Shown in pieces: positions 1 to 64,000 of a DNA stretch of 64,000 nucleotides. Source of the DNA: Hahellaceae bacterium (GTDB taxonomy: Bacteria; Pseudomonadota; Gammaproteobacteria; Pseudomonadales; Oleiphilaceae); the NCBI GenBank assembly GCA_024234575.1, contig JACKOB010000004.1, positions 186,001 through 250,000 of the forward strand, given 5' to 3'. The stretch's first letter is position 1, and each line of letters opens with the position of its first letter. Position numbers and translations under genes: made by a program. Under the pieces are notes generated by a model, which worked only from the letters and a program-made list of their open reading frames with translations, was not told where the DNA came from and did no database searches.

Positions 1-893
1 ATCCACGTAATAAGGATTATCAGAGAGTTGCCCAGGCAATTGAGTTTGTTCAACGCAACTGGAATCATCAGCCGGGTCTGGCTGAGGTTGCGGCCTCGGT
101 CGGGATGAGCGAAACCCACATGCAGAGATTGTTCAAACGGTGGGCGGGTGTGACGCCAACGCAATACGTTGCTTTCTTGACGAAGGAATACCTTAAGAGT
201 TGCCTCGATCAAAATGCTTCTGTTTTTGCCGCCAGTTTAGACGCGGGCCTGTCTGGTGCTGGTCGGGCACATGACCTGATGCTTCGCTGGGAGAGTATGA
301 CTCCGGGCGAATACAAAAAGAAAGGTAATGGTCAAATCCTAACGGTGGGGCTACTGGATACCGTTTTTGGGTTGGCCGTTGCTGCGTTTTCAAAAAAAGG
401 GCTTTGTTACCTGGCGTTTTCACCGCAAGAAGATACGTCACGTTGTTTTGAAGAAATCGCTGAATGCTGGCCTGCGGCAGCCTTGCATCGTGATGATGCC
501 TATATTGATCTTAACCTGGCACCGCATTTACAGCGTCTTGCTGATGCCTGTCCAGTACAGCCTGCAGCAACAAAAAAAGACTCTACAATCGTCAGGACAG
601 AAACCGGAGCAGGGGTTCTGACAGTGCAGTTACAAGGTAGCCCTTTTCAGCTAAAGGTCTGGGAAGCACTACTGCGCATTCCGCAGGGGCACGTGGTTTC
701 GTATGCAGATGTTGCTAAGGCAATAGGTGCCCCTAAAGCCTCAAGAGCGGTGGGTAGTGCGATTGGTGCCAATAAAGTAGCGTGGTTAATTCCTTGTCAT
801 CGGGTGTTGCAGAAGTCTGGAGATGCAGGCAATTATCGATGGGGACCCATGCGCAAGCAAGTGATGCTGGCGCATGAGTTGTGTCGGGTTTAA
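1..893 (+). CDS. ada: Ada-like AraC-type regulator / O6-methylguanine-DNA methyltransferase (5' partial)
   Basis: The reading frame is open from base 3, so the start lies upstream of the window; the ATG at 105 is internal. The visible N-terminal part is an AraC-type helix-turn-helix (LAEVAASVGMSETHMQRLFK, then VTPTQYV), followed by a linker and a C-terminal methyltransferase domain with the active-site motif IPCHRVL and the downstream YRWG. The family removes methyl groups from O6-methylguanine by irreversible transfer to the PCHR cysteine, and Ada proteins activate the adaptive response. Whether the N-terminal zinc (phosphotriester repair) domain exists cannot be seen. The stop codon overlaps the stop of the convergent FHA gene. 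The domain call is firm; full Ada identity is less so. Confidence 0.88.
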   Translation, partial: PRNKDYQRVAQAIEFVQRNWNHQPGLAEVAASVGMSETHMQRLFKRWAGVTPTQYVAFLTKEYLKSCLDQNASVFAASLDAGLSGAGRAHDLMLRWESMTPGEYKKKGNGQILTVGLLDTVFGLAVAAFSKKGLCYLAFSPQEDTSRCFEEIAECWPAAALHRDDAYIDLNLAPHLQRLADACPVQPAATKKDSTIVRTETGAGVLTVQLQGSPFQLKVWEALLRIPQGHVVSYADVAKAIGAPKASRAVGSAIGANKVAWLIPCHRVLQKSGDAGNYRWGPMRKQVMLAHELCRV

Positions 894-1816
894 ATAAGTA
901 AGAATGCCGCTGCCCCGGCTACGGCAGCAATAATAACTATTGCAATAATAATAGCTTTCGAAGATTTAGCCGCAGCGCTTGGCGCCTCTGTTATCCAGGA
1001 GTCCTCTTTTTTGCCCGTGGCAGCCATAGGCCGGCTTTGCTTTCGCGCGCTTTCTTTAGGCGGTGCTTTCGGTGCAGGGGTTTTCGCCACCGGTGGTGCT
1101 TTAGCCGCTTCAGCTGATTTCTTCGCCTCCAACTCCGCTCTTTTACGCAGCTCTTCCTGTACTTCTTTTTTGAAGTCTACCGCCTGGCGAATGATTGTTT
1201 TGTTAGGGTCATGATCTGGCCCCTGCACGGTAAAGGTAATAACATCGAACTTTAGTTTGTCGCCAGGCTTCAGCGTCGCCTCTTCTACGCGCTCACCGTT
1301 TACGAAAGTGCCATTGGATGAGTCGAGGTCTTTAACGACGAGTCGTGCTCCTTGAACAGACAATTCAGCGTGCCTTCGGGAGAGGTGCTCTACCGGAATG
1401 GCTATGTCACAGGCACTATCTCGGCCCAACACCATTGAGCCGCGTACTTCAAAAGTCTGACCATTCATCCAACTGGCGGTTGCCAGAAGTTTCCATTCCG
1501 CTTCTTCTTCTGCAGGGGGTGCGCTGGCATGCTTGGGATCAACAATCTCCAGCTCAACATCTCCCAGCTTAATAATGTTGCCAGGACTGAGAGGGTGCTC
1601 GCCGATAACGCGAACACCGTTGATAAATATACCTTTTTCTGCACCCAGGTCTCGAATCAGCATCTTTCTGTTTTGCTGAACAATTTCTGCATGCTTATCA
1701 CTGATAGATGGCGCATCGATGACAAGACTATTCGTTTTATTTTTACCAATAGTGAAGTTTTCATCGACCAGCCAGACCGGCTCCTGTCTACGATCCCTAA
1801 ACTGTAATTTGTGCAT
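890..1816 (-). CDS. Tandem FHA-domain protein with C-terminal membrane anchor
   Basis: FHA domains bind phosphothreonine peptides. This 308-residue protein has two: FHA1 at about residues 18-90 and FHA2 at about 123-197. FHA2 carries the full signature (GRDS 131-134, SRRH 146-149, NGT 168-170, NG 173-174). FHA1 is weaker: GK replaces GR and SDKH replaces SRxH. A charged Lys/Ala/Pro linker (about 210-285) follows, then a C-terminal hydrophobic helix (about 288-308), suggesting a tail anchor with cytoplasmic FHA domains. An upstream in-frame start exists at 1897, but the ATG at 1816 has a well-placed AAGGAT ribosome site and begins at the conserved part. It is divergent from the PP2C and kinase genes, its likely partners. 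No enzymatic domain is seen. Confidence 0.85.
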   Translation of the reverse strand: MHKLQFRDRRQEPVWLVDENFTIGKNKTNSLVIDAPSISDKHAEIVQQNRKMLIRDLGAEKGIFINGVRVIGEHPLSPGNIIKLGDVELEIVDPKHASAPPAEEEAEWKLLATASWMNGQTFEVRGSMVLGRDSACDIAIPVEHLSRRHAELSVQGARLVVKDLDSSNGTFVNGERVEEATLKPGDKLKFDVITFTVQGPDHDPNKTIIRQAVDFKKEVQEELRKRAELEAKKSAEAAKAPPVAKTPAPKAPPKESARKQSRPMAATGKKEDSWITEAPSAAAKSSKAIIIAIVIIAAVAGAAAFLLI

Positions 1817-2044
1817 GAATTTATCCTTTTTCACAAACCTGAGTGAACCCTGCTTAAAAGTATAGCGGCTGATGTAAAAGTTGAAGCTAAAATTCACTGG
1901 AAAGTCTTGTTTTTTGTGTAAATTCTCGGAAAAAGCGTTTCTTTGCCTATACTTAAATCAACGTAGTTGCGTATGCTTGCGGGTGACGCGAATCATGATT
2001 GGAAATGAATATGTTTGACAGGGCGAAGCGAGTGGGGGGTGAAT

Positions 2045-2755
2045 ATGATTGAGTTTGCCGCCACATCGGATATAGGTAAAGTGCGGAAAAAAAATGAGGA
2101 CTCGTTCTTCGTTGATCCCGAACATGAGATTTGGATTGTGGCCGATGGTGTGGGTGGCAATCGTAATGGTGAAATCGCCAGTCAGTTAACTGCGCAGACC
2201 ATTGATCGTCGCGTCAGGCAGGGGGCATCCATTCAGGAAGCTATTATGGATGCCCATAAAACAATTCTGAAGGCAGGTGAAGATAACCCGGATTTTCAGG
2301 GTATGGCAACAACGGTGGTAGTTTGTAAGATTCACCAAAATGCGTGGGAAGTTTCCTGGGTTGGAGATAGTCGGGCTTACCAATGGAACGGAGAGTATCT
2401 GCAGCGATTGACGCGAGATCACAACTACGCCCAGCAGTTGCTGGATGAAGATGCAATCAGCCCTGAGGACGCGAACAACCACCCTATGCGCCATGTGCTT
2501 ATGCACGCATTGGGCAGCGGTGAAATAGAGCTGCTGCGTATTGAAACCGTTTCTGGCTCGCTCAATGATGGCGATCAACTGCTGTTATGTACTGATGGCC
2601 TGTGTGGTCTGGTACCCGACAGTACGCTCGAGGATGTTTTAGCGCAGAAGCTGTCATTGGAAAAATCCCTTGATGACATGATTCAGCTGGCGCTGGATGC
2701 TGGCGGTACGGACAACATCACAGCCATTCTGATGCGCTACAACAAAGATGAATAA
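2045..2755 (+). CDS. PP2C-family serine/threonine protein phosphatase (PrpC/Stp1-like)
   Basis: A metal-dependent phosphatase expected to remove phosphate from Ser/Thr residues, probably opposing the kinase encoded next. All PP2C motifs are present in the 236-residue product: NED at 17-19, ADGVGG at 33-38, the GMATT motif at 86-90, GDSRAY at 108-112, a metal Asp in CTDG at 182-185, and GGTDNIT at 220-226. The length is typical of single-domain bacterial enzymes. A TTG at 2015 could extend it by 10 residues, but the ATG at 2045 follows a G-rich ribosome site and gives the family N-terminus. No membrane segment is seen. The kinase starts about 110 bases downstream, likely in one transcript. Confidence 0.92.
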   Translation: MIEFAATSDIGKVRKKNEDSFFVDPEHEIWIVADGVGGNRNGEIASQLTAQTIDRRVRQGASIQEAIMDAHKTILKAGEDNPDFQGMATTVVVCKIHQNAWEVSWVGDSRAYQWNGEYLQRLTRDHNYAQQLLDEDAISPEDANNHPMRHVLMHALGSGEIELLRIETVSGSLNDGDQLLLCTDGLCGLVPDSTLEDVLAQKLSLEKSLDDMIQLALDAGGTDNITAILMRYNKDE

Positions 2756-2866
2756 TGCAATCGTGACAAGATCGACGAAAGCGGTGCTGATGTATAGCCT
2801 GAGACCAGTATTGATAAAGCTGCAATCTGGTTTCAAGATCCGTAAGTTTATTGCAGGTTGTTACGA

Positions 2867-4621
2867 ATGAAAGAAGGGCGTTACGAGTACCTGGAGAAAA
2901 TCGGTGAAGGTGGCATGGCTACCGTTTATCGTGGTATTCAGAAATCACTCGATCGCCCCGTTGCCATTAAAGTTTTAAGCAAGCAGCTTTCTACACACCC
3001 CTCTGTGCGCAAGCGGTTTCAGCGTGAATCGTTAATTGTTGCCAGGCTCAATCACCCCAATATTATCCACGTCATCGACAAGGGAACGACCAGTAAAGGG
3101 CGCCCGGTGTTCGTGATGGAATATGTTGAGGGCAAAAACCTCGCCGACCTGATCAATGAAAACACGCTAACCTTTAATCGCAAAATAGACTTGATGGTGC
3201 AAATCTGCAAAGGCCTTGCGTATGCGCATAAGGCTGGCATTATTCATCGGGATATAAAGCCTGCTAACGTAATCATTGATGACGAAGGCAATGCGCGGTT
3301 ACTTGACTTTGGTATCGCCACCTTTTTTGAAGATGAAAAAGGCCGTAGTTCTGAAACCAATCTTATTTTGGGGACAGAAGGGTATATGGCACCGGAACAG
3401 AAAATATCAGCCCATCATACGACCGAGCAAAGTGATATCTATAGCCTTGGTGTAATGATGTATAAGCTGTTCACCGGGCGTATGCCTGCCGTAGGTTGTC
3501 AGCCCCCGGCAAATTATGAGCCCAAGTTGGCCGGAACACTCAATGATCTGGTACTTGAGTGTCTAGCGGAGAATCCTTCCGATCGCCCGGCATCAGTCGA
3601 AGATGTTAAAAATCGACTGTTGTTGACACATCGTGGCAAGCATCTGGGGTCGGCACAAATGGCTCGTGCCGACGAAGGCTTATCCGATATTAAACAAAAA
3701 TTCTCGTTACTGGATGTTATTAAAGAAACGAAACATGGCTCGGTGTTTCTCTTTGAAGATCGCCGTGGTCACAGCCTGCTGGTGATTAAAAAGAAAAACA
3801 ATAGTTTTGCAGGTTACAAAGAAGCCAAAATTCTCAGCCAGTTGAAGCATAAGAATATTATTAATATTTATGGTGCTTCGAAAAAAGAGTCTGTATTTAT
3901 CATTGTTATGGAGTATGTCAGTGGTGGTGCATTGCAAGATCGCATGCTCGACCGTTTTTCTGTTGAAGAGTTTGGCCTGTTGGCGAGACAAATGAGTGAG
4001 GGGCTGGCGTTTGCGCACCGTAATCGGGTTATACATGGCAATCTCCGTCCCAGTAATATTCTTCTTACTTCAAACCTGCAAGTAAAACTGACAGACTTTG
4101 CGCTGGATGAGCATTATGTCGATGGTGAAGCCAGGCATAACTGGTATCGCTTAAAAGGCGAAGAAGTGTCCGAAATGTCGGATATATTCTCACTAGGGGC
4201 AATATTTCACCATATGTTGATCGGTGTACCGCCGGAATATAAAGACGGCAGGCTTATTCGTGGCAAAACGTTTCTTGATCTGCCGCAGATCCTACAACAA
4301 CTGATTACACGGATGCTTGAACCGATGGCAGATCGGAGACCTCAAAGTATGGATGCCGTTTTGTCAGAAATTATAGGGTTTACCGGCGATGCCCCGGCGA
4401 GAGTTGCTCTTAATGACGACGATGAGCGTACGCAGATACGTGACCGATCACATCAGCCCGCTGCAAAAGAGAAAGCCAGCGGTGTTACGTGGCTGCATTT
4501 ACTACTTGGCTTTCTGATTGTCGCCTCTTTTGCCTTTAATATTTTGTTTGTCATGGGGGGGGATGAGCTGGTTAAAGCTACCTTGGCGAGCTGGCTGGAT
4601 AAGCTGGGAATATTTCATTAA
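2867..4621 (+). CDS. Membrane-anchored Ser/Thr kinase fused to a pseudokinase
   Basis: A 584-residue protein with two kinase-like domains. Domain 1 (about 8-255) is complete: glycine loop GEGGMATV 13-20, catalytic lysine K35, HRDIKPAN 127-134, DFG 147-149, and APEQ in the activation segment. Domain 2 (about 280-505) lacks a glycine-rich loop and has HGNLRPSN (390-397) instead of HRDxKPxN and DFA (410-412) instead of DFG, so it is predicted not to phosphorylate. A hydrophobic segment at about 543-563 should anchor the protein near its C-terminus. The ATG at 2867 is preferred to the TTG at 2858. It lies downstream of PP2C and opposite the FHA gene. The Hanks-type assignment is firm; substrates are unknown. 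Confidence 0.9.
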   Translation: MKEGRYEYLEKIGEGGMATVYRGIQKSLDRPVAIKVLSKQLSTHPSVRKRFQRESLIVARLNHPNIIHVIDKGTTSKGRPVFVMEYVEGKNLADLINENTLTFNRKIDLMVQICKGLAYAHKAGIIHRDIKPANVIIDDEGNARLLDFGIATFFEDEKGRSSETNLILGTEGYMAPEQKISAHHTTEQSDIYSLGVMMYKLFTGRMPAVGCQPPANYEPKLAGTLNDLVLECLAENPSDRPASVEDVKNRLLLTHRGKHLGSAQMARADEGLSDIKQKFSLLDVIKETKHGSVFLFEDRRGHSLLVIKKKNNSFAGYKEAKILSQLKHKNIINIYGASKKESVFIIVMEYVSGGALQDRMLDRFSVEEFGLLARQMSEGLAFAHRNRVIHGNLRPSNILLTSNLQVKLTDFALDEHYVDGEARHNWYRLKGEEVSEMSDIFSLGAIFHHMLIGVPPEYKDGRLIRGKTFLDLPQILQQLITRMLEPMADRRPQSMDAVLSEIIGFTGDAPARVALNDDDERTQIRDRSHQPAAKEKASGVTWLHLLLGFLIVASFAFNILFVMGGDELVKATLASWLDKLGIFH

Positions 4622-4629
4622 CTTCTGCG

Positions 4630-5424
4630 TTAGCCAAGCAAAAGACTGTCGTCACTAATGGCTTCCCCTTGATTTTTCTCGAACAGACGAAGTAAATCAG
4701 GAACATCCAGATTCTGTCTTTCGTTGAAGCCAACATCAAAAGCAATACGGCCCGCATGCAACATGATGGTTCTGTCGCCAAAGTCCAAAGCCTGGCGCAT
4801 GCTGTGTGTCACCATCAAGGCTGTGAGCTGTTGCTCGGCGATAATTTTTTCTGTGAGCTCCATAACAAACCTGGCTGTTTTAGGATCAAGGGCGGCGGTG
4901 TGCTCATCAAGCAGCAGCAGGTCGCAAGGTTTGTTGGTGGCCATCAATAAACTGATCGCTTGTCGCTGCCCACCGGAAAGGAGCCCCATTTTGTCGTTAA
5001 GGCGTGTTTCCAATCCTAAGCCAAGCGTGCGCAGGCGTGACTCGAAGATCTCGACCTGATTGCTGTTGGCAAAGTTACGCAGGCTTCTTTTTTCGCCCCG
5101 TTGTAATGACAGCGATAAATTTTCTAGTATGGTCAGGTTTTCGCAAGTACCAGCTTTCGGGTCTTGAAATACCCGGCCAATCCACTTTGCCCGCTGGTGC
5201 GTTTTTAGTTTTGTACAGTCGGTCTCACTAATCACAATGCTGCCTTGGTCGACAGAGACTTCGCCAGACAACGTATTAAGCAATGTTGACTTGCCTGCGC
5301 CATTGCTGCCAATAACTGTCACAAACTGTGATTTTGGTATGTCTAGATCAATCCCTTTTAACACGTGGTTTTCTAAAGGTGTGGCTTTACCAAAGGTGAC
5401 ATGGATATCACGAATACTAATCAT
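4630..5424 (-). CDS. ABC transporter ATP-binding protein (TrpZ-like, COG1101 type)
   Basis: The ATPase of an ABC importer. It has Walker A GSNGAGKST, signature LLSGGQRQ, Walker B LLLLDEHTAALD and an H-loop in MVTHS. The ATG lies one base after the stop of the permease gene, so translation is probably coupled. With the permease and the DUF534-type binding protein upstream it matches the three-gene set annotated as an uncharacterised or tryptophan/tyrosine-type transport system. Its 3' end meets the convergent kinase gene with only 8 bases between. Ligand specificity cannot be read from sequence. Confidence 0.88.
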   Translation of the reverse strand: MISIRDIHVTFGKATPLENHVLKGIDLDIPKSQFVTVIGSNGAGKSTLLNTLSGEVSVDQGSIVISETDCTKLKTHQRAKWIGRVFQDPKAGTCENLTILENLSLSLQRGEKRSLRNFANSNQVEIFESRLRTLGLGLETRLNDKMGLLSGGQRQAISLLMATNKPCDLLLLDEHTAALDPKTARFVMELTEKIIAEQQLTALMVTHSMRQALDFGDRTIMLHAGRIAFDVGFNERQNLDVPDLLRLFEKNQGEAISDDSLLLG

Positions 5425-5425
5425 A

Positions 5426-6319
5426 TCAATTCTTCACCAGCAGTGACTTTAACGAACTTTTAGCACCCGGTAAAACAATGGCAAGGGCGACTAATACAGA
5501 TGTAATCAGGTTGAGGTCCTGTGCTTCAATTCCCATCACATCCATATTCAATGCGGCGGCTATAACCAGGCGGTAGAGAAGGGCGCCAAGCAGGCAGGCT
5601 ATCAAGCTTAACAGCATTGTTCGCGTGCTGAAGATAGCTTCGCCACCAATCACCGAGGCAAGGCCCACGACGATAATACCTACGCCCATTGTTACATCGG
5701 CAGAACCCTGGCTTTGAGCAAATAAAGCGCCGCCAAGTGCAACAAGACCGTTGGAAATTGCCATGCCGAGATAAATCATAAAACTTGTGGAAATGCCTTG
5801 AGCCCGTGCCATTTGCGGGTTGGCACCAGTGGCTCGCATGGCCAGTCCAACTTCAGTACGAAAAAACAGGCTAAGCAGGGCCAGAATGACAAGTACCACA
5901 ACAAGAAAAGTCATCGGGCTGACCAGATAATAAGCAAGGCCCAGATTTTCAACGGGGGTTAGTAATGTTTCCTCACCTAATAAAGCAACATTAGGTTTGC
6001 CCATGATGCGCAGGTTAATCGAATAGAGCGCGATCATCGTTAATATCGATGCCAGCAGGTTGAGGATTTTCAGTCTGACATTCATCCAGGCTGTGATAAA
6101 GCCCGCTGCGCAACCTGCTGCGACTGCGCAAAGCGTTGCTATCCAGGGGTTAATATCATTAACAATCATTGTGGCAGAAACCGCCGCCCCCAGCGGGAAG
6201 CTACCATCGACGGTTAAATCCGGGAAGTCGAGAATTCTGAACGAAATAAAAATGCCAAAGGCTACCAAGGCAAAAATAAGGCCGATTTCTATGGCGCCAA
6301 AAAATGCAATATGACTCAA
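5426..6319 (-). CDS. ABC transporter permease (TrpY-like, COG4120 type)
   Basis: A polytopic inner-membrane protein of 297 residues with about eight hydrophobic segments. The N-terminal motif around RILDFPDLTVDGSFPLGAA is characteristic of the COG4120 permeases, which resemble branched-chain amino acid permeases. It sits between the binding protein and the ATPase genes on the same strand. A hairpin terminator separates it from the binding-protein gene, so the membrane components are probably made at lower level than the periplasmic one. Transported substrate is unknown; related systems have been linked to aromatic amino acids. Confidence 0.87.
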   Translation of the reverse strand: MSHIAFFGAIEIGLIFALVAFGIFISFRILDFPDLTVDGSFPLGAAVSATMIVNDINPWIATLCAVAAGCAAGFITAWMNVRLKILNLLASILTMIALYSINLRIMGKPNVALLGEETLLTPVENLGLAYYLVSPMTFLVVVLVILALLSLFFRTEVGLAMRATGANPQMARAQGISTSFMIYLGMAISNGLVALGGALFAQSQGSADVTMGVGIIVVGLASVIGGEAIFSTRTMLLSLIACLLGALLYRLVIAAALNMDVMGIEAQDLNLITSVLVALAIVLPGAKSSLKSLLVKN

Positions 6320-6404
6320 AATAACCTCGTTAACATACCGCTGTGTATTTTAAAAAAGGCTAGGGTATCTCTATTTTGCAGGCGGGACAAATGTAAAAAT
6401 GAAA

Positions 6405-6441
6405 GAAAGAAAAAAGGGCGAACACATCAGTGGTCGCCCTT
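6405..6441 (-). terminator. Rho-independent terminator after the ABC binding-protein gene
   Basis: On the minus strand an 8-bp perfect stem (6434-6441 with 6414-6421, AAGGGCGA/TCGCCCTT) with a 12-base loop is followed by a T-rich run. It lies 75 bases after the binding-protein stop and before the permease gene, so it probably acts as a partial terminator setting high binding protein to low permease/ATPase expression. Confidence 0.75.
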
Positions 6442-6472
6442 CTCCAATTAGGAGTAAATGTCTCATATGGCA

Positions 6473-6500
6473 AGCTCACTCTATAATAAGAGAGTGGGCT
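6473..6500. other. Stem-loop just downstream of the binding-protein gene
   Basis: A 10-bp inverted repeat (AGCTCACTCT / AGAGTGGGCT, one wobble pair on one strand) with an 8-base loop, 15 bases beyond the stop codon of the binding-protein gene. No T-run follows, so it is more likely an mRNA 3' stabiliser ahead of the terminator at 6414-6441. Confidence 0.5.
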
Positions 6501-6515
6501 AACTATTGACTAAGG

Positions 6516-7487
6516 TCAGTTCGAGATAATTTTTTGCGCCGACTCCAAAAGAGCCGGCGCGAGATTAACGCCCATTCTTTGCGCTGCACCAGGGTTAAGG
6601 TGTAAATCCAGCTTACTGATACCTTTTACTGGCAGGTCGCCCGGTGCAACTCCTGACAATATTTGTACCACTAATGCACCGGTCTGACGGCCGACATCGT
6701 AATAGTCGAATCCCAGTGCGGCGATTGCCCCGCGCGTTACGGTATCGGTGTCGGCAGCGATAACTGGCAATTTGTTTTGTTCGCCCACTTTTATCACCGC
6801 TTCCACCGCAGAGATAACGGTGTTGTCAGTAACCAAATAAATAACGTCTACTTTCCCTACCAGTGACTTTGCTGCAGATAACACTTCTGATGTTTTATTG
6901 GCGGCAACAGCGGTCACTGTTAATCCGTGTGCATCGCCAGCTGATTTTACCATTTCAACCAAGGTGACAGAGTTTGCTTCGCCCGGGTTGTAGATGGTGC
7001 CCAGGCGAGTCGCCGTCGGCACGATTTTCTTAACAAGCTTTAAGTGCTCATCAATGGGTAACATGTCCGTTGTGCCGGTAATATTTTTTCCTGGCTTTTC
7101 CAAATTAGATACCAGCTTGGCGCCAACCGGATCGGTAACCGCCGAAAATACGATAGGGACAGTCTTTGACGCTGCCGCCATTGTTTGTGCAGAAGGTGTC
7201 GCGATGGCAACGACAACGTCAGGCTCTTCGCCGATAAATTTGCGGGCAATTTGCGAAGCGGTGGTCGGGTTTCCTTGTGCGCTCTCGTAGCTGATTTTAA
7301 GCGTATCAGGCTCTAAATAGCCTTTTGCTGCCAGCTCATCGATTACTCCTTTTCTTACCGAGTCCAGTGCCGGGTGTTCAACAATCTGGGTGATGGCGAT
7401 GGTTTTAACGTCTGCAGCGAGGGTGATAGCCGAACAAAGAGGTAGTGCCGCTAAAAGTGCATGACTGATAAGTTTCTTAAATTGCAT
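6516..7487 (-). CDS. ABC transporter substrate-binding protein (TrpX-like, DUF534/COG2984)
   Basis: A periplasmic binding protein of 323 residues. It begins with a signal peptide (MQFKKLISHALLAALPLCSA, probable cleavage near LAA|D) and then the family start VKTIAITQIVEHPALDSVRKG. Further conserved parts are VAIATPSAQTMAA, IVFSAVTDPVGA and ALGFDYYDVGRQTG. The family binds small ligands, with aromatic amino acids reported for some members. The start has a good AAGGTAG ribosome site. It is followed by a terminator and then the permease and ATPase genes. Confidence 0.9.
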   Translation of the reverse strand: MQFKKLISHALLAALPLCSAITLAADVKTIAITQIVEHPALDSVRKGVIDELAAKGYLEPDTLKISYESAQGNPTTASQIARKFIGEEPDVVVAIATPSAQTMAAASKTVPIVFSAVTDPVGAKLVSNLEKPGKNITGTTDMLPIDEHLKLVKKIVPTATRLGTIYNPGEANSVTLVEMVKSAGDAHGLTVTAVAANKTSEVLSAAKSLVGKVDVIYLVTDNTVISAVEAVIKVGEQNKLPVIAADTDTVTRGAIAALGFDYYDVGRQTGALVVQILSGVAPGDLPVKGISKLDLHLNPGAAQRMGVNLAPALLESAQKIISN

Positions 7488-7538
7488 AGAAAGCTACCTT
7501 AGCTCTAAAGAGCCTTAAATGGTTAAGTGAATAGAGTC

Positions 7539-7979
7539 TTACGAAAACTTGTTTGGTGGTGTATTCGATGTTTTTTGCGAGATGATGGATAGCTGGCGAG
7601 TGTACAGCTTTCTCATACGAACACCTTTGTAGGCCCGATAAAATGTATACATGAAGCCAAAAAGCATCACCACCGCCAATAAAATAAGTAAAATGCTGGA
7701 TGCCATGTTAAACATGGTGTTTAGCTGAAATGCCGCAAGCAGTTTATAGAGTTCCTGAACTAACAGGTACAATGAAAGCCCCCCGCCGGTGATGGCCGTT
7801 AACAGCTGGCTGGTAATAATGACAAAAGAATGAATAACTGCCGTGTGCCCGCAATTCGAACACTGGAAGTTTTCGGTGTATTCGGGCTCACCATCTTGAG
7901 AAACTGCATCCATGGTACCGATGCCACATTTGTGGCAGATCAGTGAAGGTTGCGCCGTAAGTTCTATATTTTTTGCCAT
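7539..7979 (-). CDS. Zinc-ribbon membrane protein, unknown function
   Basis: A 146-residue protein not recognised beyond its parts. Near the N-terminus are two CxxC pairs (CHKCG at about 15-19 and CSNCG at about 39-43), typical of a small zinc ribbon. Two hydrophobic segments follow (about 50-70 and 92-115), then a basic tail. It should be an inner-membrane protein with a cytosolic zinc knuckle. It ends 51 bases before the binding-protein gene on the same strand, so co-transcription is possible. No clear ribosome site precedes the ATG, so the start is uncertain. Confidence 0.6.
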   Translation of the reverse strand: MAKNIELTAQPSLICHKCGIGTMDAVSQDGEPEYTENFQCSNCGHTAVIHSFVIITSQLLTAITGGGLSLYLLVQELYKLLAAFQLNTMFNMASSILLILLAVVMLFGFMYTFYRAYKGVRMRKLYTRQLSIISQKTSNTPPNKFS

Positions 7980-8338
7980 GTAGTATTTTTAGAGCATCGA
8001 TATTAATGGTGCAGCTTAAAGACGTCTTCTTTTAAGCAGGGTGTTATGAATTTTCTATTACCCATCAGATTAGCAGCTATTTAAGCGATCATATAGGCCC
8101 TTAAAAAGTAATGTCTCTAATCAATTGATTTAACCTTGTATCTGAGCCCTGACCATCTATCTTAGTATACCGGGCTGTGCGGCAGTTCACATGTTGTCGC
8201 GATAGTTTGATTGTCTGCGATTTATATTGGAATGGGTATTCAAAAAAAAATCTGCAGGATTTATCATCGTGGGTCTAAAAAAAACAAGCGAAAACTTTTC
8301 TGGCACTATAAAACGATAACGAGGCAAGGATACTCATA
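7980..8338. other. Divergent intergenic region upstream of the acyl-CoA synthetase
   Basis: An AT-rich 359-base gap between the minus-strand zinc-ribbon gene and the plus-strand synthetase. It must hold promoters in both directions. A short inverted repeat (GCTTAAA...TTTAAGC, about 8013-8036) is visible. I see no ORF or RNA gene. Confidence 0.4.
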
Positions 8339-10015
8339 ATGAATAGTCAAGCAAGCAAACTCGCACTGCCGCTCGAAAAGGCACTGCATTGGGAAAAGGC
8401 TAAAGCCGGTGAAATTTATTTTACACAACCTATGGGCAACGGCCAGGTAGCTGAATTCACATGGCAAAGAGCGGTCGGCGAAGCACGTCGTATGGCTTCT
8501 TATCTTAAGTCTCTGGATTTACCTCCAAAAAGTAATATCGGAATTCTTTCTAAAAACTGTGCACACTGGATCATGACAGACCTGGCTATTTGGATGGCTG
8601 GGCATGTGTCAGTTCCACTTTATCCTACGCTGAACGGCGAAACGGTTGCATATATACTCGAGCACAGCGAAGCTAAATTGTTGTTCGTCGGTAAGCTGGA
8701 TGATTGGGAAACCATGAAGTCTGGTGTTCCTGCGGATCTTAAGTGTATATCTTACCCATTAAGTCCAAAAACTGATTATGAAACCTGGGATGATATCGTT
8801 GCTAAACACTCTCCACTGCAAGATGTGGCGGTACGTGTGCCTGAAGAGCTGGCAACTATCGTCTATACTTCAGGTAGCACCGGTAAGCCTAAGGGCGTAA
8901 TGTTGTCATTCTTCAACATGGCGTACTCTGCAGAAGGCGTGGTTGATGCGTTGAATATCTCGACGGATGAGAGAATGCTGTCCTACTTGCCTTTGTCTCA
9001 CGTATTTGAGCGCTTCGTTGTTGAAATGGGCTCACTGTATCGTGGCTTTCATTTGTTTTTTGCCGAATCGCTGGATACCTTCGTTCAAGATCTTAATCGC
9101 GCGCAGCCAACATTGTTCCTGGCTGTTCCGAGAATCTGGACTAAGTTTCAGTCCGGTATCTTCAAGAAAATGCCTAAAGAGAAAATGGATAAACTGATGC
9201 GTATTCCGCTGGTTAACCGTTTGATCAAGAAAAAGGTTATTAAAGGATTGGGCTTACAGAATGTTAAGTTTGCAGGCAGTGGCTCTGCACCGTTGTCTGA
9301 TGAGATCATGGGTTGGTACCGCCAGCTAGGGCTTGAGCTGTTAGAAGGTTACGGCATGTCCGAAAACTTTGCCTACTCTCACATGACCAAGCCGGGTAGA
9401 AGCCGAATCGGTTACGTTGGTGAAGCATTGCCAGGTGTTGAAGTGCGCATCAGTGAAGAAGGTGAAGTTCAGGTTAAGAGCCCGGCTACAATGATGGGTT
9501 ACTACAAAGAGCCAGAAAAAACTGCAGAAACTATGACTGAAGATGGCTTCCTGAAAACTGGCGATAAAGGCACCATCGATGAAATGGGCCGATTGAAGTT
9601 GACTGGTCGAATCAAGGAAATATTCAAAACCAGTAAGGGTAAGTATGTTGCACCTGCACCAATTGAAAACAGAATTACTGCGCACCCGCACATCGAAATG
9701 GTTTGTGTCGCTGGTTCTGAGTATCCACAGCCACACGCACTGATCATGTTGTCAGAAGATGCACAGGCTCGTAAGGTTGATGAAGCTTTCCGTAAAGAGC
9801 TGGAAGCAAGCTTTGTTAGCTTGTTGAAAGAAGTAAACGCGTCTTTGGATCCGCACGAGCACCTTCAGTTTTTCACTGTCGTTGAGCAGGAGTGGTCTAT
9901 AGAGAACAACTTCCTCACGCCGACAATGAAGATGAAGCGTAATGTCATCGAAGATGCTTACAAAGCAATGTTGGATGACTGGTATGGCAGAAGACAGCCA
10001 GTAATTTGGCAGTAA
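8339..10015 (+). CDS. AMP-dependent acyl-CoA synthetase (long-chain type, COG1022-like)
   Basis: An adenylate-forming enzyme of 558 residues that would activate a carboxylic acid, probably a fatty acid, as acyl-AMP and then acyl-CoA. It carries the P-loop motif VYTSGSTGKPKGVM, the YGMSEN motif in the acyl-binding part and LKTGDKG followed by LTGRIKEIFKTSKGKYV at the C-terminal hinge. The overall pattern (YLPLSHVFER, PRIWTKFQSG) is that of the COG1022 group of long-chain synthetases. It is monocistronic, with a strong terminator 20 bases after the stop. Substrate chain length cannot be read. Confidence 0.9.
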   Translation: MNSQASKLALPLEKALHWEKAKAGEIYFTQPMGNGQVAEFTWQRAVGEARRMASYLKSLDLPPKSNIGILSKNCAHWIMTDLAIWMAGHVSVPLYPTLNGETVAYILEHSEAKLLFVGKLDDWETMKSGVPADLKCISYPLSPKTDYETWDDIVAKHSPLQDVAVRVPEELATIVYTSGSTGKPKGVMLSFFNMAYSAEGVVDALNISTDERMLSYLPLSHVFERFVVEMGSLYRGFHLFFAESLDTFVQDLNRAQPTLFLAVPRIWTKFQSGIFKKMPKEKMDKLMRIPLVNRLIKKKVIKGLGLQNVKFAGSGSAPLSDEIMGWYRQLGLELLEGYGMSENFAYSHMTKPGRSRIGYVGEALPGVEVRISEEGEVQVKSPATMMGYYKEPEKTAETMTEDGFLKTGDKGTIDEMGRLKLTGRIKEIFKTSKGKYVAPAPIENRITAHPHIEMVCVAGSEYPQPHALIMLSEDAQARKVDEAFRKELEASFVSLLKEVNASLDPHEHLQFFTVVEQEWSIENNFLTPTMKMKRNVIEDAYKAMLDDWYGRRQPVIWQ

Positions 10016-10032
10016 TTGTTACCAATAAGAGG

Positions 10033-10056
10033 GCCCGGATAATTCCGGGCTTTTTT
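10033..10056 (+). terminator. Rho-independent terminator of the acyl-CoA synthetase gene
   Basis: A 7-bp GC-rich stem (GCCCGGA 10033-10039, TCCGGGC 10044-10050) with a 4-base loop, followed at once by six T residues. It begins 18 bases after the stop codon. Confidence 0.92.
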
Positions 10057-10143
10057 ATTTCTGTTAATTGTGAGTTCTTGCAGTGTCTGTTGGTTAATAG
10101 GTGTTGATGCGGCAGAAATGTCTCACCAACTTAATAGGCATCG

Positions 10144-11790
10144 CTACTTATTATCAATTGTTCGACTAAGTAGTATCACCGGAATAATCCCAACGGCAAC
10201 AATGATGAGAGCGGCAAGGGCGCTTTGTTCAAGCAGTTCATCTGAGGCATATTGGTAGACGTAAGTCGCTAGTGTTTCGAAGTTAAAGGGGCGCAAAATC
10301 AGCGTTGCTGGCAACTCCTTCATGCAATCCACAAATACCACCAACACTGCTGTGAGTAACCCTTTGTTTATGATGGGTAAGTGCACCTTTAACAAGGTCT
10401 GTGATTGTGTATAGCCTAATGATCTTGCAACAAGATCCATGTTGGGTGTGACCTTTTCCAGACTGGATTCAACGGCACCAGAAGAAACCGCTAAAAATCT
10501 TATCGAATAGGCATAGATTAGCGCGAATATTGATCCACTTAGAATCAGCCCGGTTGAGAGCCCAAAGTAATCCCTAAAAATATCATCGATAAAGTTATCG
10601 GTGGCTGCAAGTGGGATGATGACGCCTATTGCTAATACTGCACCAGGAAGCGCATAGCCTAAGCTTGAGACACGCAGCATCACTATAGACAGTCGACTTT
10701 TATCGATACGTTTTGCATACGCGAGAACTACTCCAATTGCCAATGTTACCAGGGCTGCGGTAACGGATAATGAAAAGCTATTGAACACATGGGTTGCAAA
10801 CTTTGGGGTCCAGCTGACAGCAAAATAATTAATTGCATAAATGGTTAAAAGGCTGGCAGGAATGATGAATCCAAGTGTCACCGGGATAAGGCATGCTGCA
10901 AAAGCGATAATACTTGCTTTGCGCTTTAATTTAATCCGCTCGCGCCCGTGTGAGCCCTGTCTGTTTTGATATGTTTTTTGCTTGCGCCGTGAATAGCGCT
11001 CAGCAGAAATGAGGGTGACAACAAAAATGAGCATCACCAATGCTATTTGCGCAGCCCCACCAATGTTGGAAAGGTTTAACCATGTATCGTAGAGGCCTGC
11101 GGTTAGTGTTCTTATAGCGAAGTAATCGACGGTACCGAAATCATTTAGTGTCTCCATGAGTACAAGGGACAGGCCGACAATAATCGCTGGTCTGGCAATA
11201 GGGAGTGCGACTAGAAAAAATGAAACCCAAGGTGAGCGGCCGAGGCTTCTGCTGGTAATAAATAAAGAGGGAGACTGCTCTAGAAATGCTGTTTTTGCCA
11301 TCAAATATATATAAGGGTATAAAACGAGAGACATCATTGTGATAGCGCCGCCCATGCTGCGAATATTTGGAAACCAGTAGTCCTTCGGTGACGTCCAGTC
11401 CCCTAACTCTCGAATAAATTGTTGTACCGGGCCTGCATACTCGAGCAAATCGGTATAGACGTAGGCGATAACGTAGGCTGGTACCGCGAAGGGGAGGAGG
11501 AGTGCCCAGTTCATGATCTTGCGGCCAGCGAAATCACAAGAGGATATTAACCAGGCAGCACCAACGCCCAAGAGCGTAGAGGAAACCCCCACGCCTAACA
11601 TAAGAATCAGGGTGTTGTTGATGTAAGCGGGCAGCACCGTGCTAAACAGGTGCGGCCAGATATTTTCTTCAGGAAATAGAGAAAGGTAGAAAACGGCAAG
11701 TATAGGTAGCAGCACCAAAATGCCGACAACGCAAGCAGTTGTTGGCCATAGAAGCTCCTTGCTGCCAGAGCGTAGCGAAAATGATGTCAT
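10144..11790 (-). CDS. fbpB: Ferric iron ABC transporter permease (FbpB/SfuB family)
   Basis: A large inner-membrane permease made of two fused binding-protein-dependent permease domains with about twelve hydrophobic segments. EAA-type loops that contact the ATPase are visible in both halves (SLGRSPWVSFFLVALPIARP and SLGYTQSQTLLKVHLP). The family imports Fe(III) delivered by FbpA. Two starts are possible: GTG at 11865, with a Cys-rich extension unlike the family, or the ATG at 11790, which begins MTSFSLRSGSKELLW and is chosen here although its ribosome site is weak. It lies downstream of the iron-binding protein gene on the same strand, 177 bases apart. No ATPase gene follows. Confidence 0.87.
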   Translation of the reverse strand: MTSFSLRSGSKELLWPTTACVVGILVLLPILAVFYLSLFPEENIWPHLFSTVLPAYINNTLILMLGVGVSSTLLGVGAAWLISSCDFAGRKIMNWALLLPFAVPAYVIAYVYTDLLEYAGPVQQFIRELGDWTSPKDYWFPNIRSMGGAITMMSLVLYPYIYLMAKTAFLEQSPSLFITSRSLGRSPWVSFFLVALPIARPAIIVGLSLVLMETLNDFGTVDYFAIRTLTAGLYDTWLNLSNIGGAAQIALVMLIFVVTLISAERYSRRKQKTYQNRQGSHGRERIKLKRKASIIAFAACLIPVTLGFIIPASLLTIYAINYFAVSWTPKFATHVFNSFSLSVTAALVTLAIGVVLAYAKRIDKSRLSIVMLRVSSLGYALPGAVLAIGVIIPLAATDNFIDDIFRDYFGLSTGLILSGSIFALIYAYSIRFLAVSSGAVESSLEKVTPNMDLVARSLGYTQSQTLLKVHLPIINKGLLTAVLVVFVDCMKELPATLILRPFNFETLATYVYQYASDELLEQSALAALIIVAVGIIPVILLSRTIDNK

Positions 11791-11967
11791 TGATGTTGTT
11801 GCATGCAGTTTTAAGCAAAATCCAAAGTCTGAGCAGATGGCACAGCAGATAATGCTGTAATACACATTGTCTGCTTGTTTTTTTCATGCCGCTAACACTA
11901 TTAATATTAGTTGAAATGCGCAAGTAAATCCCCAACCAAAGTTGCCACTATGGCCGGGGTTGCCACA

Positions 11968-12984
11968 TTAGCCGTCGAAATTTACCTTGTCGACAAGTTT
12001 GACCGCCGCAGCTCGGTGCTTTTCTACTTCAGTCAGTGGTAAAGGGTCGGCTTTGAATTTGCCCCAGGATGAAACCAGTGCAGAAGCCGGGACGCCAGGC
12101 TTAACAGGGTATTCGTAGTTTTGCTCAGAATACATGCGTTGCGCCATATCATCCGTTAGAAATTCCATGAGCTTTATGGCATTTGCTTTGTTAGGTGAGC
12201 TTTTGGTTAGGGCGACACCACTGATATTTACATGGGCGCCACGGTCATTTTGGTTAGGAAATGTGATGCGAACCGCTGCTGCCCACTCTGATTGTTCCGG
12301 ATCTGTTAGCATGTTGCCATAGTAGTAACTGTTGCCAAGGGACAAATCACACACGCCCTCTTTGATAGCTTTAACTTGTGCTCTATCGTTACCTTGTGGT
12401 TTTTGCGCCAAATTCGACTTTAATGCCACCAACCAGGACTCTGTTTTCTCTTCTCCGTGATGAGCGATCATGGAGGCTATTAGGGCAACATTGTAGGGGT
12501 GTTTACCACTACGGGTGCAGATTTTCCCTTTCCACTCTGGCTTTGCAAGGTCTTCGTATGTAGTAATTGCGCCTTCAGGTACTCTTTCTTTGGACGCGTA
12601 AATAGCTCTGACGCGGGTAGTCAGGGCATACCATTCGCCATTGGGGTCTCGATATTGGCTGGGAATGTTCGTGGTCAGCGTATCAGTCTTGATGCCTTGT
12701 GTAACACCCGACTCTTGAATCTCGGAAAGATTACCCAGATCGGTAGTTAACACCAGGTCTGCAGGGCTATTTTTACCTTCACGCTTTAGTCTTTCAGCCA
12801 GGCCGGACTTGGCAAATACGACATTAACGTTAATGTTAGTTTCTTTCGTGAAAGCATCGAACAGTGGTTGCATAAGAAAAGGTTGACGCAGCGAGTAGAC
12901 GTTAACTTCTTCTGCTGCAGAAACAAATAAAGGTGCAGAGAGTAGTGCTAAGGCCCCTAAAGATTTCATTTTTGCCGAGATCAT
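11968..12984 (-). CDS. fbpA: Ferric iron ABC transporter substrate-binding protein (FbpA/FutA family)
   Basis: A periplasmic Fe(III)-binding protein of 338 residues with a signal peptide ending near VSA|AEE. Family marks are VNVYSLRQPFLMQPLFDAF, DLVLTTDLGNL, the GKICTRSGKHPYN segment and the tyrosine cluster NSYYYG, whose tyrosines coordinate iron in FbpA/FutA proteins. An AGGA ribosome site lies 6 bases before the ATG at 12984. A Fur-box-like palindrome 32-46 bases upstream of the start suggests iron repression. It is the first gene of a likely unit with the FbpB-type permease. Confidence 0.9.
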   Translation of the reverse strand: MISAKMKSLGALALLSAPLFVSAAEEVNVYSLRQPFLMQPLFDAFTKETNINVNVVFAKSGLAERLKREGKNSPADLVLTTDLGNLSEIQESGVTQGIKTDTLTTNIPSQYRDPNGEWYALTTRVRAIYASKERVPEGAITTYEDLAKPEWKGKICTRSGKHPYNVALIASMIAHHGEEKTESWLVALKSNLAQKPQGNDRAQVKAIKEGVCDLSLGNSYYYGNMLTDPEQSEWAAAVRITFPNQNDRGAHVNISGVALTKSSPNKANAIKLMEFLTDDMAQRMYSEQNYEYPVKPGVPASALVSSWGKFKADPLPLTEVEKHRAAAVKLVDKVNFDG

Positions 12985-13015
12985 AATTAATCCTATATCG
13001 AGAGTTAAATGCTAT

Positions 13016-13030
13016 TGCTAATAATTCTCA
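13016..13030 (-). promoter_or_regulatory. Fur-box-like operator upstream of fbpA
   Basis: The 15-base site TGCTAATAATTCTCA matches the 7-1-7 Fur inverted repeat TGATAATNATTATCA at 12 of 14 defined positions. Its position just upstream of an Fe(III)-binding protein gene fits repression by Fur when iron is plentiful. This is a motif match by eye, not an experimental site. Confidence 0.7.
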
Positions 13031-13171
13031 TTTAAATTGTATTTGTAGTCAACCTTTTTTGGATGATTTAAAATGCCCGTCATTATTTTCCATAGCTTTT
13101 TTATATAAACTGCTATTATTAAAAGAAATAAAAATGTCTGGTGTATCAGTTGATGAATAAAGGGGGCGCTT

Positions 13172-13492
13172 TTGTCAGGCGATGTTGAATCGGATAGCGA
13201 TAAGCGGAGACATAATCGTACGCCGTTTAACGCCAGAGTGAAAATTGTGCATACAGAGGAAGGGGAGTTTCTTTACTTAACTCGAGACATCTCTGATAGT
13301 GGTATTTTTGTCTGTGTGGAAGCAGATCAAGAGTTTCCTGCACTCGGCAGCTCGGTAAAGGTTCAAATGCAAGGTTTGCCGATAGCCGCGCCCGTGCTCG
13401 ATATGGTTATTGTTCGCAAAGGCAAGGATGGTTATGGCCTTAATTTTTTACCAAGCGCTCTGAGAAGGGGGGAGGATGATAGCGATGAGTGA
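13172..13492 (+). CDS. PilZ-domain protein (c-di-GMP receptor candidate)
   Basis: A 106-residue single-domain protein. It has the two c-di-GMP binding signatures of PilZ domains: RRHNR near residues 12-16 (RxxxR) and DISDSG near 41-46 (D/NxSxxG). The C-terminal GYGLNFL fits the last strand. The only start before the domain is TTG at 13172, 7 bases after an AGGGGG ribosome site; an in-frame TGA lies at 13154. It may regulate motility, pili or exopolysaccharide post-translationally. An HD-GYP gene about 1 kb downstream deals with the same messenger in its family. Confidence 0.87.
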   Translation: MSGDVESDSDKRRHNRTPFNARVKIVHTEEGEFLYLTRDISDSGIFVCVEADQEFPALGSSVKVQMQGLPIAAPVLDMVIVRKGKDGYGLNFLPSALRRGEDDSDE

Positions 13493-13708
13493 CTCGCTTG
13501 GCGCAATAAATCATCCTCCATTCTTTTTGTTGTAGGCTCTCTGGCAGGGTACTGCTGTCGGCACATAGCGTTATTTCCTTTCTATTAGCTTTTGCCTCTT
13601 TAACTTTGTCTTTCATGACGTTTTATTTCTCACAGCGAAGTTAAATTCGTGGCAGAAATGTTATTATTTTTCGTTTAAATAAATGGAAATAAGAAGGTTG
13701 ATCGAAGA

Positions 13709-14326
13709 ATGATTTTGTTGAAAACGTTAAAGGTGGTGCTGGTTGCTGCATGCTTAATGCTGCTGCAAGGGTGTGCCAGCTACTATTCGCATTATGGGAG
13801 TTTTGATTCAATCAACTCAGCGGGAGAGCAACGAAAATTCGTGGTGTCTTGGCAGAGTGCCGAATACCCGGAATGGTATTGGGCGGATAACACAACGACA
13901 GCCATTGCATTAGAAACCCAGTGCAGCACGCGAAAGCTCTACTTCATTGATGCCAGTACGGCACAGAATGCAGCATCGTTTAACACTGGCTGCGTGGCAA
14001 ATCAAAAAGGTATTGTCGTTTGCGGTGATCCGCAGCTCGATTTGGATGCCAATGGGCGAGCGTTTAATGGCTCTGAACAGGTTTGCGGGTCTATTAGTAA
14101 TTCAAAAGAGGTTGACAGTATTACGGCGTTAGGTAATGAATTGTTGATAAAAATTGACTGCTGGCCTGCATCCACACAGTATGAGGTGGATGGTGAGAAA
14201 AAAAACCGTGACTATTTAAAGTACTCCATCGTCCCTTATACGATTGCTACGAAAAAGGTGCCTCGATATAGTCTTGATGACAAGGTGCCAGTGCTTAGCG
14301 AGAAAATTTGTAAAGAGAAAAAATAA
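13709..14326 (+). CDS. Putative lipoprotein, unknown function
   Basis: A 205-residue protein with an N-terminal lipoprotein signal (MILLKTLKVVLVAACLMLLQ followed by GC at the lipobox LQGC). The mature part is rich in Cys and aromatic residues, and its several Cys suggest disulfides in the periplasm. I recognise no family domain. It stands alone, 216 bases after the PilZ gene and about 200 before the HD-GYP gene. Confidence 0.65.
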   Translation: MILLKTLKVVLVAACLMLLQGCASYYSHYGSFDSINSAGEQRKFVVSWQSAEYPEWYWADNTTTAIALETQCSTRKLYFIDASTAQNAASFNTGCVANQKGIVVCGDPQLDLDANGRAFNGSEQVCGSISNSKEVDSITALGNELLIKIDCWPASTQYEVDGEKKNRDYLKYSIVPYTIATKKVPRYSLDDKVPVLSEKICKEKK

Positions 14327-14534
14327 TTGCTCTGGATTTGTGGAGCAAAACCGTTATCAGTGCACGTTAGTTTTGTGAGCTTGTTATCAAACGTACATTA
14401 TGCAAGAAAAAGAATGGGTTGCGTAACAATAACGCACAAATTTGTAATTGTAACTTTATCGCCGATTAGGAAAATGGATAGTAAGAGAAGTAGTTTTAGC
14501 TATCGCTAATTTCTGGTAGCAAGGAAGGGGCATT

Positions 14535-15848
14535 ATGAGTGTAAAATCGACAAAAGTACCAGTGCATCAACTGCAAATTGGAATGTATGTGTCGGATTTG
14601 GATAGACCCTGGTGTCAGACCCCGTTTCCAATACAGGGATTTTATGTTCGCTCCAACGATGATATACGCTCACTTACGTCCTTCTGCAAACATGTATTCG
14701 TAGATCAGGCGCTTGATCGTAGCCAGTTTGATTACAATGAGCTGGGTGTGTCGACGCCTCTGCGATCTGGGACGTCGGGTGAAAAGACTGCCGAAAAACG
14801 GTTGTTAAAGTTACCACCGATTAAGATTAAAGATCCCCAGTATTATGACTCATCAATTCCTCTTAAAAAAGAAGTAGATGCGGCGGCCAAAGTGCTTTCT
14901 AAAATTCAGGCTGCCATTGAGGATGTTTTGTCAAAGGTAAAAGCCCGTGAAAAGGTTTCGTTTGCCGAATTGGATGCAGCGTCTGAGGGTATGGTAGATA
15001 GCGTTATCAGAAACCCCGACGCTTTAGTTTGGTTGCACCGGGTTAGACAGCAAGATGAACACAGCTATCATCACGCCATTAATGCTGCTGTCTGGGCGTT
15101 GGTATTTGGCAGGCATTTAGGGTTGACCACTGATGTGTTAAAAAACCTTTCGACCGGAGTCTTGCTCTCAGGTATCGGTAAAAGTAAATTAGATCCGGCT
15201 TTGCTGCACGGTGACGGATCTCTCTCTAGCGCTCAGTTCGAACAGTACAAGGCGTTTGTTGACTTGGGGGTGGAGATTCTTGAGTCTTGCGGCAGGGTGT
15301 CGCATCAAGTGATCACGATTGTCCAACATCACAAGGAACGTCACAATGGGACGGGCTATCCACAAGGGCTGACTGGGGATAAAATTCCTTTACTGGCAAA
15401 AATTGCCGGGATAGTTGATGCATACCAGTCGCTCATTGAGCCACGAATGGGTGCAGAGCCCATGACACCGTCGCAAGCCGTTAGCCATTTATACGAGGCG
15501 CGTAACATCGAGTTTCAGGAGGATCTGGTTGAGCGTTTTATTCAGGCAATTGGTGTCTACCCCACCGGAAGTATCGTGCAACTGACAACAGAAGAGGTAG
15601 GTATTGTCGTTTCGCATAACCCAAAACGTCGCTTATGGCCAAAGGTTATGGTCGTGCTTGATGAAAACAAGCGGCCTCTAAAAAGCGGAAAGGTTGTTGA
15701 CTTGCTAACTTATAATGAGTCGCGTAAAGAGCAGGATACCGTGCATATTTCATCTGGTTTGCCTTTTGGGACCTATGATGTTGATCCCTCTCAGTATCAG
15801 GTGACTGGGGCTACAAGTCGATGGAGCGTGAAGCACCTGATGGGGTAA
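14535..15848 (+). CDS. HD-GYP domain protein with degenerate metal site
   Basis: A 437-residue protein with an N-terminal DUF3391-like part (VPVHQLQIGMYVSDLDRPW) and an HD-GYP domain at about 165-320. Active family members hydrolyse cyclic di-GMP. Retained are H176 (HSYHHAINAA), HH265-266, GYP 274-276 and D295. The defining HD pair is lost: LLHDIGK is LLSGIGK here (S212, G213), and the His expected before LGVEIL is F241. Catalysis is therefore doubtful; it may bind c-di-GMP as a receptor or be inactive. The following DTW gene overlaps its end by 28 bases, pointing to translational coupling. Confidence 0.85.
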   Translation: MSVKSTKVPVHQLQIGMYVSDLDRPWCQTPFPIQGFYVRSNDDIRSLTSFCKHVFVDQALDRSQFDYNELGVSTPLRSGTSGEKTAEKRLLKLPPIKIKDPQYYDSSIPLKKEVDAAAKVLSKIQAAIEDVLSKVKAREKVSFAELDAASEGMVDSVIRNPDALVWLHRVRQQDEHSYHHAINAAVWALVFGRHLGLTTDVLKNLSTGVLLSGIGKSKLDPALLHGDGSLSSAQFEQYKAFVDLGVEILESCGRVSHQVITIVQHHKERHNGTGYPQGLTGDKIPLLAKIAGIVDAYQSLIEPRMGAEPMTPSQAVSHLYEARNIEFQEDLVERFIQAIGVYPTGSIVQLTTEEVGIVVSHNPKRRLWPKVMVVLDENKRPLKSGKVVDLLTYNESRKEQDTVHISSGLPFGTYDVDPSQYQVTGATSRWSVKHLMG

Positions 15849-16507
15849 CTGGTTGCGTGCAGCAGTTAAATAGAAGAGTCTGCGTCAAATGTGGTAGAGC
15901 AGCTGATAGCTGCTACTGCCACTTAATTGTTTCGTTAAACAATTGCTTTGTTCCCGTAGTCATCCTTCGGCACTCCGATGAAGTAAAAAAGCCTCTTGGT
16001 ACCGCCCGTATTGCTAAGCTTAGTCTGACACACTGCCAGCTCATCGATGGTGTGGATTATAGTGATAGCCTTGAATTCCAATCCTTAATTAACCGGGCGG
16101 AGCCTGCAAGACTTGCTCTTTTATACCCAGGAATAAATGCAACTCCTTTGCAGCCGTTAAATTTGGACCAAATGAAAGCCCGTGTTGAGGGGGGGGATAA
16201 TTGCGGGGACTTTACGCTAATTGTGGTGGATGGCACCTGGCGAAACACCAGAGAAATCCTGCTTGCAAACCCGATACTGCAGTCTATTCCAAAAGTGACC
16301 ATGTCCTTTCCTGTTTCCAGATATACCGTCAGAAAAGGTCCTGCTGAAGAATGCGTTTCCACTATCGAGGCTTTAGCCTATTCACTTGATTATTTATATA
16401 GCGGGCAAGGGGCGTTTCTTCGCCTGCTTGATGCATTTGACTATATGGTTGACTATCAGATCAAGCGAATGGGGCAGGAAGTATTTGCCAGAAATTACCT
16501 GAAATAG
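15821..16507 (+). CDS. DTW-domain tRNA-uridine aminocarboxypropyltransferase (TapT/YfiP-like)
   Basis: The DTW family transfers a 3-amino-3-carboxypropyl group from S-adenosylmethionine to uridine 47 of some tRNAs. The 228-residue product has the N-terminal zinc cysteines C21, C24, C31 and C33 (CVKCG...CYC), the HSDEVKKPLGTA segment (family HPxExxxxxxTA), and the D-x-T-W motif DGTW at 138-141, then SFPVSRYTVRKGP. The ATG at 15821 lies inside the HD-GYP gene; a GTG at 15857 after the HD-GYP stop is an alternative. Family membership is solid; the exact tRNA target is inferred from E. coli TapT. Confidence 0.82.
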   Translation: MEREAPDGVTGCVQQLNRRVCVKCGRAADSCYCHLIVSLNNCFVPVVILRHSDEVKKPLGTARIAKLSLTHCQLIDGVDYSDSLEFQSLINRAEPARLALLYPGINATPLQPLNLDQMKARVEGGDNCGDFTLIVVDGTWRNTREILLANPILQSIPKVTMSFPVSRYTVRKGPAEECVSTIEALAYSLDYLYSGQGAFLRLLDAFDYMVDYQIKRMGQEVFARNYLK

Positions 16508-16588
16508 TAGTGAATGTTGCTGCAGTGGTGCGGCATCACAAGCTGCAGGTCGCTTGCGATGCCTTTTATGGGGTAGGTTTAAACAAAA

Positions 16589-17788
16589 TTACTCGATGAT
16601 GACTCGGTAATTTTTTCTGTACCAACGGTAGTCATCGTTGACGCGAAGGTTGATTATGATGGTTGCTTCTTCACCAGCAACCCCAATTGGGGAGTAGCTA
16701 AAATTTTTACTTTCTTCACTAAAGCCATCTATGCGCACGATTCGATCGTTTTCACTTTCAACTTCCATGCCTGTAATTGAAAAGTCCCGCTGTTCTGAAT
16801 AGATGTTTATTGTTCTTGTTTTATGATCACCTTCTTTAACGGTTTCGCCAAAATGATCGAAAAATAGGCGCTCACCGAGCTCTTTGTATATTAATGTAGA
16901 TTCGTAACCAATTAACTGTTCGGTTTCATCACTACCTTTAAGGGTGGTCGATCTTCGACCTTCAATAATTTTCTTGCGCTTGTCCAGCAAGTCCTCTTTA
17001 TAAAAGTCGATCAATTCTTCGTCATAGCCCTCAATCAGGCCTCCATCCTCATTATACATGGTTGGAGCGCAATCGATTTCTTGCTGAGTTGGAGGAGTTG
17101 CACATCTAAAGCTTGTCTCTGCAAAAAAACAGATGTTTTCGAGTAGGATATTTACTGGCGATTTTCCTTCAGTTACCTGTTCCTCAACTATGGTTGGGTC
17201 AACTCCGCCTGCAGGGCATTCACCCTCTATAAATTTCGGGGGCTTAACAGTTTTTTCAAACTCTTCTATTGAGACGTTGAAGTCAAGAGGTGGTGTAAGC
17301 GTGAGCAGTTCAGTGTTCAATTGCTCTATTGATCGCTCAGAAATAAAAATTCTTCGTCCTTCAATATTGTTTTCAGATAAAAAGCCATCCATCACTTGTA
17401 AAAAACGGGTCAGATTGTTTTGAAACTGATAGCCAGCAACTTCTTCCTCTGCCAGGGTATGCGTCGAGAGTCCATTAACGACATCCCCTGCCTCAAGTCT
17501 TGCGCGTCCATCGACTGAGAATTCTAACGGAGTCATATATTCTTTCGCCGGCACACTCTCGGTAAGCATTAAGTCACCAAGCCAAAAAGAAACAGTCTCG
17601 CCTTCATGGTATGAAAAAGTGCCATCTTCGCTGACTGCGCCAGATAGCGTGGCTGTTTGGTAAGTTAGTCCCTCAATGCCAGAAAAAAACAACTGGCCCG
17701 TGCGTAGGGTTGGATCACCTTTGTTGCCATCGTCACTGCAGCCTGCAAGTAATAACGTTAATATTAGGGCGGAGAGAGTATATTTCAT
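16589..17788 (-). CDS. Putative lipoprotein, unknown function
   Basis: A 399-residue protein with a clear lipoprotein signal (MKYTLSALILTLLLAGC, lipobox LAGC). After the anchor there is a stretch resembling repeated beta-strand units (GQLFFSGIEGLTYQTATLSG, then GTFSYHEGETVSFWLGD) often seen in surface lipoproteins of marine gammaproteobacteria. The rest is acidic with several Cys. No catalytic motif is visible. It is convergent with the DTW gene. Outer-membrane or periplasmic location is inferred. Confidence 0.65.
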   Translation of the reverse strand: MKYTLSALILTLLLAGCSDDGNKGDPTLRTGQLFFSGIEGLTYQTATLSGAVSEDGTFSYHEGETVSFWLGDLMLTESVPAKEYMTPLEFSVDGRARLEAGDVVNGLSTHTLAEEEVAGYQFQNNLTRFLQVMDGFLSENNIEGRRIFISERSIEQLNTELLTLTPPLDFNVSIEEFEKTVKPPKFIEGECPAGGVDPTIVEEQVTEGKSPVNILLENICFFAETSFRCATPPTQQEIDCAPTMYNEDGGLIEGYDEELIDFYKEDLLDKRKKIIEGRRSTTLKGSDETEQLIGYESTLIYKELGERLFFDHFGETVKEGDHKTRTINIYSEQRDFSITGMEVESENDRIVRIDGFSEESKNFSYSPIGVAGEEATIIINLRVNDDYRWYRKNYRVIIE

Positions 17789-18151
17789 GTATGAGGGCCT
17801 ATACCTTTTGTAGTTGAACGCGCATGATCTTTCCTTGAACTTTTCATTATAGCGGCAGGTAACTGTGCGTTCTGCAAGAGAATTCGCAATTTTCCCAGAA
17901 ATATGAAGAGACTATCAGACATTTATAAAGTTTTTATGTGTAGTGCTTTGCTTCGGTGGCTTGGCTTGGCTTGGCTTGGCCTGAGCCCAAGCACTCTTGG
18001 CAGGCAAATAACAAAATCTTATCAGAGCATTGAATTACTGGTATCTGCCACTACTTATAAAAGTCTGTGTTTTTTACTGTGGGTAGCGATTTTTAAAAGA
18101 TGCGGTACTATTCATTGTTTAGTGTTGTGCTCCTCGTATTTAGGGATATAT
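17789..18151. other. Divergent intergenic region upstream of yadG
   Basis: A 363-base gap between the minus-strand lipoprotein gene and yadG. It contains a GGCTT tandem repeat at 17958-17980. The yadG frame stays open back to an ATG at 17903, but those 83 codons encode a Cys/Leu-rich peptide unlike the YadG family and are probably not translated as part of it. Promoters for both genes should lie here; I could not define one clearly. Confidence 0.4.
17958..17980. repeat. Pentanucleotide tandem repeat (GGCTT x4 plus GGC)
   Basis: Four perfect copies of GGCTT followed by GGC, about 170 bases before the likely yadG start. Repeats of this kind can gain or lose units by slippage. Confidence 0.85.
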
Positions 18152-19075
18152 ATGGCTTTTGCGCTACAAATTGACAATCTTAAGAAAGTATATGGTTCGC
18201 AAACTGAAGCCTTAAAAGGGATAAGCTTTAATGTTGCAGAGGGTGATTTCTTTGCCCTGTTAGGACCCAACGGTGCCGGTAAGTCGACCACACTTGGTAT
18301 TGTGTCTTCTTTGGTTAACAAGTCGTCGGGCGGTGTTAAGATTTTTGGTTACGATCTGGACAGCCAGAATGCCATTGCTAAAAGTTTGCTTGGCGTGGTA
18401 CCGCAGGAATTTAATTTCAATCAGTTTGAAAAAGTTTACGATATTGTTGTGACGCAAGCCGGGTATTATGGGATACCCGCAAAAGAAGCAGGTAAACGTG
18501 CAGAGTACTATCTAAAAAAACTTGGCTTATGGGATAAGAGAAGCACTCCATCCCGTATGCTTTCGGGAGGTATGAAGCGCCGGTTAATGATTGCCAGAGC
18601 GCTGGTGCATGATCCTCGATTATTAATTCTGGATGAGCCAACAGCGGGTGTTGATATCGAGTTACGCCGCTCTATGTGGGAGTTTCTTAAAGAGATCAAT
18701 GCGCAGGGTACAACCATTATCCTAACGACTCATTATCTTGAGGAGGCCGAGGCGTTGTGCCGAAATATCGCGATTATCGATAAAGGAAGCATTCTCGAAA
18801 ATACCACTAAAAAAGCATTGTTAGCAAAACTGAATATGGAGACGTTTGTACTGGAGAGCGCAGAGCCTTTGCTAGAACCTCCTGCACTGGATGGTTATGT
18901 TACCCGCCTGGGCGGCGATGGCAATCTGGAGGTGGATGTTGCCCGGGGGGCGATGCTAAACGGTGCGTTTGGTCAGTTGGATGCCGCTGGGATAAAAGTT
19001 ACCAGCATGCGCACGAAGGCAAATCGTTTGGAGGAGCTCTTTGTAAAACTGGTAGAAAATAAGTCGTCCCGCTGA
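18152..19075 (+). CDS. yadG: ABC-2 type transporter ATP-binding protein YadG
   Basis: The ATPase of a two-gene ABC-2 exporter. The 307-residue product matches E. coli YadG through most of its length: Walker A LGPNGAGKST, VPQEFNFNQFE, signature MLSGGMKRRLMIARAL, Walker B LLILDEPTAGVD, IELRRSMW and the C-terminal NRLEELFV. The ATG at 18152 follows an AGGGA ribosome site and gives the family N-terminus MAFALQIDNLKKVYG, so the longer upstream frame is rejected. yadH follows after 41 bases. The exported substrate is unknown. Confidence 0.93.
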   Translation: MAFALQIDNLKKVYGSQTEALKGISFNVAEGDFFALLGPNGAGKSTTLGIVSSLVNKSSGGVKIFGYDLDSQNAIAKSLLGVVPQEFNFNQFEKVYDIVVTQAGYYGIPAKEAGKRAEYYLKKLGLWDKRSTPSRMLSGGMKRRLMIARALVHDPRLLILDEPTAGVDIELRRSMWEFLKEINAQGTTIILTTHYLEEAEALCRNIAIIDKGSILENTTKKALLAKLNMETFVLESAEPLLEPPALDGYVTRLGGDGNLEVDVARGAMLNGAFGQLDAAGIKVTSMRTKANRLEELFVKLVENKSSR

Positions 19076-19116
19076 GCATCGTTAAGCCGCTGTCACTCAA
19101 TTACACGAGAAATCAT

Positions 19117-19911
19117 ATGTCATTAGCCACAAACCCGGTGCATCGCAATATAATTTGGGTGTCTTTTACGACTATCGTCATTAGAGAAATACGTCGTTTT
19201 ACGCGGATATGGGCGCAAACGCTGTTACCCCCGGCAATCACGATGAGCCTGTATTTTGTCATCTTTGGTAACCTTATTGGTTCCAGAATTGGTGAAATGG
19301 GGGGGTACGATTACATGAGCTTTATTGTGCCTGGGTTAATTATGATGTCGGTGATTACTAATTCCTACGCGAATGTCGTGTCTTCTTTTTTTGGTATGAA
19401 GTTTCAGCACAGCATAGAGGAACTGCTGGTTTCGCCCGTGCCAAACTGGGTGATTCTGGCGGGTTATGTCACAGGGGGAGTGGCCCGCGGTCTTGCGGTG
19501 GGTGTTATTGTTACCCTGCTGTCATTGGCATTTACGAGCCTTGAAATTCATAGTCTGCCGGTTACCATCGCCGTAGCCACCCTGACAGCAATCCTTTTTT
19601 CATTAGGCGGCTTTATTAATGCGGTTTATGCAACAAAGTTTGATGATATCGCCATCGTGCCTACCTTCATTCTAACGCCACTGACCTATCTTGGTGGTGT
19701 TTTCTACTCTATCTCTTTGCTTCCGGAGTTCTGGCAAACGGTGTCGCTTGCAAACCCGATTTTGTATATGGTGAATGCGTTTCGGTTTGGTATTTTGGGG
19801 GTGAGCGATATCAGTTTAAGTGTTGCACTGACGATGATAGTGGGTGTCGTCATGCTTTTAACATGGTACTCGTTACGGTTATTAAATAAAGGCGTGGGAA
19901 TAAGGCAATGA
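19117..19911 (+). CDS. yadH: ABC-2 type transporter permease YadH
   Basis: A 264-residue inner-membrane protein with about six hydrophobic segments and the ABC-2 pattern (REIRRFTRIWAQTLLPPAIT, then FVIFGNLIG, YDYMSFIVPGLIMM, and the later LTPLTYLGGVFYSI). It pairs with the YadG ATPase upstream. Its last codons overlap the queF start in an ATGA junction, so the three genes are probably one operon. Function of YadGH exporters is not established. Confidence 0.92.
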   Translation: MSLATNPVHRNIIWVSFTTIVIREIRRFTRIWAQTLLPPAITMSLYFVIFGNLIGSRIGEMGGYDYMSFIVPGLIMMSVITNSYANVVSSFFGMKFQHSIEELLVSPVPNWVILAGYVTGGVARGLAVGVIVTLLSLAFTSLEIHSLPVTIAVATLTAILFSLGGFINAVYATKFDDIAIVPTFILTPLTYLGGVFYSISLLPEFWQTVSLANPILYMVNAFRFGILGVSDISLSVALTMIVGVVMLLTWYSLRLLNKGVGIRQ

Positions 19912-20753
19912 GCAAGAAGAATCTAACCAGAGACTTTGCTGGTGCACCGCTGGGTAAAGAAAGCGAATACAAAACGGAGTACGATCCGGCATTATTATAT
20001 CCCATTCCCCGTGCGCTTAACCGTGAAAAATTGCTGTTACCAGATGCTTCGATACTGCCATTCTCGGGGGAGGATATCTGGAATGCCTACGAGCTTTCCT
20101 GGTTGAATGCGAAGGGCAAGCCTGAGGTTGCACTGGCGACTTTCAATGTCTCTTGTGAGTCGTTGAATATTGTCGAATCCAAATCATTTAAGTTGTATCT
20201 CAACTCGTTTAATCAAACGTCTGTAGAATCCGCAGAAGTGTTGCGTTCTACCTTGCAGGAAGACCTCTCTGCCTCTTTTGGCGGTGAAGTGGGTGTCGAA
20301 CTTTTGCCGCTATCAACGGCATTTAATGATGTTGCCCTGCCTGACCCGGATTTTGTTTGTCTGGATACACTGGACGTAAGTATTTCGCGTTACCAGCGAT
20401 CGCCAGAATTACTGACTTGTAATGAGCAGCTGGTTAAGAAAAAGTGGAGCAGCCACTTGCTGAAGTCGAACTGCCCGGTCACGGGGCAGCCTGATTGGGC
20501 GTCTGTATATATTGCCTACGAAGGGCGGGAGATCGTGCCAGAGTCACTGCTGGCCTATATCGTGTCATATCGTGAGCAGCAGGATTTTCATGAGCATTGT
20601 GTCGAGACAATATTTACTGATTTGATGACGGCTTGTGCCCCAGAGCGACTTACCGTTTATGCACGCTACACGCGTCGTGGCGGGCTTGATATTAATCCGT
20701 TTAGAAGTAACTACGAGTCTGTCTATGGTAATTGGAGGGTTATTCGTCAGTAG
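19908..20753 (+). CDS. queF: NADPH-dependent 7-cyano-7-deazaguanine reductase
   Basis: QueF reduces preQ0 to preQ1, the queuosine precursor later inserted into tRNA. The 281-residue length is that of the long E. coli-type enzyme. Visible marks are the QueF motif ESKSFK (90-95), the catalytic cysteine C189 in LKSNCPVTGQPDW and the EHCVET segment. It overlaps yadH by 4 bases. The next enzymes of the pathway, tgt and queA, lie about 27 kb away in this window. preQ0 synthesis genes (queCDE) are not present here. Confidence 0.96.
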   Translation: MSKKNLTRDFAGAPLGKESEYKTEYDPALLYPIPRALNREKLLLPDASILPFSGEDIWNAYELSWLNAKGKPEVALATFNVSCESLNIVESKSFKLYLNSFNQTSVESAEVLRSTLQEDLSASFGGEVGVELLPLSTAFNDVALPDPDFVCLDTLDVSISRYQRSPELLTCNEQLVKKKWSSHLLKSNCPVTGQPDWASVYIAYEGREIVPESLLAYIVSYREQQDFHEHCVETIFTDLMTACAPERLTVYARYTRRGGLDINPFRSNYESVYGNWRVIRQ

Positions 20754-20784
20754 CGGTAATCAAGGGATAAAAGAAAGCCGTCGA

Positions 20785-22197
20785 TTATTCTGACTGCCTG
20801 AGCTTTTGCGCCGCGTTTTCCAGCGCTTTAACGATAACCTCTTTTTCTTCGGCGCGTATTTTCTCAGTGTCGAGGTACATCGCGAAACCTTCGTTCTCAT
20901 GTTCGACGAAGCTTTGATTGCCGCCAATATCACGCCTGAAGTCGACAATTTGATAGATTGGCACAGGTTTGGCGAAGCCTTTAACTATAATCTCACCCTT
21001 GTCTCGGCACATTATCGTATCTTTAATGACCGAAAATGTTTCATAAGAAACAAGAATTTCTCCCGGCTCGGACAGCGCCTCCAGTCGGCTGGCAAGATTC
21101 ACTTCCTTTCCTATGATGGTGTAGTCCATCCGGTTTTCAGCGCCAAAGTTACCAACGGTGCAGTAACCGGTACTAATACCCATGCGGATTTCCAGTGGCG
21201 TACGCACCCCCTGGCTTTTCCATTTTTGTCTTAAGATCTTCATATGCTTGCGCATCTCTATCCCCATGGCGACGCACGCCAGCGTATCTTGTTTGGAGCC
21301 GCGACTGGTAGGGTCACCAAAGAATATCATGATACTGTCGCCAACAAATTTATCGATCGTACCGCCATACTTCAGGGCGATTTGCGACATCTCGTTGAAA
21401 TAATTATTAAGAATTTCGGTAAGGCTTTCAGCCTCCATCTCTTCAGCAAGGTCAGTAAAGCCTTTGATGTCCGAGAAGAAAACGGCGAGTTTTTTACGCT
21501 GCGTCTCGAGCCTGACATCCCGCTCTCCGGTGAAGATCGACTGCCATACTTGTGGAGACAGGTACTTTGCTAATTTGTGTGAGAGTGCAATAGATTGCTC
21601 GCGCTGCAGCTGAATCTGGTATTTTGCCTGTACCAGCGCTCGCGCCTGCTGGTGTGTATAGTAGGCCGTTACACAGACATAGGTCGCGGCACCGACGCCA
21701 GAAACGAGGCTAAGTAAAAATGGAGGGTCTTCCGCCAGTCTAATCCCTGTTAGAAAAGAAGTGATGATCACACCCGAAAGGCAGACCAGATTGCCAACCA
21801 TCCAGGACTTCACGCCACCCACGATGATCAGACTAAACTGCAGCATCAGTAACATAAAAAGGCTGGGAGTTAAACTGAAACCAATGAGCACCAGTAAGGT
21901 GCCGCTGATAAATGCATCGGTGAGTAAAACCCGTTGTCTGAAATTCTGGTCATTTTGCTTGTTAAAATACCGGCTGGCAAAATAAAGCATGTGTGGCCAG
22001 AGCATTGAGGCCGGAATACACCAGATCAGATAAGCCGGGAAGTTTTTGGTTAATACGCCACATACAATAATGGCTGCCCCGGCCAAGTAGGCCAACACGC
22101 GGGCATTGTAGTCAGGCATTGGCAGGATGGCCCCAGGTTTTCTGGGAGTGCTTGATTTCGCTTTTGCGGTACTTGCAATTGCGGGCACTGCATTCAT
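20785..22197 (-). CDS. Class III adenylate cyclase with MASE2-like membrane sensor
   Basis: Expected to make cyclic AMP. The 470-residue protein has a membrane part (about 20-180) with around six hydrophobic helices resembling MASE2, a connecting helix, and a catalytic domain at about 230-420. Catalytic marks are FFSDIKGFTDLAEE (metal Asp), DKFVGDSIMIFFGDP (second metal Asp and the adenine-specifying Lys) and RMDYTIIGKEVNLASRLE (Asp for adenine, Arg for the transition state). The ATG at 22197 has a GGAGAGG ribosome site; an upstream in-frame start at 22245 is less likely. It is convergent with queF. The signal sensed is unknown. Confidence 0.88.
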   Translation of the reverse strand: MNAVPAIASTAKAKSSTPRKPGAILPMPDYNARVLAYLAGAAIIVCGVLTKNFPAYLIWCIPASMLWPHMLYFASRYFNKQNDQNFRQRVLLTDAFISGTLLVLIGFSLTPSLFMLLMLQFSLIIVGGVKSWMVGNLVCLSGVIITSFLTGIRLAEDPPFLLSLVSGVGAATYVCVTAYYTHQQARALVQAKYQIQLQREQSIALSHKLAKYLSPQVWQSIFTGERDVRLETQRKKLAVFFSDIKGFTDLAEEMEAESLTEILNNYFNEMSQIALKYGGTIDKFVGDSIMIFFGDPTSRGSKQDTLACVAMGIEMRKHMKILRQKWKSQGVRTPLEIRMGISTGYCTVGNFGAENRMDYTIIGKEVNLASRLEALSEPGEILVSYETFSVIKDTIMCRDKGEIIVKGFAKPVPIYQIVDFRRDIGGNQSFVEHENEGFAMYLDTEKIRAEEKEVIVKALENAAQKLRQSE

Positions 22198-22601
22198 AAA
22201 TGCCTCTCCAGTAGTCTTGTATAAACAACGGGATGTTTCATTCAATCATTACCGCAATGAAGTGTATGGTAGTGGCCATACGAGGCCAGATTAATCAATG
22301 CCCTGACGTTTGAATTATTTTAGCATTCGTTAAAAGCAGAGCTGTCGGCTATTAGTATAGATGTTTTTTCCGTTACTGATGCGCCTTTAAAAGTGAGCGT
22401 TAGATTATCAGTAATGGCTAATGCAAACAATCTTGACGCAAGTGCTCAGTTTTAAAAAGTATCATTTTTTTGCCGCTTAAAAGCAGGTTTTTCTTATGTG
22501 AGCACCATTGTCATTGGTGATGGCGCATAGATAATGCGGACCTCCTTGTTTTGCTTTATGATCCTGCGTGACGAACATAACGGCAATGAGGTGCGCATAA
22601 A
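22198..22601. other. Divergent intergenic region between cyclase and nitroreductase genes
   Basis: About 400 bases with promoters presumably in both directions. I see no ORF of note, no RNA gene and no clear operator. Confidence 0.35.
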
Positions 22602-23156
22602 ATGAATACGGTTACCGAGTCTTTGCAAAAACGGGTATCTTTTCCACGCCTTACATCACCGGCGCCAGCGGGAGAAACACTGACGGCAATATTGAAATGT
22701 GCTTTGCGCGCCCCTGATCATGCACTTTTGCGGCCTTGGCGTTTTATGGTTTATCAGGAAAGCTCATTAAATCAGTTAACGGATATATTTGTTGCCGCAG
22801 GCGAAGCACAGGAAAATATGGATGAGCTGCAAATGAACAAGCTACGCTCAATGGCGCACCGGGCACCGATGGTTATTGTGTGTGTTGCCAGCTATCAGGA
22901 TCATCCGAAGGTGCCCAGGCAAGAGCAGTTGTTGTCAGCCGGGTGTGCCGTTGCCTATATGTTGGCCGCTATTCAGGCGGAAGGTTTCGGTGCAATATGG
23001 CGCACCGGTCCGATGGCCACCGATCCGATTGTCTGCAGTGGTTTAGGGTTGTCTGAAAGCGAAGAGATAGTAGGCTTCTTATATGTAGGGACACCTTTGG
23101 GGGATCCTAAAACGATTCCAGAGATTCCCCTTGATCAGTTTTTTGTTTTTAAATAA
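22602..23156 (+). CDS. Nitroreductase-family flavoprotein (YdjA-like)
   Basis: A 184-residue FMN-binding oxidoreductase of the small YdjA type. It starts with a short RVSFPRLTSPAP segment followed by CALRAPDHALLRPWRFMVY, the FMN-contacting motif, and has EGFGAIWRTGP and GFLYVGTPLGDP near the end, as in YdjA. Such enzymes use NAD(P)H to reduce nitro compounds or similar acceptors; the natural substrate is unknown. It stands alone before the flagellar cluster. Confidence 0.9.
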   Translation: MNTVTESLQKRVSFPRLTSPAPAGETLTAILKCALRAPDHALLRPWRFMVYQESSLNQLTDIFVAAGEAQENMDELQMNKLRSMAHRAPMVIVCVASYQDHPKVPRQEQLLSAGCAVAYMLAAIQAEGFGAIWRTGPMATDPIVCSGLGLSESEEIVGFLYVGTPLGDPKTIPEIPLDQFFVFK

Positions 23157-23491
23157 CGGTTTATTTAGCTTGTTAAGGCCGAAATGGCTACTAATGTTTG
23201 TCTGCTAATGTTTAGCTGCTAAGTAGTTGCGGTTGTCGGTTTTCATTTAACGCAACAGCCATCTTTAACAATACTATTGCTAGTCGTTTTCAATTCTTAC
23301 CACTTTTGATCCCGTTCTGGTTTGGCCTATTTTAGTCTCGCGTATTTTTTAACCCCTGTTTTTTTAATTTTTAGCAAAGCGCTAGCCTCGCTGGGGTCAA
23401 GCTTTGCCGCTTTCCTCTTTTTACCAGGCATTGCCGCCTGCTACATCACCAAAGGTGTGGCTAACTATATGATATTAAATAGTTTGTATTT

Positions 23492-23507
23492 TTGGCATTG
23501 TCTTTGC
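23492..23507 (+). promoter_or_regulatory. Sigma-54 promoter for flgBCDE
   Basis: TTGGCATTGTCTTTGC has the invariant GG (23494-23495) and GC (23506-23507) separated by exactly ten bases and matches the TGGCAC-N5-TTGC consensus closely. Transcription would begin near 23519, about 75 bases before flgB. RpoN-dependent class II flagellar promoters are standard in polar-flagellated gammaproteobacteria. The rest of the 436-base gap from 23157 holds no convincing gene and could carry a FleQ/FlrC activator site. Confidence 0.8.
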
Positions 23508-23592
23508 TTTGTAGTAATCATAGTGATGCTGCTTGCCGCTTTAGGTGAAGGTAGTAATCAAATGGGTTTTCAGAGTTAAGAGGAGTGTTGCC

Positions 23593-23988
23593 ATGTCGAT
23601 TTCGTTCGAGAGAGCTCTCGGAATACATGAGCAAGCAGTAAATGTTCGTGTTAAGCGTGCTGAAGTGCTGGCAAACAATTTAGCCAATGCTGACACGCCC
23701 GGGTTTAAAGCAAGAGATATCGACTTTAGAGCGGCACTGCAGAATGCCATGAATCCTGAGCAAGGTCTGCCGATGAGCAAGACTAACGCCAATCATATAG
23801 GCCCTGGTAACAGTAACGATATGGATATGCTTTACCGTAACCCCTCGCAGCCTTCCATCGATGGCAACACCGTCGATACCCAGGTCGAAATGGCGAACTA
23901 CTTGAAGAACTCAATGGATTACGAAGCCAGTTTTCAGTTTTTAAATTCAAAGTTTAAAGGCCTGACCAACGCCATCAGGGGAGAATAA
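23593..23988 (+). CDS. flgB: Flagellar basal-body proximal rod protein FlgB
   Basis: A proximal rod subunit exported through the flagellar type III apparatus. The 131-residue product begins MSISFERALGIHEQAV and has the rod-family motif LANNLANADTPGFKARDIDF, and ends with the coiled YEASFQFLNSKFKGL helix typical of axial proteins. The ATG at 23593 follows an AGGAG site; an in-frame start at 23545 is too far upstream. It is the first gene of flgBCDE behind a sigma-54 promoter. Confidence 0.96.
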   Translation: MSISFERALGIHEQAVNVRVKRAEVLANNLANADTPGFKARDIDFRAALQNAMNPEQGLPMSKTNANHIGPGNSNDMDMLYRNPSQPSIDGNTVDTQVEMANYLKNSMDYEASFQFLNSKFKGLTNAIRGE

Positions 23989-23990
23989 GC

Positions 23991-24428
23991 ATGTCACTGA
24001 ATCAGATTTTTGATATTGCCGGGTCGGGCATGAGTGCACAGTCGATTCGCCTGAATACCACCGCAAGTAATCTTGCCAACGCGGAAACTGCCAGTAGCAG
24101 TGTTGATGAGACCTATCGCGCCAGAAAGCCGATTTTTGCCGCAGTTCAGGCGGGTGTTATGCAGGATATGAATAGGTTAAGTGTTTCACCAGAGCAGTCT
24201 AAAGGAGTGCAGGTGAAAGGAATTGTTGAAAGTCAGGCCGAGCTGCAAATGCGTTATCAGCCCGATCATCCGATGGCCAACGAAGAAGGTTATGTCATGT
24301 ACCCAAACGTGAACATCGTTGAAGAAATGGCCGACATGATGTCCGCATCCCGTAGTTTCCAAACCAATGTTGACGTTATGAATACTGCGAAAGTCATGAT
24401 GCAGCGCATCCTGACGCTCGGACAGTAA
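23991..24428 (+). CDS. flgC: Flagellar basal-body rod protein FlgC
   Basis: A 145-residue proximal rod protein. The N-terminal MSAQSIRLNTTASNLANAET is the axial-family motif, PDHPMANEEGYVMYPNVNIV is characteristic of FlgC, and the C-terminal helix (SFQTNVDVMNTAKVMMQRIL) would form the coiled coil of the rod. It starts two bases after flgB with a GGGGAG ribosome site. Confidence 0.96.
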   Translation: MSLNQIFDIAGSGMSAQSIRLNTTASNLANAETASSSVDETYRARKPIFAAVQAGVMQDMNRLSVSPEQSKGVQVKGIVESQAELQMRYQPDHPMANEEGYVMYPNVNIVEEMADMMSASRSFQTNVDVMNTAKVMMQRILTLGQ

Positions 24429-24449
24429 GGCAGCCAGGGGAGATAAGAT

Positions 24450-25124
24450 ATGAGCACTGTTAATTCAACTTCCGCCACTGATGCGCTGTCCCAATATGCT
24501 TTAGATTCCAAAAAAGCAACACCTAGCAATGAGTTAGGTAAGAATGAGTTTCTTGAGCTGATGCTGGCTCAGCTAAACAATCAAAGCCCGCTTGACCCAC
24601 AAGATAATGGTGAGTTTATCGCACAGCTGGCGCAGTTTAGCTCGCTTGAAGAAATGCAGGGATTAAACTCAACCGTTGATAGTTTGGGTAGCCAATTCCG
24701 TTCGTCCCAGGCATTGCAGGCATCTGCCATGGTTGGCAGGTCAGTGCTGGTGAATGCGGCGTCGGGACCTATGTTAAATGATGGCACGATGGCGGGTGTG
24801 GTGGATTTACCCGGCAGTACATCCAGTTTAAAAATAAACATCATGAACAAGGCGGGCGAATTAGTCAGGCAGATTGACATGGGGCAACAGTATACCGGTC
24901 AGGTCGCCTTTAAGTGGGATGGATTGGATCAAAGTGGCAATCCTATGCCGTTTGGTAGTTATTCGATTAATGCGGAAGCAAAATACTCGTCAGGCAATGA
25001 GCAGCTTAATACGATGCTGAGCTCGAATGTGGACAGTGTTTCTTTGGGTCGGGATGGCTCTATTACGTTGAATTTGGCGGGTGTTGGTAAAGTCGCACTA
25101 GCCGATGTTCGTCAAATTAACTGA
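24450..25124 (+). CDS. flgD: Flagellar hook capping protein FlgD
   Basis: The 224-residue scaffold for hook assembly. It has the N-terminal export and capping region with FLELMLAQLNNQSPLDPQD, the following EFIAQLAQFSSLEEMQ, and the C-terminal Tudor/FlgD-Ig-like part (FKWDGLDQSGNPMPFGSY). It lies between flgC and flgE with an AGGGGAG ribosome site, in the usual order. The cap is discarded when the hook is complete. Confidence 0.95.
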   Translation: MSTVNSTSATDALSQYALDSKKATPSNELGKNEFLELMLAQLNNQSPLDPQDNGEFIAQLAQFSSLEEMQGLNSTVDSLGSQFRSSQALQASAMVGRSVLVNAASGPMLNDGTMAGVVDLPGSTSSLKINIMNKAGELVRQIDMGQQYTGQVAFKWDGLDQSGNPMPFGSYSINAEAKYSSGNEQLNTMLSSNVDSVSLGRDGSITLNLAGVGKVALADVRQIN

Positions 25125-25170
25125 TTATCAAAACTAATTAACAGTTTGTTAATTAAAAGAGAGGTGTGCT

Positions 25171-27147
25171 ATGCCGTTTAATGTCGCACTGAGTGGTCTC
25201 AAAGCTTCTCAAGTTGACCTTGAAGTTACGGGTAATAACATTGCAAACGCCAGTACTGTCGGATTCAAAAGATCGCGAACTGAATTTGGTGATTTGTACT
25301 CCAATAGTTTTTTAAGCGCCGGCAATAATGCCATTGGTGATGGTGTCCAGGTTGCCAACGTGCGGCAGATATTTGCCCAGGGTAATCTCAGCTTTACCGA
25401 TCAGGGGTTGGATATGGCGATTAACGGCAATGGCTTTTATGTTGTCGAAGATCGGGGCTTGCCTAAATATACTCGTGCCGGCCAGTTTGGTGTGGATAAA
25501 GATGGCTATGTCGTTAACAGCTCTGGTATGCGCCTGCAGGGCTTTCAGTCTGATGAAGATGGAAATATTGGCGGTGTCCGTGATGATATCAGGGTTGAGA
25601 ATACCAATCTTGAGCCATCCAGAACCACCAACGTTCAGCCACTGCTAAATTTGGATTCATCTGAGTTGGTGTTAGAAGAGCGCGGCGTTCGTTTGACCGC
25701 TGATGGTCCGAGATCAGGAGAAATAGTAGCTGGCACAGGAAATGCCTTACCTGACGAAACCTGGACGATCACCTATGCGGATGGCACAACGCAAAGTATT
25801 GATACTTTCGCCCCGGCATCAGCAGGGGCGATTGCGGCCTCATTAAGTTCGGGCCTGGACGGCGTTGATGCCTCTGCCTCAACGCGTGCGACCATATCTG
25901 CCAGTGGGTTTACACCAGCCGCAGGGGATACTTTAACTATCGAGGGTATCTCTTTTGGTGCCACAACTCTTACCGATTTGGCTATTGCGATAAATGGATC
26001 GGCCCTGGGTGGTATTACTGCTGTTTTGTCGGGGGATCCGGCTGCCGGAGCTGGTGCTGGCAACGAGTTACGTTTAGATATCATTCATAACCAGGGTGGT
26101 GATTTAACTTTTCAGTTTAATGATGGCGGGGCGGGCACCGGGTCTGTGAGTTTGGGTACGGTAGATGATACAACCAATGTGGTCACCAATGCCTTTACGC
26201 TTAATACCGCTCAGCCAACCGGAACTGTGTCGGGTGTTGTGGATATCATTATCGAAGAGGGATCAACGCTGTCTACCGCTGGCACGGATATTATTCAGAC
26301 TTTTAACGGCGTCGCTTTTAGAAATAACGTGTTTAATCCTGTCGATCCAGAAACTTATAATCATTCTACTTCTACAACGATTTACGATAGTCTGGGTAAT
26401 GCCCATGTTATGACCATGTATTTCGTTAAGCAGGCGAACAACAGCACCATTCAGCCAAATACATGGCAGATGCATGCGTTGATTGATAATCAGGATGTCG
26501 GTGACCCGGTGACAGGTACGGATGCAACCCGGGCAACTTACACTTTAGTGTTTAATGATGATGGTTCTTTGAATGAAAATTTGTCGGATAAAATTTTGGT
26601 TTCAAACTGGAGCCCGTTGGATGCGGCTGGCAAACCTAATGGTGCGGATGGTCCGGTAAATGTTGCGGATGGTGGTACTTTGCCGATTCCTGATCCCCCA
26701 GAGAGTTCTAATTTCGAGGTGGATATCTCGGGTACAACCCAGTATGGCAGCCCTTTTACCGTCAGTAACATGGTACAGAATGGCTTTACCACAGGTCGTC
26801 CGGTTGGTTTGGATGTAGATGAGTCAGGAATACTCTTCGCACGATATACCAATGGTGAGTCCCGGATAATTTCGCAGATCGCGCTGGCATCATTTAATGA
26901 TGTAGAGGGGTTATCACCTGCGGGTGACACGGCGTGGCTGCAAACATTCCAGTCCGGTGACCCTATTATTGGTGCGCCTGGAACTGGGGTGTTGGGAACT
27001 ATTCAGTCAAGCTCGGTAGAAGACTCTAACGTTGATCTTTCGAACGAGCTGGTAAACCTGATTATCGCGCAGCGGAATTATCAGGCCAACTCGAAGACGA
27101 TTGAAACCGCCAATGCGGTGACGCAGACGATTATCAATCTTCGTTAA
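25171..27147 (+). CDS. flgE: Flagellar hook protein FlgE (long variant)
   Basis: The hook subunit. The 658-residue product has the axial N-terminus (MPFNVALSGLKASQVDLEVT, then NNIANASTVGFKRSRTEFGD), the conserved GNLSFTDQGLDMAINGNGFY, and the C-terminal NVDLSNELVNLIIAQRNYQA. It is much longer than the roughly 400-residue enteric FlgE; the extra sequence lies in the surface-exposed middle (about 165-390) and includes a unit resembling flagellin IN motifs (GDTLTIEGISFGATTLTDLA). The last gene of the flgBCDE unit, followed by a REP-containing gap. Confidence 0.95.
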   Translation: MPFNVALSGLKASQVDLEVTGNNIANASTVGFKRSRTEFGDLYSNSFLSAGNNAIGDGVQVANVRQIFAQGNLSFTDQGLDMAINGNGFYVVEDRGLPKYTRAGQFGVDKDGYVVNSSGMRLQGFQSDEDGNIGGVRDDIRVENTNLEPSRTTNVQPLLNLDSSELVLEERGVRLTADGPRSGEIVAGTGNALPDETWTITYADGTTQSIDTFAPASAGAIAASLSSGLDGVDASASTRATISASGFTPAAGDTLTIEGISFGATTLTDLAIAINGSALGGITAVLSGDPAAGAGAGNELRLDIIHNQGGDLTFQFNDGGAGTGSVSLGTVDDTTNVVTNAFTLNTAQPTGTVSGVVDIIIEEGSTLSTAGTDIIQTFNGVAFRNNVFNPVDPETYNHSTSTTIYDSLGNAHVMTMYFVKQANNSTIQPNTWQMHALIDNQDVGDPVTGTDATRATYTLVFNDDGSLNENLSDKILVSNWSPLDAAGKPNGADGPVNVADGGTLPIPDPPESSNFEVDISGTTQYGSPFTVSNMVQNGFTTGRPVGLDVDESGILFARYTNGESRIISQIALASFNDVEGLSPAGDTAWLQTFQSGDPIIGAPGTGVLGTIQSSSVEDSNVDLSNELVNLIIAQRNYQANSKTIETANAVTQTIINLR

Positions 27148-27193
27148 TGGTGAGCGCATTTAGTTTTCATCGGGTCTATTGATGCCAAGGTTG

Positions 27194-27220
27194 GTCGGAT
27201 AAGTGCAGCGCTTATCCGAC
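27194..27220. repeat. REP-like palindrome 1 in the flgE-flgF gap
   Basis: A perfect 10-bp inverted repeat (GTCGGATAAG / CTTATCCGAC) with a 7-base loop. The core resembles REP elements of gammaproteobacteria. It lies 47 bases after the flgE stop and could protect or end the flgBCDE mRNA. Confidence 0.75.
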
Positions 27221-27233
27221 GTTTTCGAAAACG
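27220..27233. repeat. 14-base perfect palindrome abutting REP 1
   Basis: CGTTTTCGAAAACG is a perfect palindrome immediately next to the first REP-like hairpin. It may extend the folded structure or be a protein-binding site. Confidence 0.6.
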
Positions 27234-27268
27234 GATAGATATTTGAGTGTTTTTTTTGGGTTTGTCTT

Positions 27269-27294
27269 GTCGGATGGCGCTACGCTTATCCGAC
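27269..27294. repeat. REP-like palindrome 2 in the flgE-flgF gap
   Basis: GTCGGAT and ATCCGAC arms around a GGCGCTACGCTT centre, sharing the arms of the first element 75 bases away. A T-rich run lies between the two. Together they look like a REP pair (REPIN-like). Confidence 0.7.
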
Positions 27295-27361
27295 TTACGG
27301 TTCTATCGACCCACGGTTCTGTGTGTGGTTTTGCCGTGCGATATTTCTAATTAACACAGTG

Positions 27362-27376
27362 TGGCGTGTTTATTGC
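27362..27376 (+). promoter_or_regulatory. Sigma-54 promoter for flgF and following genes
   Basis: TGGCGTGTTTATTGC has GG (27363-27364) and GC (27375-27376) ten bases apart, matching TGGC-N7-TTGC. The expected start site is near 27388, about 68 bases before flgF. Its position after the REP elements separates flgFGHIJKL from flgBCDE as a second unit. Confidence 0.72.
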
Positions 27377-27455
27377 TTGAATAGGTAAATGGTTTTGCGT
27401 GGCGTCATTTAATTGTCCTGCGCATCTGTCCTTCACCTCATTCGGAGAACGAGAA

Positions 27456-28199
27456 ATGGATAAGGCTCTATACATTTCGATGTCTGGTGCAAAGCAGAAT
27501 ATGCTTTCGCAGCAAGCGCACGCCAACAATCTTGCCAATGCTAATACCACCGGTTTTAAAGCAGATTATGCGCAGGCGCGCAGTATGCCGGTTTTTGGTG
27601 ATTACTATCCCACCCGTGCTTATGCCATGAGTGAGCGCCCCTCGTCTGACTTTGAGCAAGGGTCGTTGATAGAAACCGGTCGTGAACTGGATATTGCTTT
27701 AAAAGGTGATGGCTGGATTACGGTGCAATCACCGGATGGCGGCGAAGCTTATAGCCGTGATGGTGGATTAAATATTGACGCAAATGGCGTTTTAAGAACG
27801 ACCAGTGGATTGGCCATTATGGGTAATGGTGGTCCTATCGTGATACCGCCTGCGGATAAAATAGAAATTGGTGTTGATGGCACCATCTCTATCGTGCCTG
27901 CGGGGCAGGGGGGCGAAACCCTGGCGGAAATAGATCGAATCTTATTAGTTAATCCTGACCCCGATACGCTCGAAAAAGGGGTGGATGGATTGATACATCT
28001 TAAGCCTGACGCGGACCCTGCTGCCGCTGATGGTGCCATCCGGGTTGAGTCTGGTTTCCTGGAATCCAGTAATGTTAATCTGGTGGAGTCTCTCACCGAA
28101 ATCATGTCGTTATCTCGTCAATACGAGCTGCAAGTAAAAGTAATGCGTACCGCGGATCAGAATTCTGAGTCTGCGGCACGCTTATTGCAGATATCCTGA
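27456..28199 (+). CDS. flgF: Flagellar basal-body rod protein FlgF
   Basis: A proximal rod subunit of 247 residues. It begins MDKALYISMSGAKQNM, continues with NNLANANTTGFKADYAQARS, has ELDIALKGDGWITVQSPDGG as in FlgF, and ends with the axial helix (LVESLTEIMSLSRQYELQVK). The ATG at 27456 has a CGGAGA ribosome site; the longer frame from 27399 is rejected because it adds sequence not found in FlgF. First gene after the second sigma-54 promoter. Confidence 0.95.
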   Translation: MDKALYISMSGAKQNMLSQQAHANNLANANTTGFKADYAQARSMPVFGDYYPTRAYAMSERPSSDFEQGSLIETGRELDIALKGDGWITVQSPDGGEAYSRDGGLNIDANGVLRTTSGLAIMGNGGPIVIPPADKIEIGVDGTISIVPAGQGGETLAEIDRILLVNPDPDTLEKGVDGLIHLKPDADPAAADGAIRVESGFLESSNVNLVESLTEIMSLSRQYELQVKVMRTADQNSESAARLLQIS

Positions 28200-28246
28200 T
28201 AGAACCCTGCTTCGCGTCATTTTATCGACGCGGCTGGAAGATGTTC

Positions 28247-28269
28247 GCCGCATGGCAAGACGATGCGGC
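28247..28269. other. Stem-loop between flgF and flgG
   Basis: A 7-bp GC-rich inverted repeat (GCCGCAT / ATGCGGC) with a 9-base loop in the 150-base flgF-flgG gap. No T-run follows, so it is more likely an mRNA processing or stability element than a terminator. Confidence 0.45.
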
Positions 28270-28349
28270 CAATATTTTCCCTGTGATTCATGGTTGGCAA
28301 ACACACCGTTTCGTCACCAGCAGGTTTAAAGTTTATCGGGAGAATGAAA

Positions 28350-29138
28350 ATGCATGCAGCACTCTGGGTTAGCAAAACGGGATTAAGTGCCCAAGACAAA
28401 GCACTGACGACCATTTCAAACAATCTGGCAAACGTGAATACAACCGGCTTTAAGCGAGATCGGGCGGTGTTTGAAGATTTGCTCTACCAGACCAAGCGAC
28501 AACCTGGCGGCCAGACATCACAAAATACCGAGCTACCTTCGGGGCTGCAGCTGGGTACCGGGGTAAGAGTGGTTGGCACACAAAAGGAATTCACCCAAGG
28601 TAATCTGCAAGTCACGGAACAGCCTTTAGACGTTGCTGTTAATGGTCGTGGCTTTTTAAAGATTCTGTTGCCCGACGGCACCGTTGGTTATACCCGCGAT
28701 GGACAACTGCAGCTCAACTCTGAGGGCGTTGTTGTTAATTCCAGCGGCTTCCCCTTAGAGCCGCAAATCCAGGTTCCAGATAACACCACCTCTGTCACGA
28801 TTGCTAAAGATGGCACGGTAACCGCAACGGTGGCCGGTGATGTGGCGACCCAAACAGGCCTTGGTAACATCACCATCGCCGACTTCATTAACCCGGCTGG
28901 GCTTGAGGCCGTGGGGGGCAACCTGTTCAAGGAGACCAATGCCAGCGGCGCGCCCCTTGATGGTACGCCAGGGCTCGATGGCTTTGGAGCGTTAGAGCAA
29001 GGTATGGTCGAAGGCTCGAATGTTGAAGTCGTCGAAGAGCTGGTGAATATGATCACCACGCAGCGGGCTTATGAAATGAACTCGAAAGTGGTTTCGACCG
29101 CTGATGGCATGCTGCAGTACATCTCCAGCAATTTATAA
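28350..29138 (+). CDS. flgG: Flagellar basal-body distal rod protein FlgG
   Basis: The distal rod subunit, 262 residues, close to the family length. It has LWVSKTGLSAQDKALTTISN, FKRDRAVFEDLLYQTKRQPG (the distal-rod insertion that stiffens the rod), LPSGLQLGTGVRVV, and the C-terminal VEELVNMITTQRAYEMNSKV. Of several in-frame ATGs, 28350 is best placed, 6-7 bases after the GGGAGA site. Confidence 0.96.
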   Translation: MHAALWVSKTGLSAQDKALTTISNNLANVNTTGFKRDRAVFEDLLYQTKRQPGGQTSQNTELPSGLQLGTGVRVVGTQKEFTQGNLQVTEQPLDVAVNGRGFLKILLPDGTVGYTRDGQLQLNSEGVVVNSSGFPLEPQIQVPDNTTSVTIAKDGTVTATVAGDVATQTGLGNITIADFINPAGLEAVGGNLFKETNASGAPLDGTPGLDGFGALEQGMVEGSNVEVVEELVNMITTQRAYEMNSKVVSTADGMLQYISSNL

Positions 29139-29178
29139 GTATTGGTTTGATATGACGGTAAGAAAAATGAGGTGGATG

Positions 29179-29922
29179 ATGAAACAACAAATCTCTGCAA
29201 AAAATACCAAGATGATTTGTGCGGCGAATTTTAGTGCCAGCATGCTGAAAAATACGGTGCTGCCGCTGATGCTTGTCGTTGTATCCGGGTGTTCTGCTGT
29301 CAGTCGCAATCATCCAGTAGTGGATGATCCTAATTTTGCACCCATACCGCCGCAGGCACTAATGGCACCACCAGCCGTGAATGGGGCGATCTTTCAAACC
29401 GGGCGGGGTTATGGGCTCTATACCGATCGCATCGCCCATCATATTGGCGATGTTTTGACGGTAACCCTGCAAGAGCGTACGCAAAGCTCTAAGTCGAGTG
29501 ATACGTCGTATGTTAAAGACAATAAGATTGATTTTGCCGAAGGTAATATATTAGGTAGCGCTGTTTCTTACGGCAATCTGAGTATGGCAACAGACCTTGA
29601 TTTTAAGCGAGATTTTTCTGGCAAAGCGGACAGTGATCTTAGCAATAGTCTCTCTGGCAGCATCACGGTCACCGTGTCTGATGTGTTACCAAACGGGTTG
29701 CTTAAAATTCGAGGCGAAAAATGGCTAACGCTTAATCAGGGTGATGAGTACATTCGCCTAAGCGGGTTAGTACGCTCGGAAGACATCTCTGACAATAACA
29801 CGGTGCTGTCGAGCAAAATAGCCGATGCAAGAATCTCTTACGGCGCCACCGGCGATTTTGATAGTGCCAATAGAATGGGTTGGGGTAGCAAATTCTTTAA
29901 TAGCGAATGGTGGCCATTCTAG
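29179..29922 (+). CDS. flgH: Flagellar L-ring lipoprotein FlgH
   Basis: Forms the outer-membrane ring bushing. The product has a lipoprotein signal with lipobox VSGC and the conserved AHHIGDVLTVTLQERTQSSK, GSITVTVSDVLPNGLLKIRG and RLSGLVRSEDIS segments. The frame is open from inside flgG; the ATG at 29179 is chosen because GAGG lies six bases upstream. This gives an unusually long region of about 30 residues before the hydrophobic core (LPLMLVVV), so a start at 29242 cannot be excluded. Confidence 0.93.
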   Translation: MKQQISAKNTKMICAANFSASMLKNTVLPLMLVVVSGCSAVSRNHPVVDDPNFAPIPPQALMAPPAVNGAIFQTGRGYGLYTDRIAHHIGDVLTVTLQERTQSSKSSDTSYVKDNKIDFAEGNILGSAVSYGNLSMATDLDFKRDFSGKADSDLSNSLSGSITVTVSDVLPNGLLKIRGEKWLTLNQGDEYIRLSGLVRSEDISDNNTVLSSKIADARISYGATGDFDSANRMGWGSKFFNSEWWPF

Positions 29923-29975
29923 GTGGTTAACATTTTTACCATGTTAAAGCCGATGACCAGTGTTTCGAGGGTAGT

Positions 29976-31112
29976 ATGATGAAATCAAGTCCAACAGTCA
30001 GTGATCGCTATTCACGACAGGCAGGCACGTTGCTAGTGCTGACGCTGTTGTTGATATTTGTGTCGGTCAGCGCATTTGCCGATCGCTTAAAGGATATCTC
30101 GAACGTGCAGGGAGTACGCAGCAACCAGCTAATTGGCTATGGTTTGGTTGTCGGTCTTGATGGCACCGGCGATAAGGCGCCTTTTACCAACCAAACCTTT
30201 CGTAATTTGATGAATAAGTTTGGTATCACCATACCTGCCGGCTCAGACCCCAAGTTGAAGAACGTTGCAGCGGTAACAGTTCATGCAGACTTGCACGCCT
30301 TTGCCAAGCCGGGGCAGACCATTGATGTCACGGTGTCTTCTATCGGCAACGCGAAAAGTTTGCGTGGCGGCACCTTGTTAATGACGCCGCTGAAAGGCGC
30401 AGATGGCAATGTTTACGCGATTTCCCAAGGCAGTTTGATGGTTGGCGGATTCGGTGTGGAAGGCGCAGATGGCTCTAAGATAACCGTTAACGTGCCGGTT
30501 GTTGGGCGTATTCCTAATGGCGCGACTGTTGAACAGGCCGTTGCCTCCGGATTTCATCGTGGCGACACATTAACGTTTAATTTACACAATCCGGACTTTA
30601 CCACCGCCAAACATGTGTCAGATAAGATCAACGATTTGCTTGGGCCGCATTCTGCCTCCGCCCTTGATGCGGCTTCGATATCCGTTAAGGCTCCGCGGGA
30701 TGCTTCCCAGCGTGTCAGCTTTCTCTCTTTACTTGAAAACCTGGAAGTAGACCCGGGTGAAGAAAAGGCGAAAGTTATTGTTAACTCCCGTACCGGTACC
30801 ATCGTCGTGGGCAGAAATGTCCGTGTTTTACCGGCGGCGGTGACCCATGGCAATTTAATCGTAACCATTTCAGAAAATAATGCGGTGAGCCAGCCAAATG
30901 CCTTCGGTGATGGCGAGACCGTTGTTGTACCTCAAACTGAGATTAACGTTAATCAGGAGCCGGCCCGAGCGTTCAAGTTTGGTGACGCCACCACGCTTAG
31001 TGAAATCGTTGAGGCGATTAATAAAATCGGCGCTGCGCCAGGAGATCTCATGGCCATTCTGGAAGCGTTAAAACAAGCCGGTGCCTTAAAAGCAGATCTG
31101 ATTGTTATTTAA
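29976..31112 (+). CDS. flgI: Flagellar P-ring protein FlgI
   Basis: The periplasmic P-ring subunit, 378 residues. It has a Sec signal peptide (hydrophobic core [18 protein letters not shown], cleavage near AFA|D) and the strongly conserved start of the mature protein [20 protein letters not shown]. Later motifs are [20 protein letters not shown] and [15 protein letters not shown]. An ATG three bases later is an equal alternative. It follows flgH after about 50 bases. Confidence 0.96.
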
Positions 31113-31136
31113 GCGCAGCATATCAGGAGCCCTAGG

Positions 31137-32192
31137 ATGAATAATGTATCGCAAATGAATAGCAGTATGCTTGAACAGGCGCATACCTATACCGATTTTT
31201 CGGGGCTTAATGCACTGAAGGCACAAGCTCGTACCGACAAGAGTGCGGCCCTGAAAGAGGTTGCCAAACAGTTTGAGTCGTTGTTCATGTCGATGATGCT
31301 AAAAAGCATGCGGGATGCGAATAAGCCGTTTGCAGAGGGCAATTTTATGAACAGCTCTCAGTCAGAATTTTATCAGGAAATGTTTGATAGCCAGCTTACG
31401 TTGAGTATGAGTAAGGGTAAAGGAATGGGACTGGCCGATTCACTCTACCGGCAGTTGTCGCAAGAAACAGGCGTGGCAGAAGGACGTGAGCCAGGTGCAC
31501 AAGGGCGCTACACCAGTATTCAGGACTATCCGCGAACGATGCTGCCGACAGTGCAACGATTTGTCGAGGCGGTTGTTGAAGTAGACGAGTTGATTGAGGC
31601 AGATATGGCTAAAACTCAGGCCGTAGTGGCGGGCGGTACTGCGACAGAATATAGCGTTGATTTGCCAGCGCTTGCTGAAAGCGAAAAACAATCCATGCCT
31701 ACATCGTTTACCAGTGCAGATGAGTTTGTTAGCACCTTGTACCCGATGGCAAAAAGCGTTGAGCAAGAGACAGGTATTGATGCCAGGTTTCTGTTGGCAC
31801 AGTCCGCGCTCGAGACTGGTTGGGGTAAGCATATGATTGCCAACACTGGCGAGAAACCAAGCTTCAATTTGTTCGGGATCAAAGCCGATGCCCGCTGGCC
31901 TGGTGCAAGTGTTGATATTACCACCACAGAGTATCGTGAAGGGCGGCCAATGAAAGAAAAGGCAGCGTTTCGGGCTTACCCTTCTTATGAAGAGAGTTTT
32001 CGCGATTATGTTGATTTTATTAAAACCAACAGTCGTTATTCCGAAGCAGTAGAAGTTATGCAAGATCCAGAACAGTTTATCGAACAATTGCATAAAGCAG
32101 GATACGCAACAGACCCCGCCTACAGCGAGAAAGTGCAGCGTATCTTCAACAGCGATTTGCTTCAGTCAGCGTTGACTAATTCTCAGGGCTGA
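31137..32192 (+). CDS. flgJ: Flagellar rod cap / peptidoglycan hydrolase FlgJ
   Basis: A bifunctional 351-residue protein. The N-terminal part (about 20-105) is the rod-binding domain (KEVAKQFESLFMSMMLKSMR) that caps the growing rod. The C-terminal part (about 195-345) is a glucosaminidase that opens the cell wall, with LAQSALETGWGKH containing the expected catalytic Glu. The CAGGAG ribosome site precedes the ATG. Domain arrangement is the standard gammaproteobacterial one. Confidence 0.95.
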   Translation: MNNVSQMNSSMLEQAHTYTDFSGLNALKAQARTDKSAALKEVAKQFESLFMSMMLKSMRDANKPFAEGNFMNSSQSEFYQEMFDSQLTLSMSKGKGMGLADSLYRQLSQETGVAEGREPGAQGRYTSIQDYPRTMLPTVQRFVEAVVEVDELIEADMAKTQAVVAGGTATEYSVDLPALAESEKQSMPTSFTSADEFVSTLYPMAKSVEQETGIDARFLLAQSALETGWGKHMIANTGEKPSFNLFGIKADARWPGASVDITTTEYREGRPMKEKAAFRAYPSYEESFRDYVDFIKTNSRYSEAVEVMQDPEQFIEQLHKAGYATDPAYSEKVQRIFNSDLLQSALTNSQG

Positions 32193-32216
32193 TAGGCGAG
32201 ATAGGGAGATAATTCA

Positions 32217-34865
32217 ATGGCCAGTTTGATCAATATCGGTTTGACCGGCGTTGTTGCACACCAGACGGCATTGGCAACAACGGGTAACAACGTTGTTAAC
32301 ACTAATACCGACGGTTATAGCCGACAAGAAGTGCAATTTGGCACTAATCCAAGCCAGAAGTTTGGTGGCGGTTATATTGGTGCGGGTGTCTCCATTGATA
32401 ATGTGCGTCGATTGAATGATGAATTTCTAACCAATCAATTGCGCTCAGACACCACGGTTTATCATGGTGAAGATACGTTTCTAAGCCACATTGAACAGCT
32501 TGATAGTTTGCTGGCAGATTTAACCACCGGCCTCTCACCGGCAATGAGCAATTTTTTCAAAGCACTGCAAGGTGGTGCTGATGATCCGACGTCTATTCCT
32601 GAAAGACAGCTGATACTCAGTCAGTCGGACGGGTTGGTAACGCGATTTAACGCCTTGTATAGCCGTCTGCTTGATAAAGAGAACGTGATCAACCAGGAGC
32701 TATCGGCACAAGTCTCTGAAATCAACAGCTTGTCTTCTGGTATTGCCCAACTCAACAAAGCAATCACGATTGCTTCCGGGTCGGCGCAAAACAGCTTTCC
32801 TAACGAGTTGTTAGATCAACGGGAAGAAAGTATCAGAAAGCTTGCCGAGTTGGTGCAGGTAAATGTAATCAAGCGTGGCGATAATCAGATGGATATTCTC
32901 ATCGGGAATGGTCAGGCATTGGTTGTGGGAGATCGAGCCAAACAGTTATCGGTTATTCAGAGCCCCGAAGATTCAACCCAGCAGGATATTGCTCTTGTCG
33001 AAAATGGCGTCAGCCAGATTATTTCACAATCGATCACCGGTGGTAAGGTAGGTGGCATTCTTGAGTTTCGGGACACCATTCTGTCTGATTCGTTTAATTC
33101 CCTAGGGCGCGTGGCAATAGTACTGGCCGATACGATTAATGATCAGCATCGCCTGGGTATGGATCTTGAGAATAATCTTGGAGGATTCTTTTTTCAGGAC
33201 GTTAACTTTCGCCAAACATCGTTGCAGCGAGCCTCTTCTGATGCGGGCAATGCTTTGCCCAGTGATCGTGTGGTGTTGGTGGATATTCTGGATGCGAAGG
33301 CGTTAACTACGGATGACTATGTACTCGAGTTCAATGGCCCGTCTGACCTCGATTATGTTCTTTCCCGTAAATCCGATGATAGTGTTTTACGTAAAGGTCT
33401 TTTGCCAGGCACGTTTCCAGCTTCTATTGATATAGAAGGTTTTCGTATAACGCTTGAGTCTGGTGGCTTTCAAAATGGTGATCGCTTTTTGATTCAGCCT
33501 ACACGGTTTGGCGCAAGGGATATTGATCTGCAAATTGAGCGGGTGGAGGAGGTTGCTTTGGCATCGCCAGTGCGTAACGAGGCCGATATCGGCAACGTTG
33601 GCAACGCGATCATTAGTCAGGGTGAGTTGCTGAATGTCACTAACCCGGTTTCTAATCAACCACTGACAACATTTTCTGTGCCTGGCAAGCTGACACCGCC
33701 AATGGTGGTAAAATTTATTACTGACACGGTTTATGACGTTCTTGATGCATCAGACCCGTCTAATCTGGTGCCGCTAAGCCCGCCATTAAATAATCAACAT
33801 TATATTGCCGGCTTAAAGAATCAGCTATTTACTGCCGACTATGGTCAAACAACCACGCAAGCAACGGGCGCAAATGTTGCGCAAATTCCTGCACCTATTG
33901 CCTCTCCCGGGCCTTTTACCAACGGTTATGGCGCGCAAACCCTGACGGTAAGTAACCGTGATCCGCTTACCGGGTTGGTGACGACCTCAACGCTTAACCT
34001 GGCTGCCAATGCCTCGGCCAAAACTACCGCGAACGCGCTGAACCAGATAAATGGTTTGGATGCCAACGCCTACACCTTAGCCAAGGTCGGTAATTTTACT
34101 GGTACAACGCTGGGACTGACTGTCAATGGCGAAGCCATTACCTTAGATCCTGCGTTAAGCTACACCCCTAATAATGTTGCTGATGCAATTAACGCCAACC
34201 CCAACCTGCAAGACTTAAAAATTGTGGCTGTAAGCGATGGCAACACCATCACTATTCGCTCGACCATTGGTGATGACATCACGATAGAGGCAACTGGTGG
34301 TGTGGGGGATAGTGTAGACGTTACGACAGCCAATGCGGGCCCGGTAACGGTGTCCGCTGGCACAGGCACATCCGTAGGGGGATTTATCGATTTGGCTTTC
34401 GATAACGGTGTGTCAATGGTGGCTAACAACAGTAACGTGTTTGTTTCTTTCCCTGTTGTGCAGTCTTCTTACCGTGGTTTTTTAGTAGATATCAGCGGCA
34501 AGCCTGCCGAAGGCGATATATTTACGATTGATTACAACACTGATGGTATTTCAGATAATCGTAACGCGATTGGCTTGGTAGGCCTTGAGAGCAAAGGCAC
34601 CATTGCTGGTGGGGTTAGTACCTACAACGAAGGTTATTCTCAGTTGGTGGAGAAAATCGGCACCATAACAAATCAACGAAAAATTGATACGGAATCAAGC
34701 AAAGCATTGTTGCAGCAGTCCGAGAATAACTGGATGGAAATCTCCGGCGTTAACCTTGATGAAGAGGCTGGCCGGCTAATTCAGTTTCAATCGGCTTACA
34801 ACGCCTCAGCGAGAGTTCTTACTGTCGCTCAGGAAATATTCGACACCTTGTTAAGCAGCTTTTAG
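32217..34865 (+). CDS. flgK: Hook-filament junction protein FlgK (HAP1, long variant)
   Basis: The first hook-associated protein. The 882-residue product has the conserved ends: LTGVVAHQTALATTGNNVVN with NTDGYSRQEV at the start and EEAGRLIQFQSAYNASARVL at the end. It is far longer than the enteric protein (about 547 residues). The extra middle part holds units such as LTVNGEAITLDPALSYTPNN that look like flagellin IN motifs, which are usually found in exposed filament domains. GGGAG lies before the ATG. Confidence 0.94.
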   Translation: MASLINIGLTGVVAHQTALATTGNNVVNTNTDGYSRQEVQFGTNPSQKFGGGYIGAGVSIDNVRRLNDEFLTNQLRSDTTVYHGEDTFLSHIEQLDSLLADLTTGLSPAMSNFFKALQGGADDPTSIPERQLILSQSDGLVTRFNALYSRLLDKENVINQELSAQVSEINSLSSGIAQLNKAITIASGSAQNSFPNELLDQREESIRKLAELVQVNVIKRGDNQMDILIGNGQALVVGDRAKQLSVIQSPEDSTQQDIALVENGVSQIISQSITGGKVGGILEFRDTILSDSFNSLGRVAIVLADTINDQHRLGMDLENNLGGFFFQDVNFRQTSLQRASSDAGNALPSDRVVLVDILDAKALTTDDYVLEFNGPSDLDYVLSRKSDDSVLRKGLLPGTFPASIDIEGFRITLESGGFQNGDRFLIQPTRFGARDIDLQIERVEEVALASPVRNEADIGNVGNAIISQGELLNVTNPVSNQPLTTFSVPGKLTPPMVVKFITDTVYDVLDASDPSNLVPLSPPLNNQHYIAGLKNQLFTADYGQTTTQATGANVAQIPAPIASPGPFTNGYGAQTLTVSNRDPLTGLVTTSTLNLAANASAKTTANALNQINGLDANAYTLAKVGNFTGTTLGLTVNGEAITLDPALSYTPNNVADAINANPNLQDLKIVAVSDGNTITIRSTIGDDITIEATGGVGDSVDVTTANAGPVTVSAGTGTSVGGFIDLAFDNGVSMVANNSNVFVSFPVVQSSYRGFLVDISGKPAEGDIFTIDYNTDGISDNRNAIGLVGLESKGTIAGGVSTYNEGYSQLVEKIGTITNQRKIDTESSKALLQQSENNWMEISGVNLDEEAGRLIQFQSAYNASARVLTVAQEIFDTLLSSF

Positions 34866-34879
34866 GGCGGGGTAAGAAA

Positions 34880-36121
34880 ATGAGAGTCTCAACACAGCAA
34901 CTATTTAACCGCGGGTTGTCCAATATACAGGACGTCAATGCCGAGTTGCAGAATACTCAGTTGCAACTTTCCAGCGGCAAGAAGGTGCAACGTCCCTCTG
35001 ACGATCCGGTGGCCTCTACCCGGATTATGCAGATCAATCAGGATCTTGATCTTGTTTCCCAGTATCAGCGCAATATTGATCTTGTCGAAAACAGACTGCG
35101 TCAGGAAGATGACCTGCTTGGGGGCGTGAACGATATTATTATTCGTATCCGTGAGTTAACGATTCAGGCCGGTGACGGCTCGCAAAACAAAGACGACAAG
35201 CTTTATATCGCCGCCGAAGTAAAAGAAAGGATCGAGCAACTAGCCGGTATGATGAACTCCCAGGATCCCAGTGGCGAATTTATCTTCGCCGGCTTTCAGG
35301 GGGGCGAAAGTCCGTTTTCAAAAAATGACTCGGGCGTGTATGAGTACCACGGTGATGAAGGCCGCCGCTATCTGCAAATTGATACCAGTGTGAAAATTGC
35401 CGCTGGTGACAATGGTAAAGACATTTTTATGGATGTTGCTGCAGCTAATAAGACGTTTTATACCCGAGCAAATCCGAATAATACGGCAGAGCCCGCTTCG
35501 ATAATTACTACCGGTCAGATTGTTGATCAGGCGGCTTACGATGCTTTTTACCCCAGAGATATGGTGATTAAATTTAATGTTGATCAGACGCTGGTGACAC
35601 CTCCTGGTCCTAACTTTACTATAACGGAGCGTGACAGCGGCAAAGTTATCTTTAATCCACAACCATTTGCCCCTGGCCAACCTATTACCGCAAATGGTGT
35701 GCAATTCGAAATTATTGGTGATCCAGCGCCAAACGACTCATTTTTCGTGCAGTCCACTGCCAAGCAAGGAGTTCTGGCGACTATCGAAAAGCTGGCTTAC
35801 GGGCTAGAAAACTACCAAGCCTCTACCGAAGGGCGCGCCGCACTTGATACGTTAATAGAAAACACGCTGCACAATCTCGATAACGCCCAAACCTCGGTGC
35901 TAGAAACACGGGGCAGGGTGGGAGCAAGGCTTAATACCGTCGAAACAACACGTGAGATGCATTACGACGTTGAAATACTCACGAAAGAAATACTGTCTAA
36001 TTTGCAAGACGTTGATTTTGCGGAGGCAACCAGTGAGCTGGCCCTGGAAGAGTTTATTCTACAGGCCGCCTATTCAACTTTTACCAGAGTCACCAGCCTA
36101 AGTCTGTTTGATCAGATTTAG
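34880..36121 (+). CDS. flgL: Hook-filament junction protein FlgL (HAP3)
   Basis: The second junction protein, 413 residues. It has the flagellin-like N-terminus (MRVSTQQLFNRGLSNIQD, QLSSGKKVQRPSDDPVAS) and C-terminus (EATSELALEEFILQAAYSTF). It starts 14 bases after flgK. The middle region carries FIFAGFQGGESPFSKN, typical of FlgL. It is the last flagellar gene here; no flagellin gene follows directly. Confidence 0.95.
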   Translation: MRVSTQQLFNRGLSNIQDVNAELQNTQLQLSSGKKVQRPSDDPVASTRIMQINQDLDLVSQYQRNIDLVENRLRQEDDLLGGVNDIIIRIRELTIQAGDGSQNKDDKLYIAAEVKERIEQLAGMMNSQDPSGEFIFAGFQGGESPFSKNDSGVYEYHGDEGRRYLQIDTSVKIAAGDNGKDIFMDVAAANKTFYTRANPNNTAEPASIITTGQIVDQAAYDAFYPRDMVIKFNVDQTLVTPPGPNFTITERDSGKVIFNPQPFAPGQPITANGVQFEIIGDPAPNDSFFVQSTAKQGVLATIEKLAYGLENYQASTEGRAALDTLIENTLHNLDNAQTSVLETRGRVGARLNTVETTREMHYDVEILTKEILSNLQDVDFAEATSELALEEFILQAAYSTFTRVTSLSLFDQI

Positions 36122-36423
36122 CACTAATGGCACCCGTTGGAGGTGCGCCTCAGGTTAGTCTTGTCGGTTAGGTTCGGCATTAGATTTTGCCCGATAAACG
36201 GCTAAATTTTCGGGCGATTGAATCAGCATGGCTGGTTTGTAACAATTTCTTTCCCCAATCTGACGTTTTTTAACCAAAAAAAGCGCTTTTCACGCTAGAT
36301 TTGGTTGAAGAATGTCCATTTCGATATACACTTTGGGTTAACTTTCTGTTAACTCCTCTTTTATAGCACCGCATTGTCAGTGCGTTTAGGGCATCTATTA
36401 CACCATAAGGCTTGGAATATTCT
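36122..36423. other. Intergenic region after flgL
   Basis: About 300 bases. A weak inverted repeat (GCCCGA/TCGGGC, about 36189-36215) may end the flagellar transcript, although no T-run follows. The promoter of the next gene should lie in the AT-rich second half. Nothing else is recognised. Confidence 0.35.
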
Positions 36424-37038
36424 ATGGGCATTACTTTATTTACCGATGGGGATCGTCGTTATTATCGCGTGACAAAAGCGTGGAACGGTAAAGAGCATCA
36501 GGTCTACGTACGTGTCGGAAAAAATGAAGATAAAGCGATGAAAGAGGCCAGGAAAGTAGAAGAAGACCTCGAAGTTCGCAGAAAAGCTTATATCCAAAAG
36601 AAAAAACTCTCTGGTGAAGACATCTTTCATGAAGATGGCCGCATCGTGGGCTTGCAATTGCAGGTGCGCCACCGAGAGGGCAGAAAGCCTTGTACCGAAT
36701 TTAAGATTCGCGTCAAAGAGCCGGATAAAAAGGCTCTGTTCAAATCAGTTTCAGTGAATGCCCATGGTGTAGAAGATGCTTTTGAACGTGCCGTTGACAA
36801 AATATGCGAAATGCGCGATTTGTCTATTGGTGGTGATGTCCATAAAAAAATGCTGCTAGCGAAAAAGCACTACGTTGAAGACGCTAAATCACTTGCAGGC
36901 ATCCTTGATGAAAATGTAAGCTCTCCCTCAGAAGAATCTGTGCAGAAAAAAGATAAGTCTTTCGGCATATTTGACCAGCTGAAGCACTCTATGCAGGATT
37001 TTCTCAAAAAACAGTCCGGGCAGACGAAAAAGAAATAG
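36424..37038 (+). CDS. Small basic protein with two AP2-like modules, unknown function
   Basis: A 204-residue, Lys-rich protein of unknown function. Two segments look like repeats of one fold: three strands then an amphipathic helix, at about 10-50 (RRYYRVTKAWNGKEHQVYVR, then KAMKEARKVEEDLE) and about 74-131 (LQLQVRHREGRKPCTEFKIR, then VEDAFERAVDKICEM). This resembles AP2-like DNA-binding modules of bacterial proteins. The tail is basic and low-complexity. A TTG at 36412 is an alternative start. It stands alone between flgL and an acyl-CoA synthetase gene. Confidence 0.6.
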   Translation: MGITLFTDGDRRYYRVTKAWNGKEHQVYVRVGKNEDKAMKEARKVEEDLEVRRKAYIQKKKLSGEDIFHEDGRIVGLQLQVRHREGRKPCTEFKIRVKEPDKKALFKSVSVNAHGVEDAFERAVDKICEMRDLSIGGDVHKKMLLAKKHYVEDAKSLAGILDENVSSPSEESVQKKDKSFGIFDQLKHSMQDFLKKQSGQTKKK

Positions 37039-37180
37039 TTAAACCGGATAATATTGGTCAACAGCCACAGTCTGCCGAATAAAAACAGTTTAATTTATAT
37101 AAATAGAGAGACTGTGCATCCTCCTTCATCGTTAAACCGTTTGTAGTGGTGCCCAGTCAAAAATGAAGAGGCATCAGCAA

Positions 37181-39010
37181 ATGAGTAGTTCAGATTTAAT
37201 TACCTTTCCCAAAATTGCCAAAAAAATACCTGGGTTACTAGCGGGTCTTGGCGGCACGATTAAAGGGATCAAGCTTGGTAAAATTACCGACCCAACACAG
37301 CCGGTCGGCTTGGGCTTGTGTGTAGAAGAGGCGGCAGAAAAGAACCCTCATGGCGTTGCCATTCTTTATAAAGATGTCAGCCTCACTTATCATCAGTTCA
37401 ATGCGTGGGCCAACAGAATTGCTAATACACTGCAAAAGCAGGGTGTTAGAAAAGGTGATGCCGTTGCGATTTATGTTGAAAATCGCCCCGAATTATTTGC
37501 CTGTGTCACTGCTTGCGCCAAGATTGGTGCCGTCAACGCGATGATCAACACATCACAGCGGGGTAAAGTACTTATCCACAGTATAAACCTGGTTAGCCCT
37601 AAGGCCGCTATCGTAGGCGAGGAGTTGCTCGAGGCCTATCACGAGGTTGAGACTGATTTAGTGGTACCGCAAGAGCGTCGCTATTATCTGGCTGATCAGG
37701 ACACCCTGAACAATGCGGGTGACACACCAAAAGGCTGGGCAAATCTGGCTGAAATCTCAAAGTCTGAAAGTGGTAGTAATCCACCGACCTCCAAGCATAT
37801 TTTTATCGAAGATCCCTGTTTCTATATTTATACCTCTGGTACAACCGGTATGCCAAAGGCCGTTGTATTCAACCACGGGCGCTTTATGAAAGCTTACGGT
37901 GCGATGGGCTATGGTGCGGTGCGATTGCAACCCCATGACCGTATGTATGTGACGTTGCCGTTCTACCATGCCACCGCGATGGCCGTTTGTTGGGGGTCAA
38001 TATTGGCGGGTAAGGCTGGGCTGGTGCTTTCACGCAAGTTTAGCGCTTCTGGTTTCTGGGATGATATTCGCAAATACGATGCTACGGCGTTTGGTTATGT
38101 CGGTGAACTCTGCCGTTACTTGATGGATAGACCCGCCCAGCCGAATGATCGGGATAACAAGATTAGAATCATGGTTGGCAATGGCTTACGTCCAAGCATC
38201 TGGAAAGGTTTCAAAGAGCGTTTTGGGGTAGAAACCGTCATGGAGCTCTACGCGTCCAGTGAGGGTAATATTGGCTTCACCAACGTCTTAAACTTTGATA
38301 ATACTGTTGGTTTGTCGCCATTTCCCTATGCCATTGTTAAGTACGACAAAGAGCTGGAAGCACCCGTCAGAGATGCCAAGAATCACATGATCAAAGTGAA
38401 GAAGGGACAGACTGGTCTGCTAATTGGTGAGATCACACCAAAGTCACCATTTCATGGTTACACGGATGCTGCAAAAACCGAAGATTGTATTTTTCGTAAT
38501 GTGTTCAAACAAGGTGACGCATGGTTTAACAGTGGTGATTTGATGCGGGACATCGGTTTTAAGCACGCCCAGTTTGTTGATCGATTAGGTGACACGTTCC
38601 GCTGGAAGGGAGAAAACGTCTCTACAACAGAAGTTGAACATATTCTGGATAGCTTTCCTCATGTCAGTGAGTCGGTTGTGTATGGGGTTGAAGTGCCCAA
38701 TACCAACGGAAGGGCAGGCATGGCATCAATTCGTTTTGATGAAGACCACCAGATTTTCGACTTCAAGAAGTTTCTGGCTTATTTGAAGCATGAATTGCCG
38801 CCTTACGCGATACCTTTGTTTATCAGGGTCAGTGAAGGGATGGAAACCACTGGCACATTTAAGCATAAGAAAGCACCATTAAAAGATGCAGGTTTTGATT
38901 TAAGTAAGCAGGATAATGCGGTGTATGCGTGGTTGCCCGGTCAGGATACTTTCATATTATTAACTCCTGAAATCCAAAAGAAGATAGAGAACGGCGACTA
39001 CCGTTACTAG
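37181..39010 (+). CDS. Very-long/long-chain acyl-CoA synthetase (FATP-like)
   Basis: A 609-residue adenylate-forming enzyme of the FATP/SLC27-like group. Motifs are YIYTSGTTGMPKAVVFNHGR, ELYASSEGN, WFNSGDLMRD and FVDRLGDTFRWKGENVSTTE. Family members activate long or very long fatty acids, often coupled to uptake. The ATG at 37181 follows GAGG; a start six codons earlier (37163) is possible. It is a different subfamily from the synthetase at 8339. A convergent short-chain dehydrogenase lies just beyond. Confidence 0.9.
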   Translation: MSSSDLITFPKIAKKIPGLLAGLGGTIKGIKLGKITDPTQPVGLGLCVEEAAEKNPHGVAILYKDVSLTYHQFNAWANRIANTLQKQGVRKGDAVAIYVENRPELFACVTACAKIGAVNAMINTSQRGKVLIHSINLVSPKAAIVGEELLEAYHEVETDLVVPQERRYYLADQDTLNNAGDTPKGWANLAEISKSESGSNPPTSKHIFIEDPCFYIYTSGTTGMPKAVVFNHGRFMKAYGAMGYGAVRLQPHDRMYVTLPFYHATAMAVCWGSILAGKAGLVLSRKFSASGFWDDIRKYDATAFGYVGELCRYLMDRPAQPNDRDNKIRIMVGNGLRPSIWKGFKERFGVETVMELYASSEGNIGFTNVLNFDNTVGLSPFPYAIVKYDKELEAPVRDAKNHMIKVKKGQTGLLIGEITPKSPFHGYTDAAKTEDCIFRNVFKQGDAWFNSGDLMRDIGFKHAQFVDRLGDTFRWKGENVSTTEVEHILDSFPHVSESVVYGVEVPNTNGRAGMASIRFDEDHQIFDFKKFLAYLKHELPPYAIPLFIRVSEGMETTGTFKHKKAPLKDAGFDLSKQDNAVYAWLPGQDTFILLTPEIQKKIENGDYRY

Positions 39011-39087
39011 CCCTATCTCTTAAGCCTTCGTAAACCGGAATAACAGGGTACTCGGCTTGGCTGAGCGCGCTGTAAACCCGCTGCCTG

Positions 39088-39123
39088 GTGCCTATCCGTT
39101 GTATCAACACAGCTGATAGGCAC
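39088..39123. other. Stem-loop between convergent genes
   Basis: A perfect 9-bp inverted repeat (GTGCCTATC / GATAGGCAC) with an 18-base loop in the gap between the acyl-CoA synthetase and the dehydrogenase. It may end or protect both transcripts; no clear T-run is present. Confidence 0.5.
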
Positions 39124-39152
39124 TAAATGTCCGTTAAAGCCTTTTATGTCAC

Positions 39153-39914
39153 TTATTTCGGTTGTAGTCTGACAGCGCTGTCAATCCGGATCGTTTCACC
39201 GTTGATAATCGCGTTTTCAACAATGTGCTTTACCAGATCACCAAACTCAGAAGGCTTCCCGAGTCTCGATGGAAAGGGCAGGCCGGCGGCAAGAGAGTCT
39301 TGAATTTCCTGAGAAAACGATTCCATCATTGGTGTTTTGAATAACCCCGGTGCAATAGTGTTTACACGGATACCAAATCTGGCAAGTTCACGTGCGGCCG
39401 GCAGTGTCATTGCGACAACCCCGCCTTTCGAAGCCGAGTAAGCCGCTTGTCCGATTTGCCCTTCAAATGCTGCAATTGATGCAGTGTTGATAATGGCTCC
39501 CCGTTCGCCGTCAGCATTAGGCTCACGGTGTTGCATTTGGTCGGCAGCCAATCGCAGCATATTAAAGGTTCCTACCAGATTAACTGATATAGTTTTACTA
39601 AAAACATCCAGACTCATTGGCCCATCTTTGCCTAGAATTCTCCCGGCAGTGCCTATGCCTGCGCAGCTGACGGCAATTCCGCAGGGGCCGTGTGCTCTCA
39701 TGGCTTCTGCCATTGCTTTTTCTGCGCTGGTCGCATCTGCCACATTACATTCAATGGCGATACCATTTATTTCTGCAGCAAGCTTTCTGGCTTTATCAAT
39801 TTGCAGGTCGAGTAATGCCACTTTGGCACCCGCCGCCGCTAAAACACGAGCGGCCCCTTCTCCTAGTCCTGAGGCACCACCCGTAATTACTGCGCCAACA
39901 CCTTTAACGTTCAT
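39153..39914 (-). CDS. Short-chain dehydrogenase, 3-hydroxyacyl-CoA dehydrogenase type II-like
   Basis: A 253-residue NAD-dependent oxidoreductase. It has the cofactor motif TGGASGLG near the N-terminus, the D-L-Q acidic residue pattern favouring NAD, NTASIAAFEGQIGQAAYSASK with the catalytic Ser-Tyr-Lys set, and IRVNTIAPGLFKTPMM. The overall pattern matches HSD10-like 3-hydroxy(-2-methyl)acyl-CoA dehydrogenases of fatty acid and branched amino acid breakdown. Substrate assignment is inferred from that resemblance; the neighbouring acyl-CoA synthetase is consistent with it. Confidence 0.87.
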   Translation of the reverse strand: MNVKGVGAVITGGASGLGEGAARVLAAAGAKVALLDLQIDKARKLAAEINGIAIECNVADATSAEKAMAEAMRAHGPCGIAVSCAGIGTAGRILGKDGPMSLDVFSKTISVNLVGTFNMLRLAADQMQHREPNADGERGAIINTASIAAFEGQIGQAAYSASKGGVVAMTLPAARELARFGIRVNTIAPGLFKTPMMESFSQEIQDSLAAGLPFPSRLGKPSEFGDLVKHIVENAIINGETIRIDSAVRLQPK

Positions 39915-40240
39915 AGTTATTTCCCTCCACCGAATGTTGTTCTTGCCATTTCTTGATCACGACGCCGCAAGGTCAGCCTGTTGGCATGCTGAGAAATGAA
40001 TGATTTAAAGCGCAGTCTGGATAGAATCTATGTGATTTTCAATGGCTCATTCGATCGACGACACCGACAAAAACGCTCAGGGCTGCCTAATTCTGAAGAA
40101 GGTTGAATAGTAATAGTAAAAATATGGTTAATTTGAGGGATTAGCGCACATATGCGCCGCTTAAAATTGGCCCATGAGGTAACCCTAAACTAATCTCTAT
40201 ATAAATAGTGTTGAATGTGTGACCGAAGAGAGCTTGGCCG
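39915..40240. other. Divergent intergenic region upstream of the chemoreceptor gene
   Basis: A 326-base AT-rich region between the dehydrogenase and the chemoreceptor genes. It should carry promoters in both directions. A small inverted repeat (GCGCA-CATA-TGCGC, about 40145-40158) is visible. I could not identify a convincing sigma-28 site. Confidence 0.35.
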
Positions 40241-41878
40241 ATGAATGAATCCCTGCGCAAAATACCTATTCGACTTCGTTTAAGCGGCATCCTGGTCGTT
40301 GCTGTCGCCCTGTTACTGCTTATGATGGCGGTGGCGCTAAACGATAGTTACCACAGTCTCTACGATGCGAAATCAGAAAAAACCCGTCATTTAGTTGAGT
40401 CAACGCTAAGCTCTATTTCCTATTACCATAGCCTTAGTCAAAGTGGTGCGGTTTCTGAAGAAGAAGCCAAAAGGCAATCCCTTAACTTAATCAAATCTCT
40501 TCGTTATGGTGGTACGGAGTACTTTTGGGTGCACGACCTCAATCACGTTATGATTATGCATCCTATCAAGCCCGCATTAGATGGCAAAAACCTCTTTGAC
40601 TTAAAGGACCCGCAAGGAGTTTTTCTTTTTCAGGAGTTCAATAAGGTTGTTAAAAAATCGGGTGAGGGCTTTGTTGCCTATCTATGGCCTAAGCCTGGTT
40701 CTGAAAACCCGGTTGAAAAAGTAAGCTTTGTGAAAGCGTTCGCTCCTTGGGGATGGGTGCTTGGTTCTGGAATATACATGGATGACGTTGATGCTCAGTT
40801 TTGGCAAGAGCTGAAGGCCATGGGGCTGGTCGCGCTTTCATTAATAATCATTCTGGTGGTGATGCTTTACTTGCTGTCACGTAGTATTTTGTTGCCGCTG
40901 CGTAAAACTCTCTACGCCATGAAGGATCTGGCGGATGGAGAAGGCGATCTCACAAAACGCCTCGACGAACGTGGAAACGATGAAATCTCTCTCTTTGCAC
41001 ATGAGTTCAACCAGTTTCTGAATAAAATGCAAAAAGTGGTTGAAGGTGTCGGTGTTACCACTGACAGCCTCGTTGTGACCACTAATGCTCTGGCCCAAAG
41101 AAGTGGCCGCATCTCGTCCCTAACCGACGGTCAAAAAAATCTGACTGATCGTGCCATGGGGTTGCTCAGTCAAATGGTAAGTTCTGTGGAAGAGATGGAA
41201 CGTAGTGCACTAGATGCCGCTGATGCGGCTGTCAATGCAGAAAGCCAGTCAGGAGAAGCGAAAAAAGTCATTGAAGGTGCGATCAGTATGGTAAGAAAAC
41301 TGGCCGCAGATATGGCCGAAACCATGACGACGATCGGCGCCCTAAAAACAGATACACAAAACATCGGTTCCGTAGTGGATGTTATCCAAAGTATTGCTGA
41401 ACAGACAAATTTACTGGCGCTTAACGCTGCGATTGAAGCCGCCAGGGCTGGCGAGCAGGGCAGAGGGTTCGCCGTTGTCGCCGATGAAGTACGTACTTTA
41501 GCCAGCAGAACCCAGGAGTCTACAGAAGAAATTAATCGTATGATTGAAGCTTTGCAGCAGGGCGCCTTAAAGGCAGTGAAGGTCATCGATGAAAGTGTTA
41601 AACAAACAAATTCATCATTAGAGCAATCCCAGCGAGCCGGTGAGGCGCTGGGGGCCATTACAGTTTCTGTGGACTCGATTCGCTTGTTAAATGCAGATAT
41701 TTCATCGGTGGCCAGCCAACAGAGCGCCGTGGCAAGTGAATTTAACGAGTCTCTCGAGAATATATCCCTGTCTGCAGATGAAGCCGCACAAATTGTGTCG
41801 GAAAACGCTCAGGAGAGTGAGCGATTGCGTAACCTGGGCAAGGAGTTAGCCACCCAGGTTGGTCAGTTTAAAGTGTAG
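40241..41878 (+). CDS. Methyl-accepting chemotaxis protein with single Cache sensor
   Basis: A 545-residue membrane chemoreceptor. An N-terminal helix (about 11-30) and a second (about 190-212) flank a periplasmic single-Cache domain ([54 protein letters not shown]). A HAMP domain and the signalling hairpin follow; the tip carries [20 protein letters not shown] and then [15 protein letters not shown], the CheA/CheW contact. No CheR-binding pentapeptide is present at the C-terminus. Small organic acids are common ligands of this sensor class; the ligand here is unknown. Confidence 0.93.
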
Positions 41879-41951
41879 TTGTGCGAAGCAGGCTGGCGCT
41901 GAAGGGGCGTGACCGCAGCCTGTCCAGATCCTGCGGCTGGAGTTATTAGTA

Positions 41952-43238
41952 ATGGAAATTCCTGGATATCAAATTCTTAAAGAGTTGGGTCGCGGCGGCA
42001 TGGCTACTGTCTATTTAGCCTTGCAGACCTCTTTCGAAAGAAAGGTCGCCGTAAAGGTCCTCGACGCTAAAGCCGCTGCTGACAAAGACTTTGCAGGGCG
42101 ATTTATTCGCGAAGCCAAAATTGTTGCACAGTTATCTCACCCGCATATTGTGTCGGTCTACGATGTTGGGCAACAAAATGGCCTGTACTTTATGAGCATG
42201 GACTACCTGGCGGGTGGGGCGCTGCCAGAAAGAATCAAGCGCGGGCTTGAGAAAACAGAAGTGATTCGGATTCTCTGCCAAATTGCCTCGGCGTTGAGTT
42301 GCCTGCATGAGCACGGTTATATCCATCGGGACATAAAGCCTGACAATATTATGTTCCGCGCAGATGGTTCTGCTGTTCTGACTGATTTTGGTGTGGCGAG
42401 ATCGCAGAATGCCAAAGAAGGTTTGACTCAGGTTGGTACGATCATCGGGACGCCTGTTTACATGAGCCCGGAACAAATCAACGGTGGCGTGGTTGATGGT
42501 CGCGCTGATCTCTATGCATTAGGTATCGTGCTCTATGAAATGCTGATGGGTGAGCCACCTTATGTCTCAGAGGATTTTATCGCCGTTGCGGTAAAACACC
42601 TGCAAGACCCGTTGCCAGAACTCACGCTCATGTACGAAGAGTTTCAATACGTACTTGACCGGTGCTTGGCGAAAAATCCAGAGGACCGCTTTCAAACCGC
42701 GCAAGCCTTGGTTGCTGCCTTAACAGATTTAACAAAACCCCGAGATACGGAAAAGCCAGCCAAAAAGGCGCCCGCAAAACCAATTCCCCCTGCTAAAAAA
42801 CTGCTTGATGTGGTGGCACACCCAGAGCATAAGCCAGTTGTGTCGGCACAGGTTAAAGCTGCCCCGCCAGCGAAAAACAGCAAACCCGAAGGTTTGCACT
42901 TTGATGAGACCATGCGGAAAAAATGGGGAGTGATGAAGCGTTATACGCTGGTTTGCGAGCTGTCAGTGCGGGACGCACAAACCTTTTCTATACTGTTTTC
43001 ACGCATAACGACAAAGCTGGTTGATTGGCACGATGAAAGAGCTGACCAGTCAGAAGCTATAAATTTTGATTTTTATATACCCGAGTGGATGTTCAATAAA
43101 GCGCGCGGAGCGATTAAGCAAATTGTAAATAGTGGTGAAACCTACGCATTTTTGGAGTTTCTCAGCATAAATGTTGCACTACAGGATACTGAAAGTGACC
43201 AGCTTGATAGTTATGTGTGCAAGAAAGAGACGTCTTAA
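41952..43238 (+). CDS. Serine/threonine protein kinase with uncharacterised C-terminal domain
   Basis: A Hanks-type kinase of 428 residues. The catalytic domain (about 6-262) is complete: GRGGMATV 13-20, K35, HRDIKPDN 125-132, DFG 145-147, GTPVYMSPEQ in the activation loop. A Lys/Pro/Ala-rich linker (about 265-310) leads to a roughly 110-residue C-terminal domain (from KWGVMKRYTLVCELS) that I do not recognise. No membrane segment is seen, unlike the kinase at 2867. It lies 73 bases after the chemoreceptor gene on the same strand, so a shared transcript is possible. Confidence 0.9.
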   Translation: MEIPGYQILKELGRGGMATVYLALQTSFERKVAVKVLDAKAAADKDFAGRFIREAKIVAQLSHPHIVSVYDVGQQNGLYFMSMDYLAGGALPERIKRGLEKTEVIRILCQIASALSCLHEHGYIHRDIKPDNIMFRADGSAVLTDFGVARSQNAKEGLTQVGTIIGTPVYMSPEQINGGVVDGRADLYALGIVLYEMLMGEPPYVSEDFIAVAVKHLQDPLPELTLMYEEFQYVLDRCLAKNPEDRFQTAQALVAALTDLTKPRDTEKPAKKAPAKPIPPAKKLLDVVAHPEHKPVVSAQVKAAPPAKNSKPEGLHFDETMRKKWGVMKRYTLVCELSVRDAQTFSILFSRITTKLVDWHDERADQSEAINFDFYIPEWMFNKARGAIKQIVNSGETYAFLEFLSINVALQDTESDQLDSYVCKKETS

Positions 43239-43325
43239 CGTAGGGTGATCTTGCAAAGCCTTGGGTTGCTCACGGATTGCATGATTCATACGGGCTGGCA
43301 GGCGATGTTGGCAATTCGCAGGCAG

Positions 43326-44318
43326 TTACGGTGTCTGCCAGCGCCGAGCTGCCCAGAGCCCCAGCTGTTGCTGGTCGTGAAAAGTCCAGGCAATGAATCG
43401 ACTAATTTTCACTCCTTGGGACATTTTAACGACGCGAATATCCGCCACGCCTTTTTTCTTGAGCTGATGCTTGATTTGATTCAGGTTCCCTGCTTTCGAT
43501 ACTAGCGTTGTAAACCAGCAAACCTGTTCTTTAAAGATCTGGCTTTCGTTAATCATGTTTTTAATGAAAGCAACCTCGCCACCTTCGCACCACAGTTCAT
43601 TGCCTTGTCCGCCAAAATTCAATTTTACTGAACCATCCTCTTTTGCTTTAGCATTCAGGTTTTTCCACTTTCTAAGGCTTCCAGACGCCGCTTCTTTACT
43701 TGATGCGTGAAATGGCGGGTTGCAAAAAGTAATATCGAACAGATCCTGTGGTTGAATCACACCTTTAAAAATATTGCCTTTGTTGCCCTGCGCCACTAAC
43801 GATATGCGTTTGGTAAGATTACTGTTGGCCTGCACTATGTTCTTTGCCGAGGCCAGTGATATCGGGTCGACTTCTGCACCGCGCATCTTCCAGCCATAAC
43901 ACTGAGAGGCCAGTATGGGATAAATACAGTTAGCACCTGTGCCAATGTCCAGTGCATGAATCTTTACCCCTTGCGGGATCGTCGGCTCGCCGCTACTGGT
44001 TAGCCCGTTGGTTTCTGCCAGAAGATCAGCCGCATAATGGATGTAATCGGCTCTGCCAGGAATCGGCGGGCAGAGGTAACCTGCTGGAATCCCCCAGTGC
44101 TTCACTTGATAGAATTTTGCAAGTAACGCCTGATTCAGAGCGATAACCGCTTGGTTGTTACTGAAGTCAATGGTGGTTCTGCCATTCGGCGATAGCTTGA
44201 AGTGCTTTTTCAAATCAGCGCAATGCGCTTCCAGCTCATCAAAGTTGTAGAAGCCTTGATGAAGGTTTCTTGGATGCAGTTTGCCTTGATTAGCGGGCTT
44301 CTCAGGTGTCTTCGGCAT
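43326..44318 (-). CDS. rlmF: 23S rRNA (adenine(1618)-N6)-methyltransferase RlmF
   Basis: RlmF methylates A1618 of 23S rRNA using S-adenosylmethionine. The 330-residue protein starts with the family pattern LHPRNLHQGFYNFDELEAHC, has a GTGANCIYPI cofactor loop and the N6-adenine methyltransferase motif CNPPFHAS, then the GQGNELWCEGGEVAFIKNMI segment typical of YbiN/RlmF. It is convergent with the kinase gene. Confidence 0.94.
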   Translation of the reverse strand: MPKTPEKPANQGKLHPRNLHQGFYNFDELEAHCADLKKHFKLSPNGRTTIDFSNNQAVIALNQALLAKFYQVKHWGIPAGYLCPPIPGRADYIHYAADLLAETNGLTSSGEPTIPQGVKIHALDIGTGANCIYPILASQCYGWKMRGAEVDPISLASAKNIVQANSNLTKRISLVAQGNKGNIFKGVIQPQDLFDITFCNPPFHASSKEAASGSLRKWKNLNAKAKEDGSVKLNFGGQGNELWCEGGEVAFIKNMINESQIFKEQVCWFTTLVSKAGNLNQIKHQLKKKGVADIRVVKMSQGVKISRFIAWTFHDQQQLGLWAARRWQTP

Positions 44319-44839
44319 AGTAAATTGAACGTTAGATTCTTTCGTTAAGAAAAATGTTACGGCTGAAGATTATACCGGAAATCTCCTCTGGATTTTGTTG
44401 TTTTGCTGCAGGTTAGAATTTCTGTGCATTTAAAAAAAGTGGCAAAAACGTCAACAATAAACGCCATTTTTCATGCGTTGACTCTCAGATTTTGAGTGGC
44501 ACATCCCATTTTATTAAGTCTAAAAAGGATAGTATCTGCCTAAACGTGACAACCTGTCATATTGTGTTCGTGTCTACTCAGTATTCAGGTAGGCGGATAG
44601 GAGTTAAAAGAGAGAAAATAGCAAATAGGTACATGCGTTCAGTAAATGAGATGCGAATCACAAACCTGCGGAAATAGTTATATTTGGCGCGAACTGTGAC
44701 TCGAATGGCGTGATTGGTGAGCGCCTTTACACTGTAAGTCATTTAGTATAACGCAGCACTACAAAGAGCACGGAATATATCGTGCCGTCGATAAAGATAA
44801 TAAAACCAACAACCAGAGAAAAATAAGGCGAGTTTTAGC
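44319..44839. other. 521-base intergenic region upstream of the DUF2156 gene
   Basis: An AT-rich region between divergent genes. A small inverted repeat (GCACG...CGTGC, about 44769-44786) lies about 50 bases before the DUF2156 start. A 61-codon ORF (44492-44677) has no family look or ribosome site and is not accepted. The size would allow a small RNA or long leader, but I see no specific sign of one. Confidence 0.35.
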
Positions 44840-45925
44840 ATGAGCAATCAATCTAACCTTTCAGAGAAACTACTGCCTGAATATGCGAGCGGTGAAGCCA
44901 TTGCAAGCAGTGATATAGGCCATGTCGGACTTGACCTTCATATCGGTGATGCACCGGCAAGCGACGTTTTTACCGAGTCAGAAAGAATCGCGTACCTGAA
45001 GAGACACGGCGGCCATGTTCTGTCTTTTTGCTCTATGCAGCCGAATATGCGTTATTTCGATATGCCTGGTATCGGCTACCTTAGTTTTATGACCAGTTTT
45101 ACTGGTAAGCCGTTTTTGCTTGGCGACCCTGTTTGTGCCAAAGAACATATGCCCTTAATGATTGATGCATTTCTCCGCAGATATCCCAACGTGATATTTT
45201 GCCAGGTATCGAAGCCGGTCATGCATTATTTACATACTGCCCATAACTACTATGGTACGCAGATGGGGTCGCAATCCAATATTGATCTGACCAAGTGGGA
45301 TCTGAAAGGTAAAAAGAAGCAGGTGATTCGCACTGCAATTAACCAGGCGAAAAACAAAGGTGTTACCGTTCACGAGTCTTTTTGTGCCAGTCAGACCAGA
45401 GAGATATCTGAAAACTGGATTAAGACACGAAAGGTGAAAAGCCAGGAAATCCGTTTTTTAATTCGCCCGCTAAGAATGAGCTATTCAGCCGGTGTGCGTA
45501 ACTTCTATGCCTATGTCGATGATAAGCCAGTTGGTTTCGTATTTTTTGATCCTATTTATGAAAACAACGAAGTGGTGAGTTATGTGCCTAACATTTCACG
45601 CTCTAGCGTCGAGTTTAATCAGGGGTTGTTCTACACCATTATGAGCCACGCGATGGACGTGTTTAAAGCAGAGGGAATTAAGCGTCTGGATCTGGGGTTG
45701 ATTCCTATGAGCATGGCTGACGATGATGAAAAGCAGGAAAGTAAGTGGGTGAAGGGCGCTATGCGCTTTTGTTACAAGCATGGCAATTTTTTATATAACT
45801 TCAAAGGCATCGAATTTACCAAGTCCCGTTTCCGCGGAGAGATTGAGCGCACATATATCTGTCACCGGGGCGCTATGCCTGTATTCGATTTTATTGGTAT
45901 GTTCAAAATATTAAACGTAATTTAA
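44840..45925 (+). CDS. DUF2156 / LPG-synthase-C-like GNAT-fold protein
   Basis: A soluble 361-residue protein resembling the C-terminal catalytic domain of MprF-type lysyl-phosphatidylglycerol synthases (DUF2156), which has two GNAT folds. Recognisable are NFYAYVDDKPVGFVFFDPIY, the LDLGLIPMSMADDD segment and FLYNFKGIEFTKSRFRGEIE near the end. There is no membrane flippase part and no signal peptide, so this is a stand-alone cytosolic form. Related proteins transfer amino acids from charged tRNA to lipids or other acceptors; the substrate here is unknown. A terminator follows. Confidence 0.75.
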   Translation: MSNQSNLSEKLLPEYASGEAIASSDIGHVGLDLHIGDAPASDVFTESERIAYLKRHGGHVLSFCSMQPNMRYFDMPGIGYLSFMTSFTGKPFLLGDPVCAKEHMPLMIDAFLRRYPNVIFCQVSKPVMHYLHTAHNYYGTQMGSQSNIDLTKWDLKGKKKQVIRTAINQAKNKGVTVHESFCASQTREISENWIKTRKVKSQEIRFLIRPLRMSYSAGVRNFYAYVDDKPVGFVFFDPIYENNEVVSYVPNISRSSVEFNQGLFYTIMSHAMDVFKAEGIKRLDLGLIPMSMADDDEKQESKWVKGAMRFCYKHGNFLYNFKGIEFTKSRFRGEIERTYICHRGAMPVFDFIGMFKILNVI

Positions 45926-45978
45926 AGGCTGTCACCCTTCTGTATTATTTGCGTCGCAGATATTCTTTATAACGAAAT

Positions 45979-46015
45979 AACGACTCGTTGCTTTGTCGGC
46001 CGGGTCGTTTTTTTA
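45979..46015 (+). terminator. Rho-independent terminator after the DUF2156 gene
   Basis: An 8-bp stem (ACGACTCG 45980-45987, CGGGTCGT 46001-46008, one G-T wobble) followed by a run of seven T residues, 54 bases after the stop codon. Confidence 0.85.
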
Positions 46016-46110
46016 TTGTAATAAGGTGTTGGTTTCAATAGGCGCAAATCTGGTTATTTTGGTAGTATTCCAGTCTTTTTATTGATCATCTGAAGCGGGT
46101 AGCGCGCTAC

Positions 46111-46404
46111 ATGTCCTTTGAGCAAAAACTGTCGAAAGAAAATAAGAAACTATTAAATCGCCATCCCAGATTAAATCACGCCACCATGCAAAAAGTTACT
46201 TCTCATGTGCAGCGAAAGGAGGGTGACTGGATCATTAATACGCTTCTAATCGATGGGTACGATGTCCCTTTTCGCTACAAAAGAAAGGAGGCCTATCGAT
46301 CGCTCAATGGGGCACGGGTCAATCTTACCTATTACGCCACTAAAGAGGCGGTGGCTGGCTTCGAAATGGAAGTAATGAGCGTGGTAAAGGTGGTGCGTTC
46401 CTAG
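46111..46404 (+). CDS. Small conserved-looking protein, unknown function
   Basis: A 97-residue basic protein (MSFEQKLSKENKKLLNRHPR...). An N-terminal helical Lys-rich part is followed by a likely beta-rich part (DWIINTLLIDGYDVPFRYKR). No domain, signal peptide or membrane helix is recognised. It stands alone before the tRNA gene. The codon pattern and good length suggest a real gene; function unknown. Confidence 0.6.
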   Translation: MSFEQKLSKENKKLLNRHPRLNHATMQKVTSHVQRKEGDWIINTLLIDGYDVPFRYKRKEAYRSLNGARVNLTYYATKEAVAGFEMEVMSVVKVVRS

Positions 46405-46533
46405 CGGGTAGCGACTGTTGTTTCAGTCAATGAAATTGAATAAGCAGGTGCAGGAGTTTTTCAGGTCGTGAGCAAGTATTTGGGGGGGAACTTACGGTCA
46501 ATCATCAGATGCGCAGTACCTTGTCAGATAACA

Positions 46534-46620
46534 TGGTACCAGTGGGCGGACTCGAACCGCCACTCCCGCAAAGGAATCGGATTTTGAATCCGACGTGTCT
46601 ACCAATTTCACCACACTGGC
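46534..46620 (-). tRNA. tRNA-Leu (anticodon CAA)
   Basis: The minus strand folds as a class II tRNA of 87 bases with encoded CCA (46536-46534). The acceptor arms GCCAGTG/CACTGGT pair with a G-U at position 1-72, as in some E. coli tRNA-Leu genes. The D-arm is TGAAATTGGTAGACAC-like, the anticodon loop is TTCAAAA, a long variable arm and GGTTCGAGTCC T-loop are present. A tRNA-Leu beside queA is known in Pseudomonas. Confidence 0.96.
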
Positions 46621-46671
46621 ATCTTAGATTGTCTGTACGGGGTGTAAGACAGTACCCGTTACAGGCGAGGC

Positions 46672-46699
46672 ATTATACGGGTTTGTTTGTTATCGTCAA
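46672..46699 (-). promoter_or_regulatory. Sigma-70 promoter of tRNA-Leu
   Basis: On the minus strand TTGACG (46699-46694) and a perfect TATAAT (46677-46672) are 16 bases apart. A GC-rich discriminator (GCCTCGCC) follows, typical of stringently controlled stable RNA promoters. It lies about 50 bases upstream of the mature tRNA 5' end. Confidence 0.85.
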
Positions 46700-46900
46700 T
46701 ACCTTTGCGTTTATATTGTCGCTCTTTTTTCATATGCCTTAAATGGTATGAGGCTGTTTGATTTTTATAGCCTCGGAGCCTTGTACATTGCTAATCAAAA
46801 CTATCGTATAACCTGTTTAGTGAAGTTATTAAAGTGATCAGAATGGATTCAAAAAGCAGTTTGGGCTACCCTATGCGCCCTTGATTTCAGAGGTAAACGA

Positions 46901-47932
46901 ATGCGTGTATCTGATTTTTGTTTCGAGCTTCCAGAAGACCTCATTGCTAAGTACCCACTTGCGCAACGGTCGGCTAGCAGGTTGCTGAGTATCGATCCGC
47001 TTGAACAAAGCATGCAAGACAATAAATTTACCGATCTTCCTTCGTTTTTAGAAGCGGGAGATTTGCTGGTATTCAATAACACCCGAGTCATTCCGGCGCG
47101 CGCATTTGGCGCGAAAGAAAGTGGTGGAAAGCTGGAGGTTCTGGTTGAAAGGATACTGGACGAGACGCATGCGCTTTGTCATATAAGGTGTAATAAGTCA
47201 CCTAAGGCGGGGTCGCGCTTAATACTTGAAGGTAAATACTGGTTTACCGTTATTGGGCGCCAAGGGGATTTGTTCGAGTTACATTGTGATGCGGATGCCA
47301 GTATTTTGTCAGTGTTGACTGAGTGTGGGCATATGCCACTGCCTCCTTATATTGATCGCGCAGATGAAATGGCAGACCGCGAGCGCTATCAAACCGTTTA
47401 TTCTAAGCGGGATGGTGCTGTTGCAGCGCCAACGGCAGGCTTGCATTTTGATGAGCCGTTACTGGCTCAGTTAAAAGCGAAAGGTGTTGAGTTTGCCTAT
47501 GTCACCTTGCATGTGGGCGCTGGAACATTTCAACCGGTCAGGGTTGATGAAATACAAGACCACATCATGCATAAAGAGTGGCTGGAGGTATCACAGGAGA
47601 CTGTTGATGCTGTTGTTGCCACCAAGGCAAAGGGTCGTAAAGTTATCGCAGTAGGTACGACGAGCGTGCGCTGTCTCGAGTCTGCGGCTCAGTCTGGAAG
47701 TTTAACGGTATATCGTGGTGATACAGACATCTTTATCTATCCCGGCTATGAGTTTAAAGTCGTCGATTCAATCATTACCAATTTTCACTTGCCTGAATCA
47801 ACACTGCTAATGCTGGTGAGCGCTTTTGCTGGTCGAGAGTTTGTGCTTCAGGCCTATGCGCACGCAATTTCTGAGCGTTATCGCTTTTATAGCTATGGCG
47901 ACGCCATGTTTCTGCGTCACCGTGCCAGGTAA
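46901..47932 (+). CDS. queA: tRNA preQ1(34) S-adenosylmethionine ribosyltransferase-isomerase
   Basis: QueA adds the epoxycyclopentane unit to preQ1-modified tRNA. The 343-residue protein begins [20 protein letters not shown] and has [42 protein letters not shown] and [19 protein letters not shown], all family hallmarks. tgt follows after 57 bases in the conserved order. Confidence 0.97.
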
Positions 47933-47977
47933 CAGGCCAGGTTTTGGGTTGTTTTGTTCTTAAACAGGTTTACGTAA

Positions 47978-49117
<1,140 letters not shown>

Positions 49118-49312
49118 CCTTCAAATGGTTATGGCCCGATAAAGAATTAGTTTCTCTGGGCAAAGTAGAGCTTTAAATATAGCGAGATGTCCCCATATAA
49201 GAGCGATATTTATATTGAAGACTTTTTAGGGATGTCGCTTTAGCGCACTTAGGTGTTCTGACAGAACAAAATACTGATTACATTTTAATTTTTAAATCGT
49301 GGAGAAACAGGA

Positions 49313-49678
49313 ATGAATAAAATACTTAGCACTAGCCTCACGGCAGCCTTGTCGATAATGCCTGCGGTGGCTTTAGCAGAAGCGCCAGCGCCGGAAGGTC
49401 CAGGAGCCATGTTTAATATCCTGTTTTTCGGTGGTTTCATTCTTATTTTCTATTTCCTGATGTGGCGGCCTCAGTCAAAGCGTGCTAAAGAGCACAAAGA
49501 GCTGATGGGTGGGCTTTCTAAGGGTGATGAAGTGATCATGAATGGTGGAATTGCAGGTCGTATCACCCGCGTTAAAGATGACTTCGTCGTGCTTGAAGTG
49601 GCAGATAATGTCGAGATTAAAGTACAAAAAGTAGCGGTTGCTGGTGCATTACCAAAAGGCACCCTGAAAGAAATTTAA
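49313..49678 (+). CDS. yajC: Sec translocon accessory subunit YajC
   Basis: A 121-residue single-span membrane protein that joins SecDF. An N-terminal hydrophobic region and the helix MFNILFFGGFILIFYFLMWR are followed by RPQSKRAKEHKELM and GDEVIMNGGIAGRI, both family motifs. An AGGA ribosome site precedes the ATG. The order yajC-secD-secF is conserved. Confidence 0.95.
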   Translation: MNKILSTSLTAALSIMPAVALAEAPAPEGPGAMFNILFFGGFILIFYFLMWRPQSKRAKEHKELMGGLSKGDEVIMNGGIAGRITRVKDDFVVLEVADNVEIKVQKVAVAGALPKGTLKEI

Positions 49679-49688
49679 ATAAACAAAG

Positions 49689-49716
49689 GCGAGATAGTGT
49701 CTGCCAGCTATCTCGC
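49689..49716. other. Stem-loop between yajC and secD
   Basis: A perfect 9-bp inverted repeat (GCGAGATAG / CTATCTCGC) with a 10-base loop, 10 bases after the yajC stop. With no T-run it is more likely a transcript stability or attenuation element than a full terminator. Confidence 0.6.
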
Positions 49717-49776
49717 TTACGAATAATAATTAGAGGCCGTAAGCTGGTCTCCTGAAGTCAAGGAATGGGTTCTCCC

Positions 49777-51624
49777 ATGCTAAACAAGTATCCTCTCTGG
49801 AAAAATCTACTGATTGTTGTTGTGCTCGCAATCTCTGTGCTTTATGCGCTACCTAATTTATATCCCGATGAATATGCGCTGCAAGTAACCGGCAGCAAAT
49901 CCTCGGCTGTTATCGATGATAGAGTTTTGGCGCAAGCTAAAAGCGCTTTGGATGGTGCCGGCATTGCTTATTCCTCGCCTGAGCTAACCGAACAGAATGC
50001 CATGTTACGCTTTGCTGATGGCGAAACACAGTTGGCGGCCAAACAAGTGGTTCAGCAGGCTTTGGGGCGAGATTACCTTGTGGCATTGAACCTCGCACCT
50101 ACAACGCCCGATTGGTTGGGAGCCTTGGGAGCTGGTCCAATGAAGTTGGGGTTGGATCTTCGGGGTGGAGTTCATTTCCTATTAGAAGTGGATATGGATC
50201 AGGCGATTGCGCAGCGAATTGATATTTACTCGGCGGAGATTAAGCGTCGTTTGCGTGAAGAGAAGGTGCGCTATCGTGGCTTGTCCATTGATGGCGACCA
50301 GCAAATCAGTGTCAAATTTCTAAAAGCGGAAGAGCGGGATGAAGCCTTTTCGCTTATCCGCAGAGAGTACCTGGAGTTTGAATCAAGAACTGTAGACAAG
50401 GATGATGCCTTTTTTGTCAGTATGAAAATGACAGAGGCAAAAATTAAAGAGATCGCAGACTACGCGGTGAAACAGAACTTAACGACTCTGAGAAATCGAG
50501 TTAATGAGCTGGGTGTGGCAGAGCCGTTGGTGCAGCGCCAAGGCAGAAACCGGATCGTGGTTGAGTTGCCAGGTGTGCAAGATACCGCGCGTGCGAAGCG
50601 AATTATTGGTAAAACGGCCAACCTTGAGTTTCGCTTAGAAGCCAAACTTGATGAAGCGTTAACGGATGAGTTTGCATTTAGAGACACGCCCTCCCGTACC
50701 GCAAGGTTAGAGAAGGATGTTATTGTTACTGGCGAAAGCGTTTCCAATGCAAGTGCGAGCTTTGATGAGAATGGTCAGCCGCAGGTTAATATTACGTTGG
50801 ATGGTCGTGGTGGCAAGATTATGACAACTGTTACCCGCGAGGCAATAAAGCGGCGCATGGCAGTTGTGTTCATAGAGCATAAGATGCATGACTATTCTGG
50901 CGAAGAGGGTGAAGGAAAGATTGGCTCTCGTGAAGTTCAGATTGATAAGCACATTATCAGTTTAGCCACTATTCAAAGTACTTTGGGTAGCAGTTTCCGG
51001 ATAACGGGGCTTGATTCCGTTGGTGAATCTTCAGAACTGGCGCTGTTGTTGAGGGCGGGCGCCTTGGCAGCGCCTATTTATTTCGTCGAAGAGCGAACTG
51101 TTGGGCCTAGTCTTGGGCAGCAGAATATTGATGCGGGTTTAACGTCTGTGTTAATAGGTTTTGCCGCTGTCATTCTGTTCATGATTGCCTACTACAAGGT
51201 GTTTGGCATAATTGCCAATATTGCGCTTACCTTGAACCTGGTAATGCTTATCTCATGTATGTCTATTTTAACTGCCACGTTGACCCTTCCGGGTATCGCG
51301 GGGATAGTGCTTACCGTTGGTATGGCTGTTGACGCTAACGTTCTCATTTTCGAAAGGATTAAAGAAGAGCTTAAAAACGGCTTGCCGGTTCAGTCGGCGA
51401 TTAACTCGGGCTATAGTCGGGCATTTGTTGCGATTTTTGATGCAAACATTACGACGCTGCTGGTTGCCTTAATTCTCTTTGCTGTAGGGACCGGACCTGT
51501 GAAAGGTTTCGCTGTAACGCTATCAATCGGGATTCTGACGTCGATGTTTACCGCCATTGTTGGCACAAGAGCCATCGTGAATGCGATATATGGTGGTAAA
51601 AGTATTCAGCGTATATCGATATAG
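49777..51624 (+). CDS. secD: Protein translocase subunit SecD
   Basis: An RND-like membrane protein that uses the proton gradient to help complete Sec export. The 615-residue product has the N-terminal helix, the periplasmic P1 domain (LGLDLRGGVHFLLEVDM, RNRVNELGVAEPLVQRQG) and six C-terminal helices with GIVLTVGMAVDANVLIFERI. The ATG at 49777 gives MLNKYPLWK, matching the E. coli start; an ATG 12 bases earlier overlaps the ribosome site. Confidence 0.97.
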   Translation: MLNKYPLWKNLLIVVVLAISVLYALPNLYPDEYALQVTGSKSSAVIDDRVLAQAKSALDGAGIAYSSPELTEQNAMLRFADGETQLAAKQVVQQALGRDYLVALNLAPTTPDWLGALGAGPMKLGLDLRGGVHFLLEVDMDQAIAQRIDIYSAEIKRRLREEKVRYRGLSIDGDQQISVKFLKAEERDEAFSLIRREYLEFESRTVDKDDAFFVSMKMTEAKIKEIADYAVKQNLTTLRNRVNELGVAEPLVQRQGRNRIVVELPGVQDTARAKRIIGKTANLEFRLEAKLDEALTDEFAFRDTPSRTARLEKDVIVTGESVSNASASFDENGQPQVNITLDGRGGKIMTTVTREAIKRRMAVVFIEHKMHDYSGEEGEGKIGSREVQIDKHIISLATIQSTLGSSFRITGLDSVGESSELALLLRAGALAAPIYFVEERTVGPSLGQQNIDAGLTSVLIGFAAVILFMIAYYKVFGIIANIALTLNLVMLISCMSILTATLTLPGIAGIVLTVGMAVDANVLIFERIKEELKNGLPVQSAINSGYSRAFVAIFDANITTLLVALILFAVGTGPVKGFAVTLSIGILTSMFTAIVGTRAIVNAIYGGKSIQRISI

Positions 51625-51635
51625 GAGCAGCGCAG

Positions 51636-52553
51636 ATGATTTCTAAAGAGACAAATTTTGATTTTATGGGTAAGAGAAAGATCGCTGCCGTTTTTTCGCT
51701 GTTGCTGGTCGTTATCTCCCTCGGCTCCCTTGCCGTAAAAGGACTAGTGTTGGGGTTGGATTTTACGGGTGGCACCTTGGTAGAAGTTGAGTACGCTCAG
51801 GCGCCAAAAATTGATGATGTAAGGCAACGGCTGTTCGACGCAGGCTACGATAAACTAACTGTGCAGAACTTTGGGGCCGAAACCAGTGTGTTAGTGCGTT
51901 TGTCTCAAGGTTTTAGCGACAAAGTTGGCGAAGAGGTTCTGACCGCGTTGCAAGCTGGCGGTGCAAACGTTTCACTTAAGCGGGCTGAGTATGTTGGTGC
52001 GCAGGTTGGTGAAGAATTGCGTGAGCAAGGTGGGCTGGGATTGTTGTTTGCCCTCGGTGTGGTTATGTTGTATGTGGCTATGCGATTCCAGTTAAAGTTT
52101 TCGGTGGGAGCTGTTATTGCACTGGCCCATGATGTGATTATAACGCTGGGTGTGTTCTCGTTATTCTCTCTGGATTTTGACTTAACCGTGCTCGCAGCTC
52201 TGTTGGCGGTTATCGGTTACTCGCTAAACGATACCATTATCGTTTTTGACCGGGTGCGAGAAAATTTCAGAAAAATGCGTAAAGGTAGTTCTGAAGAAAT
52301 TATCAATGAGTCGCTAAATCAGACGTTATCTCGGACATTGATGACTTCTGCAACAACGATGTTGGTATTGGTCGCCTTGTTCATATTTGGCGGTGATATG
52401 ATCCACGGGTTCGCAGTAGCATTACTACTTGGTATATTTGTTGGTACTTATTCGTCAATCTATGTTGCCAGTAACGGCTTGTTGTCTATGGGAATTGTTA
52501 AGGAGGATTTAATGGTTCCTGTTAAAGAAGATGAAGTAAACGATTTGCCATAA
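51636..52553 (+). CDS. secF: Protein translocase subunit SecF
   Basis: The partner of SecD, 305 residues. It has the first helix and LVLGLDFTGGTLVEVEYAQA, the periplasmic P4 domain and five C-terminal helices with GYSLNDTIIVFDRVRENFRK and the TLSRTLMTSATT motif. It starts 11 bases after secD with an AGGAG site. Its stop codon lies inside the long palindrome shared with suhB. Confidence 0.96.
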   Translation: MISKETNFDFMGKRKIAAVFSLLLVVISLGSLAVKGLVLGLDFTGGTLVEVEYAQAPKIDDVRQRLFDAGYDKLTVQNFGAETSVLVRLSQGFSDKVGEEVLTALQAGGANVSLKRAEYVGAQVGEELREQGGLGLLFALGVVMLYVAMRFQLKFSVGAVIALAHDVIITLGVFSLFSLDFDLTVLAALLAVIGYSLNDTIIVFDRVRENFRKMRKGSSEEIINESLNQTLSRTLMTSATTMLVLVALFIFGGDMIHGFAVALLLGIFVGTYSSIYVASNGLLSMGIVKEDLMVPVKEDEVNDLP

Positions 52554-52609
52554 CTGACAGTCGTAAAAAAAGCGCCAATTGGCGCTTTTTTTACGACTAT
52601 CAGTTATGG
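52548..52609. terminator. Bidirectional terminator: 62-base palindrome across both stop codons
   Basis: Two 31-base arms meet with no spacer between 52578 and 52579 and differ at one position pair (52558/52599). The core AAAAAAAGCGCCAATTGGCG... with T-runs on both strands is a classic two-way intrinsic terminator. The arms extend over the last proline codon and TAA of secF and, on the other strand, of suhB. Confidence 0.93.
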
Positions 52610-53404
52610 TTGTAGTCTTGTACGGTAGGTATATAGTTTTTGCAAAATGGTTTTGAAAAGCTTGGGGTTGGCGCAAACAATAGATTTGCTGTCGTTACCT
52701 GCAGTGTTGCCAGAAAAATCACCGTAAAGTGCGCCAGATTCTTGTGCCATCAGTATGCCTGGCGCAAGGCTGTTCATGTCTGTGTCAAACAGTACTGCCC
52801 CGTCTAGCTTTCCGGCGCTTACATAGGCTAGATCCATAAGCGAGCAGCCGCTGGTATATATTGGCAGTTTTGTTGAGGATAGGTCTGTATAAAGGTCCAG
52901 GTAAACGTGACCATTTGATTTCTTTCTGCCGGTTTCGAGTACGTTCGAGCCAATTAATGCCGCATCAATGCTGTTGACGGAGCTTGCGCGAATTCGGCGT
53001 CCGTTTAAGGTTGCGCCTCGCCCTCGGCTGGCGGTGTACTCTTCTCCAGTTGATGGATTAAAAATCACGGCGTGCTCTGGCTTTCCTCTGTGAAAACAGG
53101 TGAGGGATACTGCATTTCCGGGAAGGCCGCGCACTAAATTAATTGGTTGGTGTATCGGAATGAGTTGCCAGGCAACTTCTTTGTCGGACAGGTGGGTTTC
53201 ACCCAGCGCTGCAACATAGTGATCATTGTAGGCGCGCTTAAGATTTTGCAGGATAATTTTGTGCATGTTCTGTTCAATGACTGATATCCTGTTTCGCAGA
53301 TTGTCAGCGTCTTCGAACTGGAAGTCCTGACGTTCGATGCTCTGCTGAAGAAACTCGAGCGCCTGTCTTAAAGTGCGTGTTGCAATGTTCATTACCGGTG
53401 ACAT
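52604..53404 (-). CDS. suhB: SuhB-like inositol monophosphatase homologue, catalytically degenerate
   Basis: By position (secF-suhB-trmJ) and fold this is SuhB, 266 residues. Family segments remain: MNIATRTLRQA, GEEYTASRGRGATLNGRRIR (120-139) and SLMDLAYVSAGKLDGA (188-203). The active site is gone: DPLDGTTN is IPIHQPIN (82-89), the metal Asp of the WDxAAG motif is S212 (NSLAPG), the EExG motif is ALGE, and the first metal Asp region (usually TxVD) reads NRIS. It should not be a phosphatase. E. coli SuhB also acts in rRNA antitermination without needing catalysis, so that role is possible. The ATG at 53404 (AGGA site) matches the SuhB N-terminus; an in-frame start lies at 53476. Confidence 0.88.
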   Translation of the reverse strand: MSPVMNIATRTLRQALEFLQQSIERQDFQFEDADNLRNRISVIEQNMHKIILQNLKRAYNDHYVAALGETHLSDKEVAWQLIPIHQPINLVRGLPGNAVSLTCFHRGKPEHAVIFNPSTGEEYTASRGRGATLNGRRIRASSVNSIDAALIGSNVLETGRKKSNGHVYLDLYTDLSSTKLPIYTSGCSLMDLAYVSAGKLDGAVLFDTDMNSLAPGILMAQESGALYGDFSGNTAGNDSKSIVCANPKLFKTILQKLYTYRTRLQP

Positions 53405-53549
53405 GTCTGAAATCCTGTTGTTCATTCCAAAATTTGGCGGCATATCATAGCAAATAAAGTGAATTTTTGAGAGCAATATCTCATTTAAATTCTGTTACCA
53501 TAGCGCGTCAGATTGCTGGTCTAAAAGTAAGCTCATAGAGGAAGGTGGA

Positions 53550-54308
53550 ATGCTGGGTAAGATTAGGATCGTGTTAATGGAGACATCGCATCCTGGAAAT
53601 ATTGGTGCGGTAGCCCGGGCAATGAAAAATATGGATATATCTTCTTTATATCTGGTCTCTCCTAGAGCGATGCCTGATGATAGCTCTTTTGGCAGAGCGG
53701 CTGGTGCATCTGATATTCTTGACTCTCTGGTACTGGTTGATTCTCTGCAGAAAGCTGTGGAGGGGTGCGGGTTGGTTGTTGGGGCCAGTGCCAGAAATCG
53801 ACGAATACCCTGGCCGGTTATGAATCCAAGAGATTGTGCCAAAGAAGTGCTGGCAAAGGCGGCGGTAACGGATGTAGCGCTGGTTTTTGGGCGCGAGGAT
53901 AGAGGACTGAGTAATGATGAGTTGCAGCAATGTAATTTCCATGTTCATATCCCTGCTAATCCTGACTTTTCGTCCCTTAATTTGGCTATGGCGGTGCAAG
54001 TCATTTGTTACGAGGTCCGTATGGCTTTCTTGTCAATGCTGGATGGTGTCGATAATGGTTCCTCCATCGCCAGCATTCGTGGGGCTAAGGACCAAGGGTG
54101 GGATGAGCTGCCCGCGACGGCCGATGAGCTGGAGGGATTTTTCGATCATTTGGAGAGAACGGTAAAGTCAACGGGTTTTCTTGATCCTGAAAACCCGCGT
54201 CAGCTTATGTCACGACTTCGCCGTTTGTTTTTGAGAGCGGACATAGACAAAGTTGAGCTGAATATTTTGCGAGGCATACTCACTTCTGTTGATAAGTTGT
54301 TTAAGTGA
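53550..54308 (+). CDS. trmJ: tRNA (cytidine/uridine-2'-O)-methyltransferase TrmJ
   Basis: A SPOUT-class enzyme that methylates the ribose of position 32 in tRNAs. The 252-residue product has IRIVLMETSHPGNIGAVARA, the ARNRRIPWP segment, the knot motif LVFGREDRGLSNDELQQC and IPANPDFSSLNLAMAVQ. A C-terminal dimerisation helix follows. It is divergent from suhB, as in Pseudomonas. Confidence 0.95.
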   Translation: MLGKIRIVLMETSHPGNIGAVARAMKNMDISSLYLVSPRAMPDDSSFGRAAGASDILDSLVLVDSLQKAVEGCGLVVGASARNRRIPWPVMNPRDCAKEVLAKAAVTDVALVFGREDRGLSNDELQQCNFHVHIPANPDFSSLNLAMAVQVICYEVRMAFLSMLDGVDNGSSIASIRGAKDQGWDELPATADELEGFFDHLERTVKSTGFLDPENPRQLMSRLRRLFLRADIDKVELNILRGILTSVDKLFK

Positions 54309-54399
54309 GTCTTTTGTAAGCGAGTTTTACTAGCGGATTTGTTCTTCGTAGAAATTATATAAAATTTGTAGGGATTGCATAACTATTTTGGAATTGCAT

Positions 54400-55173
54400 A
54401 TGTTTGAAAGACTGAGAGAAGATGTTGCCAGTGTTTTTGATCGTGATCCGGCTGCTCGAAATACCTTCGAGGTGTTAACGAACTATCCGGGTTTGCATGC
54501 TTTACTGTTTCATCGTTTGTCACATAAGTTGTGGGGGTTGGGGTTAAAGTGGATTGCTAGAACAATTTCAACTATTAGTCGCTGGTTGACAGGCATTGAG
54601 ATTCACCCTGGAGCGCAGATAGGTAGAAGGTTTTTTATTGATCACGGGATGGGGGTGGTGATTGGTGAGACTGCGATCATTGGTGATGATGTGACGCTTT
54701 ATCAGGGGGTGACTCTGGGTGGAACGAGTTGGAATAAAGGAAAGCGGCATCCGACTTTAGGTAATGGTGTTGTGGTGGGGGCTGGAGCAAAGGTGCTTGG
54801 GCCTTTCACGGTTGGTGACTATGCCAAAATTGGTTCTAATGCAGTGGTAACCAAAGAGGTGCCCGCTGAAGCAACTGTTGTTGGTATTCCAGGGCGAATA
54901 ATCGTTAAGCAGGATGTCTCCGAGGAAAAGCGGCGTTTGATGGAAGAGAAAATAGGGTTTGATGCTTATGGTTTAAGTGACGATATGCCTGACCCGATAG
55001 CGCGCTCCATTAGAAGTATGTTGGACCACATGCATGCGGTAGATCAGCGATTAGAGAATATGTGTAAGTCCATGCAAAAACTCGACAACTCTTATCGTTA
55101 CACCCAAGTTCCGCCTCTTGATGATGCAGATTTCGATGCGGTCAAAGACGGGTGTTCGAAAATATCGGATTAA
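54400..55173 (+). CDS. cysE: Serine O-acetyltransferase CysE
   Basis: Makes O-acetylserine, the cysteine precursor. The 257-residue protein has an N-terminal helical region ([20 protein letters not shown]), then left-handed hexapeptide repeats with [40 protein letters not shown] and the [13 protein letters not shown] end. The ATG at 54400 follows TGGAA; a TTG at 54388 is less likely. It lies before iscR, as in related genomes. Confidence 0.95.
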
Positions 55174-55220
55174 TTCTCATTTACAGTAGAGAGGTTGACT
55201 GTTTTGGTAGGTTAATTCAT

Positions 55221-55245
55221 AATTCCGACTAAATAACATGGGTAT
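55221..55245 (+). promoter_or_regulatory. Possible IscR type 1 site
   Basis: AATTCCGACTAAATAACATGGGTAT partly matches the 25-base type 1 consensus: GACT, the AT-rich centre and the RRSTAT end fit, but the second inner half (YAGTC) does not. It lies 13 bases before iscR, where autoregulation would be expected. Weak evidence. Confidence 0.3.
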
Positions 55246-55257
55246 TTTGGGGGCGTG

Positions 55258-55740
55258 ATGAGATTAACTACAAAAGGTCGGTATGCAGTTACGGCGATGC
55301 TTGATTTGGCCTTACATGCACACGAGGGGCCGGTTAGTTTGTCCGATGTGTCTCTGCGTCAGGGGATATCTCTATCATATCTCGAACAGCTATTTGCTAA
55401 ATTACGAAAATTTGAACTGGTTAAAAGTGTTCGTGGGCCAGGGGGGGGCTATTTGCTCGGTCGCCTCGAAACTGAAATCTTTATTGCGCAGGTCGTTGAT
55501 GCGGTAAACGAGTCAATGGATACGACGCGTTGTCAGCAGAAGGGGGATTGTCAGCAAGGCGAAAAATGTCTTACTCATCACCTTTGGAGCGACCTGAGTG
55601 ATCAGATTCATAATTTTTTGAGCTCAATCAGTCTCGCTGAGCTAATGAGCAAGCGTGAGATTCAAGTGATTGCTGCCCGGCAAAACTCGAAAACAGACTC
55701 ACTTAAATCGGGTCAAAGGATATCTGTAACCGAAGGTTAA
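55258..55740 (+). CDS. iscR: Fe-S cluster-responsive transcription regulator IscR
   Basis: An Rrf2-family regulator that senses Fe-S supply. The 160-residue protein has the winged helix ([50 protein letters not shown]) and cluster ligands C92, C98, C104 with H107, the same positions as in E. coli. The ATG at 55258 gives the usual N-terminus; a GTG lies one codon earlier. It precedes iscS by 150 bases, but the rest of the usual operon is missing. The target may therefore include a SUF operon elsewhere. Confidence 0.95.
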
Positions 55741-55892
55741 CATTGCATGGTCTGCGGGTTGTTTTTTCTGTTGTGTACTTGTCCTTACAAGAGGTTTCTG
55801 CCTCCCGTCTTCGTCACCTGTTAAGGTGAATTTCAATCGTAGACTCCGTTACAATGTTGCCTCATTGTTTGTAAATAGAGTGATTTAAACTT

Positions 55893-57041
55893 ATGTCTGT
55901 TAAGCCCATTTATATGGATTACGCAGCGACAACCCCTGTTGCCCGAGAGGTTGCTGCATTGATGGCGGAGAGTCTGACTATCGATGGAAATTTTGGTAAT
56001 CCAGCATCTCGTTCTCATGTTTATGGTTGGAAGGCGGAGCAGGCGGTCGAATTGGCGCGTAAACAAGTTGCTGGCTTGGTGGGTTGCGACTTCAGAGAGA
56101 TCGTTTGGACATCCGGTGCCACTGAATCTGATAATTTAGCCATCAAAGGGGTTGCCTTACATTACGCTGAAAAAGGCCGTCACTTGATTACATCAAAGAT
56201 AGAGCACAAAGCTGTGCTTGATTCGTGTGCCTATCTTGAGACTCTTGGTTTCGAAGTAACCTATTTAACGCCAGATTTCTCAGGCGTTATTTCTGTGGCT
56301 CAGGTGGAGGGTGCGTTGCGTGAAGACACCATTTTGGTAACTCTAATGCACGTTAATAACGAGTTGGGTGCTGTTAATGATATCGCTGCAATTGGAAGTT
56401 TGCTAAAAGAAAAAGATGTGTTGTTTCACGTGGATGCAGCTCAAAGTGCAGGTAAGCTGGATATTGATCTCCAGTCCATGCATGTTGATTTAATGTCTTT
56501 CTCTGCGCATAAAATATATGGTCCTAAGGGGGTTGGGGCGCTATACGTGAGTCGGGCGGCTGGCGTTAAGCTTGTTCCACAAATACATGGTGGTGGGCAT
56601 GAGCGAGGTTTACGCTCGGGAACACTGGCGACACATCAGCTCGTTGGGATGGGGGCTGCCTTTGCTTTGGCCAAAGAGTCTCGCGAGGCTGACTTTTTGC
56701 ATTTGAGTGCACTCTCTAGGGTTTTTCTTGAGAAAGTGCTCAGCTTGGAGGGTGTGTGCATTAATGGCTCTATTGATAATCGCTTTCCCGGTATCGTAAA
56801 CATCGGTTTTTCGGAGATTGATGGTGAAACACTGTTGATGGGGTTGCCGGGTGTGGCTGTATCTTCAGGTTCAGCCTGTACGTCGGCCAGCATGACACCT
56901 TCGTATGTTTTGACTTCTATTGGTGTTGATGCGTCGATCGCACAGGCTTCGCTAAGGTTTTCGTTTGGGCGCTACACTACATTAGAAGAGGTTGAGTTAG
57001 TGTCGACGATGGTTATAGAGGTGGTTAATCGGTTGCGATAG
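55893..57041 (+). CDS. iscS: Cysteine desulfurase IscS, lacking the C-terminal tail
   Basis: A PLP enzyme that removes sulfur from cysteine for Fe-S clusters and tRNA thiolation. It aligns closely with E. coli Isc[38 protein letters not shown] lysine K207 in [22 protein letters not shown] and catalytic C329 in [10 protein letters not shown]. It ends at residue 382 (VVNRLR), just where E. coli continues with about 22 residues that contact IscU. iscU does not follow; ndk does. The in-frame TAG at the end is real in this sequence. An IscS-clade enzyme, but perhaps specialised for partners other than IscU. Confidence 0.93.
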
Positions 57042-57141
57042 TTTTAGTTGCGTTGATGGTTTTAATGGCAGTATTGGTGTTGGTGGCGCAAATAGGGGGC
57101 TAATGCAACACGCTAAACTATTTATTTGTCGCAAATCTAAG

Positions 57142-57147
57142 TATAAT
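57142..57147 (+). promoter_or_regulatory. Possible -10 box upstream of ndk
   Basis: A perfect TATAAT 54 bases before the ndk start in the 159-base iscS-ndk gap. No good -35 element is visible, so an independent ndk promoter is only suggested. Confidence 0.35.
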
Positions 57148-57200
57148 TCCGTCCCTATTTTTTTAGATATATAACGACACTTACTTCTTGGAGAAAATGC

Positions 57201-57629
57201 ATGGCTGTTGAACGTACTCTTTCGATTATTAAACCTGATGCGGTTGCTAAAAATGTCATTGGTGAAATTTACTCACGCTTTGAAAAAGCGGGCCTAAAAA
57301 TAGTTGCAGCAAAAATGGTTCACCTGACTCAGGAGCAGGCTGGTGGTTTTTATGCAGAGCATAAAGAAAGACCTTTCTTTGCCGATCTGGTGGCTTTTAT
57401 GACTTCTGGTCCGGTTGTTGTACAGGTTCTCGAAGGTGAAGGTGCAGTTCTGAAAAACAGAGATTTAATGGGTGCTACCAATCCAAAAGATGCTGCTGCA
57501 GGCACTATTCGAGCTGATTTCGCTGCATCAATCGATGCGAACGCTGTGCATGGTTCAGATTCAACAACTTCTGCAGAGCGCGAAGTTGCTTATTTCTTTG
57601 CTGATAATGAAATCTGCCCACGTACCTGA
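57201..57629 (+). CDS. ndk: Nucleoside diphosphate kinase
   Basis: Balances nucleoside triphosphate pools through a phosphohistidine intermediate. The 142-residue product is of family length, begins [20 protein letters not shown], has [32 protein letters not shown] and the active-site His in [15 protein letters not shown] ribosome site precedes the ATG. A hairpin terminator-like element follows. Confidence 0.97.
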
Positions 57630-57655
57630 AAAGCAGATTAATTGTTTGATATAAA

Positions 57656-57681
57656 CAAAAGGGGCTTTGATGCCCCTTTTG
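57656..57681 (+). terminator. Terminator-like hairpin after ndk
   Basis: A 10-bp perfect stem (CAAAAGGGGC / GCCCCTTTTG) with a 6-base loop, 26 bases after the stop. The T stretch within the stem end is short, so readthrough into rlmN is likely. Confidence 0.75.
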
Positions 57682-57741
57682 CGGATATAGAGAAGATTTC
57701 AAAGTTGTATATTTGGGGGTTGTTCACCCCGGGAGTTACCG

Positions 57742-58905
57742 ATGTTAGCAGGCGAAAACGGGTGTGAAAAACAGGAAAAGGTTAATCTTCTTGGTTTTTC
57801 CCGTGCGAAGATGGAGGAGTTTTTTCTATCATTAGGTGAAAAGCGTTTTAGAGCTACTCAGGTAATTCAGTGGATACATCAGCATGGTGTTGCTGATTTC
57901 GAGCAAATGACAAATATAAGCAAGCCTTTGCGCCTCAAACTGACGGAGGTGGCAGAAGTAAGATCGCCAGAGATTATTTATCACAATATCTCAAAAGATG
58001 GTACCAAGAAGTGGGTGATGCGTCTCGATGGTGGTAATAGTGTCGAAACGGTGCTTATTCCCGAAGGAAACCGCGGTACACTTTGTGTTTCTTCACAAGT
58101 TGGTTGTTCGCTAGACTGTAGTTTTTGCTCAACCGGCAAGCAGGGGTTTAACCGTAATCTCTCTGCCGCAGAAATTATTGGGCAAGTGTGGGTGGCTTTA
58201 CGCTCGTTTGGCGAATATGACCCGTCCCGGGAGAAGCCCATCACAAACGTGGTAATGATGGGGATGGGGGAGCCATTGCTGAATTTTGACAACGTTGTCG
58301 ATGCCATGAGCCTCATGATGGATGATTTCGGCTATGGGATTTCTAAACGTCGCCTCACGTTAAGCACAGCTGGTGTTGTACCTGCTATTGATAAGTTGGG
58401 AGATCTCACCGACGTATCTCTTGCAATTTCGTTGCATGCACCAGATGATGCACTGAGAAATATACTCGTGCCTATCAACAAAAAGTATCCCATCGCAGAG
58501 TTGTTGGCTGCCTGTCATCGCTATTTGGGTAAGTTGAGTGATAGGCGCAAAATCACTGTAGAGTATACCCTTATTAAAGGTGTTAATGATCAGCCTGAGC
58601 AGGCACGAGCATTAGCGCAGCTTTTGAAAGGTATTCCCTGCAAAATTAATCTGATACCTTTTAATCCATTTCCGTCGAGTGACTATCAGCGTCCATCAAA
58701 AGCTGCAATTGAACAATTTCAGCATATACTGGGATATGCTGGGCATGTGGCAACAGTGCGTACCACGCGTGGCGACGATATCGATGCGGCTTGTGGTCAG
58801 CTGGTTGGGCGAGTAGATGATAAAACCAGGAGAAGTCTTAAGTATATTCCCGTGACAAGTTTAGATACGGTGGGTATCAATGTGGTGGCTGACAAGGCAT
58901 TATAA
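57742..58905 (+). CDS. rlmN: Dual-specificity rRNA/tRNA adenine C2-methyltransferase RlmN
   Basis: A radical SAM enzyme that makes m2A2503 in 23S rRNA and m2A37 in tRNA. The 387-residue protein has the cluster motif C122, C126, C129 ([12 protein letters not shown]), [29 protein letters not shown] and near the end ACGQL, whose Cys is the methyl-carrying or resolving residue. Starts 60 bases after the ndk hairpin. The order ndk-rlmN-pilW-rodZ-ispG-hisS is conserved. Confidence 0.96.
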
Positions 58906-58945
58906 CCGGGCAAAACTGTTCCCTAAATTAGAGCTAAGGCGATTG

Positions 58946-59749
58946 ATGCATTTTTTAACTAGCGGGAGATTGATTTCTAGAGTAATGGTTCTGGTGTTTC
59001 TTACAGCCTTGCAAACGGCTTGTGTGACCACAACCGACAGTGTTTTTACTCAGAAAGAGAACAAGAGTGAGGCGGTTGATACCTACGTGCAGCTAGGTCT
59101 GGCGTATATCGAGCGTAATGACTATGATCGAGCTCGTAAGCATTTGGCTCGGGCGTTGGCAATTGACCCGAACAATGCCGGAGCCCTGGCAGCGCTTGGG
59201 CTTGTTTTTCAGAATGATGGTGAGCCTTCTCTTGCAGAAGAAAATTTTAAAAGAAGCATTGAGTTAGACCCGACGTTCACGAGAGGAAAAACCTATTACG
59301 CGGCCTATTTGTATTCTGAAGGTAGGTACCAGGAGGCGTATGATCAGTTTAAACAGGCATCAAATGACACAGAATTTGACGGAAGGGCTCAGATATTTAG
59401 AAATATGGCATTTTGCGCTAATAAGTTGAATGATCGAACGTTAACTTATCAAGCCTATGAGAAATCATTAATTCTTAATCGAAGCCAACCTTCTGTTATT
59501 CTTACCTTAGTTGGGATGTTAATTGAGGATAAGAATTATCAGAAAGCTCAACAGTATTTCAACAACTATGTCGGAATGGTTCGCTCATCATCGGTGACAC
59601 ATTCCTCCACAAGTTTGTACTATGGAATTCAGCTTGCTCGTTACTATCAGGACAATCAGCAGGAATCGGGCTATGCTATGCTATTGAAAACACTTTATGG
59701 CGATTCCATTGAATATAAAAAGTACAGGCAAATGATTGCAAATGAGTGA
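58946..59749 (+). CDS. pilW: Type IV pilus biogenesis/stability lipoprotein PilW (PilF)
   Basis: A TPR lipoprotein needed for outer-membrane assembly of the PilQ secretin. The 267-residue product has a lipoprotein signal (VMVLVFLTALQTAC) and TPR repeats (YVQLGLAYIERNDYDRARKH, LARALAIDPNNAGALAALGL, NFKRSIELDP). ATG at 58946 follows a TAAGG site; an upstream ATG inside rlmN would place the signal too far from the N-terminus. Last codons overlap rodZ. Confidence 0.93.
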   Translation: MHFLTSGRLISRVMVLVFLTALQTACVTTTDSVFTQKENKSEAVDTYVQLGLAYIERNDYDRARKHLARALAIDPNNAGALAALGLVFQNDGEPSLAEENFKRSIELDPTFTRGKTYYAAYLYSEGRYQEAYDQFKQASNDTEFDGRAQIFRNMAFCANKLNDRTLTYQAYEKSLILNRSQPSVILTLVGMLIEDKNYQKAQQYFNNYVGMVRSSSVTHSSTSLYYGIQLARYYQDNQQESGYAMLLKTLYGDSIEYKKYRQMIANE

Positions 59750-61010
59750 AGGGATGAACGCAACGGCTTTCCCGGATGTGGGAACAATACTAAAAAAAGC
59801 GCGTGAATCGCAGGGACTTTCCGTTCAAGAGGCCGCAGATGCTCTGCATCTTAGGCCCTCTATAGTTGTCGCTATAGAGTGTAATGAGTTTGGTGAGGTT
59901 CCTGGTACTACCTTTCTCAAAGGGTATGTGAAATCCTATGCCCGACTGTTGAAATTATCAGAGTCTGAAGTTCTGGAGCATTTACAACAAGCTCTGGATC
60001 TTGAAACGTCTACCGCAAATGCTGCTGCAGCTCCTGATAAGTCAAAGACAGGGCGTAGTTTCTTCAGCGTGTTATTAGTTGGTGCTGTTTTAATTTTTGC
60101 GGCCGGGTTTTACTCTTGGCAGGCGGGTTATCTGGTCGTCTCAACCGAGGGTGGGCTGCAGATTTTGTTTTCTTCAAATTCTGAAGCACCGGTGTCTATG
60201 GTTGCTCCTGATAAAGCCAACCAAAATCGGAGTGAGACTGATGGTCAGGCAGGCCAGGTAAAGGCTATGAGCCCTGAAGAACCTATTCTCACGAATGAGC
60301 CAGTTTTAGAGCAGAAGGTTTTGACTTCTCCCCCCGATACCCCTTTAAAGTCAACCTCAGAATTGTCGCAGAAGTTAAATGCAACAATATTGCCTTTAAG
60401 CACCGCTGAAACGGTTGTGGATCGCGAAGCAGAGTTTGGTGAGGTGCCGGCCGGCTCTTCTACTGAAATCGGCGGTGGAGTGAGTTTAGAAGAAGTTTCT
60501 GAGATTGCCCCCCCTTTACCGGCTGCCTCTGAAGATATGGGTAATGATGCAGCTTATGTTGCGGATTATGCGAATGTTGCTGACGATTCTACTATCTCTG
60601 CGGATGGTTCTGGGCAGCAAAGCGCGTTCAGCGTCACAGAGGTCGTGCCTGTGCTCACCATGCCAAGTAGCGCTGTCACTGAGCCTGTAATGAATGGGGT
60701 TGACGAGGTCGTGGAGAATGAAAAAGAAACTGAAGTATCAAATGACGCCATACCTTCCATTGAATCTATCACCGGCGATTTAGTGGCTACATTCAGTGGT
60801 GATTGCTGGTTTCAGGTAAAGAATGGCGATGGAAAAGTCGTATTGGCGGCACTGAAACACAGCGGTGATACTGTCTCCTACTCAGGTGTATTGCCTTTTC
60901 AAGTCGTGATTGGTGCTGTAAGTGAAGTACAGTTGACGTTTAACGGCGAACCAGTAGATTTCAACCGTTTCCGCGTTTGGAACAACCGCACTGATTTCAT
61001 TTTAGAGTAA
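59742..61010 (+). CDS. rodZ: Cytoskeletal protein RodZ
   Basis: A bitopic cell-shape protein that links MreB to the wall synthesis machinery. It has an N-terminal helix-turn-helix (GTILKKARESQGLSVQEAAD, GTTFLKGYVKSYARLL), a membrane helix (FFSVLLVGAVLIFAAGFY), a long acidic low-complexity periplasmic linker, and the C-terminal DUF4115 domain (FSGDCWFQVKNGDGKVVLAA). The ATG at 59742 overlaps pilW by 8 bases; 59754 is an alternative. Confidence 0.92.
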   Translation: MSEGMNATAFPDVGTILKKARESQGLSVQEAADALHLRPSIVVAIECNEFGEVPGTTFLKGYVKSYARLLKLSESEVLEHLQQALDLETSTANAAAAPDKSKTGRSFFSVLLVGAVLIFAAGFYSWQAGYLVVSTEGGLQILFSSNSEAPVSMVAPDKANQNRSETDGQAGQVKAMSPEEPILTNEPVLEQKVLTSPPDTPLKSTSELSQKLNATILPLSTAETVVDREAEFGEVPAGSSTEIGGGVSLEEVSEIAPPLPAASEDMGNDAAYVADYANVADDSTISADGSGQQSAFSVTEVVPVLTMPSSAVTEPVMNGVDEVVENEKETEVSNDAIPSIESITGDLVATFSGDCWFQVKNGDGKVVLAALKHSGDTVSYSGVLPFQVVIGAVSEVQLTFNGEPVDFNRFRVWNNRTDFILE

Positions 61011-61028
61011 CTGTTAATGAAATCAGTG
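60989..61028. other. Inverted repeat spanning the rodZ stop codon
   Basis: A perfect 13-bp inverted repeat (CACTGATTTCATT / AATGAAATCAGTG) with a 14-base loop containing the rodZ stop codon. There is no T-run. It may modulate rodZ-ispG readthrough or mRNA stability. Confidence 0.6.
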
Positions 61029-61085
61029 GGTTGTCTACCGAGAAAGTATCTCTAATATTAATTCAAGTTAATCGGGTAAATTAAA

Positions 61086-62210
61086 ATGCATATGGAATCA
61101 CCCATAAAGCGGCGTCGATCACGTCAGATTATGGTTGGAAACGTGGCGGTTGGTGGCGATGCGCCAATATCTGTGCAAAGTATGACGAATACCGAAACCT
61201 GTGATGTTGCAGCGACAGTTGCGCAAATAGCGCAACTGCAAAAAGCAGGTGCGGATATGGTCAGGGTATCCGTACCCTCCATGGAGGCAGCAGAATCTTT
61301 TGCTCAAATCAAAAAGCTAGTAAGCCTCCCGCTGATCGCAGACATTCATTTTGATTATAAGATCGCCCTGAAAGTTGCCGAGTATGGGGTTGATTGTTTG
61401 CGCATAAACCCTGGCAATATTGGCCGTGAAGACCGGGTCAAGGCTGTTATTCAGGCGGCGAAAGATCACGGTATACCGATACGGATTGGGGTAAACGCTG
61501 GGTCGCTTGAAAAAGACTTGCAGAAAAAATATGGTGAACCGACCCCGGAAGCGTTAGTTGAATCAGCGATGCGCCACATAGATATTCTGGACAGGCACAA
61601 TTTTCCAGACTTTAAGCTAAGTTTGAAGGCGTCTGATGTCTTCATGACAGTGGCGGCCTATCGCCAAATCGCCAGCCAAATTGAGCAGCCATTGCACTTG
61701 GGGATTACTGAGGCGGGTGGTTTGCGAGGTGGCACAGTGAAATCTGCCGTTGGGTTGGGAATTTTGCTCATGGATGGCATCGGCGATACGATTAGAATAT
61801 CCCTTGCGGCCGACCCAGTTGAAGAAATTAAAGTAGGGTATGAGCTGTTAAAAAGCTTAAAGCTTCGTAGTAAAGGCATTAATTTTATAGCGTGCCCTAG
61901 TTGTTCTCGTCAAAACTTCGATGTTGTTAAGACCATGAATGCTCTGGAAGAGCGTCTTGATGACATAGACACCCCTTTAGATGTTGCCATCATTGGTTGT
62001 GTTGTGAATGGCCCTGGCGAAGCAAAGGAAGTTGACGTGGGTCTGGCTGGTGGCAGCCCAAACAACCTTGTTTACGTTCGCGGCGTTCCAGATCACAAGC
62101 TTTCCAACGAATCTCTGGTTGATCATTTAGAAAACCTGATTCGATCGCAGGCAAAGACTCGGCAAGCAGAAATTGTTGAGCGTGAAAAATCTTTGATCGC
62201 CAAAAGTTAA
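61086..62210 (+). CDS. ispG: 4-hydroxy-3-methylbut-2-en-1-yl diphosphate synthase IspG
   Basis: A 4Fe-4S enzyme of the MEP isoprenoid pathway. The 374-residue protein has [57 protein letters not shown], and the cluster ligands in [11 protein letters not shown] and [15 protein letters not shown] second in-frame ATG two codons later is an equal choice. Its need for an Fe-S cluster makes the missing isc assembly genes upstream noteworthy. Confidence 0.96.
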
Positions 62211-62307
62211 TCAGAAAACCAACTAATTAAAATCTGCCTATCACTGGCCAATCCTTTAGCTGGTGCAGAAGCAGGTTGTTCTAAAGAGATAATAAGGAAT
62301 AAAGAAC

Positions 62308-63609
62308 TTGGCTAAGATACAAGCTATCCGAGGAATGAACGATATTCTGCCGGCAGATACGCCAGTATGGCAGTACCTTGAGGAAACCGTCAGGAAGCTA
62401 GTGTCCAGTTACGGATTCAGTGAAATTCGCATGCCCACAGTCGAAAAGACCGAGCTGTTCAAGCGGTCAATTGGGGAAGTCACTGATATTGTCGAAAAAG
62501 AAATGTACACCTTTGAAGATCGTAACGGTGATAGCCTGACACTGCGACCTGAAGGAACTGCAGGGTGTGTCAGGGCTGCTGAGGAGCATGGTCTGTTGTA
62601 CAACCAGATTCAGCGGTTGTGGTATACCGGTCCCATGTTTAGGCACGAAAGGCCACAAAAAGGACGATACCGTCAATTCCATCAGATTGGTGTTGAAGCA
62701 TTCGGTATGAATGGCCCTGATATTGACGCTGAGGTGATTTGTCTAACTGCTCGTCTTTGGGAAGCACTTGGCGTAGCAGACAGCGTGGAACTTCAGATTA
62801 ACTCCCTCGGTTCTGCTGCGGCTAGGCAGACCTATCGTGAAGCATTGATCGCGTACTTGTCAGGCTATAAAGACCAGCTTGACGAGGATAGCCAGCGTCG
62901 CCTCGACAGCAACCCTTTACGGATTTTGGATAGCAAATCTGCGCAGACGCAGGAGATACTAAATTCAGCACCTGACTTTCAGGATTTTATTGACGCAGAG
63001 TCACGACAACACTTTAACGAGCTATTAAGCCTTCTTGATGCTGTCGGCATCAAATACAAGATTAATCCTCGCTTGGTAAGAGGGTTGGACTATTACGGGA
63101 AAACTGTCTTCGAGTGGGTGACAGAGAGTCTCGGTTCGCAAGGTACCGTGTGTGCGGGTGGCAGGTATGATGGCCTGGTTGAACAGTTGGGTGGAAAGCC
63201 CACCCCGGCAGTAGGTTTTGCCATGGGGGTTGAGCGACTGGTGTTGCTGATTACAACCCTTGCTAGAGTGCCTGACTATGTAAACGCGTTTTCCGATGTT
63301 TACGTGATTGTAGCTGGTGCCAATGCGGGGTTGCCCGCTTACAGCCTTTCTATAACAGAAGTATTGCGAAAAGCGCTTCCAGGTTGTCGTATTGTGCTTA
63401 ATTGTGGCGGCGGTAGTCTTAAAAGCCAAATGAAGAAGGCCGATAAGGAGAACGCGGCCTATGCCGTGATTATTGGTGACGATGAGTACTCTGACAAAAA
63501 TGTCTCTGTTAAGTCTATGCGCAAAGACAGACTGCTTCCGGGCGGCGATATGCAAATGAAAATAGAAAAAAGCGCATTGGCTGGCCTGTTACAGTCGTTA
63601 TTGAAGTAA
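62308..63609 (+). CDS. hisS: Histidyl-tRNA synthetase
   Basis: A class II synthetase, 433 residues. It begins at TTG 62308 (AAGGA site upstream) with [20 protein letters not shown] and has motif 1, motif 2 ([20 protein letters not shown]), the histidine-binding [15 protein letters not shown] and motif 3 ([11 protein letters not shown]), then the anticodon-binding domain. No earlier or better ATG fits the family start. Confidence 0.96.
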
Positions 63610-63754
63610 TTGTTCTTGAGGATTGGTACAGACTAGATTCACGTGTAGGTGTTATCACGGTGTCTGTGTATAATTTGGTGCAAATTACCGGCTGATGTTC
63701 TTCTGTTTATCGGGCTCGCACGGTACAAAAATATAAATATGTGGAGGGATTTGA

Positions 63755-64000
63755 GTGGATTACGAACGTACAGAAGAGGAACAGATTGCGGCCCTAAAAA
63801 GGTGGTGGAGTGAAAATGGTAATTCGCTAATTATCGGCATCGCTTTGGCATTAGCTGCAATTTTTGGATGGCAGGCTTGGCAGCAGCAGGTTTTAAATAC
63901 CAAATACGAAGCGTCATCCCTATATCAGCAAATTTTAGATGCTGCATCAGTGCAATCAATAGAGGCAAAAGAAAAGAACTTAGCTACGGTCCGACTGCTA
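63755..64000 (+). CDS. yfgM: YfgM-like tetratricopeptide protein (3' partial)
   Basis: The first 82 codons of a gene running off the window. GTG at 63755 follows GGAGGG by six bases. The product begins VDYERTEEEQIAALKRWWSE and has one membrane helix (SLIIGIALALAAIFGWQAW), the pattern of YfgM, an ancillary SecYEG/BamB-locus protein. Its place after hisS and normally before bamB supports this. A TATAAT at about 63668 might be a promoter. Confidence 0.9.
   Translation, partial: MDYERTEEEQIAALKRWWSENGNSLIIGIALALAAIFGWQAWQQQVLNTKYEASSLYQQILDAASVQSIEAKEKNLATVRLL

What the first reader, a model, noticed from the sequence alone, without database searches (positions are those of the whole stretch)
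52604..53404. SuhB homologue with its entire metal-binding active site eroded
Seen: the segments that should carry the inositol monophosphatase metal ligands are changed together (IPIHQPIN for DPLDGTTN at 82-89, S212 for the Asp of WDxAAG, ALGE for EExG, NRIS where TxVD is expected), while the structural segments (GEEYTASRGRGATLNG, DLAYVSAGKLDG) and the locus are kept. Known: E. coli SuhB takes part in rRNA antitermination and this does not need its phosphatase activity. Inference: in this lineage SuhB has become purely a non-enzymatic RNA polymerase or ribosome biogenesis factor, a natural separation of its two roles. A second, catalytic IMPase may exist elsewhere.
Basis: partly seen in the sequence, partly recalled or inferred. 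Interest (0 to 1): 0.75.

Follow-up and report, generated by a model that had tools for sequence, protein, structure and literature searches.

The report
SuhB stripped of its phosphatase site
A protein that is both a sugar-phosphate enzyme and a helper of ribosomal RNA synthesis in familiar bacteria has, in many marine relatives, lost the enzyme's metal-binding site while keeping residues and partners linked to the RNA job, which suggests that the RNA job is what selection maintains.

Summary
The 266-aa suhB product (52604-53404, minus strand, between secF and trmJ) has none of the four carboxylates that bind the catalytic metals. It is not a sequencing error: all 80 relatives kept from one genome scan (mostly Marinobacter) are ligand-depleted at the same locus. 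Of 390 genomes sampled from the order, I read SuhB in 174, chosen mostly for weak matches: 120 had lost at least one ligand, 54 were intact. A TrmJ tree needs six state changes, at least three on well-supported branches. The eroded gene is as constrained as its neighbours (dN/dS 0.031 against 0.035 and 0.033) and keeps K or R at the NusA-binding position in 116 of 120; 34 phosphatase paralogues show the reverse pattern. NusA's C-terminal repeats (68 of 71 genomes) and rRNA boxA (11 of 11 tested) are kept. Some eroded clades carry a Nus-type boxA in the suhB leader; the window's family mostly does not. Against: R184 of the dimer interface is lost in all 120. Best reading: SuhB without phosphatase activity, kept as a Nus antitermination factor. 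Nothing was tested biochemically, and the window's genome is not held.

The parts
52604..53404 (-). suhB-like CDS, 266 aa, IMPase fold without catalytic metal ligands
   Evidence: AlphaFold2 mean pLDDT 93.5; best Foldseek hit P. aeruginosa SuhB 8wip
53138..53161 (-). codons 82-89 IPIHQPIN in place of DPLDGTTN (D84 to I82, D87 to H85, T to P87)
53198..53209 (-). codons 66-69 ALGE, beside the gap where metal ligand E67 stands in E. coli SuhB
52769..52771 (-). codon S212 in place of metal ligand D212
52643..52669 (-). codons 246-254 NPKLFKTIL with K251 and L254, the residues of the NusA-AR2 interface in E. coli SuhB, at the same numbers
   Evidence: alignment; interface from PMC6614801 section 18; K or R at this position in 116 of 120 eroded
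52988..53005 (-). codons 134-139 NGRRIR; R137 and R139 positions are R in 120 of 120 eroded SuhBs and in only 2 and 5 of 34 catalytic paralogues
52853..52855 (-). codon T184 in place of R184 (R in 45 of 54 intact, 0 of 120 eroded)
51636..52553 (+). secF, convergent neighbour that marks the suhB locus
53550..54308 (+). trmJ, divergent neighbour that marks the suhB locus
53464..53474 (-). best boxA-like site of the suhB leader in the window (GCTCTCAAAAA, 2 mismatches to GYTCTTTAANA): inconclusive

Best explanation
The gene is the orthologue of suhB and encodes a pseudoenzyme. The IMPase fold is kept but the catalytic metals can no longer be bound, so it should not hydrolyse inositol phosphates. 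It is most likely retained as the SuhB subunit of the Nus (rRNA antitermination) complex: its C-terminal helix, with K251 and L254, would hold the NusA AR2 domain, and it would help NusB/NusE load at boxA on the rRNA leader, countering Rho and aiding rRNA folding. In relatives, metabolic phosphatase needs could be met by a separate intact IMPase paralogue. Shown: loss of ligands, orthology by locus, purifying selection in the relatives, retained partner motifs, several origins. Inferred: loss of activity, complex membership, dimer state.
For: Four of four ligand carboxylates absent in the window. 80 of 80 relatives ligand-depleted, all with TrmJ-SuhB-SecF order. 120 of 174 read genomes of the order have lost at least one ligand, 119 of the 120 with TrmJ found in the locus; all 120 still count if the hard-to-align column 67 is ignored. 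Catalytic columns are selectively lost. Reverse pattern in paralogues: ligands EDDD in 33 of 34, but K251 in 3, R137-eq in 2, R139-eq in 5, P3 in 5 of 34; in eroded SuhB K or R at 251 in 116, R137-eq 120, R139-eq 120, P3 119 of 120. dN/dS 0.031 against TrmJ 0.035 and SecF 0.033, medians over the same 35 pairs. NusA has both repeats over cut-off in 68 of 71 eroded genomes. rRNA boxA within 1 mismatch in all 27 16S leaders of the 11 eroded genomes that gave a 16S. boxA (at most 1 mismatch) in the suhB leader of 69 of 120 eroded genes, concentrated in some clades, against 1 of 120 on the trmJ strand and 2.2% in shuffles. In E. coli and Salmonella the suhB boxA serves Nus regulation of suhB (PMC5725501, passages seen); KL251/254AA raises the Kd for AR2 from 94 nM to 141 uM (PMC6614801 section 18); [quoted passage not shown]
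Against: R184 is lost in 120 of 120 eroded proteins. In E. coli residue 184 affects the dimer and, as recalled and not read here, some R184 mutants lose RNA polymerase binding and complementation, so the polymerase contact must differ or the dimer be constitutive. The window's own leader has no clear boxA (2 mismatches), and its family has one within 1 mismatch in only 9 of 88 loci. The leader boxA is clade-bound (17 of 17 REHD, 17 of 18 RDQE, 0 of 13 -FLD, 0 of 5 ESDE), so 69 of 120 is not 69 events. The window's genome is not held, so its NusA, rRNA and second IMPase are untested. K251 is lost in L184, L193 and L265, and L268 is cut off there. The second NusA repeat is weak in G319 and G388 and missing in G221. 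NusA and rRNA boxA would be kept for other reasons too, so their presence is permissive, not specific. No biochemistry.
Confidence: 0.8

Rival explanations
1. The pocket has been rebuilt for another reaction or ligand, so SuhB is an enzyme or sensor of a new kind in these lineages.
For: Some clades have their own uniform replacements (codes RDQE 18 genomes, REHD 17, RCDS and RCDA 13), and the fold of the window protein is predicted with high confidence.
Against: Replacements differ between clades and include hydrophobic residues and gaps; catalytic columns are among the least kept of the conserved set; in the window all four carboxylates are gone.
Confidence: 0.1
2. The gene is a relic in decay, or the window carries an assembly error.
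For: Low score to the SuhB equivalog model (122.5 against a cut-off of 332 bits).
Against: 80 of 80 relatives share the change; dN/dS in relatives is as low as the neighbours'; the 120 eroded ORFs are 248 to 284 aa long save one at a contig edge; AlphaFold2 pLDDT 93.5.
Confidence: 0.02
3. It is kept for a non-catalytic role other than the Nus complex, for example in ribosome assembly or as a regulator without NusA contact.
For: R184 is lost in 120 of 120, and the window family mostly lacks a clear leader boxA.
Against: K251 and NusA repeats are kept, and a Nus-type boxA lies in the suhB leader of several eroded clades.
Confidence: 0.08

Closest known systems
Escherichia coli SuhB (2qfl, 6ib7, 6ib8, 6tqn)
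   Same: Length, fold, K251 and L254 at the same numbers, NGxRxR segment
   Different: E. coli SuhB keeps E67, D84, D87, D212 and R184 and has IMPase activity (activity: PMC6614801 introduction); the window protein has none of these residues
Pseudomonas aeruginosa SuhB (8wip, 8wdq, 9j90)
   Same: Closest solved relative by sequence (3.7e-42) and by fold (TM 0.88)
   Different: Has the full DPLDGTTN and WDMAAG site and is solved with inositol-1-phosphate (entry title)
Catalytic IMPase paralogues and CysQ of related genomes
   Same: PF00459 fold
   Different: Metal ligands kept in 33 of 34, SuhB-type K251, R137, R139 and P3 mostly absent: the mirror image of the window protein

Membership tests
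SuhB / Nus factor orthologue group | Homology over full length, best relatives are SuhB | tested here: met
   NCBIfam PRK10757 is the best model but under its cut-off
SuhB / Nus factor orthologue group | Locus beside trmJ (as in related catalytic SuhBs) | tested here: met
   window; 80 of 80 relatives; 38 of 54 catalytic SuhBs read
SuhB / Nus factor orthologue group | NusA-AR2 contact residues K251 and L254 | tested here: met
   sequence; the contact itself was not assayed
SuhB / Nus factor orthologue group | R184 at the dimer interface (common, not defining: 9 of 54 intact lack it) | tested here: not met
   T184 in the window; R in 0 of 120 eroded against 45 of 54 intact
SuhB / Nus factor orthologue group | boxA in the suhB leader (known in Enterobacteriaceae; present in 9 of 54 intact here) | tested here: inconclusive
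   window 2 mismatches; 69 of 120 eroded genes within 1 mismatch
SuhB / Nus factor orthologue group | Binding to NusA, RNA polymerase, nut RNA | not testable with these tools
   needs protein
Catalytic inositol monophosphatase (PF00459 enzymes) | Fold and Pfam model | tested here: met
   PF00459 91.8 bits against cut-off 27
Catalytic inositol monophosphatase (PF00459 enzymes) | Metal ligands E67, D84, D87, D212 | tested here: not met
   gap, I, H, S
Catalytic inositol monophosphatase (PF00459 enzymes) | Catalytic K36, T95, W219 equivalents (human numbering, recalled) | tested here: not met
   D34, P87, N211
Catalytic inositol monophosphatase (PF00459 enzymes) | Phosphatase activity | not testable with these tools
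   needs assay

The most novel reading that the evidence does not exclude
Across a large part of the order (Marinobacter, Oleiphilus, Hahella, Motiliproteus, Pokkaliibacter, Pseudohongiella and unnamed relatives) SuhB is a pseudoenzyme that lost catalysis several times independently. Loss of the dimer-interface arginine R184 goes with it and may come first, giving a constitutive Nus subunit, while a paralogue serves metabolism. Phosphatase activity would then be dispensable to SuhB's conserved function.
Probability: 0.65. Interest if true: 0.78.

Novelty: new variant of a known kind. Interest (0 to 1): 0.7.

Why it matters
Whether SuhB's phosphatase chemistry matters to its role in rRNA transcription has been asked, as far as I saw, with E. 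coli mutants. Here nature has repeated the experiment several times: catalysis is erased and the gene stays under strong selection with its NusA-contact residues. This offers ready separation-of-function proteins, marks conserved positions (P3, R137, R139, K251) to test as Nus or RNA contacts, and warns that genes annotated as inositol monophosphatase in these genera may not be phosphatases.

Tried and rejected
Sequencing error and pseudogene: rejected. Window genome search: none held. One shared loss in all eroded clades: not favoured by the TrmJ tree (6 changes, at least 3 forced by starred branches; quick tree of one gene), so I speak of several origins, not of a number. Co-loss of K251 and NusA AR2: G319 and G388 lack K251 and have a weak second repeat, and G221 has only one repeat, but G221's SuhB has R there, catalytic members of a neighbouring group (G107, G143, G242, G262, G435) are weak in the second repeat too, and G286 lost K251 with a normal NusA; I do not lean on it. 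boxA in the window's own leader: inconclusive. A first boxA test with another consensus was replaced by the published GYTCTTTAANA (seen). 16S search: 12 of 21 genomes gave a match, 9 none. Names for most eroded clades could not be had; one search named only some. Paralogue control: 34 loci that I picked; other non-SuhB IMPase loci (L100 fragment, L196-L198, L267) were left out. Literature (open-licence PMC only): SuhB with pseudoenzyme, 0 papers; SuhB with Marinobacter, 2, neither relevant; SuhB with Oceanospirillales, 0; inositol monophosphatase with pseudoenzyme, 0; wider listings seen as titles and abstract starts only, apart from the papers named in this report. A passage search of PMC4807359 found nothing on phosphatase activity.

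Full report
WHAT IS THERE. Window 52604-53404 on the minus strand encodes 266 aa from the ATG at 53404. Pfam gives Inositol_P (E 6.9e-26); the closest solved proteins are P. aeruginosa SuhB (3.7e-42) and then E. coli-type SuhB. It lies convergent with secF and divergent from trmJ. Aligned to E. coli SuhB, the metal ligands E67, D84, D87 and D212 read gap, I82, H85 and S212, and the equivalents of K36, T95 and W219 of human IMPase (numbers recalled) read D34, P87 and N211. At TxVD the window has SVIE rather than NRIS. K251 and L254 sit at the same numbers as in E. coli. AlphaFold2 on a 47-row alignment gives mean pLDDT 93.5, pTM 0.90; Foldseek finds P. aeruginosa SuhB first (TM 0.88), then among others the SuhB-NusA AR2 complex 6ib8 and the rRNA antitermination complex 6tqn, in which two SuhB chains match.

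NOT AN ERROR, NOT LOCAL. The protein search found 330 hits and listed 120: the top 7 lack the ligands, then catalytic SuhBs follow, with two Motiliproteus-type eroded forms (P0057, P0085) among them and P0068 lacking E67 only, apparently through a short gap. One genome scan kept the best 80 of 103 confirmed loci (76 Marinobacter records, one Oleiphilaceae MAG, one MAG titled Halomonas, two Hahella). All 80 have lost 3 of 4 ligand carboxylates (gap at 67 counted as lost) and 80 of 80 have TrmJ, SuhB and SecF in order. The scan pattern came from eroded sequences, so this set is biased to them.

CENSUS. 390 genomes drawn evenly from the order of a Marinobacter genome were searched with the window protein and with a catalytic Pseudomonas-type SuhB, P0056. 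I read the SuhB of 174: nearly all with weak matches to P0056, plus some strong ones. 54 keep all four carboxylates; 120 have lost at least one (11 one, 53 two, 54 three, 2 four), and all 120 remain so if column 67 is ignored. So at least 120 of 390 are eroded; 120 of 174 is not an unbiased share. By my count from the tables, 28 weak genomes gave no full SuhB ORF to read and 188 were not read; no genome read with a P0056 E-value under 1e-80 was eroded, and by eye the unread ones are mostly under 1e-80, with six near 1e-66 like the intact L307-L309 type. Oleiphilus messinensis (P0003), Pokkaliibacter (P0158) and Pseudohongiella (P0178) are eroded by name. A TrmJ tree of 101 thinned rows (a marker outside suhB) needs 6 changes of state, at least 3 forced by starred branches (quick method, one gene). 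Partly eroded forms (ENDE, ESDE) look like intermediates.

SELECTION. Over 35 pairs among 79 Marinobacter-type loci with all three dS between 0.1 and 1, the median dN/dS is 0.031 for the eroded suhB, 0.035 for trmJ and 0.033 for secF. A wider SuhB-only set of 170 pairs gave a median of 0.089, range 0.004-0.31. The window itself was not part of this test; its nearest relative listed is 65% identical in protein. Of 68 columns at least 90% conserved in 33 thinned catalytic SuhBs, 10 catalytic columns keep the residue in a mean 0.17 of 67 thinned eroded sequences, the other 58 in 0.70 (p 1.4e-6; the 10 were named from recalled chemistry after the ranking was on view). Several non-catalytic columns are also poorly kept (V40, A192, G229). 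The best kept are W83, R141, R143 (P0056 numbering, 100%) and P3, G134, E226, G228 (99%).

REVERSE PATTERN IN PARALOGUES. 34 IMPase-family paralogues from related genomes keep the ligands (33 of 34) but have K at position 251 in 3, R at the two NGxRxR positions in 2 and 5, and P3 in 5. Eroded SuhBs: K (98) or R (18) at 251 in 116, both R in 120, P3 in 119 of 120; intact SuhBs: K or R at 251 in 54 of 54. Thus what eroded SuhB keeps is what sets SuhB apart from mere phosphatases. In E. coli the KL251/254AA change raised the Kd for NusA AR2 from 94 nM to 141 uM (PMC6614801: sections 3 and 18 read, passages elsewhere).

PARTNERS AND CONTROL. Both NusA C-terminal repeats are over cut-off in 68 of 71 eroded genomes tested and in 34 of 47 catalytic ones; two catalytic genomes gave no repeat at all, perhaps incomplete. 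rRNA leaders: in 30 loci (27 from 11 eroded genomes, 3 from one catalytic) the boxA consensus GYTCTTTAANA occurs with 0 (22) or 1 (8) mismatch upstream of 16S, never within 1 on the other strand; two of the 11, G045 and G062, were read as eroded. suhB leaders: 69 of 120 eroded genes have boxA within 1 mismatch (44 exact) in 200 nt, against 1 of 120 on the trmJ strand and 2.2% of dinucleotide shuffles; catalytic ones 9 of 54, 2 exact. In the thinned set it is 37 of 67 and 9 of 33. The site is bound to certain clades (17 of 17 REHD, 17 of 18 RDQE, 12 of 13 RCDS/RCDA; none of 13 -FLD Marinobacter-type, none of 5 ESDE). In E. coli and Salmonella this site makes suhB a target of the Nus complex, and it is conserved in Enterobacteriaceae (PMC5725501, passages seen). 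The window family is poor in it: 9 of 88 loci, and the window itself has 2 mismatches.

A SECOND ENZYME. In 10 of 10 eroded genomes searched there are IMPase-family members besides SuhB with an intact DPxDGT motif (21 of 21 loci). NCBIfam was run on four: two are CysQ over cut-off, two pass no cut-off; CysQ of G005 comes in two pieces. In the family sample 58 of 61 genomes have a PF00459 match of at least 192 bits, far over the eroded SuhBs read there (at most 108 bits); four such matches were read and are paralogues away from trmJ (L207-L210), three more were read (L083, L084, L088), and the rest were not read. G043, G051 and G057 lack such a match. So a paralogue is usual but not universal, and it is untested in the window's genome.

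AGAINST. R184 is R in 45 of 54 catalytic and 0 of 120 eroded SuhBs. The paper read says R184A was suggested to stabilise the dimer; I recall that some R184 mutants lose RNA polymerase binding in E. coli. Either these proteins are constitutive dimers, as the two SuhB chains in 6tqn would allow, or the polymerase contact has changed. Nine catalytic SuhBs also lack R184, among them L228 and L289, which in the TrmJ tree lie beside an eroded clade, so R184 may go first there; L287, L256 and L296 lack it without erosion in their clade. This is a suggestion only.

VERDICT. A real, wide and recurrent conversion of SuhB into a pseudoenzyme, with the Nus-type role most likely retained. The work is comparative only.

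Noticed in passing
P0231 and P0184 (Pseudomonas-like; P0231 named as a Pseudomonas MAG protein): SuhB with DPLNG in place of DPLDG, a natural N at the D87 position with the other three ligands kept: a possible fresh loss near Pseudomonas.
   Followed up: no
SuhB loci L184, L192, L265 (genomes G319, G221, G388): Eroded SuhBs, two without K251, in genomes whose second NusA C-terminal repeat is weak or missing; catalytic neighbours in the TrmJ tree are also weak there.
   Followed up: partly
L228, L289, L293: Catalytic SuhBs that already lack R184; in the TrmJ tree L228 and L289 lie beside the eroded Pseudohongiella-type clade.
   Followed up: partly
G295 and G174: No NusA C-terminal repeat found though SuhB is catalytic; perhaps incomplete genomes.
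   Followed up: no
L100 (genome G005): cysQ appears in two pieces, as if frameshifted.
   Followed up: no
window 52553-52610: Inverted repeat with A and T runs between convergent secF and suhB, like a two-way terminator; seen by eye.
   Followed up: no
window 17332-17401: Marginal Rfam SNORD36 match (31.3 bits, E 0.52), most likely chance in a bacterium.
   Followed up: no
genomes G181, G182, G288, G333, G344, G411: No match to the catalytic SuhB query at E 0.001; SuhB lost, extreme, or genome incomplete.
   Followed up: partly
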